A DNA stretch of 64,000 nucleotides from Bacteroidales bacterium (GCA_016929525.1 JAFGIP010000114.1:62001-126000), one strand, 5' to 3'. Shown: positions 1 to 64,000, counted from the stretch's first letter. Program-made: numbers and translations. The notes: generated by a model not told the origin, from the sequence alone.

Positions 1-1817
1 GTCTGCCGGTAATGGCTATTATTTCTGTAATTGTCATTTATCGTGGTGCAAATATGGGTATGAAGGCCCTTTATATTGTTGCTGCTATTCTGGGAGTATC
101 ACTGGTGATGTTTTTTGCAGGAAATGTTGAAACACTACCTGTTAAAAATGCTTTTTATACAGGGATTCAGAATCCGAGTAATTTATTTTTTGTATTTACC
201 ATAATCTTTCCGGCATTTACGGGTCTTGCGGCAGGACTCGGCTTGTCGGGCGATCTTAAAGACCCCAAAACAGCTATTCCGCGGGGAACACTACTTGCCA
301 CCTTTGTGGGTCTGGTTGTTTATATTGCCGTGGCGTATAAGCTGGCAATTTCTTTTACTCCGACAGAACTAGCCGATCCGGCAAACAGCCTTATTATGCA
401 GAGAGTGGCAAAATGGGGCCCTATTATACCTATTGGTCTGGCTGCAGCTTCTCTTTCATCGGCCCTTGGTTCCATACTTGTGGTACCACGCACATTACAG
501 GCAATCGGTGCTGATGATGTACTGCCAAACCGTTTCATTAGTAAGATATTTGCAAAAGGAAAACCTGTTTCTAACGAACCTGTCAATGCCAACATTATCA
601 GTATAATAATAGCGTTTATTTTCATTTCAATAGGTACTCTTGAATTTGTTGCACAGATTATCTCGATGTTTTTTATGGTTACCTATGGTGCTATCTGTCT
701 GGTATCCTTACTGGAAAATTTTGCAGCTGATCCGTCATATCGCCCGACATTCAGATCCAGATGGTACATATCGCTCATTGGGACAATTCTTTCATTCTGG
801 CTTATGTTTAAAATGAACTCACCCTATGCAGTTACTTCGCTTATTATTATGGGCATGATATATTATGCCATAACAGTAAACAAAAAAGAGAAAAGAGGAT
901 TTGAGAAGTTATTTCGCGGTGTTATATTCCAGTTAAGCCGGTGGCTGCAAATATTAGCCCAGCGTGCCGACAAGGAGGACGTGGATACAAACTGGAGACC
1001 GTTTGTAATATGTATTTCACAGGATACTTTCAAGCGCAGAAGTGCTTATGATCTGCTTCGCTGGATCGCTTATAAATATGGTTTTGGAACTTACATTCAT
1101 TATATAGAAGGATACCTTTCAAAGAAAACGGAAAGAGAATCCAAAGTAGTGCTGGAACGTTTGATTAATCTAGCCTCAGGAAATAGGAGCAGAGTGTATC
1201 TCGATACACTGATCAGTCCGTCCTATACCTCAGCTATTGCACAGGTGGTACAATTATCAGGTATTTCCGGGAAAGGAAATAATACAATACTTTTTGAATT
1301 TAGCAGGACCGACCCTGATACTTTTAAACGTAGTCTGGAAAATTACTCACTTATTTATGCAGCCGGCTTCGATGTATGTGTGCTAAATACTTCGTATAAA
1401 GGTTTTGGCGATCGCAGGGTAATTAATATCTGGATTACTTCTTACGATTATGAAAATGCTAACCTGATGATTTTGCTGGCTTACATTATTCTTGGACATC
1501 CCGACTGGAATAAGGGGCATATTAAGATATTTACCATACTTAAGGAGTCGGAATTGAATGAGCGTAAAGAAAAATTAATGGCACTTATTAAATCGGGACG
1601 ACTGCCGATATCTCCCGGGAATATCAGATTGATACCATCAGATGATAAGCGCATAACAAAGGACCTTATTGCCGAAAAATCAGTAGATGCGGACCTTACT
1701 ATTGTCGGATTCCGGCATGAACTGGTTAAAGCCAAGGGAATAGATGTATTTACCGGATTCGGGGATATTGGTAATATATTGTTTGTAAGCTCGCAAAAAG
1801 AAAAGGAAATTACATAG
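1..1817 (+). CDS. SLC12/APC-superfamily cation-chloride cotransporter-like permease, 5' truncated by window
   Basis: Frame is open upstream of the ATG at 12. Multiple TM helices, a GLSGDLKDPKTAIPRGT motif and a long soluble C-terminal domain as in SLC12-like transporters. Confidence 0.75.
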   Translation, partial: LPVMAIISVIVIYRGANMGMKALYIVAAILGVSLVMFFAGNVETLPVKNAFYTGIQNPSNLFFVFTIIFPAFTGLAAGLGLSGDLKDPKTAIPRGTLLATFVGLVVYIAVAYKLAISFTPTELADPANSLIMQRVAKWGPIIPIGLAAASLSSALGSILVVPRTLQAIGADDVLPNRFISKIFAKGKPVSNEPVNANIISIIIAFIFISIGTLEFVAQIISMFFMVTYGAICLVSLLENFAADPSYRPTFRSRWYISLIGTILSFWLMFKMNSPYAVTSLIIMGMIYYAITVNKKEKRGFEKLFRGVIFQLSRWLQILAQRADKEDVDTNWRPFVICISQDTFKRRSAYDLLRWIAYKYGFGTYIHYIEGYLSKKTERESKVVLERLINLASGNRSRVYLDTLISPSYTSAIAQVVQLSGISGKGNNTILFEFSRTDPDTFKRSLENYSLIYAAGFDVCVLNTSYKGFGDRRVINIWITSYDYENANLMILLAYIILGHPDWNKGHIKIFTILKESELNERKEKLMALIKSGRLPISPGNIRLIPSDDKRITKDLIAEKSVDADLTIVGFRHELVKAKGIDVFTGFGDIGNILFVSSQKEKEIT

Positions 1818-1857
1818 ATGGGCTTATCTTCGCATTATAAAAATAAACTCAGTTAAA

Positions 1858-2331
1858 ATGAAAAATGCACTTTTCCCTGGTTCTTTCGATCCGTTTACCA
1901 TTGGACATGAATCGGTTGTTCGAAGGGCATTATCGCTTTTTGATAATATAATAATTGCCGTCGGACATAATACTGTCAAAGGCAGTTATTTTTCACTGGA
2001 ACAAAGAGTGGAATGGATTAAAGATATTTTTAAGAATGAAAAAAATGTTGAGGTTGAAATATACGATGGTCTAACTGTTGATTTCTGTATAAAAAGAGAC
2101 GCAAGGTATATTTTACGCGGTTTAAGAACATCATCAGATTTTGAGTATGAAAGAGCCATTGCTCAAATGAACCGCACAATGCATCCGGAAATTGAAACGG
2201 TTTTTATACTCACAATGCCTGAGCATACACATGTAACTTCAACAATTGTGCGCGACGTAATTCGACATGGCGGAGATGCTTCGAAATTTTTACCAGAGAA
2301 AATTAAGGTTCAAATAAATAATAGGAAGTAA
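1858..2331 (+). CDS. coaD: Phosphopantetheine adenylyltransferase
   Basis: PGSFDPFTIGHESVVRRA nucleotidyltransferase motif, RGLRTSSDFEYE, HVTSTIVRD; about 157 aa. Confidence 0.95.
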   Translation: MKNALFPGSFDPFTIGHESVVRRALSLFDNIIIAVGHNTVKGSYFSLEQRVEWIKDIFKNEKNVEVEIYDGLTVDFCIKRDARYILRGLRTSSDFEYERAIAQMNRTMHPEIETVFILTMPEHTHVTSTIVRDVIRHGGDASKFLPEKIKVQINNRK

Positions 2332-3741
2332 ATGAAGAAAATTATATCAGTTGTAGTATTCACATTACTCTATGTATCATATTTATATTCAGGTCAGCAG
2401 GTAGTAATATCGGGAAACGATACTGCATATGCCGGAACAGAGATAATTTTTCAGAAATATACTGACCAAATAACAAATGCCGAAGAATTAGTCGGAGCTT
2501 GTATTGCTGATAGTAGCGGTTGTTTTTCCGTTACTTTTGAGATAGATGAAATTACATTTGTATTTGCTTATGTTGGCATATACAAAATTCACCTGTATGC
2601 AGTTCCCGGAAGCAATTATAAAATTATTATGCCACCCAGGCTGGATAAAGAACCCGGTGATTTTCTGAATCCTTATTTCTCGCCAACGATAATCCATTTA
2701 GGAACGGTTGATTACAACGAAAATGAATTGAATACACTGATAAGGATGTTCAATGATGCTTTTCTCCCTTATTATAATAAACACATTTTAGATCTTAGGG
2801 AAAACGATGATTTCAGTCAGCTGGACAAAGATATTGCCCGAATGGAGAAATCATTTTCAGGATCGGAGAATTTATTTTTCAATAATTACCGTAAATATCG
2901 TTATGGTTTACTCAGACATTTGGCAGCACAACAAAAATCTAGAAGTGTTTCCGATGAATATTTTATGAATCAACCTGTTTTGAATAATAATACAGCCTAT
3001 ATGGAATTGTTTGACAGAGTCTATGATAATTATTTTCATCATTTTGCCAGAACATCAGAAGGAAAGGGACTTGGAGAGGCTATTTCATCAGGTGACCTGA
3101 ATGCATTGAGAAAAAGTCTTTCATCGGACAAAGTACTTAAAGGTAAAGATTTACTTGACATGGTTATTCTCAAAGGATTATATGATGAATTCTATGATGA
3201 CAATTACTCCCGGAGTGCTATGTTAAAAATCGTTGAGCAAATGATTCAGGATTCAAAAAATAGTGCTGTCAATAAAACCGCTGAGGCTATTCGAAGAAAA
3301 ACTACCAGACTTCTCGTAGGTTATGAACCGCCTGCTTTTGAGCTTTTCGACAGGGATAGTAATCTTGTTAGTCTCGAAAGCTTAAAAGGGAAATACGTTT
3401 ACCTTAACTTCTGCAGCTGTTTTAGTTATACATGTCTGAATGAGTTTGAGATGCTAAAGATTCTTCATGAGAAACATAAGGATCTGATTCAGATTTTAAC
3501 TGTTGTTGTCGATAATGATATTGATGTGTTGGATAATTTTTTAAGGAGAAGCAATTATCCCTGGTTATTTCTGCATTATGGTAATCACTCGTCGATTATT
3601 AAGGAATATGACGTTAGGGCATTCCCGACATATTATCTTATTGATTCTGAAGGGAAACTTGCTATCTCTCCTTCACCTTCGCCAGGAGAAGAATTCGAAG
3701 CACGATTCTTTAAGCTGCTTCGCAGCAGGGGGGAATTGTAA
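2332..3741 (+). CDS. Secreted thioredoxin-fold (TlpA/redoxin-like) protein with N-terminal DUF4369-like region
   Basis: Signal peptide. C-terminal FELFDRDSNLVSLESLKGKYVYLNFCSCFSYTCLNEFEML...VRAFPTYYLIDSEGK thioredoxin-like fold with cis-Pro. Confidence 0.75.
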   Translation: MKKIISVVVFTLLYVSYLYSGQQVVISGNDTAYAGTEIIFQKYTDQITNAEELVGACIADSSGCFSVTFEIDEITFVFAYVGIYKIHLYAVPGSNYKIIMPPRLDKEPGDFLNPYFSPTIIHLGTVDYNENELNTLIRMFNDAFLPYYNKHILDLRENDDFSQLDKDIARMEKSFSGSENLFFNNYRKYRYGLLRHLAAQQKSRSVSDEYFMNQPVLNNNTAYMELFDRVYDNYFHHFARTSEGKGLGEAISSGDLNALRKSLSSDKVLKGKDLLDMVILKGLYDEFYDDNYSRSAMLKIVEQMIQDSKNSAVNKTAEAIRRKTTRLLVGYEPPAFELFDRDSNLVSLESLKGKYVYLNFCSCFSYTCLNEFEMLKILHEKHKDLIQILTVVVDNDIDVLDNFLRRSNYPWLFLHYGNHSSIIKEYDVRAFPTYYLIDSEGKLAISPSPSPGEEFEARFFKLLRSRGEL

Positions 3742-3768
3742 GATTCAACACTCTTGAAAGGGTACATA

Positions 3769-3783
3769 CACCCTGTCAGGGTG
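3769..3783. terminator. Short inverted repeat between convergent genes (candidate bidirectional terminator hairpin)
   Basis: CACCCTGTCAGGGTG palindromic hairpin lying between convergent CDSs; no strong U-tract. Confidence 0.35.
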
Positions 3784-3790
3784 ATACTTA

Positions 3791-5446
3791 TTAAAACTGA
3801 AAGTAAATAAATGGCTGAAGACCTGCGGAAACTGATTGATAAATTATAAATATAACCAGTACGGCAATACCAATTTGCTGGTAGAGGGGTCTCTCAATAA
3901 ACCAGTTTCTATATTTTACCTTAACCATATCCGGAAGCCAGTGAATAACCATTGCAAAAATCATAATTGCAAATACCTTCCAGTAACTTCCAATCATCGA
4001 AGGAACCAGTTTCCATGCAAAGTTTGTAGTAACCTGCGACAACAGTTCGTATGTTCCCTGCATCGACTCACCACGGAACCAGATTCTGGTAAACGTTATA
4101 AAACAGAAAGTGAAGAATATTTTCCAGGTATTGACCAACCAATGGGTGCTGTTTTCATAAGGACTTATTTTACGCCAGAATTTATATACAACAATACCAA
4201 GCCCGTTAAGTCCACCCCAGATGACAAACATCCAGCTTGAGCCATGCCATAAACCACCCAGCAACATTGTAACCATCAAATTGATATTTGTACTTACTGT
4301 TAGTTTAATTTGCGGGAATAAGCGTGTCAGCAACCAAATACTACTGACAACCATGATTATGATAGGGACCAGAATTATTTTTTCTGCCAGCAAGACAATA
4401 AAAAGTAAAATTATGGCCGAGCTTATATATGTAAATAAAGATGCTACCCGGTTTCCACCCATTGGAATGTATAAGTAATCCTTTAACCAGGATGAAAGAG
4501 AAATATGCCAACGCTTCCAGAATTCGCCTACATTTTTCGCCTTGTATGGAGAATTGAAGTTCTTGGGCAGGTAAAATCCCATAAGCAGAGCTATTCCAAT
4601 GGCAATATCGGTATACCCGGAAAAGTCGCAATAGACCTGGACTGAGTAACCGAAAAGACCCATCAGATTCTCGAAGCCTGTATATGATGAAGGATTTGCA
4701 AACACCCTGTCGATAAGGTTTACTGCAATATAATCGCCCACAAACATTTTCTTTGTTAATCCTTTTAATACCAAATAAAAACCAAGGCCAAATTCGTAGG
4801 CGGTAAGCGAATATTTTTTATATAACTGCGGAATAAAATCAGCAGCGCGAACAATAGGGCCGGCTACCAGTTGTGGGAAAAAGGAAACATAAAATCCGAA
4901 ATCGGCAAGATTTTTTACTGGTTTTACCTTACCCTTATAAACATCAAGAGAATAGCTTATAGTCTGAAAGGTAAAAAATGATATTCCGATGGGTGGCAGA
5001 ATTCTGCCAAGATCAAAATGAGTACCAAACAGTGCATTCGACCACTTCGCCGAATGTGTAACTACTTCAAGGTTTGTATTAAAAAGAGAATTGATGGTTT
5101 CAGTTAGGAAGTAGTCGTATTTAAAAAAAACAAGTACACCAAGATTCAGTATTATACTAAGTGCTGCCCATAGTTTTTTGTGCAACAATTTTTGTGAACG
5201 ATAAATTCCATGACCAATATAAAAGTCGGTAATAGTTGAAAAAAGCAGGATAAAGAAAAAAAGCCCTCCGGTTTTGTAATAGAAGAATATACTTACTAAA
5301 AAAAGATATATATTCCGAACAGCTGTTTTTTTATGTATTATTGAATACCCGGTAAGGACAACCGTAAAGAAAATCCAGAAATTCAGCCGTGTAAAAATGA
5401 GGGGGCTTTTTTCGTTGAATTTTAGTATTTCGGTTATAAAATCCAT
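3791..5446 (-). CDS. MBOAT-family O-acyltransferase (AlgI/PatA-like)
   Basis: Polytopic; FWKRWHISLSSWLKDYLYIPMGGNR and LGGLWHGSSWMFVIWGGLNG are typical AlgI/DltB-type MBOAT motifs. Confidence 0.92.
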   Translation of the reverse strand: MDFITEILKFNEKSPLIFTRLNFWIFFTVVLTGYSIIHKKTAVRNIYLFLVSIFFYYKTGGLFFFILLFSTITDFYIGHGIYRSQKLLHKKLWAALSIILNLGVLVFFKYDYFLTETINSLFNTNLEVVTHSAKWSNALFGTHFDLGRILPPIGISFFTFQTISYSLDVYKGKVKPVKNLADFGFYVSFFPQLVAGPIVRAADFIPQLYKKYSLTAYEFGLGFYLVLKGLTKKMFVGDYIAVNLIDRVFANPSSYTGFENLMGLFGYSVQVYCDFSGYTDIAIGIALLMGFYLPKNFNSPYKAKNVGEFWKRWHISLSSWLKDYLYIPMGGNRVASLFTYISSAIILLFIVLLAEKIILVPIIIMVVSSIWLLTRLFPQIKLTVSTNINLMVTMLLGGLWHGSSWMFVIWGGLNGLGIVVYKFWRKISPYENSTHWLVNTWKIFFTFCFITFTRIWFRGESMQGTYELLSQVTTNFAWKLVPSMIGSYWKVFAIMIFAMVIHWLPDMVKVKYRNWFIERPLYQQIGIAVLVIFIIYQSVSAGLQPFIYFQF

Positions 5447-5482
5447 TTGCTGTGTTGAAAAAGGTGTGGTAATCTAATGAAT

Positions 5483-6772
5483 TTATTTATCAATTAAACT
5501 ATCGGGATAACTACTGAGTGGACTTTCAAGCCTCTCTTCCCATGATTTAAGAAATGCTGAAAAGAATAATTCTCCTTTCAGTATATATCCTTCTTTATTA
5601 AAATGTATCAGGTCATATTTCATCAAATTCAGCGAATTCCATGCTCTGGATGAATTCAGTCCTCCCATAATAGTATAAAAATCCCAGACACCACAACCGT
5701 ATTCTTCAGCCAGGTCATAAATTATTGTGCGCATGGTTGCCGTATTGGTATTAACGTATTTTTTATACAAATAACTATCGTTTGGCACAGTAAGAAGAAT
5801 AAATACATCGGGAACTGCTTTTAAAGTGCTGTCTATTAACTGGTGATATTCCTTTCTATACTGCTTTGCATCAAAACGACGTGTATATGCATCATTGGTA
5901 CCAACTGAAAAGATCACCATTTCCGGTTTAATACTTTCCAGATGTTTTATATAATATTCACTTTGTAAATAAGATTTAAGTTTAGCTCCATTAACGCCAA
6001 CTGTATGATATACAATTCCCGGAGAACTGTATTCCGGTAAAATACCCTGAAGAGTGAAAGAATCATCAATTGTATCACTGACTACCTTCAGGCAAAGAGA
6101 ATCGTATGATTTATTCAGATTGAATGATGTATAACCAAAGTAACTGTTATATGTTCCGAAATATGCTGAATCGGTTAAGCAGACAGAAATTCTGTAACTT
6201 GTGAATTCATGATAAACTCTTATACCATTAAAATGGTACTTTATATCAGGGTCAGAATTAGGATTGATGCAAATTTCAGCAATACTATCAGAAGTGCTGA
6301 CTGCATAACCTGTCAAACCAGTCTTTAAATGACGTTTGTGCTGCGTACTCTTATTATATTCCCATTCCCCGGTATAACTAACTTTATAATTCAAAGGGCC
6401 ATTGGTATGTGCAATTTTATAAGGAAATAGTAGTCCGCGCCCGCCATTCATATCAGGAGTAAGACCTTGCAGATGCTTTCTGACAACATGTGTATAAATA
6501 TCTGTTTGTATATGCGAACCTCCCACATGCACTATATTAATTTGTTTATTACCAAAATGTATCAGACTGTCAAATTGATCAAAGAACTCTTCTGCTTTGA
6601 ATTTATTACCGGGAAATAAAAATTTGTTGGTATCGTAATTAATAAAACTGTATCTCGATAAACCTAAATAGTAGTCTGCTTCCTGTGTATAGCTATTATG
6701 TAAAAAAAGAATAATTATAACAAATACAAAGAGTATTTCCGGGAATCCAATTCTTCTCTTATCCTTTCGCAT
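5483..6772 (-). CDS. SGNH/GDSL-hydrolase-like secreted protein (variant GGSH block I)
   Basis: N-terminal signal/anchor; NIVHVGGSHIQTD, VIFSVGTNDAY and DLIHFN match SGNH blocks I, III and V. Confidence 0.8.
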   Translation of the reverse strand: MRKDKRRIGFPEILFVFVIIILFLHNSYTQEADYYLGLSRYSFINYDTNKFLFPGNKFKAEEFFDQFDSLIHFGNKQINIVHVGGSHIQTDIYTHVVRKHLQGLTPDMNGGRGLLFPYKIAHTNGPLNYKVSYTGEWEYNKSTQHKRHLKTGLTGYAVSTSDSIAEICINPNSDPDIKYHFNGIRVYHEFTSYRISVCLTDSAYFGTYNSYFGYTSFNLNKSYDSLCLKVVSDTIDDSFTLQGILPEYSSPGIVYHTVGVNGAKLKSYLQSEYYIKHLESIKPEMVIFSVGTNDAYTRRFDAKQYRKEYHQLIDSTLKAVPDVFILLTVPNDSYLYKKYVNTNTATMRTIIYDLAEEYGCGVWDFYTIMGGLNSSRAWNSLNLMKYDLIHFNKEGYILKGELFFSAFLKSWEERLESPLSSYPDSLIDK

Positions 6773-8256
6773 TACTGACTGCTGGTATTATTTCTTTTAT
6801 ACAGATTATACTCATACATCAGGGAATTATAGAACATATGAGCAATAATTTTTGCTCCTTTTGTATTAAAATGCACAAAATCTTTCGAAGCAATTGGAGG
6901 ATTGGCAAATACCCAGCTTGGCATCGAGTTTTTACCTCCCATAGCCTCATACATATCCCAGTATGCAGCTCCTGCTCTAAATGTTGCACTTTGTAATGCG
7001 TTCCTGATATTCTCAATGTTAGGATATGATATATATCGGCCTTTTTCTTTTGTCGACATGTCAGCAACACCGATTACTATAATTGCTGCGTCAGGGACAA
7101 GATCATGGATTCTTCTTAATTGAGAAAAGAACAAACGTTCATAGTAATCAAAGTTACCTTTCATATATGGGACAACGTTTCCTCCAAACTGAAGTATGAA
7201 AAGCTTAACATTAAGTTCTTTGTAATGTGCATGTAACAGATCTTTGTCCATTTTACAAAATACAAGTCCTGCATTACCTCTCATGGCAATATTGTCGACT
7301 GCTACTCCCGAGATTCCATCCAGCGCAATACCATATATTTCGGGACTTTCGTTTCCTTTAAAAACAAGTTCTGCATTCGATACGGGTTGGTCAAATCTCC
7401 ACCGGATTGTCTTTAAACCATTTGATTCCGGAAAGAAGTCTGCATCGTATAGACTTCCGTCAACGAATATTTCAGCCATAAAGGGTTGTTCGTTATGGCT
7501 ATAAAACACTCTGCATTGCTGAAATGATTTTGTATTGGTAAATGAGTAATTCGAGGGTGAAAAAGAGACCCATGCTTCCTTCTCAGGATGAAGTTCTTTT
7601 GTTGTATCATTATAATATGGTGTGAACCTGCAGAAACTCGCTAGGGCACCAAATCGGTCATGAGTTATGGTAGTATCACGATTTCCGTATAATGTATACC
7701 GGTACCAGTTATCAGAGTTTTCCTGTGTTATTGAATATTTGAAATCATATACCTGTTGCACGGGGACAAGACCTACACCGGTACCACCAAACTTTTTTTG
7801 TAAACGATTTCTCAGAAAAGAGGTAATCCTGTCACCTTCAATTTGTGAATCTCCATAGTGCATTATTCTTACAGGATTTGCGGATGCGGAAGCCATGTCA
7901 AAAGCACGGAATGTTTTATAAAGGCTTTCTTTATTTCCATTGGGAAATTTAATAAAGCTGATGCTTTTGCGAAGGCTATCGGCATTGGCACGAACCGTGT
8001 CGAATTTAATTTCTGTTTTTTCTTCAACAAGTTCAGCCAGTACAGAATCGGTTAGTAGTTCATTTGATTCCAGAATATTGCTGATATCAGCATATTTAGT
8101 TTCTTCAACCCTGAAAATTTCACGTGGGGTAGTAAATCGTAATTTAAAATTTTCTGATATTCTGATACCATTGTCAGGGAAAATCATAGAGATCAGTAAT
8201 AGTATTGTTAATACTGATACCACAAAAAGCAAAGTTATATATGGTTTGACTGACAT
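6772..8256 (-). CDS. SGNH/GDSL-hydrolase-like membrane-anchored protein
   Basis: N-terminal TM; IMHYGDSQIEGDR (block I), FILQFGGNVVPY (block III), DFVHFN (block V). TAATG overlap with the next gene. Confidence 0.82.
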   Translation of the reverse strand: MSVKPYITLLFVVSVLTILLLISMIFPDNGIRISENFKLRFTTPREIFRVEETKYADISNILESNELLTDSVLAELVEEKTEIKFDTVRANADSLRKSISFIKFPNGNKESLYKTFRAFDMASASANPVRIMHYGDSQIEGDRITSFLRNRLQKKFGGTGVGLVPVQQVYDFKYSITQENSDNWYRYTLYGNRDTTITHDRFGALASFCRFTPYYNDTTKELHPEKEAWVSFSPSNYSFTNTKSFQQCRVFYSHNEQPFMAEIFVDGSLYDADFFPESNGLKTIRWRFDQPVSNAELVFKGNESPEIYGIALDGISGVAVDNIAMRGNAGLVFCKMDKDLLHAHYKELNVKLFILQFGGNVVPYMKGNFDYYERLFFSQLRRIHDLVPDAAIIVIGVADMSTKEKGRYISYPNIENIRNALQSATFRAGAAYWDMYEAMGGKNSMPSWVFANPPIASKDFVHFNTKGAKIIAHMFYNSLMYEYNLYKRNNTSSQ

Positions 8257-8274
8257 TTCCTGATGATTGTAAGA

Positions 8275-9876
8275 TCAGTTCTTTGGCTTGATCTTAAGTT
8301 TCTGACCGGGTTTTATCTTATCGGGATCCGAGATGTTGTTTAAACGCATTATATCTGTATTTGAAACACCGGGATATTTTTTGGCAATATCCCAGAGGTT
8401 ATCCCCTGATTTTACCGTATACATAACATATTCACCACTGTAATCTTCGCGGGTAATTGTTTTATTTTCTGTGTTTGTAACCGGCTTACCTATCATTGCC
8501 TGCTTTTCAGTAAATGTCATTGAGTTTATTTTCTCATATTTTGAAGCTTTGCTTTTATGTTTATAAATGGTGAGTTCCTGCCCTGCCCTGATAAGATTTT
8601 GCCTGATATTATTCCAGTATCTCAGGTCTGATATTCTTACATTGTACCACTCAGATATGTATCCCAGGTTATCACCCGATTTCACAGTATATTCTATTTT
8701 TACATAATCATTACCGGGGGGCAAAGGGGTAGTACTGGCATAATTTCTCGATGTAGGGCTGATTATTATTTTATTTGGATCGAAGAATACAGAATCCTTA
8801 TAAGCATAAATTGAATCTTCCATGTCGATGAAAGCCCCTGTATATTGCACCGGAAGACAAAGGGAATAGTGGTTTTTATCAGCTGGTATTATATCATGCA
8901 GGTATTGAGGGTTCAGATCTTGCAATTGTTTTATTGGAATACCCAATACTTCCTCAAGCTGTTTAAAATGTAGTTTCTTTTTAACCCAGACGGTATCTGT
9001 AAACAAAGAAAGATCTAACGCAGCTGGTTTAAGGTTATGCTGATCATAGTAATTCATTATATATATTGCTGCAATAAATGCAGGCACATGACCACGGGTT
9101 TCACGGGGCAGATAGTAATAAATGTCCCAGTAATTGGTTTTTCCTCCTGCCCGTCTGATAGCTTTGTTTACATTTCCGGGGCCACAGTTGTAAGCTGCAA
9201 TAACAAGTGTCCAGTCATTGTAAATACCATATAAATCGCTTACAAATTTTGCTGCTGCGTGGGTTGATTTTATTGGGTCGCGGCGCTCATCTATCAGGCT
9301 GTTAATTTCAAGTCCGTATACCCTTCCTGTTCCATACATAAACTGCCATAAGCCTACAGCCCGCGCACGTGAGTATGCTCTTGGATTTAATGCCGATTCA
9401 ATGATCGACATATATTTCATTTCATTGGGAATATTGTAGTAATCGAAGATATCGTCGAAAATCGGGAAATAATACTTTGACAGGCCAAGCATGACTTCTA
9501 CCGTATTTCTTCTTTTTTTGGCATATACATCGATATAATTCTTAACAATGCGATTATATGACAGGTCTACAATGGTTGGAATAGCAGCCAGTCTTTCAAT
9601 ATAAACCGAGTCGGGATAATCAGGTACCGTACTATCGGCATCTATTGTATCAATGTTTAAGTTGTCAGGTTGATTTTTTACATACCGTAAATTTACCAGG
9701 CTGTCAAGGTTCAGTTCCAGATTTGATTCAATACTTTCATTAAATTCAAGATCGATCTGAATTGAGTCAGCCAGATAAATAATGCTGGTATCATTATATG
9801 CACCGACAATAAATAATGCATTTGCTTTTATTGATATTAGAACAGAAATAAACGATATTAAAACTTCCCTTCTCAT
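8275..9876 (-). CDS. MltD-like lytic transglycosylase with two C-terminal LysM domains
   Basis: ESALNPRAYSRARAVGLWQFMYGTGRVYGL SLT domain, YNCGPGNVNKAI; two LysM modules (YTVKSGDNLGYISEWYNV, YTVKSGDNLWDIAKKYPG). Confidence 0.93.
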   Translation of the reverse strand: MRREVLISFISVLISIKANALFIVGAYNDTSIIYLADSIQIDLEFNESIESNLELNLDSLVNLRYVKNQPDNLNIDTIDADSTVPDYPDSVYIERLAAIPTIVDLSYNRIVKNYIDVYAKKRRNTVEVMLGLSKYYFPIFDDIFDYYNIPNEMKYMSIIESALNPRAYSRARAVGLWQFMYGTGRVYGLEINSLIDERRDPIKSTHAAAKFVSDLYGIYNDWTLVIAAYNCGPGNVNKAIRRAGGKTNYWDIYYYLPRETRGHVPAFIAAIYIMNYYDQHNLKPAALDLSLFTDTVWVKKKLHFKQLEEVLGIPIKQLQDLNPQYLHDIIPADKNHYSLCLPVQYTGAFIDMEDSIYAYKDSVFFDPNKIIISPTSRNYASTTPLPPGNDYVKIEYTVKSGDNLGYISEWYNVRISDLRYWNNIRQNLIRAGQELTIYKHKSKASKYEKINSMTFTEKQAMIGKPVTNTENKTITREDYSGEYVMYTVKSGDNLWDIAKKYPGVSNTDIMRLNNISDPDKIKPGQKLKIKPKN

Positions 9877-9888
9877 ATTTGATATAAT

Positions 9889-10575
9889 TTAAAAAGAAAA
9901 ACTAAGTATAAAGCCGTAACTGAAATCGTTTATGGCAAACTGATTCACAGGCATCACTGTAGGTTCTACGTGCATTGATAAGTCATCACTAATATCGTAT
10001 GAGTAGAAGTGAGCATCGGCCATTGCATCAACAATATTCGCTATGTAAAGAATACCCATATATATTACGGCGTAATCACGTTTTTTTCTTGCACTGGAAT
10101 AGCGGTTATAATATTGGGTTTTTAGATTTTCGTCTGTTTCCTGATTCCACAGTCTCCAGTATTTATTAAACTCGATGTTTTGTTTGTCGTACTGCCAATA
10201 CAATATACCTCCAACTGCATATATAACTGGAATTTTCCAGTACCGGTTGTTATATGCCTGTCCTAAACCGGGAAGTACTGCTGACATAATTGTTGCCCGG
10301 TGTGGCGAATGGCGGGCCATTTTATCAGCAGTAAGTGAGTCAATCCCTTCCGTTTTATCAGTTATAGATTCTTCCGAAATAATAGTATCCTGTAGCTGAC
10401 TGTATATTTGCTTTTGCAGAAGTTGTTTTTTGACAGCCAGAGTATCCGGGTAATCATAAGAAGCAGAGTCAGATTTTATATAAAGCGAATCCTGTGCTGA
10501 AATAATAAAGGATAAAAAAAACAAAGCACCCGTCAGGATGCTTGCTGCTGATTTTTTTATAGTACAATTATTCAA
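9889..10575 (-). CDS. DUF5683 family protein
   Basis: HSPHRATIMSAVLPGLGQAYNNRYWKIPVIYAVGG motif and position directly downstream of parB, as in other Bacteroidota. Confidence 0.8.
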   Translation of the reverse strand: MNNCTIKKSAASILTGALFFLSFIISAQDSLYIKSDSASYDYPDTLAVKKQLLQKQIYSQLQDTIISEESITDKTEGIDSLTADKMARHSPHRATIMSAVLPGLGQAYNNRYWKIPVIYAVGGILYWQYDKQNIEFNKYWRLWNQETDENLKTQYYNRYSSARKKRDYAVIYMGILYIANIVDAMADAHFYSYDISDDLSMHVEPTVMPVNQFAINDFSYGFILSFSF

Positions 10576-10588
10576 TGTTTAATAATTT

Positions 10589-11467
10589 TCAGGTATTCAG
10601 TTTATCAAAGATGGCAATAATTCTTTCCAGATCATCATCTGAATTAAATGGTATAACGATTTGTCCGCTGCCTTTATTGTTTCTTTTAAACTGGACATTT
10701 GCACTAAAGAACGACCGCAGGTGATCTTTCAGCTCTTCATAATCTTTAGGAGGATTAATACCGGTTAGGACTTTCTTTTCCTGTCCCAGTTTTCGAACAA
10801 GCTCTTCTACTTTCCTTACAGAAAGTTCCTGATCAATAATTTTATTGTAAACTTTGAGCTGGTCTTTCGGATCCTCAATATTAACCAGTGTGCGCGCATG
10901 TCCCATTGATACTTCACGATTTTTTATTCCCAACTGAATTTCAGCGGGTAGTTTAAGCAGACGCAGGTAGTTGGCAACGGTTGCCCTTTTCTTTCCAACT
11001 CTTTTACTAAGTACTTCCTGTGTAAGATTACATTCGTCAATTAGTCGCTGATAGCTAATGGCAATTTCAATTGCATCGAGATCTTCACGCTGGATATTTT
11101 CAACGAGTGCCATCTCTAGTAAATTCTGATCATTTGCTAACCTCAGGTATGCTGGTATTTTTTCAAGTCCGGCAATTTTTGAAGCGCGTAAACGTCTTTC
11201 ACCGGAAATAAGCTGATACCTGCCATTTTCAGATTTACGCAGCGTAATAGGTTGAATAATCCCGATTTCCTTTATTGAGGATGCTAACTCATCTAAAGTT
11301 TCTTCATCGAATATCGTTCGCGGCTGATATGGATTTGAATCGATACTGTCAATTGCGATTTCCGCAACACCAGCAGGTCTTTTCAAGTCGGGTTGTACTA
11401 CCTGACTATCCTGTTCACTATCTATAAGTGCTCCCAGTCCTCTTCCTAATGCGTTTTTCTTAGCCAT
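10589..11467 (-). CDS. parB: Chromosome-partitioning protein ParB
   Basis: NPYQPRTIFDEETLDELASSIKEIGIIQPITLR, GERRLRASKIAGL, ENIQREDLDAIE; HTH region. Confidence 0.96.
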   Translation of the reverse strand: MAKKNALGRGLGALIDSEQDSQVVQPDLKRPAGVAEIAIDSIDSNPYQPRTIFDEETLDELASSIKEIGIIQPITLRKSENGRYQLISGERRLRASKIAGLEKIPAYLRLANDQNLLEMALVENIQREDLDAIEIAISYQRLIDECNLTQEVLSKRVGKKRATVANYLRLLKLPAEIQLGIKNREVSMGHARTLVNIEDPKDQLKVYNKIIDQELSVRKVEELVRKLGQEKKVLTGINPPKDYEELKDHLRSFFSANVQFKRNNKGSGQIVIPFNSDDDLERIIAIFDKLNT

Positions 11468-11496
11468 TTTAAATTGTCTCCTTTTAACCTTCTTAA

Positions 11497-12276
11497 TTAA
11501 TCGGAATCTCGATCTTCGTTATTTGTAATAAGCTCACGGGCAAGATTTAAATAATTTACCGATCCTTTTGATTCAGCATCATATAACACTACCGGTTTGC
11601 CGAAGCTTGGTGCTTCACTGAGTTTAATATTACGCTGTATAATAGTATCAAATACCATTTGCTGGAAATGTTTTCTTACTTCGTCGACAACCTGGTTTGA
11701 AAGACGTAACCTTGCATCGTACATTGTAAGGACAAATCCTTCAATTTCCAGATCAGTGTTCAAACGTCCCTGAATGATCTTGATCGTATTTAAAAGCTTA
11801 CCCAGTCCTTCCAGAGCAAAATATTCACACTGTACCGGAATTATCACCGAATCGGCAGCTGTAAGTGCATTTACTGTTATCAGACCCAGTGATGGTGAGC
11901 AATCAATCAAAAGGTAGTTATACTGATCTTTTACAGGTTCAATTACTTTTTTTAACATATGCTCTCTTTGCTCCATATTAAGCATTTCGATTTCTGCACC
12001 AACCAAATCGATATGGGATGGTATTATATCAAGACCGTTAATTTCACTATTAATGATGACGTCACTTGCAGCCTGGCCGTCAATCAAACATTCATAAATA
12101 CTGTTCTCAACATTCTTTACATCTAATCCGATTCCGGAGGTTGCATTGGCCTGTGGATCGGCATCAATTATAAGCACTTTCTTTTCGAGAACAGCCAGGC
12201 TGGCGGCCAGATTTATTGCTGTTGTTGTTTTTCCTACGCCTCCTTTTTGGTTTGCAAGAGCTATGATTTTTCCCAT
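11497..12276 (-). CDS. parA: Chromosome-partitioning ATPase ParA/Soj
   Basis: [21 protein letters not shown] deviant Walker [18 protein letters not shown]. Confidence 0.96.
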
Positions 12277-12493
12277 TCGTTGAAATTTGTTTCAGGTATT
12301 AAACAGGGTACAAGTATATAATATTTTTTTCGATTTAAGTTCCAAAAATAGTACTTAATAAATCGATCAGATTTTCAGAGAAATCACTTTTGTAAACAAG
12401 TTATTTTCACGTTATGAACACGTTATTAACATTTATTTTAAATGTCCAGTTATCCAGCTTTTTACAGGAGTAATATTTTAAATAAACCGGAAT

Positions 12494-13606
12494 TTATTCT
12501 ATGATTTTTATTTCATAAATAACAGGCCAAAGTTTACCTGTAATAAAATAGGACTGTTTTTCATTATTATATGCAATTCCATTAAGGACATGATCAATAT
12601 CGGGAGGGATACTTTCCGGAAATATTTCTATAAGATCGAGTTTAGAGATTACTTTTCCAGTTTCAGCATCTATTTTTATTATATAAGTTTCGCCATAAAC
12701 ATTGGCCCATATGCATCCATTAACATATTCCAGCTCATTGAGGTTAGTTTGCGATGCTTTATTATCACAAACATCAAGTTGGCTCACCAAGGTAAAGTAG
12801 TCAGGATCGAAAAAATATAATAATGATGAACCATCACTCATAATTAAAGATTTGCCATCGGTAGTTAGTCCCCAACCCTGCGAAGTTTGTAAATCGAATT
12901 CTCTTATCAGCTCAAATGATTCTGCATTATAAACAAATCCAACCTGCGAACGATAGGTTATCTGATAGATATGATCATTATAATATGTTATTCCTTCACC
13001 AAAGTATTTCCTGTCCAGTTTTCTCTGCAGGATTGTTTTACCGGTAACAGGGTCAATTTTATTGAGAGCCGATTCATTATTTCTTCCCGTACCTTCATAA
13101 AGAAATCCATTATGGAACATCAACCCCTGGGTAAAAGATTTTTCGTTATGCGGAATCTTTTTTAGCACTCTGTAATCGAGCTTTTTTGGTATTATGTCCG
13201 AAAGTATGGTTATTCGGGAAGATATTGATTGTTCTAATGAATCGTTATAAAAAAGTTTAATTCTGATATTCTGCCTTCCAACTTTTTTTGAAACAGAACT
13301 TATCTTAAAATCAAGAGCATTATTATTTATGGATGATCTTTTTTCACCATTAATATATAATTGTGTCGAATCTGGTTTTAACAGGCTGTTTTCTTTGTTT
13401 AAAAGAAATTGTATGGTATCATTCTGAGTGAATACCTGATCGAGTACTGGAGATACAATCGTAAAATCTTTTTGAACTGAAGCAAATGAAGAATTCGATT
13501 TGGGCACTTTTTGTGGTACTGAATTACAGGTAGTTAAAATTACTGCTATTGCAATTAATGATGGTAAAATAATAAAGACATCACGTACCCTGGTGTAATT
13601 ATTCAT
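12494..13606 (-). CDS. Glutaminyl-peptide cyclotransferase (plant/bacterial-type beta-propeller)
   Basis: PHNEKSFTQGLMFHNGFLYEGTGRNNESALNKIDP...GWGLTTDGKSLIMSDGSSLLYFFDP; N-terminal lipoprotein-like signal. Confidence 0.88.
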   Translation of the reverse strand: MNNYTRVRDVFIILPSLIAIAVILTTCNSVPQKVPKSNSSFASVQKDFTIVSPVLDQVFTQNDTIQFLLNKENSLLKPDSTQLYINGEKRSSINNNALDFKISSVSKKVGRQNIRIKLFYNDSLEQSISSRITILSDIIPKKLDYRVLKKIPHNEKSFTQGLMFHNGFLYEGTGRNNESALNKIDPVTGKTILQRKLDRKYFGEGITYYNDHIYQITYRSQVGFVYNAESFELIREFDLQTSQGWGLTTDGKSLIMSDGSSLLYFFDPDYFTLVSQLDVCDNKASQTNLNELEYVNGCIWANVYGETYIIKIDAETGKVISKLDLIEIFPESIPPDIDHVLNGIAYNNEKQSYFITGKLWPVIYEIKIIE

Positions 13607-14034
13607 TACCTGAAAAGCTTTTTGAGCCGGCTTCCCACTGAAAGATTATCCTTTGCAGAGATGCTGCTTAGTTCGTTATATTCTGAGTCAATTGAATCAG
13701 TATTTATTATTTGCCATATTTCGCTCCATCCGGGAAAGCCACCAACGTTCCTGTCGTCGATGAACATATCTACATCAATTTTTCTGCTTGATGTTTCCGG
13801 ATCGAATTCTTCTTCCGGGTAACTTTTATTAATTGCGTAAAACTCGATCCCTTTCTTTTTGCAGTATTCAATAGATTCATCCAGTTCTTTACCATGCCTG
13901 AATGTCCACAATATTAACTGATGCCCCAGTTTTTGCAATTGTTTCAGCGTTTCAAATGCAAAAAGTTTTTCCTCTCCTATTTGCGGATAGCGGTGTTCGA
14001 CGATGGTACCATCAAAATCAACAGCAATCTTCAT
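13606..14034 (-). CDS. HAD-family hydrolase (BT0820-like)
   Basis: IAVDFDGTIVEHRYP motif I, ILWTFRHGKEL, MFIDDRNVGGFPGW. Confidence 0.85.
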   Translation of the reverse strand: MKIAVDFDGTIVEHRYPQIGEEKLFAFETLKQLQKLGHQLILWTFRHGKELDESIEYCKKKGIEFYAINKSYPEEEFDPETSSRKIDVDMFIDDRNVGGFPGWSEIWQIINTDSIDSEYNELSSISAKDNLSVGSRLKKLFR

Positions 14035-14277
14035 ATATTATATACCTTAAAATAAATGCAAAAATAACAATTATTTATCAGTGAAGTTATGTTGTCGCAA
14101 GCTTTTTAAAGAATGCTGATTTAAACATGCAGATTAATGGAATTTAACTATTTTTTGTAACTTTAAATGGATTAATTTCACATCTAAAATTTCATATACA
14201 TGTAGGTTAAACTGAAATAAAAAGGCTATATTAAGGAATTACCCTAAGAATTATTATTAAACGAAAAAAAATATCAA

Positions 14278-15036
14278 GTGAAAAATATCAAATACATTTT
14301 TCCAAATGCTTTGACACTGATTAACCTTTTACTTGGATGTGTCGCCATTACTGTTGTTTTCAAAGCTCAGAATGAGTATAATGCTGCATGGCTTATAATT
14401 TTTGCCGCCATAGCTGATTTACTTGATGGTATGGTTGCAAGGTTATTAAATGCAAAATCCGCTTTTGGGGCCCAGCTGGATTCTTTGGCAGACATGGTTA
14501 GTTTTGGTGTTGCTCCTGCACTTATAATATTCAACTGGTTCAACCTGATATTGATTGAAATGTCGACAGGGAGTAATTTTGATTTGACCAGTGCAGGTTT
14601 TCCACAGAATATAGTATTGTTATGTTCTTTATTTTTTGCTGCAGCGGCAGGTTTACGTCTTGCCAAATTTAATACAACCCCACAGAGCGATCATACATTT
14701 AAAGGTTTAACTACTACTGCAGCAGGATTAATTATTGCATCATTATGGTTACTTATTAATACAGAGAATGAATTCGTGAGAAGTATTATATTAAATATTT
14801 ATTTTGCACTTTTCCTTTTAGCAGTTCTAATCATGCTGATGCTTTCGAATATTCCAATGCTGTCTTTAAAATTTCATGGGATATCACTTAAAAATAATTT
14901 CGACAGATATATTATTATTGTTATAAGTAGTTTATTGATACTGTTCTTCAGAGTGGAGGGTATTTTCTTTTCATTAGCATTTTATGTGCTATTTTCACTT
15001 TTAATAAACTTTCTCAGAAAGAGAGAAACAGCATAG
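14278..15036 (+). CDS. pssA: CDP-diacylglycerol--serine O-phosphatidyltransferase
   Basis: GTG start; DLLDGMVARLLNAKSAFGAQLDSLADMVSFGVAP CDP-alcohol phosphatidyltransferase signature. Confidence 0.92.
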   Translation: MKNIKYIFPNALTLINLLLGCVAITVVFKAQNEYNAAWLIIFAAIADLLDGMVARLLNAKSAFGAQLDSLADMVSFGVAPALIIFNWFNLILIEMSTGSNFDLTSAGFPQNIVLLCSLFFAAAAGLRLAKFNTTPQSDHTFKGLTTTAAGLIIASLWLLINTENEFVRSIILNIYFALFLLAVLIMLMLSNIPMLSLKFHGISLKNNFDRYIIIVISSLLILFFRVEGIFFSLAFYVLFSLLINFLRKRETA

Positions 15037-15062
15037 TTACCTGCTGATTAAAGACTAATTTG

Positions 15063-15104
15063 CCCGGCAGGAAAATTTATTATGAACAACTGGCGGGTTT
15101 TTTT
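15063..15104 (+). terminator. Rho-independent terminator after pssA
   Basis: CCCGGCAG ... CTGGCGGG stem (one mismatch) followed by TTTTTTT. Confidence 0.65.
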
Positions 15105-15167
15105 GTATTTAATAATTAATAATCATATAAAAACGGTTTGAGCAGTTTTTTAAATTTGAGAAACAAT

Positions 15168-15992
15168 ATGTTAGTTAATAATATACATATTTATAAAATA
15201 GTTATACTTGGTTTGTTAGTTCCATGGTATATCAACGCTCAGGTTACAAAAAATATAATTAATGCTGAACCTGAAATTGGAATTGTTGAGAAACCGGACA
15301 CCTACATTCCTGGTCGGATAAGTTTATTAACTGAGAATGGAGATACTGCATACTTTGAAAATTTGCTTGGAAAACCAACAGTATTATCACTGGTATATTA
15401 TCGTTGTCCGGGCATATGCACACCATTAATGGACGGACTTGCAGAAGTTGTAAAAAAATCGGATATGACAATTGGTGAAGACTACCAAATACTGACAGTA
15501 AGCTTTAATCCGAAAGAAGGAAGTGTCCTTGCTCAAAGGAAAAAACGTAATTACATTAATATTGTGGGGAAAGAGGAGACTAAAAACGGATGGTTTTTTT
15601 TTACTTCTGATAGCGCGAATATATCGAAACTAACAAAGAGTGTAGGATTTAAATATAAAAAAACCGGAAATGATTATTTACATACAGGAACATTAATATT
15701 TCTTGCTCCCGATGGTAAAATTACCCGTTATCTGAATGGTACAAGATTTCTGCCTTTCGAATTTAAAATGGCCGTTATTGAAGCTTCGAAAGGGACTTCA
15801 GGACCGACACTTAACAAAGTTTTGCAATATTGCTATGCATATGATCCCGAAGGACAGGGTTATGTTCTTAATATTACCAGGGTTGCAGGAGTAATTATTA
15901 CTTTTATACTTTTAAGCATATTTATCTCTCTGGTTATTCATTCTTTAATCAAGAAGATGAAGATTAATAAACTCGAACTGAAAAATGAGTAA
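15168..15992 (+). CDS. SCO1/SenC-type copper chaperone for cytochrome oxidase
   Basis: YYRCPGICTPLMDGL CxxxC copper motif, HTGTLIFLAPDGKITRYLNG, C-terminal TM. ORF also open from a TTG at 15138. Confidence 0.9.
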   Translation: MLVNNIHIYKIVILGLLVPWYINAQVTKNIINAEPEIGIVEKPDTYIPGRISLLTENGDTAYFENLLGKPTVLSLVYYRCPGICTPLMDGLAEVVKKSDMTIGEDYQILTVSFNPKEGSVLAQRKKRNYINIVGKEETKNGWFFFTSDSANISKLTKSVGFKYKKTGNDYLHTGTLIFLAPDGKITRYLNGTRFLPFEFKMAVIEASKGTSGPTLNKVLQYCYAYDPEGQGYVLNITRVAGVIITFILLSIFISLVIHSLIKKMKINKLELKNE

Positions 15993-17604
15993 CAGTCACA
16001 ATCAGGAATCAAGCTATTTGGACTATAAGGGCAGATTCAAAGGAATATTTGCCTGGATATTTTCAACCGACCATAAAAGAATAGCTCTTTTATACCTTTA
16101 TTCTATCGCAACCTTTTTTATCGTTGGTGCTCTTCTTGGATTAGCCATGAAGTTGGAACTTATTGCACCGGGAAAGACTATCATGGAAGCTAAAACATAT
16201 AATGGTGTTTTCACTTTACACGGAATTACAATGATCTTTTTGATTGTAATACCAGGACTGCCAGCTGTGTTTGGTAATTTCCTTCTTCCTATAATGATTG
16301 GAGCAAAAGACGTGTCATTTCCAAGACTTAATTTACTTTCATGGTGGGTTTATATATTTGGAGCAGCTGTGGCAATCAGTTCTCAGTTTCTGGGTAATGG
16401 CCCTCCTGATACAGGATGGACATTTTACGCACCCTACAGTTTTAGAACAACAACCAACATGCTCCCGGCAGTTTTGGGTGCATTTATTCTGGGATTTTCG
16501 TCAATTCTGACTGGTCTGAATTTTATAGTCACCATACACCGTATGCGGGCACCTGGAATGAGCTGGCTTAAAATGCCTTTATTTCCATGGGCACTCTATG
16601 GAACAGCATGGATACAGCTTTTGGCAACTCCAATTGTTGGCATTACCTTGTTAATGATAGTTGCAGAACGAACATTACATATTGGTTTTTTCGATCCTAC
16701 TCTGGGCGGCGACCCGGTACTGTACCAGCATTTATTCTGGATATACTCACATCCGGCAGTTTATATAATGATACTTCCGGCTATGGGAGTTATTTCAGAA
16801 ATATTGCCAACATTTGCCCGTAAACCAATATTCGGATATAAAGCTATTGTTGTTTCAACATTACTGATTGCATTCATTGGTTACTTTGTTTGGGGACATC
16901 ACATGTTCACTGCAGGGATGAGCGGTACGGCCCAGTTTGCTTTTTCATTCCTTACTTTCCTGGTTGCTATACCAAGTGCTATTAAAGTGTTTAACTGGAT
17001 TGCCACTTTATATAAAGGATCTATTCAGTTAAAAACGCCTTTTTACTGGGCGGTTTCTTTCTTATTTGTTTTCATGATTGGCGGTTTATCGGGTCTGGTG
17101 CTGGGATCGTTAGCAACAAATGTACATGTGCACGATACTGCATTTGTTGTTGCTCATTTCCATTTTATTGTATTTGGTGGCGTAGGTTATGCATTCTTTG
17201 CAGCTCTGCATTACTGGTTCCCTAAGATTTATGGGAAAATGTATGACGAAGGATGGGCTAATACAGGATGGGTAATATTTTTTATGGGATTTTTAATATT
17301 ATACCTGCCGATGTTTGTTCTTGGAATTATGGGAATGCCCCGCAGATATTTCGATTATGTTGATGAATTTTCCCGACTGAATATTGTCTCTTCACTTGGT
17401 GCTATATTGATGATATTCGGTCTGATTGTAATTATTCTCAACCTTGTCCGGTCAGCACGATATGGTAAAACGGCTATGGCAAATCCGTGGGGAGGGCCTA
17501 CACTTGAGTGGCAGATCTCGAGCCCTCCGGCATTGGAGAATTTTAACGAGATTCCTGTTGTGAGTAAAGATCCTTACGACTTTTCAAATGTAAAACTGGG
17601 TTAA
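15985..17604 (+). CDS. ctaD: Cytochrome c oxidase subunit I (A2-type heme-copper oxidase)
   Basis: TDHKRIALLYLY, HGITMIFLIVIP, YSHPAVYIMILPAMGVISEI, WGHHMFTAGM, HFHFIVFGG. ATGAGTAA overlap with the SCO1 gene. Confidence 0.96.
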   Translation: MSNSHNQESSYLDYKGRFKGIFAWIFSTDHKRIALLYLYSIATFFIVGALLGLAMKLELIAPGKTIMEAKTYNGVFTLHGITMIFLIVIPGLPAVFGNFLLPIMIGAKDVSFPRLNLLSWWVYIFGAAVAISSQFLGNGPPDTGWTFYAPYSFRTTTNMLPAVLGAFILGFSSILTGLNFIVTIHRMRAPGMSWLKMPLFPWALYGTAWIQLLATPIVGITLLMIVAERTLHIGFFDPTLGGDPVLYQHLFWIYSHPAVYIMILPAMGVISEILPTFARKPIFGYKAIVVSTLLIAFIGYFVWGHHMFTAGMSGTAQFAFSFLTFLVAIPSAIKVFNWIATLYKGSIQLKTPFYWAVSFLFVFMIGGLSGLVLGSLATNVHVHDTAFVVAHFHFIVFGGVGYAFFAALHYWFPKIYGKMYDEGWANTGWVIFFMGFLILYLPMFVLGIMGMPRRYFDYVDEFSRLNIVSSLGAILMIFGLIVIILNLVRSARYGKTAMANPWGGPTLEWQISSPPALENFNEIPVVSKDPYDFSNVKLG

Positions 17605-17615
17605 TAATATTATAT

Positions 17616-18221
17616 ATGTCAACAGTAGCTGTTCATCGCGACGACGTGGGTTCAAAAATAGGTATGTGGTTGTTTATATTTACGGAACTACTGTTATTTG
17701 GAGGATTATTCATAGTATATGCAGTTTACAGATATAAAAATCCGGTTGCGTTCCATTTGGCAGGAGAAGAACTTGATGTAACCGTTGGGACTTTAAATAC
17801 AGTAATACTTCTGATCAGCAGTGCAACAGTCGCTATGAGCATATCTGCCGTCCAATATGGCAATAAAAGGGCAACATTAAGTTATCTTTTAATAACAATC
17901 CTTCTTGCTTTATTTTTTATGATAAATAAATATTTTGAATGGAGTGGTAAATTCGGACATGGAATGTATCCCGGATCGGAAAAACTTACAGAACTAGGTC
18001 AGGGTGAGGTTTTGTTTTTTGGTTTGTATTTCGCAATGACAGGCTTGCATGCATTGCATATAATTATAGGTGTAACCATTCTGTTAATAATGCTTGTCAG
18101 GATAATGAATAATAAAATAAATAAGACATATTTTGTACAGCTGGAAAATTCCGGATTATACTGGCATCTGGTCGACATTATATGGATTTTCCTTTTCCCG
18201 TTGTTTTATCTTATATCGTAA
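17616..18221 (+). CDS. ctaE: Cytochrome c oxidase subunit III
   Basis: KIGMWLFIFTELLLFGGLF, GLHALHIIIG, YWHLVDIIWIFLFPLFYL. Confidence 0.94.
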   Translation: MSTVAVHRDDVGSKIGMWLFIFTELLLFGGLFIVYAVYRYKNPVAFHLAGEELDVTVGTLNTVILLISSATVAMSISAVQYGNKRATLSYLLITILLALFFMINKYFEWSGKFGHGMYPGSEKLTELGQGEVLFFGLYFAMTGLHALHIIIGVTILLIMLVRIMNNKINKTYFVQLENSGLYWHLVDIIWIFLFPLFYLIS

Positions 18222-18232
18222 CAATTCTAAAT

Positions 18233-18520
18233 ATGGATAACAAAGATAATACTCATATTGTAAAATACAGGACCTATTTATTTGTACTCATTACTTTAAT
18301 TGTATTTACTTTCATTTCAGTTGCTATTACAGGAATTCAGCTGGGAAAACTCGCAGTTGTGGGTGCTCTTGTGCTGGCTTCTTTTAAGTCATCACTGGTA
18401 CTTTGGTATTTCATGCATTTAAAATATGAAAACCAGTTTCTCCGATTGATGGTGGGGCTTGTATTGTTTGTTTTTATAGCAGTTCTGATAGTTACTTTTT
18501 TTGATTATAGTTTTCAATAG
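18233..18520 (+). CDS. Cytochrome c oxidase subunit IV (COX4_pro-like)
   Basis: About 95 aa with three TM helices; FKSSLVLWYFMHLKYENQFLRL. ATG at 18233 is a better start than 18182. Confidence 0.85.
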   Translation: MDNKDNTHIVKYRTYLFVLITLIVFTFISVAITGIQLGKLAVVGALVLASFKSSLVLWYFMHLKYENQFLRLMVGLVLFVFIAVLIVTFFDYSFQ

Positions 18521-18563
18521 GCTTGTTCCTTATGTCTGATTATAAAATATTATTAATAAGGGT

Positions 18564-19508
18564 ATGATTACATCCAATTTATCTAATCTTGCCAGGGGTG
18601 TCGATACAGCATTCATTGTTATTCTGAGTGTAATATTTTTCTTTCTCATAGGTCTTACCGTAGTGTTGATAATATTTATTCTCAGATATCGTGAAAGTAA
18701 AAACCCTGTTGCATCACAGATTCATGGTAACAATAAGCTGGAAATTATCTGGACAGTAATACCTCTCTTAATTGTAATGGCAATGTTTTATTTCGGATGG
18801 ACAGGATGGAAACCAATGGACTCAGCACCACCTGACGACGCTTTTGAGATCGAAACCACAGCGCGTATGTGGAAATGGTCTTTTAAATACCCCAATGGTA
18901 AAAGGCTTGATACTCTAGTGATTCCTGCAGGTAAACCTGTTTCATTAAACATGAATTCACTGGACGTAATTCATAGTATTTATATTCCTGCCTTTAGGCT
19001 GAAAAAAGATATTAATCCCGGGAGTGAAAGAAATGCATGGTTTATTGCAAATACTCCCGGTATATATGATCTGTTCTGTACAGAATATTGCGGACTTGAA
19101 CATTCATCAATGATTAGCTCGGTTAAAGTTTTGTCTGCTGATGAATTTGAAAGTTGGTATGCCGATTCAGTTTCAGAAACACATATTGCTGTTAAAACCG
19201 AAGTCAGTGCTTCTTCAAGAGGTAAGCAGATTGTACAGCAGCTGGGATGTAATGCATGTCATTCAGCCGATGGGACCAAAATAGTAGGGCCTTCTTATCT
19301 TGGTGTATTCGGTCATGAAGTTACCGTAATACGCGATGGTAAAACAGTAACTGTTACTGCCGATGAAGATTATATCAGACGTTCAATCCTCGATCCTAAC
19401 TTTGAGATTGTAGAAGGTTACAATAAAGGATTAATGCTTAGTTATGAAGATCTGCTTTCCGATGAAGAATTAGATTTAATTGTTGAATACATTAAGTCGT
19501 TGAATTAA
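18564..19508 (+). CDS. ctaC: Cytochrome c oxidase subunit II fused to a C-terminal cytochrome c domain (caa3-type)
   Basis: CuA motif CTEYCGLEHSSM; heme motif GCNACHSADG with downstream candidate Met ligand (KGLMLS). Confidence 0.95.
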   Translation: MITSNLSNLARGVDTAFIVILSVIFFFLIGLTVVLIIFILRYRESKNPVASQIHGNNKLEIIWTVIPLLIVMAMFYFGWTGWKPMDSAPPDDAFEIETTARMWKWSFKYPNGKRLDTLVIPAGKPVSLNMNSLDVIHSIYIPAFRLKKDINPGSERNAWFIANTPGIYDLFCTEYCGLEHSSMISSVKVLSADEFESWYADSVSETHIAVKTEVSASSRGKQIVQQLGCNACHSADGTKIVGPSYLGVFGHEVTVIRDGKTVTVTADEDYIRRSILDPNFEIVEGYNKGLMLSYEDLLSDEELDLIVEYIKSLN

Positions 19509-19588
19509 AAATAATGCTGTTAGGATTTAAGTTTGGATTTTTTAAAACAGAGGAGTTTAAAGGAATTACTGAATGGGATGACGGGTTA

Positions 19589-19615
19589 TTGAAATAATGA
19601 GATTGGTCATTTCAA
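19589..19615 (+). other. Hairpin downstream of the cox cluster (possible terminator, no clear U-tract)
   Basis: TTGAAAT...ATTTCAA inverted repeat with inner AATGA/TCATT. Confidence 0.25.
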
Positions 19616-19722
19616 TACTTCACATCATTTCACATTTCATGTTATCGTAGATCTCGCACTACAGAACAATTTCAAAAGGCTGATTTTTTTTTCAAGCACA
19701 TCTAATTTATTTTATCATAATG

Positions 19723-19752
19723 TTGCTTTTAATAAAAAAACCTCTACCTTTG
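19723..19752 (+). promoter_or_regulatory. Bacteroidota sigma-ABfr-type promoter for the rpsL superoperon
   Basis: -33 TTG (19723-19725), 19-nt spacer, -7 TACCTTTG (19745-19752), matching TTTG-N19-21-TAnnTTTG; 40 nt before the rpsL ATG. Confidence 0.75.
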
Positions 19753-19791
19753 CAAGCCGATTTTTAAGAAAATTGTATTAAACACGTTTGT

Positions 19792-20166
19792 ATGCCAACG
19801 ATACAGCAACTTGTAAGAAAAGGAAGAAATAAGCTGGAGGATAAAAGTAAAGCACCAGCACTTGATGCGTGTCCACAACGTCGTGGAATATGCGTACGCG
19901 TTTACACAACTACTCCTAAGAAGCCTAACTCTGCGATGCGCAAGGTAGCAAGAGTACGCCTGACAAATGGTAAGGAGGTGAATGCATATATCCCCGGTGA
20001 AGGCCATAATTTACAGGAACACTCGGTTGTTTTGATAAGAGGAGGTAGGGTAAAAGATCTTCCCGGTGTCAGGTACCATCTTATAAGAGGCGCGTTAGAT
20101 ACAGCTGGTGTAGACGGAAGAACACAACGCCGTTCAAAATACGGAACTAAAAGGCCAAAAAAATAA
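19792..20166 (+). CDS. rpsL: 30S ribosomal protein S12
   Basis: [12 protein letters not shown]...[21 protein letters not shown]. Confidence 0.98.
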
Positions 20167-20186
20167 TATTTAAGGCAGATTGAGTA

Positions 20187-20663
20187 ATGAGAAAGACAAA
20201 ACCTAAAAAGAGAATATTATTACCTGATCCAAAGTACAACGATACTTTAGTAACCAGGTTTGTAAACAATATGATGCTAAACGGTAAAAAAAGTGCCGCG
20301 TTCAGCATTTTTTACGATGCTCTTGAAATCGTTGATCAGAAAGGAAAAGATATTGAAGGTTCTGCCCTTGAAATATGGAAAAAGGCTTTAGAAAATATTA
20401 CACCCCAGGTTGAAGTTAAGAGCAGAAGGGTTGGAGGTGCAACATTCCAGGTACCAACTGAAATTCGTCCTGATAGAAAAATCTCTATCAGTATGAAAAA
20501 TATGATTCTATTTGCGCGCAAACGCGGGGGTAATTCTATGAGTGAGAAACTTGCTGCTGAAATAATTGCAGCTTATAACGAAGAAGGAGGAGCTTTTAAA
20601 AAGAAAGAAGATACTCACAGAATGGCTGAAGCAAACAAGGCGTTTGCACATTTCAGATTCTAG
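20187..20663 (+). CDS. rpsG: 30S ribosomal protein S7
   Basis: MRKTKPKKR...[17 protein letters not shown]...[16 protein letters not shown]. Confidence 0.98.
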
Positions 20664-20725
20664 TGTGAATTATTTGACATTTGGGAAAATAAATATAGTT
20701 GCTAGCTGATAATTAGTGTTTTACA

Positions 20726-22834
20726 ATGAGTTTTAGCCTTAATAATACAAGGAACATTGGCATCATGGCCCACATCGATGCCGGTAAAACTACCACTACC
20801 GAGAGGATACTCTTCTATGCCGGTATTACTCACCGTATAGGAGAAGTACACGATGGGGCGGCAACTATGGATTGGATGGTGCAGGAACAGGAGCGGGGTA
20901 TAACAATTACATCAGCAGCTACTACCTGCTTCTGGAATTACAATAATCAGGAATATAAGATTAATATTATTGACACTCCGGGTCATGTTGATTTCACTGT
21001 TGAGGTAGAACGTTCATTACGCGTTTTAGATGGCGCAATTGCAGTTTTTTGTGCGGTAGGTGGAGTAGAACCACAGTCGGAAACTGTTTGGAGACAGGCT
21101 GATAAGTATAATGTTCCGCGGTTAGCCTTCATAAATAAAATGGATAGGGTTGGTGCCGACTTTTTCGGAGTTGTTAACCAGATAAAAGAAAAGCTTGGGG
21201 CTAATCCTGTTCCAATGCAGATACCTATAGGATCGGAAGACAATTTCAAAGGTATAGTTGACCTGATTGAACGTAGGGCCATTGTCTGGAAAGAAGACGA
21301 AACAATGGGTATGAAGTATGAATATGTCGATATTCCGGAGGATTTAGTAGATACTGTCGAAGAATGGCGCGAGAAACTCATAGAAGCAGTTTGTGAAACC
21401 GATGATGAGATATTGGAAAGGTTTTTTGAAGACAGGGTATCTATTACAGTAGAAGAATTTATGGATGTAACGCGTAAGGCAGTTATTAACAGAACAATTG
21501 TACCTGTTTTATGTGGTTCGGCATTCAAGAATAAAGGAGTTCAGCGTTTACTCGATGCTGTAACTGCACTCCTTCCAAGTCCACTCGATATTGGAGCCGT
21601 TAGTGGGATAAATCCTAAAAATGAAGATGTTGTTTTGCGTGAACCTGATCCTAAACAACCACTTTCAGCACTCGCATTTAAGATTGCTACAGATCCGTTT
21701 GTAGGTCGTTTGGTATTTATACGGGTTTATTCCGGAACTCTGCATGCAGGTGATACCGTTTTTAACCCCCGTACAGGAAAGAAAGAAAGAATCAATCGTC
21801 TGTATCAGATGCATGCCAATAAACAGAATCCTAAAGATCTAATAGAAGCTGGTGATATTTGTGCTGGTGTTGGCTTCAAAGACCTTATTACAGGTGATAC
21901 ACTTTGCGATATAAAACAGCAGATTTCATTAGAGTCGATGACTTTTCCTGAACCTGTAATCGGTGTAGCCATTGAACCTAAAACTCAGGCAGACATCGAT
22001 AGATTAAGTATTGCTTTAAACAAATTAGCCGAAGAAGATCCTACATTTAAGGTTGCTGTTGACGATGATTCAGGTCAGACGGTTATCTCCGGAATGGGTG
22101 AACTACATATTGAAATACTAATTGATCGCCTGAAAAGGGAATTTAAGGTAGACTGTAATGTAGGTACACCACAGGTTGCATATAAGGAGGCCATTACTGC
22201 ACAGGTTGAACACAGAGAAGTATTTAAGAAACAAACCGGCGGCAGAGGTAAATTTGCTGATATTCGGGTGTTATTTTCACCCAATGATAATGGTGAATCC
22301 GGATTGCAATTTATCGATGAGATAAAAGGTGGAAACATTCCACGTGAATATATACCATCAATTGAGAAAGGATTTAAAGAAGCAATGCGAAATGGAGTAC
22401 TGGCAGGATTTCCGCTTGACAGTCTGAAGGTTGTTTTAAAGGACGGATCATACCATTCTGTAGACTCTGATTCACTTTCATTTGAGATATGTGCTAAACA
22501 GGCCTTCAAGAACGGATTGAGGAAAGTTAAGTCAGTTTTACTCGAACCTATTATGTCAGCCGAAGTGGTTACCCCGGAAGAATATATGGGTGATGTCATT
22601 GCTGACTTTAACAGAAGACGTGGTCAGGTTGAAGGTATGGAAACAAAAGCGGGTGCCAGGGTAATAAAAGCAAAAGTACCGCTTGCAGAAAAATTCGGAT
22701 ATGTTACTGTATTAAGAACTTTAACTTCCGGAAGGGCAACTTCAAGTATGGAATTTTCTCATTACGAGCAGATTCCTGATAACATAGCAACAGAAATTAT
22801 TGAAAAAATAAAAGGATCAAAAGCCGCAGTATAA
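20726..22834 (+). CDS. fusA: Elongation factor G
   Basis: [46 protein letters not shown], 702 aa. Confidence 0.98.
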
Positions 22835-22850
22835 TTTATAGTGTACTATA

Positions 22851-23156
22851 ATGAGTCAGAAAATTAGAATAAAACTCAAAAGTTACGATCATAACCTGGT
22901 AGACAAGTCGGCCGAGAAGATCGTAAAAACAGTAAAATCTACGGGTGCAGTTGTAAGCGGGCCAATTCCGCTGCCTACGCATAAGCGTGTATTTACAGTT
23001 TTGCGTTCACCCTTTGTAAATAAAAAATCAAGAGAACAATTTCAGCTCTCATCATTTAAAAGATTGATGGATATATACAGTTCCACACCAAAAACAATCG
23101 ACGCGCTCATGAAACTTGAGCTGCCAAGTGGTGTTGAAGTTGAAATTAAAGTTTAA
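22851..23156 (+). CDS. rpsJ: 30S ribosomal protein S10
   Basis: [21 protein letters not shown]...[27 protein letters not shown]. Confidence 0.98.
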
Positions 23157-23175
23157 TTGCTTAAAAATTAAAGCG

Positions 23176-23793
23176 ATGCCAGGATTAATTGGAAAAAAGG
23201 TTGGAATGACTTCCGTATTTGATGAGAACGGAAACAATATACCATGTACTGTACTGGAAGTAGGACCTTGCACTGTGACACAGATCAAAACAGTAGAAAC
23301 TGATGGTTACAATGCAGTTCAGCTGGCCTTCGATGAAAAATCGGAAAAAAATTCAACCAAGGCTATGATTGGACATTTTAAAAAGGCGAATACAACACCA
23401 AAAAGGAAAGTAATTGAGCTTAAAGGTTTTGTTAAACACTGGAAGCCGGGAGATATTATAACAGTTGATTACTTTCACGACGATGTCTGGCTTGATGTTA
23501 AAGCAGAAACTAAAGGAAAAGGATTCCAGGGTGTTGTCAAACGCTATGGTTTTAGAGGTGTTAACGATGCAACACACGGGCAGCATAATAGAAACAGAGC
23601 ACCGGGATCACTGGGAGCTTCTTCTTACCCCTCAAGAGTATTCAAAGGGATGAGGATGGCTGGCCGTACTGGTGGTAAAAATATAAAAACACTTAACCTG
23701 AGGGTTGTAAAGATAATCCCGGAACAAAACATATTAATGCTGAAAGGCTCAGTGCCTGGTTCAAAAGGATCGTACGTAATAATTGAGAAATAA
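23176..23793 (+). CDS. rplC: 50S ribosomal protein L3
   Basis: [23 protein letters not shown] at 23176 (ORF track extends to an upstream ATG overlapping rpsJ). Confidence 0.97.
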
Positions 23794-24416
23794 TGGAGCT
23801 AGCTGTATTAAATACTGCCGGAAAAGAAACCGGGAAAAAGGTAATACTGAAAAAAGAGATCTTTGGGATTGAACCAAACGATCATGCGATCTACCTCGAT
23901 GTTAAACAATTCCTTGCCAATAAACGTCAGGGAACACATAAGGCTAAAGAAAGAGCCGAAATTACTGGTAGTACAAGAAAAATAAAAAGACAAAAAGGTA
24001 CAGGAACAGCACGTGCAGGTAGTATTAAGTCGCCTATTTTCAGAGGTGGTGGAAGAATATTTGGTCCAAGGCCAAGAAATTATGGCTTTAAACTAAATAA
24101 AAAGGTCAAACAGCTTGCACGTAAATCTGCACTCACTTATAAAGCTAAGTCAAAAGCTATTTATGTAGTTGAAGACTTTAGTTTTGAAGCTCCAAAAACG
24201 AAAGAATATAAAAGCCTGTTAAACAACCTTAACATTAACAATAAAAAATCACTTGTTGTTATTGCCGAACCCAATAAGAATATATATTTGTCGTCCCGTA
24301 ATTTACAGGAGTCAAAGGTTTTATCAGTTACAGAGCTAAATACTTACGAAATAATGAATGCTTCAAATGTGGTTTTTGTTGAGAGTTCTCTTAAAAATTT
24401 ACAGGAACAAGCATAA
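23793..24416 (+). CDS. rplD: 50S ribosomal protein L4
   Basis: [31 protein letters not shown]. Confidence 0.97.
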
Positions 24417-24431
24417 AAATATACTGATACA

Positions 24432-24722
24432 ATGGATATTTTGTTGAAACCAATAGTAACAGAAAAAATGACTGAGCAGGGTGAAAGACTCGGCAGGTTT
24501 GGATTCGTTGTTGATAAAAAAGCAAACAAAATTCAGATCAAGAATGCAGTCGAAGAAATGTATGGTGTAAATGTAGTATCGGTAAATACTATGGTTTACC
24601 CAGGTAAAAATAAATCGCGCTATACACGTACCGGAATCATTAAAGGTCGTACAAAAACTATTAAAAAAGCGATAGTAACATTAGCAGAAGGCGATACAAT
24701 TGATTTTTATAGCAATATCTAA
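24432..24722 (+). CDS. rplW: 50S ribosomal protein L23
   Basis: [14 protein letters not shown]...[30 protein letters not shown]. Confidence 0.96.
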
Positions 24723-24727
24723 TCAAG

Positions 24728-25558
24728 ATGGCAGTTAGAAAACTAAAACCTGTAACACCAGGTCAGAGACATAAGATAACAAATACCTTTGAGGAGATCA
24801 CAAAATCTACTCCGGAGAAGTCGTTGTTAAGGCCACTTAAAAAATCAGGTGGCAGGAACAATACGGGAAAAATGACCATGCGCTATATTGGTGGCGGACA
24901 TAAAAGAAGATATCGTGTAATAGACTTCCTTAGAGATAAAGATGGTGTGGGTGCTGCAGTTCAGTCAATCGAATACGATCCGAACCGTACAGCAAGGATT
25001 GCTCTTTTAAAGTATGAAGATGGTGAAAAAAGATATATAATTGCACCCAGCGGATTGAAAGTTGGGCAGACCATTCGTTCGGGTCAGGGAATTGCTCCCG
25101 AAGTTGGTAATGCACTTACATTGGGTGAAATACCATTAGGTACTCTTATTCATAATATCGAGCTTCGCCCTGGTCAGGGAGGTGTATTGGCACGCAGCGC
25201 AGGATCGTACGCTCAGCTCACTTCACGCGATGGGAAATATGCGATCATTAAATTACCATCAGGGGAATCGAGAATGATTCTTACTACTTGCAGAGCTACC
25301 GTAGGCACTGTTTCAAACTCCGATCATCAGATTGAAAAATCAGGAAAAGCAGGACGTAACCGCTGGAAAGGACGCAGACCAAGAGTTCGTGGTGTTGCAA
25401 TGAACCCTGTCGATCATCCGATGGGTGGTGGCGAAGGAAGAGCTTCTGGTGGTCATCCCAGGTCAAGAAATGGGAAACCTGCAAAAGGTTATAAGACACG
25501 TTCTAAAAAGAACGTATCTGACAAATATATAATTGAAAGAAGAAAAACTAAAAAATAA
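24728..25558 (+). CDS. rplB: 50S ribosomal protein L2
   Basis: [22 protein letters not shown]...[18 protein letters not shown]. Confidence 0.98.
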
Positions 25559-25566
25559 TTATTGAA

Positions 25567-25833
25567 ATGAGTCGCTCGCTAAAAAAAGGCCCTTTTATTG
25601 ACTATAAGCTTGAGAAGAGAGTAAATGAAATGAATCAGGGCAAAAAAAAGCAAGTCATTAAAACATGGTCACGCCGCTCAATGATATCACCTGATTTTGT
25701 AGGTCATACTATTGCAGTTCATAATGGGAACAAGTTTATTCCTGTTTATATTACAGAAAATATGGTAGGTCATAAACTGGGTGAATTTGCACCAACACGA
25801 ATCTTTAGAGGGCACGGAGGGAAACAGAAATAA
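25567..25833 (+). CDS. rpsS: 30S ribosomal protein S19
   Basis: [15 protein letters not shown]...[21 protein letters not shown]. Confidence 0.98.
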
Positions 25834-25867
25834 TTAATTATAAGCTAAAAGGTTAAAGAATTTTAAC

Positions 25868-26317
25868 ATGGGAGCAAGAAAAAGAAATAGAGCCGAACAA
25901 CTCAAAGAGCAAAAGAAAAATACATATAGTGCAGTGCTGAGGAACTGTCCAACATCGCCTCGTAAAATGCGACTTGTTGCCGATATGATCCGTGGTGTGG
26001 AAGTAAACCGTGCACTCGATATGTTAAAATATAATCCGAAAGAAGCATCGCAAAGGTTAGAGAAGCTTGTTCTTTCGGCAATTGCCAACTGGCAGAATAA
26101 AAACGAAAGTGTCCGCCTCGAAGACAGTAATCTTATAATTAATGAGATTTATGTGGATCAGTCGAGAACCCTAAAGAGAATACAACCTGCTCCTCAGGGG
26201 AGGGCTTACAGAATTCGTAAAAGATCGAATCATGTTACCGTGGTTCTGGCAAATGCAAATGAACAGGTACAGGAAGAGGTTGTAGAAAAAAAAGCAAAAG
26301 ATACTCAAACAAAATAA
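25868..26317 (+). CDS. rplV: 50S ribosomal protein L22
   Basis: [20 protein letters not shown]...[24 protein letters not shown]. Confidence 0.97.
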
Positions 26318-26321
26318 TTGA

Positions 26322-27026
26322 ATGGGACAAAAAGTAAATCCAATAAGCAACAGGTTAGGAATTATTAAAGGTTGGGATTCTAACTGGTTTGGTGGTAAAA
26401 ATTATGCAGATAAGATAGTTGAAGATGAAAAAATCCGCAACTATTTGAATGCAAGATTGGCAAAAGCCAGTATTTCAAAAATTATCATCGAACGAACCCT
26501 TAAGCTTATAACTGTAACTGTTAATACTGCTCGTCCGGGGATTATTATAGGTAAAGGTGGTCAGGAAGTTGACAAGCTGAAGGAAGAATTGAAGAAAATT
26601 ACCAGCAAGGAGGTTCAGATTAACATTTTCGAAGTAAAACGTCCTGAACTAGATGCGACTATTGTTGCTAATAATATTGCACGACAAGTCGAGGGAAGAA
26701 TTTCATACCGCCGTGCGATTAAAATGGCAATTGCTTCTACTCTGCGTATGGGTGCTGAGGGAATAAAGGTGTTAATATCCGGACGTCTGGGAGGTGCCGA
26801 AATGGCCCGTTCCGAGATGTATAAAGAAGGAAGAACACCATTACATACATTGCGTGCTGATATAGATTATGCAGTAACTGAAGCACATACAAAGGTCGGT
26901 GTAATAGGGATAAAAGTTTGGATTTGCAAAGGTGAGATCTATGGCAAAAGAGATCTTTCTCCAAACATTGGAGCAACAAAGAGTTCAGGAAAACCGAAAG
27001 GTAATTTTAAGAAAAGAAGAAAATAA
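26322..27026 (+). CDS. rpsC: 30S ribosomal protein S3
   Basis: [23 protein letters not shown]...[16 protein letters not shown] motif. Confidence 0.98.
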
Positions 27027-27061
27027 GATGACATTTATTCTACTAAGATAAATTGTAAGAG

Positions 27062-27484
27062 ATGTTACAACCAAAAAAGACAAAATACAGGAGAAGACAA
27101 AAGGGTCGCATGAAGGGAAATGCACAGAGAGGCAACCAATTAGCCTTCGGATCATTTGGCATTAAAGCATTACAAAGTGCCTGGATAACAGGCCGCCAGA
27201 TTGAAGCAGCCAGACAGGCAGTAACCAGGCATATGAAAAGGGAAGGACAAATATGGATAAGGGTTTTCCCTGATAAACCCATTACGAAAAAACCGGCAGA
27301 AGTTCGTATGGGTAAGGGTAAAGGGGCACCCGAAGGATTTGTTGTTCCTGTAACCCCAGGCAGAATTATCATTGAAGCTGAAGGTGTACCATTTGAAGTA
27401 GCTAAAGAAGCATTAAGGCTTGGTGCACAGAAACTTCCGATAACAACTAAAATGGTTGTACGACGCGATTATGTTCAAAATTAA
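27062..27484 (+). CDS. rplP: 50S ribosomal protein L16
   Basis: [24 protein letters not shown]...[13 protein letters not shown]. Confidence 0.98.
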
Positions 27485-27500
27485 CTAAGAACGAATTAAG

Positions 27501-27707
27501 ATGAAGGCATCAGAAATTAGAGAGCTTACAGTAAAGGAGCTGGAAGAAAGAATAGACACAGAAAAAACGCAATTGGCAAAGCTGAAGCTTAACCACGCAA
27601 TTTCTCCACTCGACAATCCGCTGAAAATGAAAGCAGCTCGAAGAAATATTGCCAGGTTAATGACCATTTTGCGTCAAAAACAAATGAATGAAACAAGTAA
27701 TGATTAA
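27501..27707 (+). CDS. rpmC: 50S ribosomal protein L29
   Basis: MKASEIRELTVKELEERI...ARRNIARLMTILRQKQ. Confidence 0.95.
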   Translation: MKASEIRELTVKELEERIDTEKTQLAKLKLNHAISPLDNPLKMKAARRNIARLMTILRQKQMNETSND

Positions 27708-27715
27708 GATAACAA

Positions 27716-27973
27716 ATGGAATCCAGGAATCTTAGAAAAGAGCGTACAGGTGTAGTCGTCAGCAACAAAATGGATAAATCCATTGTAATTGCCGTCAAAA
27801 GAAAGGTTAAACATCCAATCTATGGTAAGTTTGTCAACAAAACAACCAAGCTGATGGCACAGGACGATAAGAACGAGTGCAATATTGGCGATGTGGTCAA
27901 AGTAATGGAAACTCGTCCTCTCAGTAAAAATAAATGTTGGAGATTGGTTGAAATTATTGAAAGAGCTAAATAG
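27716..27973 (+). CDS. rpsQ: 30S ribosomal protein S17
   Basis: [37 protein letters not shown]. Confidence 0.97.
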
Positions 27974-27975
27974 TC

Positions 27976-28341
27976 ATGATACAACAAGAAACAAGAATGG
28001 CAGTTGCCGATAACAGTGGAGCAAAAGAAGTTCTTTGCATAAAAGTACTCGGTGGTACGCGTAAGAAGTATGCTTCAGTTGGTGATAAAATAGTAGTAAC
28101 GGTAAAAAGTGCTATTCCTTCAGGAGAAATCAAGAAGGGAACTGTTAGCAAAGCAGTTGTTGTTCGTACTAAAAAGGAAGTACGCCGCAGCGACGGTTCT
28201 TACATCCGCTTTGACGATAATGCTGTTGTGCTGCTAAATAATGCCGACGAAATTAGAGGCACTCGAATTTTTGGGCCTGTTGCACGTGAGCTTCGCGACA
28301 GATACATGAAAATAGTTTCACTTGCACCTGAAGTTTTATAA
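27976..28341 (+). CDS. rplN: 50S ribosomal protein L14
   Basis: [27 protein letters not shown]. Confidence 0.98.
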
Positions 28342-28359
28342 TATAAAAGTACTGATCTG

Positions 28360-28683
28360 ATGCAAAAGAAAATACATATTAAAAAAGGTGATACGGTTTT
28401 TGTAAATGCCGGTGAATATAAAGGACAAAAGGGTAGAGTACTCGAAGTGAATCGTAAATCATACAGAGCTATTGTTGAAGGAATCAATATGATTTCGAAA
28501 CACACAAAACCCAATGCGCAGAACCCTAACGGAGGCATTATTAAAAAGGAAGCACCGGTGCATATATCTAACCTTATGCTCATTGATCCTTCGTCAGGTA
28601 GCGCAACCCGTATCGGACGAAAACTTGGTGATAAAGGGAAATTAGTAAGATATTCAAAAAAATCAGGAGAGGAGATTAAGTAA
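28360..28683 (+). CDS. rplX: 50S ribosomal protein L24
   Basis: [46 protein letters not shown]. Confidence 0.96.
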
Positions 28684-29240
28684 TGGCTTACGAACCGAAT
28701 CTTAAAAAGAAATATAGGGAGGAAATAATTCCTGCATTAACTAAGGAATATAATTATAAATCTGTAATGCAGGTTCCCCGACTGACCAAAATAATCATTA
28801 ATCAGGGTGTTGGCCAGGCTGTTGCTGATAAAAAACTTATCGATACGGCACAGGAAGAACTTACACTGATTGCTGGTCAGAAAGCCGTGCAAACTCTTTC
28901 GAAGAAAGATGTTTCAAATTTTAAACTGAGAAAGAAAATGCCTATTGGTGTGAAAGTCACTCTCAGACGTGAAAAGATGTACGAATTCCTTGAAAGATTG
29001 ATTTGTGTTGCATTGCCACGTATCAGAGATTTCAATGGTATCAATTCAAAACTCGATGGAAAAGGTAACTATACACTTGGTATAACAGAACATATCATTT
29101 TCCCCGAGATTGACATTGATAAGATCAATAAAATTCTGGGTATGGAAATTACATTTGTTACTACATCTAATACCGACGAAGAATCGTTGGCACTATTAAG
29201 AGAATTCGGTTTACCATTTAAAAATATTAAAAAGAGCTGA
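28683..29240 (+). CDS. rplE: 50S ribosomal protein L5
   Basis: [40 protein letters not shown]. Confidence 0.98.
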
Positions 29241-29244
29241 TTGT

Positions 29245-29514
29245 ATGGCAAAGGAATCAATGAAGGCACGAGAAATAAAACGTGCAAGATTAGTTGAAAA
29301 ATATGCTGAAAAAAGGGCAAAGCTTAAAGCTGAAGGTGATTACCAGGCTTTAAGTCGATTACCAAGGAATTCAAATCCTATCCGTCAGCATAACAGATGC
29401 AAATTAACCGGAAGGCCAAAAGGTTATATGAGACAATTTGGTATCAGTAGAATAACTTTCCGCGAAATGGCATCATCAGGGCTAATTCCAGGAGTAAAAA
29501 AAGCCAGCTGGTAG
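29245..29514 (+). CDS. rpsN: 30S ribosomal protein S14 (C-minus, long form)
   Basis: [49 protein letters not shown]. Confidence 0.97.
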
Positions 29515-29548
29515 AAATAAAGTAGATATCGATAATAAGAATTTAATT

Positions 29549-29944
29549 ATGACTGATCCAATAGCAGATTATTTAACAAGAATACGCAACGCCATTTTAG
29601 CTAAACAAAGGGTAGTTGAGATCCCGGCTTCAAATATTAAAAGAGATATTACCCGAATATTATTTGATAAAGGATATATTCTTAATTATAAATTTGAGGA
29701 TAAAGGTCCGCAGGGTAATATTAAAATTGCTCTGAAGTACCACCCGGAAACCAGGGATCCGGCAATAAGAAAAATTGAAAGAATAAGTAAACCGGGTCTA
29801 AGAAAATATACAGGGAAAGATAATTTACCTCGTGTATTAAATGGTCTCGGAATAGCTATATTATCAACATCGCAAGGTGTTATGACCGATAAGGAAGCTC
29901 ACCAAAAGAATATTGGGGGCGAAGTTTTGTGTTACTTTTACTAA
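29549..29944 (+). CDS. rpsH: 30S ribosomal protein S8
   Basis: MTDPIADYLTRIRNAILAKQRVVEIPAS...ILSTSQGVMTDKEA. Confidence 0.98.
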   Translation: MTDPIADYLTRIRNAILAKQRVVEIPASNIKRDITRILFDKGYILNYKFEDKGPQGNIKIALKYHPETRDPAIRKIERISKPGLRKYTGKDNLPRVLNGLGIAILSTSQGVMTDKEAHQKNIGGEVLCYFY

Positions 29945-29959
29945 ACAGGGAGATAGAAA

Positions 29960-30514
29960 ATGTCACGAATAGGAAAATTACCCATAAAAATAACACAGGG
30001 AGTTACGGTAGAGGTCACTCCTGATAACACTGTTACGGTAAAAGGGCCCAAAGGAGAACTCAAACAAAAGGTTGATCCTGACATTAAAATTGAGGTCAGT
30101 GAAGGTATTGTTGAAGTAAAAAGACCAACCGAACAGAAAAGACACAAAGCTCTGCACGGGCTATATCGTTCCCTGATAAGTAATATGGTTGAAGGTGTAT
30201 CAAAAGGATATACCATTGAACAGGAATTCGTCGGAGTAGGTTATAAAGCAGAGGCAAAAGGCCAGATTCTTGAGATGAGTTTAGGATATTCGCATGATAT
30301 TCATTTTAGACTTCCTAAAGAAATTAAGGTAGAAGCTAAAACTGAAAGAAGAAGTAATCCTATTATTACTTTATCAAGTATTGATAAACAACTGCTTGGT
30401 CAGGTTGCGGCAAAAATAAGATCATTACGTCCGCCCGAACCTTACAAAGGAAAAGGTATTAAGTTTGTTGGTGAGCATCTTCGTAAGAAAGCAGGTAAAT
30501 CTGCAAGTGTTTAA
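29960..30514 (+). CDS. rplF: 50S ribosomal protein L6
   Basis: MSRIGKLPIKITQGVTVEV...RPPEPYKGKGIKFVGEHLRKKAGKSA. Confidence 0.98.
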   Translation: MSRIGKLPIKITQGVTVEVTPDNTVTVKGPKGELKQKVDPDIKIEVSEGIVEVKRPTEQKRHKALHGLYRSLISNMVEGVSKGYTIEQEFVGVGYKAEAKGQILEMSLGYSHDIHFRLPKEIKVEAKTERRSNPIITLSSIDKQLLGQVAAKIRSLRPPEPYKGKGIKFVGEHLRKKAGKSASV

Positions 30515-30534
30515 TTGAATAACAATTATTGACA

Positions 30535-30894
30535 ATGGCTTTAACTAAACAAGATCGCAGGATCAGAATTAAATATAGAATACGAAAAAGAATAAGTGGT
30601 AGTGCTGAAAAGCCACGCTTAACAGTATTCCGCAGCAATAAGCAGATATATGTTCAGCTTGTTGATGATAAAGAAGGAAAAACATTGGTTTCTGTTTCAT
30701 CGCTTGAAAAGGAAATTGACGCAAAGCCTGGAATTAATAAAACAGAACAGGCCAAACTGGTCGGCAAAATGGCAGCTGAAAAATCAAAAGCAGCAGGTAT
30801 TGATCAGGTGGTATTCGACAGGAATGGATATTTATATCATGGCAGAATTAAAGCACTTGCTGATGCTGCCAGAGAAGCAGGATTAAAATTCTAA
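30535..30894 (+). CDS. rplR: 50S ribosomal protein L18
   Basis: [38 protein letters not shown] at 30535 preferred to TTG at 30529. Confidence 0.97.
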
Positions 30895-30901
30895 AAGCAA
30901 T

Positions 30902-31417
30902 ATGGCTACAACTATCAGGAAAGTAAAAACAACAGATCTGGAGTTAAAAGACAGATTAGTAAGTATTCAAAGAGTAACAAAGGTAACTAAAGGAGGTAGA
31001 ACTTTTAGTTTCTCAGCCATTGTTGTGGTTGGGAACGAAGATGGAATAGTTGGTTATGGACTGGGTAAAGCCAGTGAAGTAACAACGGCCATTGCTAAAG
31101 GAGTTGAAGACGCTAAAAAGAACCTTTTAAAAGTACCTGTTTATAAAGGGACAATACCTCACGAACAGATTGCAAAATATGGTGGTGCTACTGTATTCAT
31201 CAAGCCGGCATCAAGTGGTACAGGTGTAAAAGCAGGAGGTGCAATGCGTGCAGTTCTCGAAAGCGTTGGTGTTACAGATGTACTTGCAAAGTCAAAAGGA
31301 TCATCAAATCCGCATAACCTGGTAAAAGCAACATTTGAAGCTCTTATCAAACTTCGGGATGCTTATACGGTGGCTCAGCACCGCGGTGTCAGTATTGAAA
31401 AGGTATTCAATGGCTAA
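30902..31417 (+). CDS. rpsE: 30S ribosomal protein S5
   Basis: [46 protein letters not shown]. Confidence 0.98.
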
Positions 31418-31435
31418 AAAGTAAAAACTTGAAAA

Positions 31436-31618
31436 ATGGCTAAGATTAAAATAACTCAAACTCGCAGTAGAATTGGAAGTACCAAGCGTCAGAAAGCAAC
31501 ATTGGATGCACTTGGGTTAAAAAAACTTCATAATCCTGTGGAACATGAAGATAGTGCTCAAATAATGGGAATGGTAAATAAAGTTAAGCACTTGGTAAAA
31601 GTTGAAGAAGTAAAATAG
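31436..31618 (+). CDS. rpmD: 50S ribosomal protein L30
   Basis: KIKITQTRSRIGSTKRQKATLDALGLKKLHNPVEHED. Confidence 0.96.
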   Translation: MAKIKITQTRSRIGSTKRQKATLDALGLKKLHNPVEHEDSAQIMGMVNKVKHLVKVEEVK

Positions 31619-31635
31619 CATAAACTACACCACAA

Positions 31636-32082
31636 ATGGAATTAAGTAACTTAAAACCTGCTAAAGGTTCTGTAAGAAAAAATAAAAGAGTAGGAAGAGG
31701 TCAGGGTTCCGGTAGAGGAGGAACTTCTACAAGAGGACATAAGGGACAAAAATCACGTTCCGGTTACTCAAGAAAGATTGGTTTTGAAGGAGGTCAGATG
31801 CCTTTACAGCGCAGAATACCAAAATATGGTTTTAAAAATATTAACCGTATCGAATATAAAGCCATCAATATTTCAACCCTACAGAAACTTGCAGAGAGTA
31901 AAAAACTTAAATCTATCGATGTTTCAACATTGATAGAAGCAGGGTTGGTTTCAAAAAATGATAAAATAAAGATTTTGGGCAATGGTGAACTTAAAACCAC
32001 TTTAACAGTAAAAGCCCATGCTTTTTCAAAATCAGCCGTCGAAGCTATTGAATCTTTGCAGGGAACTGTTGAAAAAATCTAA
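31636..32082 (+). CDS. rplO: 50S ribosomal protein L15
   Basis: KRVGRGQGSGRGGTSTRGHKGQKSRSGYSRKIGFEGGQMPLQRRIPK. Confidence 0.97.
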   Translation: MELSNLKPAKGSVRKNKRVGRGQGSGRGGTSTRGHKGQKSRSGYSRKIGFEGGQMPLQRRIPKYGFKNINRIEYKAINISTLQKLAESKKLKSIDVSTLIEAGLVSKNDKIKILGNGELKTTLTVKAHAFSKSAVEAIESLQGTVEKI

Positions 32083-32086
32083 TTGA

Positions 32087-33418
32087 ATGAAGAAGTTTAT
32101 AGAGACAGTCAAAAATATTTTTAAAATTGAAGATCTTAGAGCTAGAATTCTTTACACTCTTGGAATTCTGCTAATATACCGTTTAGGTTCGAAGGTAGTT
32201 TTGCCTGGTGTAAACCCTAATGAACTTGCAGAATTACAAGATAAAGCTTCTCAGGGAGTCCTTGGAATTCTTGACATGTTCTCGGGAGGTGCTTTTTCTT
32301 CAGCATCAATTTTTGCTCTGGGGATCATGCCTTATATTTCGGCTTCAATTATCATTCAGTTATTAGGTATAGCCGTGCCATACTTTCAGCGTTTACAGCG
32401 TGAAGGAGAAAGTGGCCGTAGAAAAATTAATCAGATTACCAGATATCTGACAGTTATTATACTTATTTTCCAGGCTCCTACATACCTGACTCAAATCCCT
32501 GAATCTGCAAGGGTATTACCAGGTATGTTTTTCACTATTTCATCCATTATTATTCTTACAACGGGCACCATGTTCGTGATGTGGCTTGGAGAAAGGATTA
32601 CCGACAAAGGTATCGGGAATGGAATATCCCTTATAATCATGATCGGGATTATTGCCAGGATGCCGTTTGCATTAAGTGGTGAGTTTTATGCCCGTATGGA
32701 AAAATCCGGAGGCGGATTGGTAGCATTCCTTGTTGAAATTGTATTTCTGTTCCTGGTATTTGTAATAAGTATTTTACTTGTTCAGGGAACAAGAAGGATT
32801 CCAGTGCAATATGCAAAAAGAATTGTCGGAAACAAGCAGTATGGTGGTGTAAGGCAGTATATTCCTTTAAAAGTTAATTCAGCTGGTGTGATGCCTATCA
32901 TATTCGCACAGGCAATTATGTTTTTACCTCTGACATTTGCACGATATGGTGGTGAAGGCGGCGGAATGTCGGCATTTGTTGCTGCTTTTGCTAACTTTAC
33001 AGGCTTTTGGTACAACTTTGTTTTCGGACTTATGATAGTTGCATTTACTTATTTCTATACTGCAATTACTATAAATCCACAACGTATGGCTGAAGATATC
33101 AGGAAAAACGGAGGATTTATTCCGGGTGTTAAACCCGGGAAGAAAACGGTAGAATTCCTGGATAATATCTTATCTAGAATAACTTTACCCGGTTCTATTT
33201 TTCTTGCTTTTGTAGCAATCATGCCTGCATTTGCAATGTTAGCCGGGGTTACGCAGAGCTTTGCTCAGTTTTATGGTGGAACATCACTCCTTATTTTAGT
33301 AGGAGTTGTTCTGGATACACTCCAACAAATAGAAAGTCACCTTCTTATGAGACATTATGACGGATTAATGAAATCGGGAAGAGTGAAAGGAAGAGTTGGC
33401 AGCGTTGCTTCAGTATAG
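32087..33418 (+). CDS. secY: Preprotein translocase subunit SecY
   Basis: GGAFSSASIFALGIMPYISASIIIQLL; 10-TM protein; RKNGGFIPGVKPG. Confidence 0.98.
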   Translation: MKKFIETVKNIFKIEDLRARILYTLGILLIYRLGSKVVLPGVNPNELAELQDKASQGVLGILDMFSGGAFSSASIFALGIMPYISASIIIQLLGIAVPYFQRLQREGESGRRKINQITRYLTVIILIFQAPTYLTQIPESARVLPGMFFTISSIIILTTGTMFVMWLGERITDKGIGNGISLIIMIGIIARMPFALSGEFYARMEKSGGGLVAFLVEIVFLFLVFVISILLVQGTRRIPVQYAKRIVGNKQYGGVRQYIPLKVNSAGVMPIIFAQAIMFLPLTFARYGGEGGGMSAFVAAFANFTGFWYNFVFGLMIVAFTYFYTAITINPQRMAEDIRKNGGFIPGVKPGKKTVEFLDNILSRITLPGSIFLAFVAIMPAFAMLAGVTQSFAQFYGGTSLLILVGVVLDTLQQIESHLLMRHYDGLMKSGRVKGRVGSVASV

Positions 33419-33442
33419 GAAGCAATTAAATAATGTTCTTTG

Positions 33443-34213
33443 ATGATTAATATACGAACGGCTGAAGAGATAGAATTATTAAGGAAAAGTAATTTGCTTG
33501 TCTCTGAAACGCTCGCAGAAGTTGCAAAACGCATCGCCCCGGGAGTAACAACTGGTGAATTGGATAAGATAGCTGAAGAGTTTATTAACGATAATGATGC
33601 AAAACCTGGGTTCCTTGGTTATAATGGATATCCTAAAACATTATGCACATCGGTTAATGAACAGGTAGTTCACGGTATTCCTTCTGGTATTGTTTTAAAA
33701 GAAGGCGATATTATTTCAATAGACTGCGGTGTTTTACTGAACGGTTATTATGGCGATACAGCCTATACATTTGCCGTAGGTGAAATAGATGAGAATAAAA
33801 AGAGATTACTTAAGATTACCAAAGAATCACTTTTTCTGGGAATTGAAAAAGCGATAGAAGGTAATCGAACGGGTGATATCGGGTATGCCGTTCAAGAATA
33901 TTGCGAAGTAAATGGCTATTCTGTAGTTCGGGAGCTTGTAGGTCACGGATTGGGTACTAACCTGCACGAGCCGCCGGAAGTCCCAAATTACGGAAGAAGA
34001 GGAAGAGGTCCAAAACTAAAGGCGGGAATGGTGATTTGCATAGAACCAATGATCAACATGGGCAGAAAAGAAATCATTCAGGAAGCCGACGGATGGACCA
34101 TAAGAACTGCCGACAGGAAAGCATCAGCACATTTTGAATTGGCAGTGGCAATACAGAAGGATAAAGCAGACATTTTGTCGACATTTAAATATATTGAAGA
34201 ATTATTAAATTAA
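33443..34213 (+). CDS. map: Methionine aminopeptidase type I
   Basis: [60 protein letters not shown] at 33443. Confidence 0.97.
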
Positions 34214-34221
34214 TTAATTAT

Positions 34222-34440
34222 ATGGCTAAACAAGCTTCTATAGAACAAGATGGTTTAATTAAAGAAGCTTTATCGAATGCAATGTTCAGGGTAGAGCTGG
34301 AAAACGGGCATATTATAACAGCCCATATTTCAGGGAAAATGAGAATGCATTATATTAAAATTCTGCCTGGAGACAAAGTAAAAGTAGAAATGTCACCATA
34401 TGATTTAACAAAAGGAAGAATTACTTACAGGTATAAATAA
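34222..34440 (+). CDS. infA: Translation initiation factor IF-1
   Basis: [53 protein letters not shown]. Confidence 0.98.
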
Positions 34441-34448
34441 GATAAAAG

Positions 34449-34565
34449 ATGAAAATCAGAGCTTCATTAAAAAAACGATCGGCAGACGATAAAATCGTAA
34501 AAAGAAAAGGACGCTTGTATGTAATCAATAAAAAGAATCCTAAGAACAAACAGCGTCAGGGATAA
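34449..34565 (+). CDS. rpmJ: 50S ribosomal protein L36 (missing from the ORF track)
   Basis: Translates as [38 protein letters not shown] (38 aa), in the conserved infA-rpmJ-rpsM position. Confidence 0.97.
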
Positions 34566-34593
34566 TTGTTAGAAAATTTAAAAAAGAATAAAT

Positions 34594-34971
34594 ATGGCTA
34601 GAATAGTTGGTGTCGACCTTCCTAAGAATAAAAGAGGTGAAATAGGACTCACCTATATCTTTGGTGTTGGAAGAAGCAGTGCCCAAAAAATTCTTGATGA
34701 AGCAGGCATTGACTACGATATCAAGGTACAGGACTGGAGCGACGATCAGATTACAAAAATCCGTCAGATCGTAAATGAAAAATACAAAGTTGAAGGAGAA
34801 CTTCGTTCCACTGTTCAGCTTAACATTAAGCGATTGATGGACATTGGTTGTTACAGGGGTATTCGACATCGTATCGGTTTACCGGTAAGAGGTCAGAGTA
34901 CAAAGAATAATGCCCGAACCAGAAAGGGTCGGAAAAAGACAGTTGCGAATAAAAAGAAAGCTACCAAATAA
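34594..34971 (+). CDS. rpsM: 30S ribosomal protein S13
   Basis: [34 protein letters not shown]...[25 protein letters not shown]. Confidence 0.98.
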
Positions 34972-34983
34972 TATTTATATAAG

Positions 34984-35373
34984 ATGGCGAAGAAAACAGG
35001 TACATCAAGAAGAAAAGTTGTTAAGGTTGATCCGGTTGGTCAAGCACATATTCATGCATCTTTCAATAATATCATCATTTCACTGACCAATGCACAAGGA
35101 CAGGTTATCTCCTGGTCTTCTGCCGGTAAGATGGGTTTTAAAGGATCAAAAAAGAATACTCCTTATGCTGCACAAATGGCTGCCCAGGATTGTTCGAAAG
35201 CTGCATATGATGCCGGATTACGTAAAGTGAAAGTTTTTGTAAAAGGACCTGGTTCAGGAAGAGAATCAGCAATTCGTACCATCCATACAAATGGTATTGA
35301 GGTAACCGAGATTGTGGACGTAACTCCAATGCCACATAACGGATGTCGTCCTGCAAAACGCAGAAGAGTATAA
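34984..35373 (+). CDS. rpsK: 30S ribosomal protein S11
   Basis: [44 protein letters not shown]. Confidence 0.98.
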
Positions 35374-35408
35374 AAGCATTGATAAATAAAATAAACATAA
35401 AAGAATAA

Positions 35409-36014
35409 ATGGCAAGATATACAGGACCTAGAACCAAGATAGCCAGAAAATTCGGAGATGCTATTTTCGGAGCAGATAAAAGCTTTGAACGAAAGAATTA
35501 TCCTCCCGGATTTCATGGAGCCAATAAGAAGAGAAGAAAAACTTCAGAATATGGGCTTCAGCTTAAAGAAAAGCAGAAAGCTAAATATACCTACGGGGTC
35601 TTAGAAAAGCAGTTTGCTAATATGTTTGATAAAGCTTCCAGAAGCAAAGGTGTAACCGGAGAGGTATTATTACAGCTTTTGGAATCAAGACTGGACAATG
35701 TTGTCTACCGCTTAGGAATTGCTCCTAGTCGTGCAGCAGCTCGCCAGTTAGTATCACACAGGCATATTACTGTAAACGGTAATGTCGTGAATGTTCCTTC
35801 GTATACATTACGTACCGGAGATTTAGTTGGAGTTCGCGAAAAATCAAAAGCACTTGAAGCTATTACTGAATCGCTTGAATCAAGACATTCATCTTATTCC
35901 TGGCTTGAATGGGATGGTTCACAGATGGCGGGGAAATTTATGAATTGTCCTGAAAGGGAAGAAATTCCTGAAAATATTAAAGAACAACTTATTGTTGAGT
36001 TGTACTCTAAATAG
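35409..36014 (+). CDS. rpsD: 30S ribosomal protein S4
   Basis: [16 protein letters not shown]...[33 protein letters not shown]. Confidence 0.98.
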
Positions 36015-36041
36015 TCGAAATCATTTAATAATATATATTTT

Positions 36042-37034
36042 ATGGCAATTCTAGCATTCCAGAAACCGGATAAAGTCATTATGATTGAATCGGATGATTA
36101 CTTTGGAAAATTTGAGTTTCGTCCGCTTGAACCGGGATATGGTATAACTGTGGGTAATGCCCTGAGAAGAATTCTCTTATCATCGCTCGAAGGTTATGCA
36201 ATTACCACTATCAAAATAGAAGGTGTTGAACATGAATTTTCTTCAATAACAGGTGTTATTGAAGATGTGACCGATATTATTTTAAATATTAAACAGATTC
36301 GGTTTAAGAAACTTATCGAGGATGTCGATCACGAAAAGATTGTTGTATCCATTTCAGGTCAGGAAGTCTTTAAAGCCGGAGATCTGAACAGGTATTTAAG
36401 TGGCTTTGAAGTATTAAATCCTGAATTGGAAATATGTCACATGGAACCTTCAGTTGAGTTACAGTTGGAGCTCAATATATCCAAAGGTCGTGGATATATA
36501 CCGGCAGAGGAAAACAAGCCACTCGATGCAGAATTCGGACTTATTCCTGTTGATGCCATTTTCACACCAATCAAGAATGTGAAATATGTTATTGAGAATT
36601 ATCGTGTTGAACAAAAAACCGATTATGAAAAGTTATTGCTCGATATCCAGACCGATGGTTCTATTCATCCGAAGGAAGCATTAAAGGAAGCAGCGAAAAT
36701 TCTTATTTATCATTTCATGTTATTCTCTGACGAGAAAATTACACTTGATACTGACAAACAGGCTTCAAATGAAGAATTTGATGAAGAAGTACTTCATATG
36801 CGCCAGCTTCTGAAAACAAAACTTGTTGACCTTGATCTTTCAGTGAGAGCTTTGAACTGCCTTAAAGCTGCTGAAGTTGAGACTCTTGGCGACCTGGTAA
36901 AATTCAATAAGAATGATCTGTTGAAATTCAGAAATTTTGGTAAAAAGTCGCTTACTGAGCTGGATGAATTGCTTGAAGGAATGAACCTGAATTTTGGTAT
37001 GGATATTACAAAATATAAACTTGATAAAGACTAA
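36042..37034 (+). CDS. rpoA: DNA-directed RNA polymerase subunit alpha
   Basis: [38 protein letters not shown]; alpha-[26 protein letters not shown]. Confidence 0.98.
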
Positions 37035-37072
37035 ACTATAAGGGGAAATTTTCCCGGAAAAGAGAAATACAG

Positions 37073-37876
37073 ATGCGACACAGAAAGAGTTTTAATCACC
37101 TTGGAAGAACAGCCAGTCACAGAAAGGCAATGTTGGCAAATATGGCTTCGTCGCTTATTATTCATAAGCGAATTGAAACCACTACTGCTAAAGCTAAAGC
37201 GCTAAGAATGTACGTAGAACCACTAATAACCAAATCGAAAGAAGATTCTACACACTCGCGCAGGGTAGTTTTTAGCTATCTTCAAAATAAAGAGGCTGTA
37301 ACAGAATTATTCAGAGATGTATCTCCTAAAATTATTGACAGGCAAGGTGGATATACCAGGATATTAAAAACAGGTACCAGACTTGGCGATAATGCCGATA
37401 TGTGTATAATAGAACTTGTAGATTACAACGAAAACCTGCTGAAAGTAAAAGCAGATTCCCAGGAAAAAGCAGGACGCCGCAGAAGAAGAGGTGGAAAGAA
37501 AAAAGCTGAAGGTGTAACTGAACAAGTAATTCCACAGGCAGAAACTGAAGCTGAGACCGGAACTGAAACCACAGAAGAAATACAAACAGAAGAAGCCGTT
37601 GCATCTGAAGCAAAGTCTGTTGACACTGAAGAGGTACCACAGGAAGATGTGGAATCAGAAGAAGAACCTGTGAAGGAAGTTACAGAAGAAATTGAAGCCA
37701 TTGAAGAAGTTCCTGAAGAAAAGGTTGAAATGCCCGAAGTTGAATTGAAAGTACAGGAAGAAGCCAAAACTGAAGAAACAGAAGTTGAAGAAAAGGCAGA
37801 AGATAAAGTTGATGAGGTGAAAGCACAAGAGGAAGGGCAGGATAAGGAACAAAAAAGTTCAGAAGATAAAGAATAA
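37073..37876 (+). CDS. rplQ: 50S ribosomal protein L17 with long acidic C-terminal extension
   Basis: [29 protein letters not shown] core followed by about 125 aa of Glu/Val/Thr-rich tail. Confidence 0.95.
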
Positions 37877-37911
37877 TAGCAGTTTTGTTAATTAACTTTA
37901 TGGCATAGAGT

Positions 37912-37947
37912 AGGGATGGAAGCCTCGCAGGCATCAGTCCCTTTTTT
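37912..37947 (+). terminator. Rho-independent terminator of the r-protein superoperon
   Basis: AGGGA-tggaa-GCCT-cgc-AGGC-atcag-TCCCT followed by a T tract. Confidence 0.8.
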
Positions 37948-37961
37948 AATGAAATTTATGA

Positions 37962-39278
<1,317 letters not shown>

Positions 39279-39306
39279 TATTACAGTTCTACTCTAGTAT
39301 ATATAA

Positions 39307-39338
39307 AACCGATTCCAATCAATGGGATCGGTTTTTTT
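39307..39338 (+). terminator. Rho-independent terminator after eno
   Basis: AACCGATTCC-aatcaat-GGGATCGGTT hairpin running into a T tract. Confidence 0.8.
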
Positions 39339-39539
39339 AGCATTTATTGCTTGTTTATCTGATATTTAATTAAGTTTCATTAAAATCATTATTTTTGAAT
39401 CGGGTCTGTTAATACATAATTTGTGGAATAGACCCTTACTTTCGGAAAAACAAATCAGGATCAGACTGGCGGGATATTATCGTAAACGCCAGTGGTGTAT
39501 GTTTTATTAATTAAAGAATACTTAATTACAATTAGAATT

Positions 39540-41309
39540 ATGAAAGGAATTATTACAGGCGTTGCATTGATTTGTATTTCTTTTACGGTATTCCCGCAAA
39601 CCAAAAGTACCAAGAAAGGTATTGCTTATGGATATCATTATGAAGAAGATTTTGAAGCAATTCAGTCAGGAATTTCATGGTGGTACAACTGGTATGTTAC
39701 TCCTGATGCCGAAGTAGCTGATGTATTTGAAAGCTATGATATTGATTTTGTACCTATGATTTGGAACGGTTACGCCGATACTGCTGCGCTAAGAGATTTT
39801 CTTGAGGTGCACCCAGGTGTTAAGTACATTCTTGGATTTAATGAACCTAATTTTACAGCTCAGGCTAATATGACTCCTGCTCAGGCTGCTGAAAAATGGC
39901 CTGTGATTGAAGCTCTGGCCGATGATTTCGATTTGGAAATTGTTGGACCTGCTCTTAATTATTGTGGGGGCTGTGTTGATATTCCCGGTACTGATGAAGA
40001 CAGTGATCCGATTGTATATCTCGATGCATTCTTTGATGCATGCCCTGATTGCAGGGTTGATCATCTGGCTGTTCACTGGTATGCCTGTGATGCAGGTTCT
40101 TTAAGCTGGTTTGTGGGGTTATTTAAAAAGTACAATAAACCTATCTGGGTTACCGAATTTGCATGTTGGGAAAACAATCCAACTCTCGAAGATCAGAAAG
40201 GCTATTTATTTGGGGCACTTGATTACCTGGAATCGGACACAAGCGTATTTCGTTACTCATGGTTTACAGGTGACAGAACAGGTGGTCCGCCATATATTGA
40301 CATTTACGGTCCGGATCCTGGTGAACTTACTGAACTGGGCGAATTATATGTGAATTTCAATCCCGTTCACGATACTAATATTTACACGCCAATACCGGCA
40401 AGAATTGAGGCAGAGAATTACTCACTGATGTACGATATTGCACTGGAGGGTACTCAGGATTTCGATGGGTCTGCAAATGTTGGCTGGATCGATGCAGGTG
40501 ACTGGCTGCAATTTAATATCGATGTACCTGAAGATAATGACTATTATATTTATTTGAGATTAGCAAGTGTTTCATCTACAACAGTTGAAATTCGTGAGGA
40601 GGATATGGTTCTGGCAACTTACAATATACCAGGTTCAGGTGGTTATCAAAAATGGGAAACATATGTACAACAGGTTCATCTGACTGCCGGATATCATAAG
40701 ATTAAAGTCTATGCTGTACAAGCCAATTTTAATATAAACTGGATAACTTTTACTATCGAGGAAGATACAGCTCCTACCGTTTTTGCAGGAGAGGACTTTG
40801 AATTAACGTTATCTGAAGAAGATAACCAGTTTATCCTTGTATGCACAAGCAACGACGCAGACGGAGACAGCTTGCGCATTAGATGGTCGAAGGTTGGCGG
40901 TCCTGCTGCATATACTTTAGATCAGGCTGATAACGATACGGCTGTTGTTACCATATCTGCCGATGGAGCCTATTTGTTTAAAGCAGAAGTTTCGGATAGT
41001 ATTTATGTGGCTTCAGATAATGTAAGATTTACAGTTTCGGGTTTTACTTCACTGAATTCATTAAACGTTATTGACATGCATTTGTTCCCAAACCCGGTCA
41101 GTGATAATTTATACATTGAAAGCGATAATGTTTTTTTATCTGCCGTTATAACAATATGCGATTTTACAGGAAAAGAATTGATTTCGCAAAATGTACAACC
41201 TGGAAAGAAATTGACTGAAATTGATTGCAGCAGGTTAAGCCCGGGTATATATATGGTTAAGATTGTAAATCAAAACAAAAGCAGAATTTACGGCATAGTA
41301 AAACAGTGA
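39540..41309 (+). CDS. Secreted glycoside hydrolase (Asl1-like/GH128-type) + CBM6-like + Ig/PKD-like + T9SS C-terminal sorting domain
   Basis: Signal peptide from ATG 39540; YILGFNEPNFTAQANMTP, HLAVHWYACD and PIWVTEFACW (Asl1-like catalytic motifs); RIEAENYS...GWIDAGDWLQFNIDVP (CBM6); LFPNPVSDNLYIES...LSPGIYMVKI (type A CTD). Confidence 0.82.
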   Translation: MKGIITGVALICISFTVFPQTKSTKKGIAYGYHYEEDFEAIQSGISWWYNWYVTPDAEVADVFESYDIDFVPMIWNGYADTAALRDFLEVHPGVKYILGFNEPNFTAQANMTPAQAAEKWPVIEALADDFDLEIVGPALNYCGGCVDIPGTDEDSDPIVYLDAFFDACPDCRVDHLAVHWYACDAGSLSWFVGLFKKYNKPIWVTEFACWENNPTLEDQKGYLFGALDYLESDTSVFRYSWFTGDRTGGPPYIDIYGPDPGELTELGELYVNFNPVHDTNIYTPIPARIEAENYSLMYDIALEGTQDFDGSANVGWIDAGDWLQFNIDVPEDNDYYIYLRLASVSSTTVEIREEDMVLATYNIPGSGGYQKWETYVQQVHLTAGYHKIKVYAVQANFNINWITFTIEEDTAPTVFAGEDFELTLSEEDNQFILVCTSNDADGDSLRIRWSKVGGPAAYTLDQADNDTAVVTISADGAYLFKAEVSDSIYVASDNVRFTVSGFTSLNSLNVIDMHLFPNPVSDNLYIESDNVFLSAVITICDFTGKELISQNVQPGKKLTEIDCSRLSPGIYMVKIVNQNKSRIYGIVKQ

Positions 41310-41464
41310 CTGGTCTTATTGCATAAATAATAGCGATTAAATTTAATTATAGGTTAGATTTACTGTAACACAGTTTTAAACTGAAATTTTAAAATCTCCT
41401 GCTTTTAAATAAACAACAAAGTTAAAAACGGGTTATATAATTAACATTTACTTATTAATGGGTT

Positions 41465-42790
41465 ATGTCAGGATTAAAAGATAAACTTGCTGAAAAGATT
41501 GAATTGTGGAGACCTAGAATAAAAAGTCTTGTTGAGGATTATGGAGATATAGTTATTGATAAGGTAACCGTAAGTCAGGTGATTGGAGGAATGCGTGGAA
41601 TAAAAAGCCTGATTACCGATATTTCATATCTCGACCCTAAAGAAGGTATTCGTTACAGAGGTTATACTTTACAGGAAGTATTCAGGAAACTTCCTAAACC
41701 CGGTGGTGCCGAAATACCTTACGTTGAAGGGTTGGTATATTTGTTACTTACAGGAGATATTCCAAATGATGAGGAAGTCGCGGATGTATTTGACGAGTTT
41801 AAAAAAAGAAGAATTCTTCCGCGTTATGTCTGTGAGGTTATTGATGCATTCCCTGCAAAGAGCCATCCGATGGTGATATTCTCAACAGCGATTCTTACAA
41901 TGGCCAGGGAATCATTCTTTAACAGAAAATATAATGCAGGTATCCCAAAGAATGACTTCTGGGAACCTACATATGAAGATGCTTTGAACCTTTTGGCAAA
42001 ACTACCCTCAATAGCAGCATATATTTATACCAAACTATACCGGAAAGGACAGAAACCTGTTCCGTCCAGCCCCGATATGGATTTCGGAGGGAACTTCGCT
42101 TATATGATGGGTATCGATAAACCCTATGATGATGTTTCAAGGTTACACTTTATTATTCATGCCGACCACGAAAGTGGCAATGTTAGCGCACACACCGGAC
42201 ATTTGGTGGCAAGTTCCCTGTCTGATATTTATCTTTCGATATCTGCAACGATAAATGCACTTGCCGGACCTTTACACGGACTGGCTAATCAGGAAGTACT
42301 CAGGTGGCTTCATGAGCTTAGAGAAAAAATGGGAAATGAAATGCCTACCGATGATGAAATGAAACAGTTTGTCTGGGATACGCTGAATTCAGGACAGGTG
42401 ATTCCGGGATTTGGTCATGCAGTGCTTCGAAAAACCGATCCCAGATATACCGTACAACGGGAATTTAGTCTGAAGCACCTTTCTGAAGATCCGATTTTTA
42501 AATATGTCGATAAATTATACAAAATTGTACCCCCGATATTGAAAGAACATGGTAAGGCAAAAAACCCCTGGCCTAATGTCGATGCGCAGTCGGGAGTTAT
42601 CCAGTGGCATTACGGGGTCAAGGAATATGAATTCTATACAGTATTATTTGGTATTGGCAGATCTATTGGCGTTACAGCTAACATAATCTGGGACAGGGCA
42701 CTCGGATATCCTTTGGAACGCCCTAAGTCGTTAACAACTTCTATGCTTGAACAGATGGTAAGTACTATTAATAGTCCGGAAAACAAATGA
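41465..42790 (+). CDS. gltA: Citrate synthase (mitochondrial-like type)
   Basis: HADHESGNVSAHTGHLVASSLSDIYLS, GPLHGLANQEVL, GFGHAVLRKTDPRYTVQREF, KNPWPNVDAQSG. Confidence 0.95.
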   Translation: MSGLKDKLAEKIELWRPRIKSLVEDYGDIVIDKVTVSQVIGGMRGIKSLITDISYLDPKEGIRYRGYTLQEVFRKLPKPGGAEIPYVEGLVYLLLTGDIPNDEEVADVFDEFKKRRILPRYVCEVIDAFPAKSHPMVIFSTAILTMARESFFNRKYNAGIPKNDFWEPTYEDALNLLAKLPSIAAYIYTKLYRKGQKPVPSSPDMDFGGNFAYMMGIDKPYDDVSRLHFIIHADHESGNVSAHTGHLVASSLSDIYLSISATINALAGPLHGLANQEVLRWLHELREKMGNEMPTDDEMKQFVWDTLNSGQVIPGFGHAVLRKTDPRYTVQREFSLKHLSEDPIFKYVDKLYKIVPPILKEHGKAKNPWPNVDAQSGVIQWHYGVKEYEFYTVLFGIGRSIGVTANIIWDRALGYPLERPKSLTTSMLEQMVSTINSPENK

Positions 42791-42886
42791 TTTAATTCCG
42801 GGAAATCATCTTAATCTTCTCACTATCATTGTTTCTTATTTATTAGTTGACTAATTTTAGTAAGCATAGCTCACATAAGTCAGTTT

Positions 42887-45800
42887 ATGATTAGAGTATA
42901 CTTACTTTTTATTTTACTGTCGGTTCTCCGGATTACTTGGTCGCAGACATATTCCCCGGTTGACAGATTCTCGGTTGAGAGTGGATTGTCACATTCACAT
43001 ATTACATGTCTGTTCATAGATAGCAGGGGGTTTTTATGGATTGGCACACCCGACGGACTTAATCGTTATGATGGTTATTCTTTTATTAAGTATCAGACAA
43101 GGATTGGAGATCAGACTTCAATAACCAACGATTATATTCTGGATATTACCGAAGATGCCGATGGTAATTTATGGATTGCTACAGCAACTGGAGTTTCAAA
43201 ATTTGATATTACGGGTAACAGCTTTCAGTCTTTTACATTGAAAAGAAGTATTGACGAAGATGGTATTCCTGTCGTTATTACAGATATAGAAATAGATACC
43301 ATTAATAATTCAGTCTATTTACTTGGTAATGGATTAATTGCCCAAATGGATCTGTCAACCTATGCTGTAAAAAGGTTTCCAGTTGAAAGATTCTATAAGC
43401 TTTCTCAAAGAAATGAATTCAATGCCGTTAAATATGATAATTATACCAACAGCATTTTATTTATTACAAAAAGACAAATAATTGAGTTTAATATCTCAAA
43501 TGATTCTGCATCGATAAGATTTGATATTGATAAATTCACCGGGAATAATATGGAACTAGTTAAGGATGTTGCCTGTGGATATAATGGTTCGCTGGGCATA
43601 TTAACCACTGAATATTTAATCTCTTTAAGCGGTAATGATTCTGGAGAAAATAATCATTTTAAACAAAAACTTGCCACCGATTCAGGAATTAAATTAATAT
43701 ATGATGGATTAACAAAATGCTATCATGTAATTCAGACAAGCAGCATATATGTTTATAATGCTATCAATCTGAAACAGATAAACACTTTTAATTTTACGCT
43801 GCCAAAAGAATACCAGCCAAATATTTCCACATATTGCAGAAGCAGATCAGGGGTATTATGGGTCGGAACTTTTCAGGGATTGTATAAGTTTAATTTGCAT
43901 AAAAACTCATTTAAGACAATTGTGCCGGCCGCATACACTAAAAGTAACAAACCCGTCAGAATAAGTGATGCTATTCTTGACGAAAATAGAATGATTTGGG
44001 CAGGAGAACGGACAGGGGAACTTACAATTTTAAAATTTGAAACAGGCTCTTCGATGATGGTTCCTTTTAAGCAGATTAATCTTAATACCAGGATCAACAA
44101 AATTAATAAGAGTTTCAGGGGTGACATTTTTATTGCAACGGGTAATGGTGTTATTCTTTATAGTTATAACAGAAATTCATTGAATTATAGCAGTAATACA
44201 AAGAAATATCTTACAGGAGAAGAGATATATGCTGTTTATCCTGAAAAGAATGATACGGTTTGGATCGCGGGAGAAAGTGGATTCTATTTGTTTAGACCGG
44301 AAGAAAACGAGATCGAATTACTTAAAGGATCGGCAGACATATATTCCGGTAACAGGGTCATTGAAATACAAGGAACCAGCAAGCATATTTTTCTTGTTTA
44401 CAATAATAGCATCGTTGAAATAGACAGACAAAGTCTTGAAACCAGATTTATTAACGCTCAAAGAGATGGTAAAATCTTAACTTTCATTCATACTGTTTTA
44501 CCTGTAAACGAAAAGGAACTTTTAGTTGGTACTTCAAACGGAGTGTTTAGTTATCGACCTTTAATTGGGGAGCTTAGTTTACTTGATCTTGGATTAAAAA
44601 GGAGTAATTATCATATCCATGCTTTGCATATCGACCCTAAAGGGACGCTTTGGGTATCGACTAATAAGGGACTCCTGTCTGTCGATAAATCAAAATATGG
44701 TATAAAGCAGTTTGATAAAAACGATGGATTAGCACTACAGGTATTTGCAGATCGCCTGGTATCAAGCGATAGAAGTGGTAATATACTGTTTGGAGGGATT
44801 GACCGGCTTATTGTCTTTAATCCGGATTCTTTAATTAAAAATAACGTGGCACCTAATATTGAGTTTACTCAGGTTGTTCTGAATGGTAAGAACAGAAAAT
44901 TGACTATTAACTTAGTAGGAGTTGATACACTTGAAATCGAACCGGATATAAAATATTTCAGGATTAATTTTTCTGCATTGGATTTTTGGGCACCGGAAAA
45001 GAATAATTACAAATATTCCCTTGTACGATTAAAGCGTGATAGATATTGGAATTCACTCGATAATCAAAACTATATTCTTTTATCAGGTTTAAGAGCGGGT
45101 TATTATATCCTTGAAATTAAAGGAGCTAATAACGAAGGGGTTTGGAATCATAATTCACGCAAACTGATTATTCATGTTTATGCTCCATTTTGGCAGTCAC
45201 ATCTGGCATTTGTTATTTATAGTATTTTATTTATCCTTTTGTTTTATCTGTCAGTTTATTTCCGCACAAAACATTTACATAAACAAAACAGGGAATATCG
45301 TGAGAGAGAACAAATATCTAAAAAAATAGAACAGCAGAAAGAAGAGTTATCCGTTAAGAATAAAAATATCACCGATAGTATTAACTATGCGAAACGGATT
45401 CAAATGGCTCTTATGCCCTCACAAAAACTGTTTAAGAAATTGTTCCCCGACTCGTTTATTTTACATCTTCCTAAAGACATTGTCAGTGGTGATTTCTACT
45501 GGGTAAACGAAGTTGACGAAAGGAAATATTTTGCAGCAGTGGATTGCACAGGACATGGTGTACCGGGAGCATTTATGTCAATTATAGGTTTTGAATTGTT
45601 CAGAAGAATAACTGAAACAGAAAAGAAAAAGCAACCCGCAGAAATTCTTAACAGCTTAAACCGGGAATTTGAATTAATTTTTCGTGATGTTGAAAATATT
45701 ACACTGCGTGATGGGATGGATGTTGCATTTTGTGCAATTGATAAAAAGATGAAGGTACTTGAATTTGCCGGTGCATTTAATCCGTTATACCTGGTCAGGG

Positions 45801-46147
45801 ATAATAAAATTACTGAAATTAAAGGTGACAGATTTTCCGTGGGTTTAAATACTGATTCGGAGAATGATCAGGAATTAATGTTTCAGGATCATGTTATTCC
45901 ACTTGATGATGGAGATATTATATATATTTTCACTGATGGTTTTGCTGATCAGTTTGGAGGCCCGGATGAGAAGAAATATAAATATCGACGTTTCAGGCAT
46001 TTATTGTTAGCACTTCATGAATTACCAATGGAACGCCAGGTTGAATTTCTCAGAAGGAGTATACTCGATTGGAAAGGAGATATGGATCAGGTTGACGATA
46101 TACTGGTAATAGGAGTTAGGGTATCTAATGATGATAAAATTAAATAA
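42887..46147 (+). CDS. Two-component-regulator-type beta-propeller sensor with Y_Y_Y domain, TM and SpoIIE/PP2C phosphatase output
   Basis: FSVESGLSHSHITCLFIDSRGFLWIGTPDGLNRYDG propeller repeats; Y_Y_Y region; TM near residue 780; KDIVSGDFYWVNEV...AAVDCTGHGVPGAFMSIIG SpoIIE motifs. Confidence 0.9.
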   Translation: MIRVYLLFILLSVLRITWSQTYSPVDRFSVESGLSHSHITCLFIDSRGFLWIGTPDGLNRYDGYSFIKYQTRIGDQTSITNDYILDITEDADGNLWIATATGVSKFDITGNSFQSFTLKRSIDEDGIPVVITDIEIDTINNSVYLLGNGLIAQMDLSTYAVKRFPVERFYKLSQRNEFNAVKYDNYTNSILFITKRQIIEFNISNDSASIRFDIDKFTGNNMELVKDVACGYNGSLGILTTEYLISLSGNDSGENNHFKQKLATDSGIKLIYDGLTKCYHVIQTSSIYVYNAINLKQINTFNFTLPKEYQPNISTYCRSRSGVLWVGTFQGLYKFNLHKNSFKTIVPAAYTKSNKPVRISDAILDENRMIWAGERTGELTILKFETGSSMMVPFKQINLNTRINKINKSFRGDIFIATGNGVILYSYNRNSLNYSSNTKKYLTGEEIYAVYPEKNDTVWIAGESGFYLFRPEENEIELLKGSADIYSGNRVIEIQGTSKHIFLVYNNSIVEIDRQSLETRFINAQRDGKILTFIHTVLPVNEKELLVGTSNGVFSYRPLIGELSLLDLGLKRSNYHIHALHIDPKGTLWVSTNKGLLSVDKSKYGIKQFDKNDGLALQVFADRLVSSDRSGNILFGGIDRLIVFNPDSLIKNNVAPNIEFTQVVLNGKNRKLTINLVGVDTLEIEPDIKYFRINFSALDFWAPEKNNYKYSLVRLKRDRYWNSLDNQNYILLSGLRAGYYILEIKGANNEGVWNHNSRKLIIHVYAPFWQSHLAFVIYSILFILLFYLSVYFRTKHLHKQNREYREREQISKKIEQQKEELSVKNKNITDSINYAKRIQMALMPSQKLFKKLFPDSFILHLPKDIVSGDFYWVNEVDERKYFAAVDCTGHGVPGAFMSIIGFELFRRITETEKKKQPAEILNSLNREFELIFRDVENITLRDGMDVAFCAIDKKMKVLEFAGAFNPLYLVRDNKITEIKGDRFSVGLNTDSENDQELMFQDHVIPLDDGDIIYIFTDGFADQFGGPDEKKYKYRRFRHLLLALHELPMERQVEFLRRSILDWKGDMDQVDDILVIGVRVSNDDKIK

Positions 46148-46153
46148 TAAGGA

Positions 46154-47905
46154 TCAGGAAGCATCCTGATTTGCAAGCAGATTTCTCATTTTCTGTAAGA
46201 GAATTTCAACCTGGAATGGTTTTGAAATATATTCATTCATTCCGGCGGCGAGGCACGCTTCTTTGTCTCCGGAAAGTGCATTTGCGGTAATAGCAATTAT
46301 TGGGGTATGTGTATTTGTACTGGCTTCAAGTTCGCGGATTTTTTTTGTTGCAAGTATACCATTCATCACAGGCATCTGAATGTCCATCAGGATCAAATCA
46401 TACTTGGTAGTGCCAAATTTATCCAATGCTTCTTTTCCATTGCTTGCAACTTCTATGTTCTTCACCTTATTTTTTAAACTGAGTATTACAATTTTCTGGT
46501 TAATTGAATTATCCTCAACAAGAAGTACATTAGCATCTTCAAGGCTTATAGCCTGTTCATGTTTTAATATTTCTTTTTTAGTTAATTTTTCCTCTTCTTT
46601 AACAATGGTCAGTTTTTTGTCATTCTTCAATATGAGATATAGATGAATTTTTGTTGCTTTGACAATGCTGTTAAGATTGAATTCACCATTATAAAGTTTA
46701 ACTATTTTTTGTGCTATGCTGAGATCAAGGTAATTTCTTTGTAGTTCTCCTTTTGAAAAAATCGGCTTTGCAGGAGCAACAAAATAATTGTTTCTGTCGT
46801 CTTTTTTCACCTCAACATATGGGAATGATATCTCAATATCCAGCTTACTTTTATCATCTTCATTTATTTTCAGAATTTTCGCATTAATATCGATTTTTGT
46901 TTTTTTGTCAGAATTGAGTTTAACGATATTCTCAATCAGTGAAAGAAATAACTGTTTAATTCTTACAGGATGCCCCCTGAACTGTATTTTGGAAGAATCT
47001 ATGTTAAAATTGATCTCAAGCTTTTCTTTATGTTGGTTTTTAAAGAGCTTTAAAGTATTTTCAATAGTAGACTGAATATTAAAGCTTACCTCCGTTTGTT
47101 CGCTGTCTTCAATATCAAGCGCAGAAATCTGGACAATATTGTTTACAACATTTACGAGGTTATTGGTTGAAGCAATTATGGTATCGAATAAATCCTGTTG
47201 ATCATCAGGTAATTTTGATCGGTCTACCAAATTTGAAATAAGTGTGATGTTGTTTAAAGGTGTTCTGATCTGGTGTGACAGCTTTGATAAAAAATCATCC
47301 TTTCTTTTACTTTCATCTTTACTTTCTTCTACAGCTTTACTCATTACCTTTTGACTTGATACTTTAAGAAATTCATAGATGTAAATTGTCGTCAGAATAG
47401 CAATATATGCACCTATTATCCTTAAGCTGATACTTAAGCTGTAATCTGGTATAAAGCCGACATACAAACTTAAGATACATATTAATGTAATTAATGCTAG
47501 AAAAATAATAGATATTCTGAACCCTTCATCAATCCCTTTAAGCGCAATGGCAAGAATCGGAAATGGGAAAAGCCAGAGAAATCCGGTATCGTATGCACCT
47601 CCGGTGATCAGACAATAAAGTAGGACAAATGCTGTTGTTATAATTATAATATATGAATATAAACCAATGTTTGTTTTATTACTGAAAATCTGATATACAA
47701 CATAATTTACGGCAGAACTAATACCAAGAACAAGAGCAAGTATGTAGTCTTCATTTATAATTGCCAGAACTCCGAAAAAAAGATAAAAACTAAGAGTAAT
47801 AACAGCAGCAAAATTGACAAGGATTACTTTATTGGCTTTTTCAATTTCGAGTTTTTTAGAAGCCCTGTTTGAAAAATAATTTGCTATGTTTTGAAGTAAT
47901 TCCAT
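46154..47905 (-). CDS. Membrane hybrid histidine-kinase-like protein with receiver domain; HATPase region appears degenerate
   Basis: Multiple N-terminal TMs; FLSKLSHQIRTPLNN H-box; receiver NVLLVEDNSINQKIV...DLILMDIQMPVMNG...ISKPF; no DxGxG G1 or GxGL G2 box. Confidence 0.88.
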   Translation of the reverse strand: MELLQNIANYFSNRASKKLEIEKANKVILVNFAAVITLSFYLFFGVLAIINEDYILALVLGISSAVNYVVYQIFSNKTNIGLYSYIIIITTAFVLLYCLITGGAYDTGFLWLFPFPILAIALKGIDEGFRISIIFLALITLICILSLYVGFIPDYSLSISLRIIGAYIAILTTIYIYEFLKVSSQKVMSKAVEESKDESKRKDDFLSKLSHQIRTPLNNITLISNLVDRSKLPDDQQDLFDTIIASTNNLVNVVNNIVQISALDIEDSEQTEVSFNIQSTIENTLKLFKNQHKEKLEINFNIDSSKIQFRGHPVRIKQLFLSLIENIVKLNSDKKTKIDINAKILKINEDDKSKLDIEISFPYVEVKKDDRNNYFVAPAKPIFSKGELQRNYLDLSIAQKIVKLYNGEFNLNSIVKATKIHLYLILKNDKKLTIVKEEEKLTKKEILKHEQAISLEDANVLLVEDNSINQKIVILSLKNKVKNIEVASNGKEALDKFGTTKYDLILMDIQMPVMNGILATKKIRELEASTNTHTPIIAITANALSGDKEACLAAGMNEYISKPFQVEILLQKMRNLLANQDAS

Positions 47906-48010
47906 TTGTGAGGGTAAGTTTTTTTGCTCTTATATAAATATAAGTAAATTTAGTATAAATCGGAATTTATTGCTGTATTAATGTTACCAACACTTAAGCA
48001 ATATTCATTA

Positions 48011-48041
48011 TTGAGAAAAACCAGGAATGTTTGTATCTTTT
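48011..48041 (+). promoter_or_regulatory. Candidate sigma-ABfr-type promoter
   Basis: TTG (48011) - N20 - TATCTTTT (48034-48041; one mismatch to TAnnTTTG), about 45 nt upstream of the ATG at 48086. Confidence 0.4.
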
Positions 48042-48085
48042 TATATATAAACGATAATTTTGTGTACAACTGTGAATATTATACG

Positions 48086-48760
48086 ATGAGACTATTCTTT
48101 GGATTATTACTTATTAGTGTTTTGTGCAGATACAGTTATGCTGATAATGACTCTGCAAACTTTGTTATGTATAATCCCGAATTTGAATTTAAGGAAGGTA
48201 TTTTTGTAAACTTCAGCCAGGTTCAAAACAACTCGCCACTACCTAAATCACGTATAGTTACCGATATTGATTATGATAATCCGGAGTTTTTCGACTATGT
48301 TCTTTCAAAGAGTAAAATATTTTATTACGACAATATTGGTAACAAGAATGAACTGAAGTCAAATAAGGTCTGGGGATATTCCAGAAACGGATTTCTTTAT
48401 ATTAATATCGACGATGGTTTTTTCAGAATTACACTGATTGGTTCGGTATGTCATTTCATTGCAAGTCAGACAACATATAATAGTTACTATAATTCACCAT
48501 ACTACTATAATTCATATTATTATGATCCTTACAGGATGCCATCATCATACCCTTCTACCGAGATGCGTCAGTATCTGCTTGATTTTAAAACAGGGAGGGT
48601 ATTTGATTACAACGAAGAATCGCTTGAAGTTATACTTATGCAGGATCCGGAACTTCATGATGAATATGCAGCATTGAGTAAGAAAAAGAAACGTCAGCAG
48701 AAGTTTATATTTATGCGTAAATACAACGAAAGAAATCCATTATATTTTCCAAAAAATTAA
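48086..48760 (+). CDS. Secreted protein of unknown function with Tyr-rich segment
   Basis: Signal peptide MRLFFGLLLISVLCRYSYA from ATG 48086 (in frame with 47981 ORF start); TTYNSYYNSPYYYNSYYYDPYRMPSSYP low-complexity stretch. Confidence 0.7.
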   Translation: MRLFFGLLLISVLCRYSYADNDSANFVMYNPEFEFKEGIFVNFSQVQNNSPLPKSRIVTDIDYDNPEFFDYVLSKSKIFYYDNIGNKNELKSNKVWGYSRNGFLYINIDDGFFRITLIGSVCHFIASQTTYNSYYNSPYYYNSYYYDPYRMPSSYPSTEMRQYLLDFKTGRVFDYNEESLEVILMQDPELHDEYAALSKKKKRQQKFIFMRKYNERNPLYFPKN

Positions 48761-48771
48761 TAATTAAAGCT

Positions 48772-49620
48772 ATGAAGAAAAGTTTGATTGTCTTTTTATT
48801 AAGTATCTGGTTAATTGATGCTTCAGGGCAAAGTTACGTGCCAAGCCGCGATGATATTAATGCTTTTTTTAATACTAAAACCATGGTGGTTTTATTAGAT
48901 AATCCATTACTTGAATATAATATCATTATTAAAGAAGTAATGGAGCAGGAATGGGGAATTACAGATTTTGAATACATTACTTTCAAAGAATTTGAAGAAC
49001 TGAGATTTGATCCTCAGTATTCATTTTTATATATGTCGCAGGTAACTTTTGAAAATGATAAGACTGACGCACGTTATCGGTTTTTACATCTTTCACTGGG
49101 AGGTGATTATTTCAGAAAAAATCAAATGCCTGATATTGCTTCTGTTCCCTTGGCTTATTACAGTGTTGATGAAGATAATTACACATATAAGCTCGCAATA
49201 CTAGTAAGATTCATGCAGAATCATGCACTCTTAATAAAAGATCATCCGGAAATTGTCTCTGCGAATGTACTGCAGCATTATAACGACAACATTAGGGATA
49301 TTAAAGGTAAAACCCTGTACCTGCTTGAAGAAGAACTTACTGATGAAGTTAATTCAACAGCCAGAATAAAAGAAGTCTATCCTTATAAATTCAGGATAGT
49401 TACAAAAGATGTGATTACTGAAGCAATAAAGGAGCGCAATAATAATGTGGTATTTTTACACAAGGTTGGTCCTGAAGGAACTAAAATTAATGCAAGATGT
49501 TATAAGATAATAATAGGAGCTGCAGATGCTAATTTTTATTATTTCGATTATCATAAAATATCGAATAAGAAACCAGACGGATTTTTAAGTGACGATTTTA
49601 AGAAGCTTGCCAAAAAGTAA
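48772..49620 (+). CDS. Secreted protein of unknown function
   Basis: Signal peptide MKKSLIVFLLSIWLIDASGQ; 12 nt after the preceding orphan gene; no family recognised. Confidence 0.7.
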   Translation: MKKSLIVFLLSIWLIDASGQSYVPSRDDINAFFNTKTMVVLLDNPLLEYNIIIKEVMEQEWGITDFEYITFKEFEELRFDPQYSFLYMSQVTFENDKTDARYRFLHLSLGGDYFRKNQMPDIASVPLAYYSVDEDNYTYKLAILVRFMQNHALLIKDHPEIVSANVLQHYNDNIRDIKGKTLYLLEEELTDEVNSTARIKEVYPYKFRIVTKDVITEAIKERNNNVVFLHKVGPEGTKINARCYKIIIGAADANFYYFDYHKISNKKPDGFLSDDFKKLAKK

Positions 49621-49664
49621 TATTTTCTGAGGCTGTATAAAAAGTGTTTTCTATGCCACAATTT

Positions 49665-49702
49665 CGATAATTATCGGAACACCATCCCGAAAGCTTTCGG
49701 GA
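49665..49702. repeat. Paired perfect palindromes in intergenic DNA
   Basis: CGATAATTATCG (49665-49676) followed by TCCCGAAAGCTTTCGGGA (49685-49702). Confidence 0.7.
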
Positions 49703-49911
49703 CACTAAAATGCACTAAACTGAAATATAATGAAAATCAAATTTTTGTGTCTTTTTGTTTTTTTGTGAATTACTGGCAATAAATTAATTAATAACTTTTG
49801 AGATAGCCTATTCATCTTTTATTCATATTGTCTTTAGCTACCTATTTGTTCATATATTCTTACCAGCGAATTTTATTTTATATTATCTTTCACATTAAAT
49901 GTGATTAAATC

Positions 49912-50667
49912 ATGCATCGCCTATTTTTTCTAATCACCTTGTTTTTCATTCTGGCAAATGTTCAGAGTTTGTTATACTCGCAGTCCGGGGAGTCAGATCC
50001 GGGTGTGCAGTTGGTTGATTCATATGTTGCTGCAGGAAATATTACAAAAGCTCTTGTTGAACTTGAAAATATACTGGTAAAAAATCCTGCAAATTTAGAA
50101 GCTCAGGAAATGAAAATTAACATCCTTGTTCAGCAGGACAGAGGCAAGGAAGCATTTAAGGATATTGAGGAATATATGGTAATGTATCCAAACAAACCAG
50201 AATACTTCTACCTGAGGGCGATATTGAATCTTCAGAAAGAAAAATATTCAAAAGCAATTGACGATTTTGATAAGGCAGTTCAAACTAAAATGCCGGAGAA
50301 TTCTGTTTATAAAGTATATCTGAACAGGGGGATGGCACATTTTTATTTACAGGATTACGATTTAGCCGAAGCCGACTTTAATGAAGTTATTGACCGTGAC
50401 TCGAAAAATGCTGCAGCTTACCATGGCAAAGGAATGGTTAAATATGAATTGCGAGAATATGACGAAGCAGTTGTTCAGTTTCAGAAAGCGCTGCATGAAG
50501 ATGAAGGAAATCCTATAACACATTTCAATATGGGGATGACATATTTCAGACTAGATGAATCAGACAACGCTTGCTATCACTTTAACAGATCTTGCACTCT
50601 TGGTCATAGAAATGCTTGTCGTTTATTGATGATGGAATGTACGGAAGAAATTAATATTTCAAAATAA
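49912..50667 (+). CDS. Tetratricopeptide-repeat protein, secreted
   Basis: Signal peptide; repeated TPR units (KAIDDFDKAVQ, DLAEADFNEVIDRDSKNAAAYHGKGMVKYELREYDEAVVQFQKAL). Confidence 0.85.
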   Translation: MHRLFFLITLFFILANVQSLLYSQSGESDPGVQLVDSYVAAGNITKALVELENILVKNPANLEAQEMKINILVQQDRGKEAFKDIEEYMVMYPNKPEYFYLRAILNLQKEKYSKAIDDFDKAVQTKMPENSVYKVYLNRGMAHFYLQDYDLAEADFNEVIDRDSKNAAAYHGKGMVKYELREYDEAVVQFQKALHEDEGNPITHFNMGMTYFRLDESDNACYHFNRSCTLGHRNACRLLMMECTEEINISK

Positions 50668-50726
50668 TACTTCATCTGTCTGAATGAATTTAATAGAATT
50701 AGTATTTTATTACCATTTCTGAACCG

Positions 50727-52685
50727 ATGGACCTTTCGGTAATAATAGTAAATTATAATGTAAGATATTTCCTCGAACAGTGTCTGCATTCTGTTTTAAA
50801 AGCTGCTGTGAATATCAGGTGTGAAATTATTGTAGTTGATAACAATTCGGTTGATGGTTCATGCCAGATGGTAACAGCTAAATTTCCTGATGTAAAGCTA
50901 ATTGCTAATAATGAAAATGTTGGTTTTTCCAGAGCAAATAACCAGGGGATTAAAATATCAGCCGGCGAATTTATTCTTATTTTAAATCCGGATACAATTG
51001 TTCAGGAAGATACTTTCGTAAAATGTCTGCAGTTCATGAGAGTAAACCCTGATGCAGGAAGCCTGGGGGTAAAAATGATTGACGGGAAAGGTACTTTTTT
51101 ACCAGAGTCGAAGCGCTCGCTGCCAACACCAGCTGTGTCGTTTTATAAGATCTTTGGTATATCGTCGCTTTTCCCAAAGTCCAGAATATTCGGCAGATAT
51201 CATTTGGGATATCTTAATGTGGATGAAACAAATAAAGTTGAGATATTGCCGGGTGCATTTATGTTTATAAGAAAATCCGTATTGAATAAAATAGGGCTGT
51301 TAGACGAAACTTTTTTTATGTACGGAGAAGATATTGATCTTTCATATAGAATTATGCAGGCCGGGTATGATAATTATTACTTTCCTGAAACAACAATTAT
51401 TCATTACAAGGGAGAAAGTACAAAGAAAGGCAGCATTAATTATGTGTTGGTATTCTACAGGGCAATGATCATCTTCGCGCGTAAACACTTTTCAAAGAAA
51501 AACGCCAGATTATTTAGTTTTTTAATAAACATGGCTATTTATCTCAGGGCATCTGCATCAATAATAAGACGTTTATTTCTGAACTCTGTTATACCTCTTG
51601 CCGATGTTGCCCTTATGTACACGGGGTTTTATATAATCAAACCATTCTGGGAGAAGATAAGATTTGGCAGAGCTGGTTATTATCCTGAAGAATATATGTA
51701 CTATGTTGTCCCTGCTTATATCCTGATTTGGTTGTTTTCACTTTATATGTCAGGAGCTTATGAAAAGAAAACCCAACCAAAAGATATATTCAGGGGAATA
51801 CTGCTCGGTACTACCGTTGTATTGATTATTTATGCTCTGTTACCTGAAACTTTGCGATTTTCAAGAGCCCTGTTGTTATTTGGAGCAGTATGGGGTGTGG
51901 CATCGTTATTCCTTACGCGTATTACATTAGGAACATTATTTAATAATGTACGACTGATTTTTAAAAAAAAGAAAAAGCGAATTGTAATTGCCGGATCCAA
52001 TGATGAAAGTAAACGTGTGTTATCATTACTTCAACAAGCTAATATTTCACCAACTTTCGTAGGATTAACAGGTGTCCGGGAAGACCATGTGAAGGGTGAA
52101 TATTTGGGAAATCTCTCTCAAATAAACGATATAGTAAAAATTAACCGAATTGATGAGATAGTTTTTTGTGCTAAGGACATCCCGTCTCAGATCATTATTG
52201 AAACGATGTTAAGCATTAGCGATACATCAGTCGATTTTAAAATAGCTCCTCCGGAAAGCATTTCTGTTATTGGCAGTAGTTCAATTAATACTGCCGGCGA
52301 GCTTTATATTGTCAGTCTTAACTCATTAAGTCAAACCATTAGTCGCAGGAAAAAAAGAATTTTCGATGTATTAACATCTATAGTTTTATTGGCACTGTCT
52401 CCATTCCTGGTGTTTTATGTAAATAAACCTCTGCATTTATTAAAAAATATCTTATATGTACTTACTGGAGCAAAAACATGGATAGGTTATTATAGGCTTA
52501 ATGATCTTATTGATGAAAATCTTCCAAAGATTAATCACGGAGTTTTAACTCCTGTACCAGCATCAAAAGAAAGAATTTTGAATAAGCAAACTATTGATCG
52601 GCTCAATTTGTTGTATGCAAAGGACTATAAAATGTCTAACGATCTTTCATTCATAATAAGAGATTTAAAATTTTTGGGCAACTGA
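50727..52685 (+). CDS. GT2-family glycosyltransferase fused to a membrane region resembling polyprenyl glycosylphosphotransferase N-terminal half
   Basis: MDLSVIIVNYNVRYFLEQCLHSVLKA...LNPDTIVQED...MYGEDIDLSYRI (GT2); then TMs, KKRIVIAGSNDESKRVLSLLQ Rossmann-like, RRKKRIFDVLTSIVLLALSPFLVFYV. Confidence 0.85.
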   Translation: MDLSVIIVNYNVRYFLEQCLHSVLKAAVNIRCEIIVVDNNSVDGSCQMVTAKFPDVKLIANNENVGFSRANNQGIKISAGEFILILNPDTIVQEDTFVKCLQFMRVNPDAGSLGVKMIDGKGTFLPESKRSLPTPAVSFYKIFGISSLFPKSRIFGRYHLGYLNVDETNKVEILPGAFMFIRKSVLNKIGLLDETFFMYGEDIDLSYRIMQAGYDNYYFPETTIIHYKGESTKKGSINYVLVFYRAMIIFARKHFSKKNARLFSFLINMAIYLRASASIIRRLFLNSVIPLADVALMYTGFYIIKPFWEKIRFGRAGYYPEEYMYYVVPAYILIWLFSLYMSGAYEKKTQPKDIFRGILLGTTVVLIIYALLPETLRFSRALLLFGAVWGVASLFLTRITLGTLFNNVRLIFKKKKKRIVIAGSNDESKRVLSLLQQANISPTFVGLTGVREDHVKGEYLGNLSQINDIVKINRIDEIVFCAKDIPSQIIIETMLSISDTSVDFKIAPPESISVIGSSSINTAGELYIVSLNSLSQTISRRKKRIFDVLTSIVLLALSPFLVFYVNKPLHLLKNILYVLTGAKTWIGYYRLNDLIDENLPKINHGVLTPVPASKERILNKQTIDRLNLLYAKDYKMSNDLSFIIRDLKFLGN

Positions 52686-52847
52686 TTGTGATCGTCAGGC
52701 CTGCATAATGAAATTCGTGCAATATCTTTATGTGAGAGTTTTATTTGTGAAATATACAGAGAAGAATTATTAAATCGATATTTGCTTAAATTAGGATCCA
52801 AATCTTATTTGGCACATTAATATTAAAAGCGGATATTACTTCTAAAT

Positions 52848-54191
52848 ATGAGTAAAACTGAAGTTACATTGCCTGCAATGGGCGAAGGAATAATTGAAGC
52901 AACAATTACTAGATGGTTTTTTCGGGAAGGAGAATCTGTACTTGAAGATGAACCATTACTTGAAGTAGCAACAGACAAAGTAGATTCTGAGATTCCTTCT
53001 CCGGTTTCAGGTATTATTTCCCGAATTTTTTATTCAGAAGGAGAAATTCCCAGGGTTGGAGCTGTTATAGCAATAATTGAAAGTGAATTATCTGCCACAT
53101 CTGATGATTCAGAAACAGAAGGATCGGATATGAAACTAACTGTTAATAAACCTGAGACAAAAAATAATATTTCTGATGAACCCGAAACTGAACCCGGAAA
53201 GAATTTTAAGAAAAGTTCAGACCAACGGGAAGATAACAGGGTTTCCCGGGAACATATGCACTTAACTCCGTTTGTCAAATTTCTGGCAAAAAGCAGGGAA
53301 ATTTCGTTTGATGAACTTATGCAAATAAAAGGTACTGGTCTTAAGGGGCGAATTACCAAAGCTGATCTGAATGCTTATATTCTGGCAGGACGACCATTTA
53401 AGGATCTTTTTAATTCCACACAGGATCATAATTTGGTGGAAGGAGAAATTGCAGGTACTAATGAAAAGAATTTATATAAAGCAGGACCCGGAGAAGAATT
53501 AATTGAAATGAACCGCACCCGGAAACTCATTGCAGAACATATGGTTCGCTCCAAGCGCATTTCACCGCATGTTACCTCCATGGTAGAGATTGACGTATCT
53601 CACATGGTTCAGTGGAGAAATGAAAATAAAGAAACATTTCAGAAAAAACACGGAATAAAACTGACATATACACCGGTTATTGTATATGCAGCAGTTCAGG
53701 CACTGAAGAAATATCCGATGATTAATATTTCGGTTTACGACGAATATATTATTAAAAAGAAGAATATCAATATTGGTGTTGCAACAGCCTTACCTGATGG
53801 CAACCTGATTGTTCCGGTTATTAAAGATGCTGATAAAAGGACATTTTGGAATCTTGCCCGGGAACTGTCTGATTTAGCTAAAAGAGCACGCGAAGGAAAA
53901 TTGGAACCTGCTGAAATTAAAGGCGGCACATTTACAATAACCAATATGGGACAATACGATAATATATCGGGAACTCCAATAATTAATCAACCTGAGGTAG
54001 CAATTTTAGCCGTAGGTTCTGTTAAGAAAAAACCCGGAGTTGTCACTATGGGTGAAGAACACACAATTGGTGTGCGGGATATTATGGTGCTCTCATTAAC
54101 CTATGATCACAGGGTAGTGGACGGTGCACTCGGAGGATCTTTTGTTAAAGAAATAGGAAAAATCCTTGAAGGTCCGATGCCTGAATATTAA
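52848..54191 (+). CDS. 2-oxo acid dehydrogenase E2 component (dihydrolipoamide acyltransferase)
   Basis: Lipoyl domain LLEVATDKVDSEIPSP; peripheral-subunit-binding HLTPFVKFLAKSREI...GLKGRITKADL; catalytic YDHRVVDGALGG. Confidence 0.94.
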   Translation: MSKTEVTLPAMGEGIIEATITRWFFREGESVLEDEPLLEVATDKVDSEIPSPVSGIISRIFYSEGEIPRVGAVIAIIESELSATSDDSETEGSDMKLTVNKPETKNNISDEPETEPGKNFKKSSDQREDNRVSREHMHLTPFVKFLAKSREISFDELMQIKGTGLKGRITKADLNAYILAGRPFKDLFNSTQDHNLVEGEIAGTNEKNLYKAGPGEELIEMNRTRKLIAEHMVRSKRISPHVTSMVEIDVSHMVQWRNENKETFQKKHGIKLTYTPVIVYAAVQALKKYPMINISVYDEYIIKKKNINIGVATALPDGNLIVPVIKDADKRTFWNLARELSDLAKRAREGKLEPAEIKGGTFTITNMGQYDNISGTPIINQPEVAILAVGSVKKKPGVVTMGEEHTIGVRDIMVLSLTYDHRVVDGALGGSFVKEIGKILEGPMPEY

Positions 54192-54307
54192 TAATATTAA
54201 CTATTAACAGGTTATGTTTTTAAACAAAAAATTCATGTGCTTATAAATAAAGCACTCATGCATAGTAAATTATTTTTAAATTTGTTAAAAACCAACCGTT
54301 TCGTTAC

Positions 54308-57300
54308 ATGTTAAAATTTTATAATCTTCCTTTGTTAGCTTTCTTTATAATAGCTTTCAATCTGATTGATAATTTACCGGTTTTTTCCCAGGATGAAGTT
54401 GATGCGAAACAGATGTTTATTGAAGCAGAATCATATTTTCTGTTTGAAGAATTTAAAGATGCCTTGCCATTATATCAGAAAATTGCCAGACTTGAACCAC
54501 AAAATTACAATGTTCAATACAAAATAGGTATTTGTTATCTGAACAATCCTTACTTAAAACAGAAAGCCATTAAATATCTTGAACTGGCGGCACAGAATAT
54601 AAATCTGAAGTATAAAGAAAATAATTATAAAGAAAAACTTGCTCCTCTGGAGTCATATTACTACCTGGGTAAAGCATACCATATCAATAATATGCTGGAT
54701 AAGGCCATAGATAATTATGCGGGGTTTAAAAAAATGGCAGATCCTGATTTTTACGACTTGACAATAGTAAATGAAGATATTGAAGCATGTAATCGTGCAA
54801 GAGTAGCGATGAATGATCCGGTTTATTTGGAAGTAAATAATGCCGGCACGCAAATTAACAGCCAGTTCGAAGATATTAACCCTGTGTTAAGTGGTGATGA
54901 AAAAACCCTCATATTTGCCAGGAAACTGCAGTTTTACGATGGAGTATTTATATCATTTAAAAATGAAGATGGCAGTTGGACAGCACCTGTAAATCTTACG
55001 CCGGAATTTGGTTTGGACGGTAACTCATATTCAACAGGTATTACTTATTTCGGAGATGAAATATTTGTATATCGTAGTGATGATTACGATGGGAATATTT
55101 ATTCAAGTAAGCGTGTTGGTGAAAAATGGTCAAAACTTACAAAGCTGAATGATAATATCAATACCAAATTTTGGGAGTCGCATGCATCTCCATCACCTGA
55201 TGGTCAGTACCTGTTTTTTACTTCAAACAGATCTGGAGGATACGGAGGGCTTGATGTTTATAAATCGAGACGAAGTGCAAACGGCCAGTGGGGAGAAGCA
55301 GTAAATATGGGGCCTGTGATTAATTCACCTTCAAATGAAGAGACACCTTTTCTTACCAATGAAGGATATTCCTTGTTTTTTAGTTCACAGGGGCATAAGA
55401 CAATTGGCGGATACGATATATTTGTTTCCCATCTTCAAAGCAATGGTGCCTGGAGCAAACCTATAAATATGGGTTATCCGCTAAATACTACCGAGGACGA
55501 TCTTTTCTATAATCCAACAGGAGCCAATACCTATGGTTATTACTCATTTTATAAAGATGGAGCCGGTTTAGGTTTAATGGATATTTATTTAACTGAGGTA
55601 TATAACAGTGCAATCCCCAGGACTTTTAATATCCGGGGAAGATTAAATCTCGACCAAACAAAAGCTAAAGATTATAAAAAAATTACAGTTAAACTTCTTG
55701 ATGCAGAAACCGGTGAAATTGTTAACGAATCGAAAGTAAATGCTGATGGGACATATTCTTTATCTGCAAAACAGGGGAGCTATGTATTGCTTATTGAAGG
55801 TTCGGGAATAAAGCCTTTCACCCGGTCGGTTAGTCTCAACGTTGTTCAGGCAGAATCTAAGGTAATGTTGGAAACAATAGACCTGAGCCCTGAAGAAGGA
55901 GGTGTTGAAATAGCTGCAGTCACACCGGTGATGCCTGCACAAAAAATAGAAGTTAAAAACGATTTCTTTGCAGTAAGCGATTCTTCTGCTGTACCAATCT
56001 CACTTACATTACCTGGAGAATCAGACTTGCAAATTGACATTTCAGTTGACGGGGAATTCTATAAAACAGATAGCATTAAAGGTGTTAAAAAGAAGTTTAC
56101 GTATTTCTATAAGCCAAAACCAGGAGAAAATATTCTGAAATTTACTGCAACCGATGCAGATGGTAATATATCTTCTGCAGAGGTTATTGTAACTTATTAT
56201 CCGCCTGTAAAAGAAGCTGAAATAACCAAATTGCAGAAACCGGAATTAAAAACTCCCGGCGATAAAATCAGTGGGTTTCAGTTTGTTCAGATTGATGCAC
56301 TTAAAGAATACCTGGAAGGACTAAACCTGGCTGAATTTAGTAACTATTATGCTCTTTACAGTCATTTAAAAGAGGTATCGAAAGAAGAAGAATTTACTGT
56401 AGATGAAATAAAACAATTCTGTGCTGTTTTGTTTACCCAGAAAGATAATAATGTTTTTAAAGATGAGCTGACAAACGTTACCGATACCATAAGCGACAAA
56501 TGGCTGGAACAGCTCGACAGTTCATCGGTGCCCATCGATTTCCTGCAAAAGTTAAGTTCGAAAGGAGAATATGTAAGCAATGACCTGAACAGGTTATTAA
56601 TGGAAATATTAATTGCTCAGGAAGGTTCGGGTCAGTCGGTGCTTGAGAATTTATATTCTTTTACAGACAAAGAAGAAATTGGTAAAGAAGGCTTGCAGAG
56701 CAATTTATCTAAGGAACAAATCTTACAGTTATATTTTTCAGATAAAGAAATATCTGGTGCACAATATTCTTTGCATTTGGCGGCAACAACAGATGAGCTA
56801 TTCTACTTTTACCAGAACATAATCATTGCTTCATCAGATAATCTTAGATCTTATCTGACAGGGATGAACTTTGAATCAGAAGGAATACTCAACTCAATAT
56901 ATCTGGTCGAGCATTTGTTTGAAAAAGCTGAAGAAGGGATAATAAGCGAGAAAGATCTTCTGAATGCTCTTGAACTAATTTCATCGAACAAGAATTTTTA
57001 TCTGAGTGAATTTTCTGCTATCCTCACCGGAAATGCTACAGGATCGCTTAAGTCGCAATTATTGCTAATGAACCTTGAAGAGGAAGAAATTAATACTTAC
57101 GGGGAACTCCTTGATCATCTGGTTCAAAATTCTCAGTATAAAAACTATACAAAGGAAGAAGTATATAAGTTATTTATTGACTTAACCGGCATTACGGATG
57201 TTAAAAAGTTTGCTGAAAAAATCAGATCATATAATTATATAGCAATTAATAAAGCTCTTTCAGATACAACGCTGAAATATTTTTCAAATCCTTTTGAACT

Positions 57301-57538
57301 AATTCAGTATCTGTTGTCGGTATCGCCCGAATATGACTTTACGGAATCTGACATTAATAACCTGCTGATTCAGATGATTCTTGAAAGAGGATTAGATGAC
57401 AAAGAACTAAGAGCATATTCTAAGGGCACTGATAAATTCTGGAAAACAAGAAAATTCAGAACTACAATAATTCTCATCAATATTCTTTTAATAATTCTAA
57501 TAATTCTTTTCTCGCTGAGAAGAAAAAATAAGGATTAA
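54308..57538 (+). CDS. TPR + PD40 beta-propeller + CRD-like protein with C-terminal helical repeats and TM anchor (array member 1)
   Basis: KIGICYLN TPR region; FFTSNRSGGYGGLDVYKSRR, FFSSQGHKTIGGYDIF PD40; C-terminal FRTTIILINILLIILIILFSLRRKNKD. Confidence 0.85.
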   Translation: MLKFYNLPLLAFFIIAFNLIDNLPVFSQDEVDAKQMFIEAESYFLFEEFKDALPLYQKIARLEPQNYNVQYKIGICYLNNPYLKQKAIKYLELAAQNINLKYKENNYKEKLAPLESYYYLGKAYHINNMLDKAIDNYAGFKKMADPDFYDLTIVNEDIEACNRARVAMNDPVYLEVNNAGTQINSQFEDINPVLSGDEKTLIFARKLQFYDGVFISFKNEDGSWTAPVNLTPEFGLDGNSYSTGITYFGDEIFVYRSDDYDGNIYSSKRVGEKWSKLTKLNDNINTKFWESHASPSPDGQYLFFTSNRSGGYGGLDVYKSRRSANGQWGEAVNMGPVINSPSNEETPFLTNEGYSLFFSSQGHKTIGGYDIFVSHLQSNGAWSKPINMGYPLNTTEDDLFYNPTGANTYGYYSFYKDGAGLGLMDIYLTEVYNSAIPRTFNIRGRLNLDQTKAKDYKKITVKLLDAETGEIVNESKVNADGTYSLSAKQGSYVLLIEGSGIKPFTRSVSLNVVQAESKVMLETIDLSPEEGGVEIAAVTPVMPAQKIEVKNDFFAVSDSSAVPISLTLPGESDLQIDISVDGEFYKTDSIKGVKKKFTYFYKPKPGENILKFTATDADGNISSAEVIVTYYPPVKEAEITKLQKPELKTPGDKISGFQFVQIDALKEYLEGLNLAEFSNYYALYSHLKEVSKEEEFTVDEIKQFCAVLFTQKDNNVFKDELTNVTDTISDKWLEQLDSSSVPIDFLQKLSSKGEYVSNDLNRLLMEILIAQEGSGQSVLENLYSFTDKEEIGKEGLQSNLSKEQILQLYFSDKEISGAQYSLHLAATTDELFYFYQNIIIASSDNLRSYLTGMNFESEGILNSIYLVEHLFEKAEEGIISEKDLLNALELISSNKNFYLSEFSAILTGNATGSLKSQLLLMNLEEEEINTYGELLDHLVQNSQYKNYTKEEVYKLFIDLTGITDVKKFAEKIRSYNYIAINKALSDTTLKYFSNPFELIQYLLSVSPEYDFTESDINNLLIQMILERGLDDKELRAYSKGTDKFWKTRKFRTTIILINILLIILIILFSLRRKNKD

Positions 57539-57542
57539 ACTC

Positions 57543-59561
57543 ATGAACCCTATTTACAGATATGTCGGTATATTATTTATACAAGTAGCAACATGTGCTC
57601 TGTTACAAGGTCAGATATGGCTTTCGAATGAAGATATATATAACGAAGCTGAAGAATATCTTAATGCCGAGGAATATATTGAGGCATTACCATTATATCT
57701 TCTGCTGGAACAGAAAGAAATTATTAATGCAAATGTTTCCTATAAAATTGGCGAATGTTATCTGAATATAAGAGGACGTAAACATAAATCAATACCCTAT
57801 CTGGAATCAGCAGTAGAGAATGTAACATCAGATTATAAGAATGAATTTAAAGAACAAAGAGCTCCACTTAGAGCTCTGTTGCTTCTTGGTGTTGCATATC
57901 GCATTAATAATGAACCAGACGTGGCAATAAATACCTTCCGGATACTTGGGGATTCAATTCACGACACTGATCCTGAACTGATGGCTATCGTTGATATGCA
58001 TATTAAAAGATGTGAAAATGCAAAGCTGTTGGGTGCTTTTCCGGGCGAACCGCGCACATTTAAACTCTCAGAACGGATCAATACAAAATATTCAGATTAC
58101 AATCCGGTTCTTGTGGGACTTGATAGCATACTCTATTATATGGAAGAATTACCTTTTTATGATGCCTTAATGAGATCCGAAATGCTTGGTGATGACTGGG
58201 ATGTACCACAGAATATGACTCCTGTTATTGGGAGCGATGGCGATCATATTCTTGTCGGAGCATCTGCCGATGGTAAAACACTTTTGCTTTATCTTTATGA
58301 ACCACTGAAAGCAGGTGAAATATATGTTATTAATCAAACGGATGACGGATGGCAGGATATTGTCCCGCTTAACGAAAACATTAATACTCAGTATAATGAA
58401 ACTCACGCCAGCTTATCATATGATGGGAAAACACTGTACTTTACCAGTAATCGCCCGGGGGGATACGGCGGACTTGATATTTATATGTCGAAACTCGATG
58501 AAAATAACGACTGGGGTACTGCTGTAAATATCGGACCAACAATTAACACTGCATATAACGAGGAATGCCCGATTATTACCAGCGAGGATGATATTTTATA
58601 TTTCAGTTCGCAGGGCCATCTGAATATGGGTGGCTATGATGTTTATTACGCACAGAGAAAAGCGGAAAACAAATGGAGGCAACCGATCAATATGGGATCA
58701 CCGGTATCAACCACCGATGATGACCTTTTTTACTACCCGCTCGAAAGTGAAGTCTCCGGTCTTATGTCGAGACTTGAACAACCATACAATACCGGCTACG
58801 ATATTTACAGGTATAACAGTATGGTCTTTCCCAACACTCCGAGATACTCAGTAAAAGGAAATGCAAATGATATTGATTCAACAAATACAGAAAAAGAAGT
58901 TGTTGTAATCGATGTTGAAACATCGGATACACTTCTGCGAAAAAGCCCGGGGAAAGATGGAAGTTACGAATTCATATTACCGGCAGGTAATTTTACTGTA
59001 GCTGTTGTTAATAAATATGGAGAAGCTTACTTTGCAGAGATTGACCTGAATAATGACCCGATTGAATCAATTCTGGTATCAAAGATGACCGGAGAAGCTG
59101 GGAAAATTTCTGAAGGCAGTGCGCTAATGACATTAATAGTAAAGGATACAGTGGTAATTAAAAATATTCTTTTTGGATTCGACACCTATTCATTTATTTC
59201 ATACTATAAACCATACCTTGAATCGGTTTCTCAGATAATGATAGATAATCCCGGATTGAATCTGAAAATCACAGGTTATACCGATGCTATTGGAAGTGAA
59301 AGTTATAATCTGATCTTATCTGAGAAAAGGGCGAATGCTGTGTTGAATTACTTCATCAGTAAGAACATCGACAGGTCTCGTTTTAAAGTTTTCGGGAAAG
59401 GTGAAGCTGATCCCGTCGCCAAAAACAAAAACGATAATGGTACAGATTGCCCGGAAGGAAGAAAATATAACCGCAGGGTAGAGATATATCCGATTTCGGA
59501 TAGTGAGGAAGTTGTTATAAAAAATAATGTTAAGATTCCACCTTCTGTCCGGTTTAAATGA
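57543..59561 (+). CDS. TPR + PD40 + CRD-like + OmpA-C protein (PorE-like; array member 2)
   Basis: KIGECYLN; FTSNRPGGYGGLDIYMSK; ITGYTDAIGSESYNLILSEKRANAVLNYFISKNID OmpA peptidoglycan-binding motif. Confidence 0.9.
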   Translation: MNPIYRYVGILFIQVATCALLQGQIWLSNEDIYNEAEEYLNAEEYIEALPLYLLLEQKEIINANVSYKIGECYLNIRGRKHKSIPYLESAVENVTSDYKNEFKEQRAPLRALLLLGVAYRINNEPDVAINTFRILGDSIHDTDPELMAIVDMHIKRCENAKLLGAFPGEPRTFKLSERINTKYSDYNPVLVGLDSILYYMEELPFYDALMRSEMLGDDWDVPQNMTPVIGSDGDHILVGASADGKTLLLYLYEPLKAGEIYVINQTDDGWQDIVPLNENINTQYNETHASLSYDGKTLYFTSNRPGGYGGLDIYMSKLDENNDWGTAVNIGPTINTAYNEECPIITSEDDILYFSSQGHLNMGGYDVYYAQRKAENKWRQPINMGSPVSTTDDDLFYYPLESEVSGLMSRLEQPYNTGYDIYRYNSMVFPNTPRYSVKGNANDIDSTNTEKEVVVIDVETSDTLLRKSPGKDGSYEFILPAGNFTVAVVNKYGEAYFAEIDLNNDPIESILVSKMTGEAGKISEGSALMTLIVKDTVVIKNILFGFDTYSFISYYKPYLESVSQIMIDNPGLNLKITGYTDAIGSESYNLILSEKRANAVLNYFISKNIDRSRFKVFGKGEADPVAKNKNDNGTDCPEGRKYNRRVEIYPISDSEEVVIKNNVKIPPSVRFK

Positions 59562-59706
59562 TAAATAAATAACAGGATTTAACAGTTCAATTGTATTGCA
59601 TCTTTTTTTTTACTAATTTAATGCTATTAACAAATTTAATTTGTTGATAGTATGATCTGTAGTTTTCAGGTTAATAATTTAATTTTGAATTAAAACAGCC
59701 ATCCTG

Positions 59707-61629
59707 ATGAAAAAGTCCATTATTTTAGTTCTGGCATTATTCTCAGTTTATTTCAGTGCGCTTAGCCAAAGAAGCGAAAGTGAAATTGCTCTTAAAGAGT
59801 ATTTCATTGATGCTGAGTTTTTCCTTGCCCAGGAGTTTTATATTGATGCACTTAACGATTATCTGCAGGTGTCAAGAAGAGGTTATGAAGATAACGCAAA
59901 TATTAATTACCGGATTGGTATTTGTTATTTAAATATTCTAGGGCAGAAAGATAAAGCAATAGAATATTTCGAAAAGGCAAGAGCTTCAGTTTCTTTAAAA
60001 TATAGAGAGAGCTCATTGGGTGAAAAAAGGGCCCCGATCGACCTTTATTTGTATTTGGGTAATGCATATAGGGTGAATAATAAATTAGATAAGGCAATTG
60101 ATGCTTATAACACATATAAAAGTCTGTTGCCCGAAGAAGAATCAGAACTCCATAGTTATGCCAGCAAACAGATTGAAGCATGTAATATAGCTTCAGAATT
60201 TATGAAAGAACCAGTCGATGTTATCTTCACCAATCTGGGACCAAAAATTAACGACAGCAACGAAAATTACAAAGCAGTGATCTCGGGTGACGGCCAGACC
60301 CTGGTATTTATGCGCCGCCTTCCGTTTTACGATGCTGTATATTTTTCTAAAAAAGAAAATGGTGAGTGGACCGAACCATTAAATATAACTCCACAGATCA
60401 TGTCAGATGGTAATCAGTTTGTTTCGTCACTTTCATATGATGGAAAACTGATGTTTCTTACCATAGAAGATGAGTATAACAGCGATATAATGAAGACCAC
60501 ATATGTTGATAACAGGTGGACAAAATCTGAACGTCTTGGGTCCCACATCAATACAAAATATTGGGAATCACATGCAAGTATATCAAAAGATGGAAGAAAA
60601 TTATATTTTACCAGTAACAGAAAGGGAGGTATTGGTGGAGTTGATATTTATATCTCAGAATTAGGAGATGATGGGAAATGGGGTGAACCCGGGTTGATGA
60701 GTGATCATATAAATAGTGATCTGAATGAAGATACACCATTCATTTGTGAAGATGGAAAAACTCTGTATTATAGCTCTCAGGGTTTTACCAGCATGGGAGG
60801 ATACGATGTATTTGTAACGCTTTATGAAGGAGAAAGTGGTTGGTCTGTACCTGAGAATCTGGGCTATCCGCTGAATACAACCGACGACGACCTGTTTTAT
60901 TATCCATGGAGAACCGGGGCGATCGGTTATATGGCACGTTTAGAAGAAGATGGCTTTGGGTCAACTGATATTTATGAAATCAGGTTTCCGAAACAGATTG
61001 AAGAGGTACCCATAACTGAAGCGGAGGTTACCCGGGATACAATTATTAAAGCCGAAACTCCTATCGTGGAAGAGCTTATTGAAGCTGTTGTTAAACCTGA
61101 AGTTGAAGCAGAACCTGAGACTATTCAGGATACAGCGGTTAAAACCGAAACTCCTGTTGTAGAAGAAATAATTGAGGCTGTAACTATTCCCGAACCTGAA
61201 TCCCTTATTAAAAAAGTTGAAATAAAACCAGTATTCTTTGCATTTGATAAATCAACCTTATCTGATGAGGGTATTGCTGAGTTGAATAAAATTCTGCAAA
61301 CAATGAATGAATTTCCGGATATTAAAGTCCAACTGACAGGATACACTGATGCATTGGGACCGGCAGAGTATAATATTCACCTGTCAGAAAGAAGGGCTAT
61401 GTCGGCTATGAAATACCTGATAACAAAAGGAATAGATGCTACAAGGCTTAGCGCTGTTGGAAAAGGAGAAACTAATTTTATTGCACCAAATACTAAAGAA
61501 GATGGATCGGATGACCCTGAAGGAAGAAAATATAACCGCAGGGTAGAGTTTGAAATATCCGGAATTGACAGTAAAACATTGATTATAAAACGACTTAATC
61601 CTGTTCCTGAAAAGCAGGCCATAAAATAA
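59707..61629 (+). CDS. TPR + PD40 + Glu/Val-rich linker + OmpA-C protein (PorE-like; array member 3)
   Basis: RIGICYLNILGQKDKAIEYF; FTSNRKGGIGGVDIY; GYTDALGPAEYNIHLSERRAMSAMKYL. Confidence 0.9.
   Translation: MKKSIILVLALFSVYFSALSQRSESEIALKEYFIDAEFFLAQEFYIDALNDYLQVSRRGYEDNANINYRIGICYLNILGQKDKAIEYFEKARASVSLKYRESSLGEKRAPIDLYLYLGNAYRVNNKLDKAIDAYNTYKSLLPEEESELHSYASKQIEACNIASEFMKEPVDVIFTNLGPKINDSNENYKAVISGDGQTLVFMRRLPFYDAVYFSKKENGEWTEPLNITPQIMSDGNQFVSSLSYDGKLMFLTIEDEYNSDIMKTTYVDNRWTKSERLGSHINTKYWESHASISKDGRKLYFTSNRKGGIGGVDIYISELGDDGKWGEPGLMSDHINSDLNEDTPFICEDGKTLYYSSQGFTSMGGYDVFVTLYEGESGWSVPENLGYPLNTTDDDLFYYPWRTGAIGYMARLEEDGFGSTDIYEIRFPKQIEEVPITEAEVTRDTIIKAETPIVEELIEAVVKPEVEAEPETIQDTAVKTETPVVEEIIEAVTIPEPESLIKKVEIKPVFFAFDKSTLSDEGIAELNKILQTMNEFPDIKVQLTGYTDALGPAEYNIHLSERRAMSAMKYLITKGIDATRLSAVGKGETNFIAPNTKEDGSDDPEGRKYNRRVEFEISGIDSKTLIIKRLNPVPEKQAIK
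61036..61200 (+). repeat. In-frame tandem linker duplication within array member 3
   Basis: DTIIKAETPIVEELIEAVVKPEVE and DTAVKTETPVVEEIIEAVTIPEPE, from 61036 and 61129. Confidence 0.75.
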
Positions 61630-61637
61630 GGTTTTTT

Positions 61638-61664
61638 AAAGCTGCCTCGTTGGCAGCTTTTTTT
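61638..61664 (+). terminator. Rho-independent terminator between array members 3 and 4
   Basis: AAAGCTGCC-TCGTT-GGCAGCTTT perfect stem followed by T's. Confidence 0.9.
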
Positions 61665-61747
61665 ATCTGCAGTACCTGCCTCTTAATAACTTAACTTAAT
61701 TTTGATTGCCCTTTTTGTTATATTTGGTCAAGCCAAACTTTCCGATA

Positions 61748-63067
61748 ATGAAAAAGTATCCTTTTATAATATTATTTACATCATTGCTGCTTATTTCATA
61801 TCGAGCCGGCAACCAGGATGAAGACTCAATGAAAGAACTATTTAACGAAGGTCAGTACTTTTTCAATCGTGGTGATTATCAGGATGCTCTTCATTTTTAT
61901 CTTCAGCTTCTAAGCAAAGATTCTTTAAATGCTAATTTTAATTTTAAAGCCGGCGAATGCTACCTGAATATTCCAGGTAAGGAAACACAGGCGATACCGC
62001 ATTTTAAGATAGCAGAGAAAAAAATTGTACCTAAAAAAAGCTATAATAAAAGAGATTTCGGGGAAACAGATGCACCGCTGCATTTGTACTTTTATTTAGG
62101 TAATGCATATCGAATTGATAACCAGTTGGACAAGGCGCTGGAATGTTATAAGAAATTTATGGACTCTCCGTTTTTTTGGAATAACTATAATCAGGACCTG
62201 GTAGAACGTGAAATCAGATCATGTGAAAGGGCAAAGATAATTCAGGATGCACCTTTGCAATTTGAAAAAATAAAGCTTGATAGTAACTTTAATACAAGAT
62301 TCTCAGAAGAGTTTCCGGTGATCTCAGGTGACGGGCATACAATGGTGTTTATTCGCCGGCTTCAGTTTTACGATGCGGTTTATTATACAACAATTAAAAA
62401 CGGAGTATGGGAGAAGGCAGTTAATATTAACCCACAAATTATATCCGACGGTGATTTCTATCCAACAGGTTTGTCGTATGATGGTACAAAACTACTTCTA
62501 GTAAAAAGAACACGAGATGAAAGTGATATCTGCATCGCTTATTTAAATGATGGCATATGGAGTAAGGCTGAATATATTTCAGGCAAAATAAACTCAGGTG
62601 CCAGGGAAACATATGCCACATTTGCTCCGGATGAAAACTTAATATATTTATCAAGTAATCGCGCGGGAGGTAAAGGTGGATTCGATATTTATGCATCTCA
62701 TAAGTTATCGGACGGTAGCTGGAGTAAACCTAAAAATATGGGTAAGGTAATTAATACCATCGGAGATGAACAATCACCCTGCTTCTGCTATAGTCAACAA
62801 GTTTTATTCTTCAGCTCAAACAATCATTATAATATGGGGGGATATGATATTTTCTACAGCAGAAAGATTGGGAAAAAATGGTTGATACCTGTTAATTTGG
62901 GATATCCTTTGAATAATACCGGGGATAATCTTGGTTATTACCCTGCAGCAGGCTGCCGGGAAGGTTATTATACTTTTTCGAAAGAACAGGATTCAGATAT
63001 TTATTTTATAAAGATAAAGTCGGAAAATGTATTGAATTATAAAGATTTGGACACACAAAATAAATAA
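61748..63067 (+). CDS. TPR + PD40 protein lacking an OmpA domain (array member 4)
   Basis: Start ATG 61748 with signal peptide MKKYPFIILFTSLLLISYRA; KAGECYLNIPGK; LSSNRAGGKGGFDIY; FFSSNNHYNMGGYDIFYS; stops after NLGYPLNNTGDNLGYYPAAG. Confidence 0.85.
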   Translation: MKKYPFIILFTSLLLISYRAGNQDEDSMKELFNEGQYFFNRGDYQDALHFYLQLLSKDSLNANFNFKAGECYLNIPGKETQAIPHFKIAEKKIVPKKSYNKRDFGETDAPLHLYFYLGNAYRIDNQLDKALECYKKFMDSPFFWNNYNQDLVEREIRSCERAKIIQDAPLQFEKIKLDSNFNTRFSEEFPVISGDGHTMVFIRRLQFYDAVYYTTIKNGVWEKAVNINPQIISDGDFYPTGLSYDGTKLLLVKRTRDESDICIAYLNDGIWSKAEYISGKINSGARETYATFAPDENLIYLSSNRAGGKGGFDIYASHKLSDGSWSKPKNMGKVINTIGDEQSPCFCYSQQVLFFSSNNHYNMGGYDIFYSRKIGKKWLIPVNLGYPLNNTGDNLGYYPAAGCREGYYTFSKEQDSDIYFIKIKSENVLNYKDLDTQNK

Positions 63068-63078
63068 AATATCAACTA

Positions 63079-64000
63079 GTGCTTGTTTCATTAATAAGAA
63101 ATATTCGGTACTATGGAATTTTTATAGTATTAACCTATTTCCATATTATAGCTTCGGGACAGGCCACCGGTGATCCCCGTGAAGATTTTCTTTTCGGCGA
63201 GTTTTATATCGAACAGCAACAGTATACAAAGGCATTACCATTTTATTTATCAGCTTTGGAAGCATATCCGGATAACAGTAATTTCAATTACAGGGTAGGT
63301 CAATGTTATTCTACAATGATTGGCCAGCAACATCTTGCTTTACCTTATCTTGAAAAAAGTGTAAAAGATATCAATGAGAATTATGTTCCGGGAAAATTTA
63401 AAAATACCGGAGCTCCAATTGAGGCATGGCTTTTTTTAGGCGACGCCTACCATCGTGTAAACGACCTTACAAGTGCATCCTATGCATATAATATATATAA
63501 GCAGATGGTTGGAACTTCAGACAAACAACGTTATGAGATGATCATGACAAAAATAGACGCCTTGGGTGTTTCTTTCGAGCAGCAAAGAAGTGAAGAGGAT
63601 ATTCGGATGCTGAATTTGGGTACCATTATTAATACAAGATTCTCAGATTATAATCCTGTTCTTAGCGGTGACCAGAAAATCATGATATATACTCAGTTTC
63701 TGGAATCGTTTGACAGGATTGTTATTACAAAAAGAACTCCGGAGGGATGGGCTGAACCCATAGATATCACTGCAGAACTGGGATCACAGGGCGATTGCTA
63801 TACAACAGCTTTATCGATTGATGGCAAAGAACTGTACGTGGTTAAGCACAGCACTTACGATCATGATATTTATTTTTCAACATTTGTCGATACAGCCTGG
63901 ACACCGATAAAACCCATCTCCGGAAAGATAAATAGTAAACACAGAGAAACTAGTGCTTCAATTAGCGGTGATGGACAAACCCTTTATTTTGCAAGCGACA
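63079..64000 (+). CDS. TPR + PD40 protein, 3' truncated by window end (array member 5; not in the ORF track)
   Basis: Open frame from GTG 63079: MLVSLIRNIRYYGIFIVLTYFHIIASGQATGDPREDFLFGEFYIEQQQYTKALPFYLSALEAYPDNSNFNYRVGQCYST...SISGDGQTLYFASD, no stop before 64000. Confidence 0.85.
   Translation, partial: MLVSLIRNIRYYGIFIVLTYFHIIASGQATGDPREDFLFGEFYIEQQQYTKALPFYLSALEAYPDNSNFNYRVGQCYSTMIGQQHLALPYLEKSVKDINENYVPGKFKNTGAPIEAWLFLGDAYHRVNDLTSASYAYNIYKQMVGTSDKQRYEMIMTKIDALGVSFEQQRSEEDIRMLNLGTIINTRFSDYNPVLSGDQKIMIYTQFLESFDRIVITKRTPEGWAEPIDITAELGSQGDCYTTALSIDGKELYVVKHSTYDHDIYFSTFVDTAWTPIKPISGKINSKHRETSASISGDGQTLYFASD

Follow-up and report, generated by a model that had tools for sequence, protein, structure and literature searches.

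A tandem array of five genes in a draft Bacteroidales genome encodes paralogues that share an exported TPR-propeller core and differ in their C-terminal tails. It represents a conserved variant of the PorE-like family that has apparently not been described, a literature search having found no paper on such an array. Its conservation in many families of one order makes it probable that the set is an undescribed envelope assembly rather than a single known secretion protein. The chances are about even that its products form a hetero-oligomeric periplasmic scaffold joining the inner membrane and the cell wall.

Genes of the array and their shared core

The window analysed, a stretch of 64,000 nucleotides, corresponds to positions 62001-126000 of contig C37 in a 4.06 Mb draft genome. 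Members 1 to 5 (m1 to m5) lie on its plus strand as open reading frames at 54308..57538 (m1; Pfam PD40, 1.6e-17), 57543..59561 (m2), 59707..61629 (m3), 61748..63067 (m4) and 63079..65079 (m5); the last is cut at the window end at 64000 and was completed from the genome contig, window numbering being continued. The original prediction, made from the window, spoke of at least five members. Five are present and no sixth appears past 64000: the next gene after m5 encodes a GNAT acetyltransferase, whose start ATG at 65076 overlaps the m5 stop (ATGA), and the array therefore has exactly five members. Across mapped arrays the median gap from member to member is 78 bp, and from the last member to GNAT it is 2 bp.

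All five proteins begin with a signal peptide, followed by a TPR block and PD40 repeats, and Pfam detects TPR, PD40 and OmpA domains among the array members. In pairwise comparison the cores are 31-44% identical (E 1e-65 to 1e-111), a likeness far beyond chance; the proposal of five same-strand paralogues with a common TPR and PD40 core is thereby borne out. m4 consists of the TPR block and a five-bladed propeller only, as modelled with AlphaFold2 as a single chain (pLDDT 91.4, pTM 0.82), and the closest PDB fold to this model is TolB.

An invariant cysteine, in a GxCY motif, had also been pointed out. All five members here have it, as do 115 of 122 array members, yet it is also present in PorE proteins; it is thus an ancestral feature and no mark of the array. 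For the same reason the motif was dropped both as an array signature and as a sign of a track disulfide (for the GldK-SprF disulfide mechanism see PMC12635249). The absence of a lipobox was likewise abandoned as a means of telling array members from PorE: a lipobox-like pattern occurs in 3 of the 122 array members, m2 and m3 not among them, and the PorE proteins of these genomes mostly lack one as well.

Divergent C-terminal tails

In m1 the signal peptide and core (amino acids 2-431) are followed by two beta-sandwich domains, helical repeats, a C-terminal transmembrane (TM) helix and a basic tail; the prediction had described the repeats and the TM helix and had missed the beta-sandwich domains before them. 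The C-terminal 645 amino acids were modelled with a pLDDT of 82. On comparison of this model with the PDB, the beta domains resemble DUF3823/FnIII-type folds, and they alone matched, the helical repeats having no counterpart among the matches listed. The TM helix and basic tail (TTIILINILLIILIILFSLRRKNKD; 57449..57535, plus strand) are indicated by hydrophobicity, by a helix at 617-644 of the model and by alignment in 25 orthologues, and hydrophobicity reveals such a TM tail in 36 mapped proteins. From the signal peptide and the positive-inside rule, we infer that m1 sits in the inner membrane with its basic tail in the cytoplasm.

Two members carry an OmpA peptidoglycan-binding domain (Pfam PF00691), m2 at 59172..59438 (GYTDAIGSESYNLILSEKRA; plus strand, 4.7e-16) and m3 at 61234..61503 (plus strand, 1.2e-19). 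The D and R of the binding motif are intact in both; m1, m4 and m5 have no OmpA domain. The OmpA domain of m2 is as predicted, but the CRD placed before it is unrecognised by Pfam at E 0.01 and is seen in alignment to the PorE profile only. m3 has no CRD, an acidic linker lying between its propeller and its OmpA domain. m4, having no anchor, is predicted to be a soluble periplasmic protein. The tail of m5, at first classed as unknown, now appears to be SPOR-like (PF05036): the match is weak in m5 itself, at E 0.2 and below the gathering score, whereas six of eight m5 orthologues match, the best at 2.3e-9. In some other families OmpA and SPOR are found together on one member.

Phylogeny of the core

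The tree was built on the TPR-propeller core alone, so that the tails had no influence on it; support is given as bootstrap/SH-aLRT. Most array members, together with a few single-copy relatives, form one clade of 53 rows (100/99). PorE proteins form a separate clade (100/99), as do CHU_0125-type proteins (100/99), whose rows are split from the array and its nearest relatives at 100/100. The array family as a whole is nested among PorE-type proteins, and the array clade does not include the first members of two arrays that have no TM member (L103 and L106).

The main TM (98/96), m2 (100/99), m3 (100/97) and tail-less m4 (100/99) classes are each a clade of the core that spans genera or families, although the TM members of loci L090 and L096 lie outside the main TM clade. 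Since the tail classes are core clades across genera and families, the type of anchor has been inherited with the core, and the duplication is older than most of these families, the set having been kept.

Conservation and genomic setting

Array members are present in all 17 sampled genomes of the source's family; of 15 genomes mapped within it, 14 have a contiguous array. Beyond this family, roughly a dozen others in the order have the array as well. A sample of 297 genomes of the phylum, drawn largely from other orders, contained one single match and no array besides that of the source genome. Gene order is GT2, often E2, the array and GNAT, followed in many loci by LonR, holA and a rhomboid gene, and it is the same in named Bacteroidales MAGs, PFL1 among them, and in GSL.Bin23 (titled Bacteroidetes). 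The members thus form one main clade with conserved synteny, not a collection from unrelated clades without a conserved neighbourhood, and the original view of the array as more than a single PorE is upheld by its monophyly, its synteny and its distinct inherited anchor types.

In each of the 26 bounded TM-bearing loci a single TM member is accompanied by one or more tail-less members, and an OmpA and/or SPOR member is present in 24 of them, loci L092 and L094 being without a recognised wall-binding member. Four arrays (L103, L104, L106 and L107) have no TM member, and the frequency of TM members is biased upward because loci were partly chosen with m1 as the query. In three genomes the array is distributed over more than one contig, and its pieces lie inside these contigs. 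Two of these genomes (G039 and G052) keep TM, tail-less and wall-binding members; in the third (G151), a TM and a tail-less member are joined by a 492-amino-acid member with no recognised tail. Although few, these cases speak for selection having acted on the set, over and above mere linkage. A break within a member was seen in G009, a single-contig genome of 75% completeness, where the core of the m1 homologue (L071:7703-8422, at 3.24 Mb) is separated from its TM-bearing end (L073:8478-10184, at 0.51 Mb) by rearrangement or assembly error.

In the window, the near-constant upstream neighbour is a GT2 glycosyltransferase with a diverged polyprenyl sugar-transferase-like part (50727..52685, plus strand; Pfam GT2, 2.2e-23, and NCBIfam). 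It is followed by a lipoyl E2 acyltransferase (52848..54191, plus strand; Pfam 2-oxoacid_dh, 1.5e-77), a gene often found between GT2 and m1 and missing there in several loci. Nearly all bounded loci have the array flanked by GT2 and GNAT, the GNAT protein weakly resembles the sugar acetyltransferase PseH, and a SPOR protein, Wza and Wzc are encoded downstream in the source's family and in G124. It might be supposed from this that the array serves polysaccharide synthesis or export with GT2, GNAT and, in the source's family, SPOR2-Wza-Wzc. However, GT2 and GNAT are common throughout the order and adjoin each other without an array in G082 (38 bp apart), G091 (18 bp), G137 and others, so that the array sits inside an apparently older gene pair. 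The wider region is a housekeeping one (recR, holA, rhomboid, algH), and Wza-Wzc is absent beside most other arrays, which leaves the polysaccharide link possible but weak. As the main explanation a polysaccharide operon is weakened by these observations, and we regard it as rather improbable.

Several further features of the region were recorded. The GT2 fusion has a WcaJ-like part in which the C-terminal sugar-transferase region has diverged. Several genomes of the order that have no array align with the GT2 half alone, in open frames of about 390 amino acids. A protein encoded past the window end (L009:12747-14387) accompanies Wza-Wzc downstream of the array in mapped loci; it has no Pfam match here, and SPOR domains are present in 7 of 10 orthologues. 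At 47981-49620, two adjacent genes of 259 and 282 amino acids have no Pfam or NCBIfam match; in most genomes mapped within the source's family the pair precedes the array, the second gene being 58-84% identical in relatives.

Relation to PorE and the T9SS

PorE (PG1058) has the order TPR, five-bladed propeller, CRD and OmpA, to which m2 comes nearest, in outline only; array members further share with PorE the GxCY motif and export to the periplasm. The array differs in having TM, SPOR and anchorless versions, in its separate clade and in the lack of a nearby PorP gene. Against the PorE model NF052230, with its curated cut-off of 600 bits, m1 to m5 score 114-208 bits. Against the CHU_0125 family model NF053607 (cut-off 620 bits), which is the best NCBIfam match of most array members, they reach 133-214 bits. 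The true PorE of the source genome is a separate gene at C89, a different contig from that of the array, and scores 677 bits. Each array genome compared by hand in the survey of the order likewise has an above-cut-off PorE away from the array; in G039 it lies about 137 kb off on the same contig, and otherwise on a different one. Score, tree and separate PorE gene together rule out that the members are PorE itself, and with no PorP nearby the claim that they are PorE-like in the T9SS sense is not supported. CHU_0125-type proteins have a comparable TPR-PD40-OmpA architecture, but the array belongs to a separate clade, and the source genome has a CHU_0125-type protein elsewhere (C33).

SprA, and with it the T9SS, is found in all array genomes tested, but as the T9SS is present in almost the whole order this does not discriminate. 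A T9SS-independent array genome was sought among those with no strong PorE match (G044, G058, G060 and G157), all of which proved to have SprA. Two further loci were noted in passing. In G104, a PorE-like paralogue (C35:302136-303392, in a frame of 751 amino acids) lies about 5 kb from SprA (308210-315364) on one contig, and L010:12448-19640 holds a gene for a 2020-amino-acid PKD-like surface protein and then a PorP-like gene, about 20-27 kb past the array on the same contig.

The PorE of P. gingivalis, a lipoprotein of the outer membrane, binds to PorP as well as to peptidoglycan (PMC7192894, PMC9143113), and in F. johnsoniae PorE-like genes lie beside PorP-like genes (PMC9143113, PMC12618676). 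By analogy, the array members could act separately instead of in one complex, each fixing its own outer-membrane or T9SS partner to the wall or membrane, after the model of PorP-like barrel and type B cargo proposed for Flavobacterium PorE-like proteins. The F. johnsoniae operons resemble the present case in that there are several PorE-like copies per genome with possible wall anchoring, and both the nesting of the array family among PorE-type proteins and the presence of SprA in array genomes fit such a role. However, those operons combine a single PorE-like gene with a PorP-like gene and type B cargo, whereas here the genes stand in tandem, their anchors diverge and a PorP-like gene is lacking. 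In the source genome PorP-like genes directly adjoin two single PorE-like genes (C86 and C89), yet the one nearest to the array is 26 kb away, and only one PorP-like protein was found in 766 open reading frames of the array loci and their flanks. Moreover, an anchorless m4 and a membrane-anchored m1 are ill suited to wall anchoring by every member. Independent anchoring is therefore considered unlikely.

A proposed periplasmic scaffold

The scaffold would have arisen by tandem duplication of a PorE-like TPR-propeller protein, followed by divergence of the C-terminal anchors, so that each locus would supply one inner-membrane member, usually at least one peptidoglycan-binding member (OmpA and/or SPOR) and one unanchored member. 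With its signal peptide, large periplasmic part, C-terminal TM helix and cytoplasmic basic tail, m1 would be held in the inner membrane; m2, m3 and m5 would hold the wall, and m4 would be free. Binding of the shared cores to one another, or to partners that they have in common, is most likely, and from this we infer a hetero-oligomeric bridge from the inner membrane to the cell wall that would support an envelope machine. Its clients may be outer-membrane stability, the T9SS or polysaccharide export.

In favour of a scaffold are the shared core with distinct tails, the agreement of tail class with core class, the co-retention of members, also in split arrays, their close packing and the intact OmpA motif. 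Against it, co-retention can equally reflect separate useful functions, and there are the two loci without a wall binder, the four arrays without a TM member and the bias from the m1 query.

Comparison with Tol-Pal

The most interesting reading of the array, given a propeller closest to TolB and the absence of TolB and Pal equivalogs from 29 genomes tested, is a Tol-Pal-like role. m4 would be TolB-like, m2 and m3 Pal-like, m1 the inner-membrane component and m5 a septal SPOR protein, in a system that would stabilise the outer membrane and the division site; we hold this to be a doubtful proposition. The m4 propeller best matches TolB and TolB-Pal (E 2.8e-10). PD40 repeats are TolB-like repeats, however, which makes this fold match generic; the TM-scores are modest (0.41), the array propeller has five blades and that of TolB six, and m2 and m3 are without a lipobox. 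A search of 29 genomes of the order, some with the array and some without, found TolB at 1e-40 in none and Pal above the equivalog cut-off in none, whereas E. coli and Caulobacter, the positive controls, were both positive. As array-less genomes also lack TolB and Pal, the array is no required replacement.

The folds are comparable to those of Tol-Pal (TolB, Pal, TolA, CpoB), namely TPR, a TolB-type propeller, an OmpA domain and an inner-membrane part. In the array, by contrast, the anchors are fused to copies of one scaffold, and the comparison is one of folds, not of system homology. Further encouragement comes from the literature: for Bacteroidetes, work published in 2025 put forward PorE as a tether in which CpoB-, TolB- and Pal-like parts are fused (PMC12204202), and CHU_0125, which is related and likewise of TPR-PD40-OmpA type, maintains the integrity of the outer membrane (PMC5891637). 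In the array, such a tether could be distributed over several proteins. On the boldest view, to which we give little credence at present, it would be an undescribed, Bacteroidota-specific counterpart of Tol-Pal, in which duplicates of one scaffold, anchored in the inner membrane, bound to the wall, septal (SPOR) or soluble and TolB-like, would together couple inner membrane, wall and outer membrane without TolB or Pal.

The array carries a warning that a TPR-PD40-OmpA gene need not be PorE or part of the T9SS. How the Bacteroidota envelope coheres without Tol-Pal is a standing question, and PorE has been put forward as part of the answer (PMC12204202); one scaffold with an inner-membrane, OmpA, SPOR or no anchor offers a compact gene set for that question of a Tol-Pal-less envelope.
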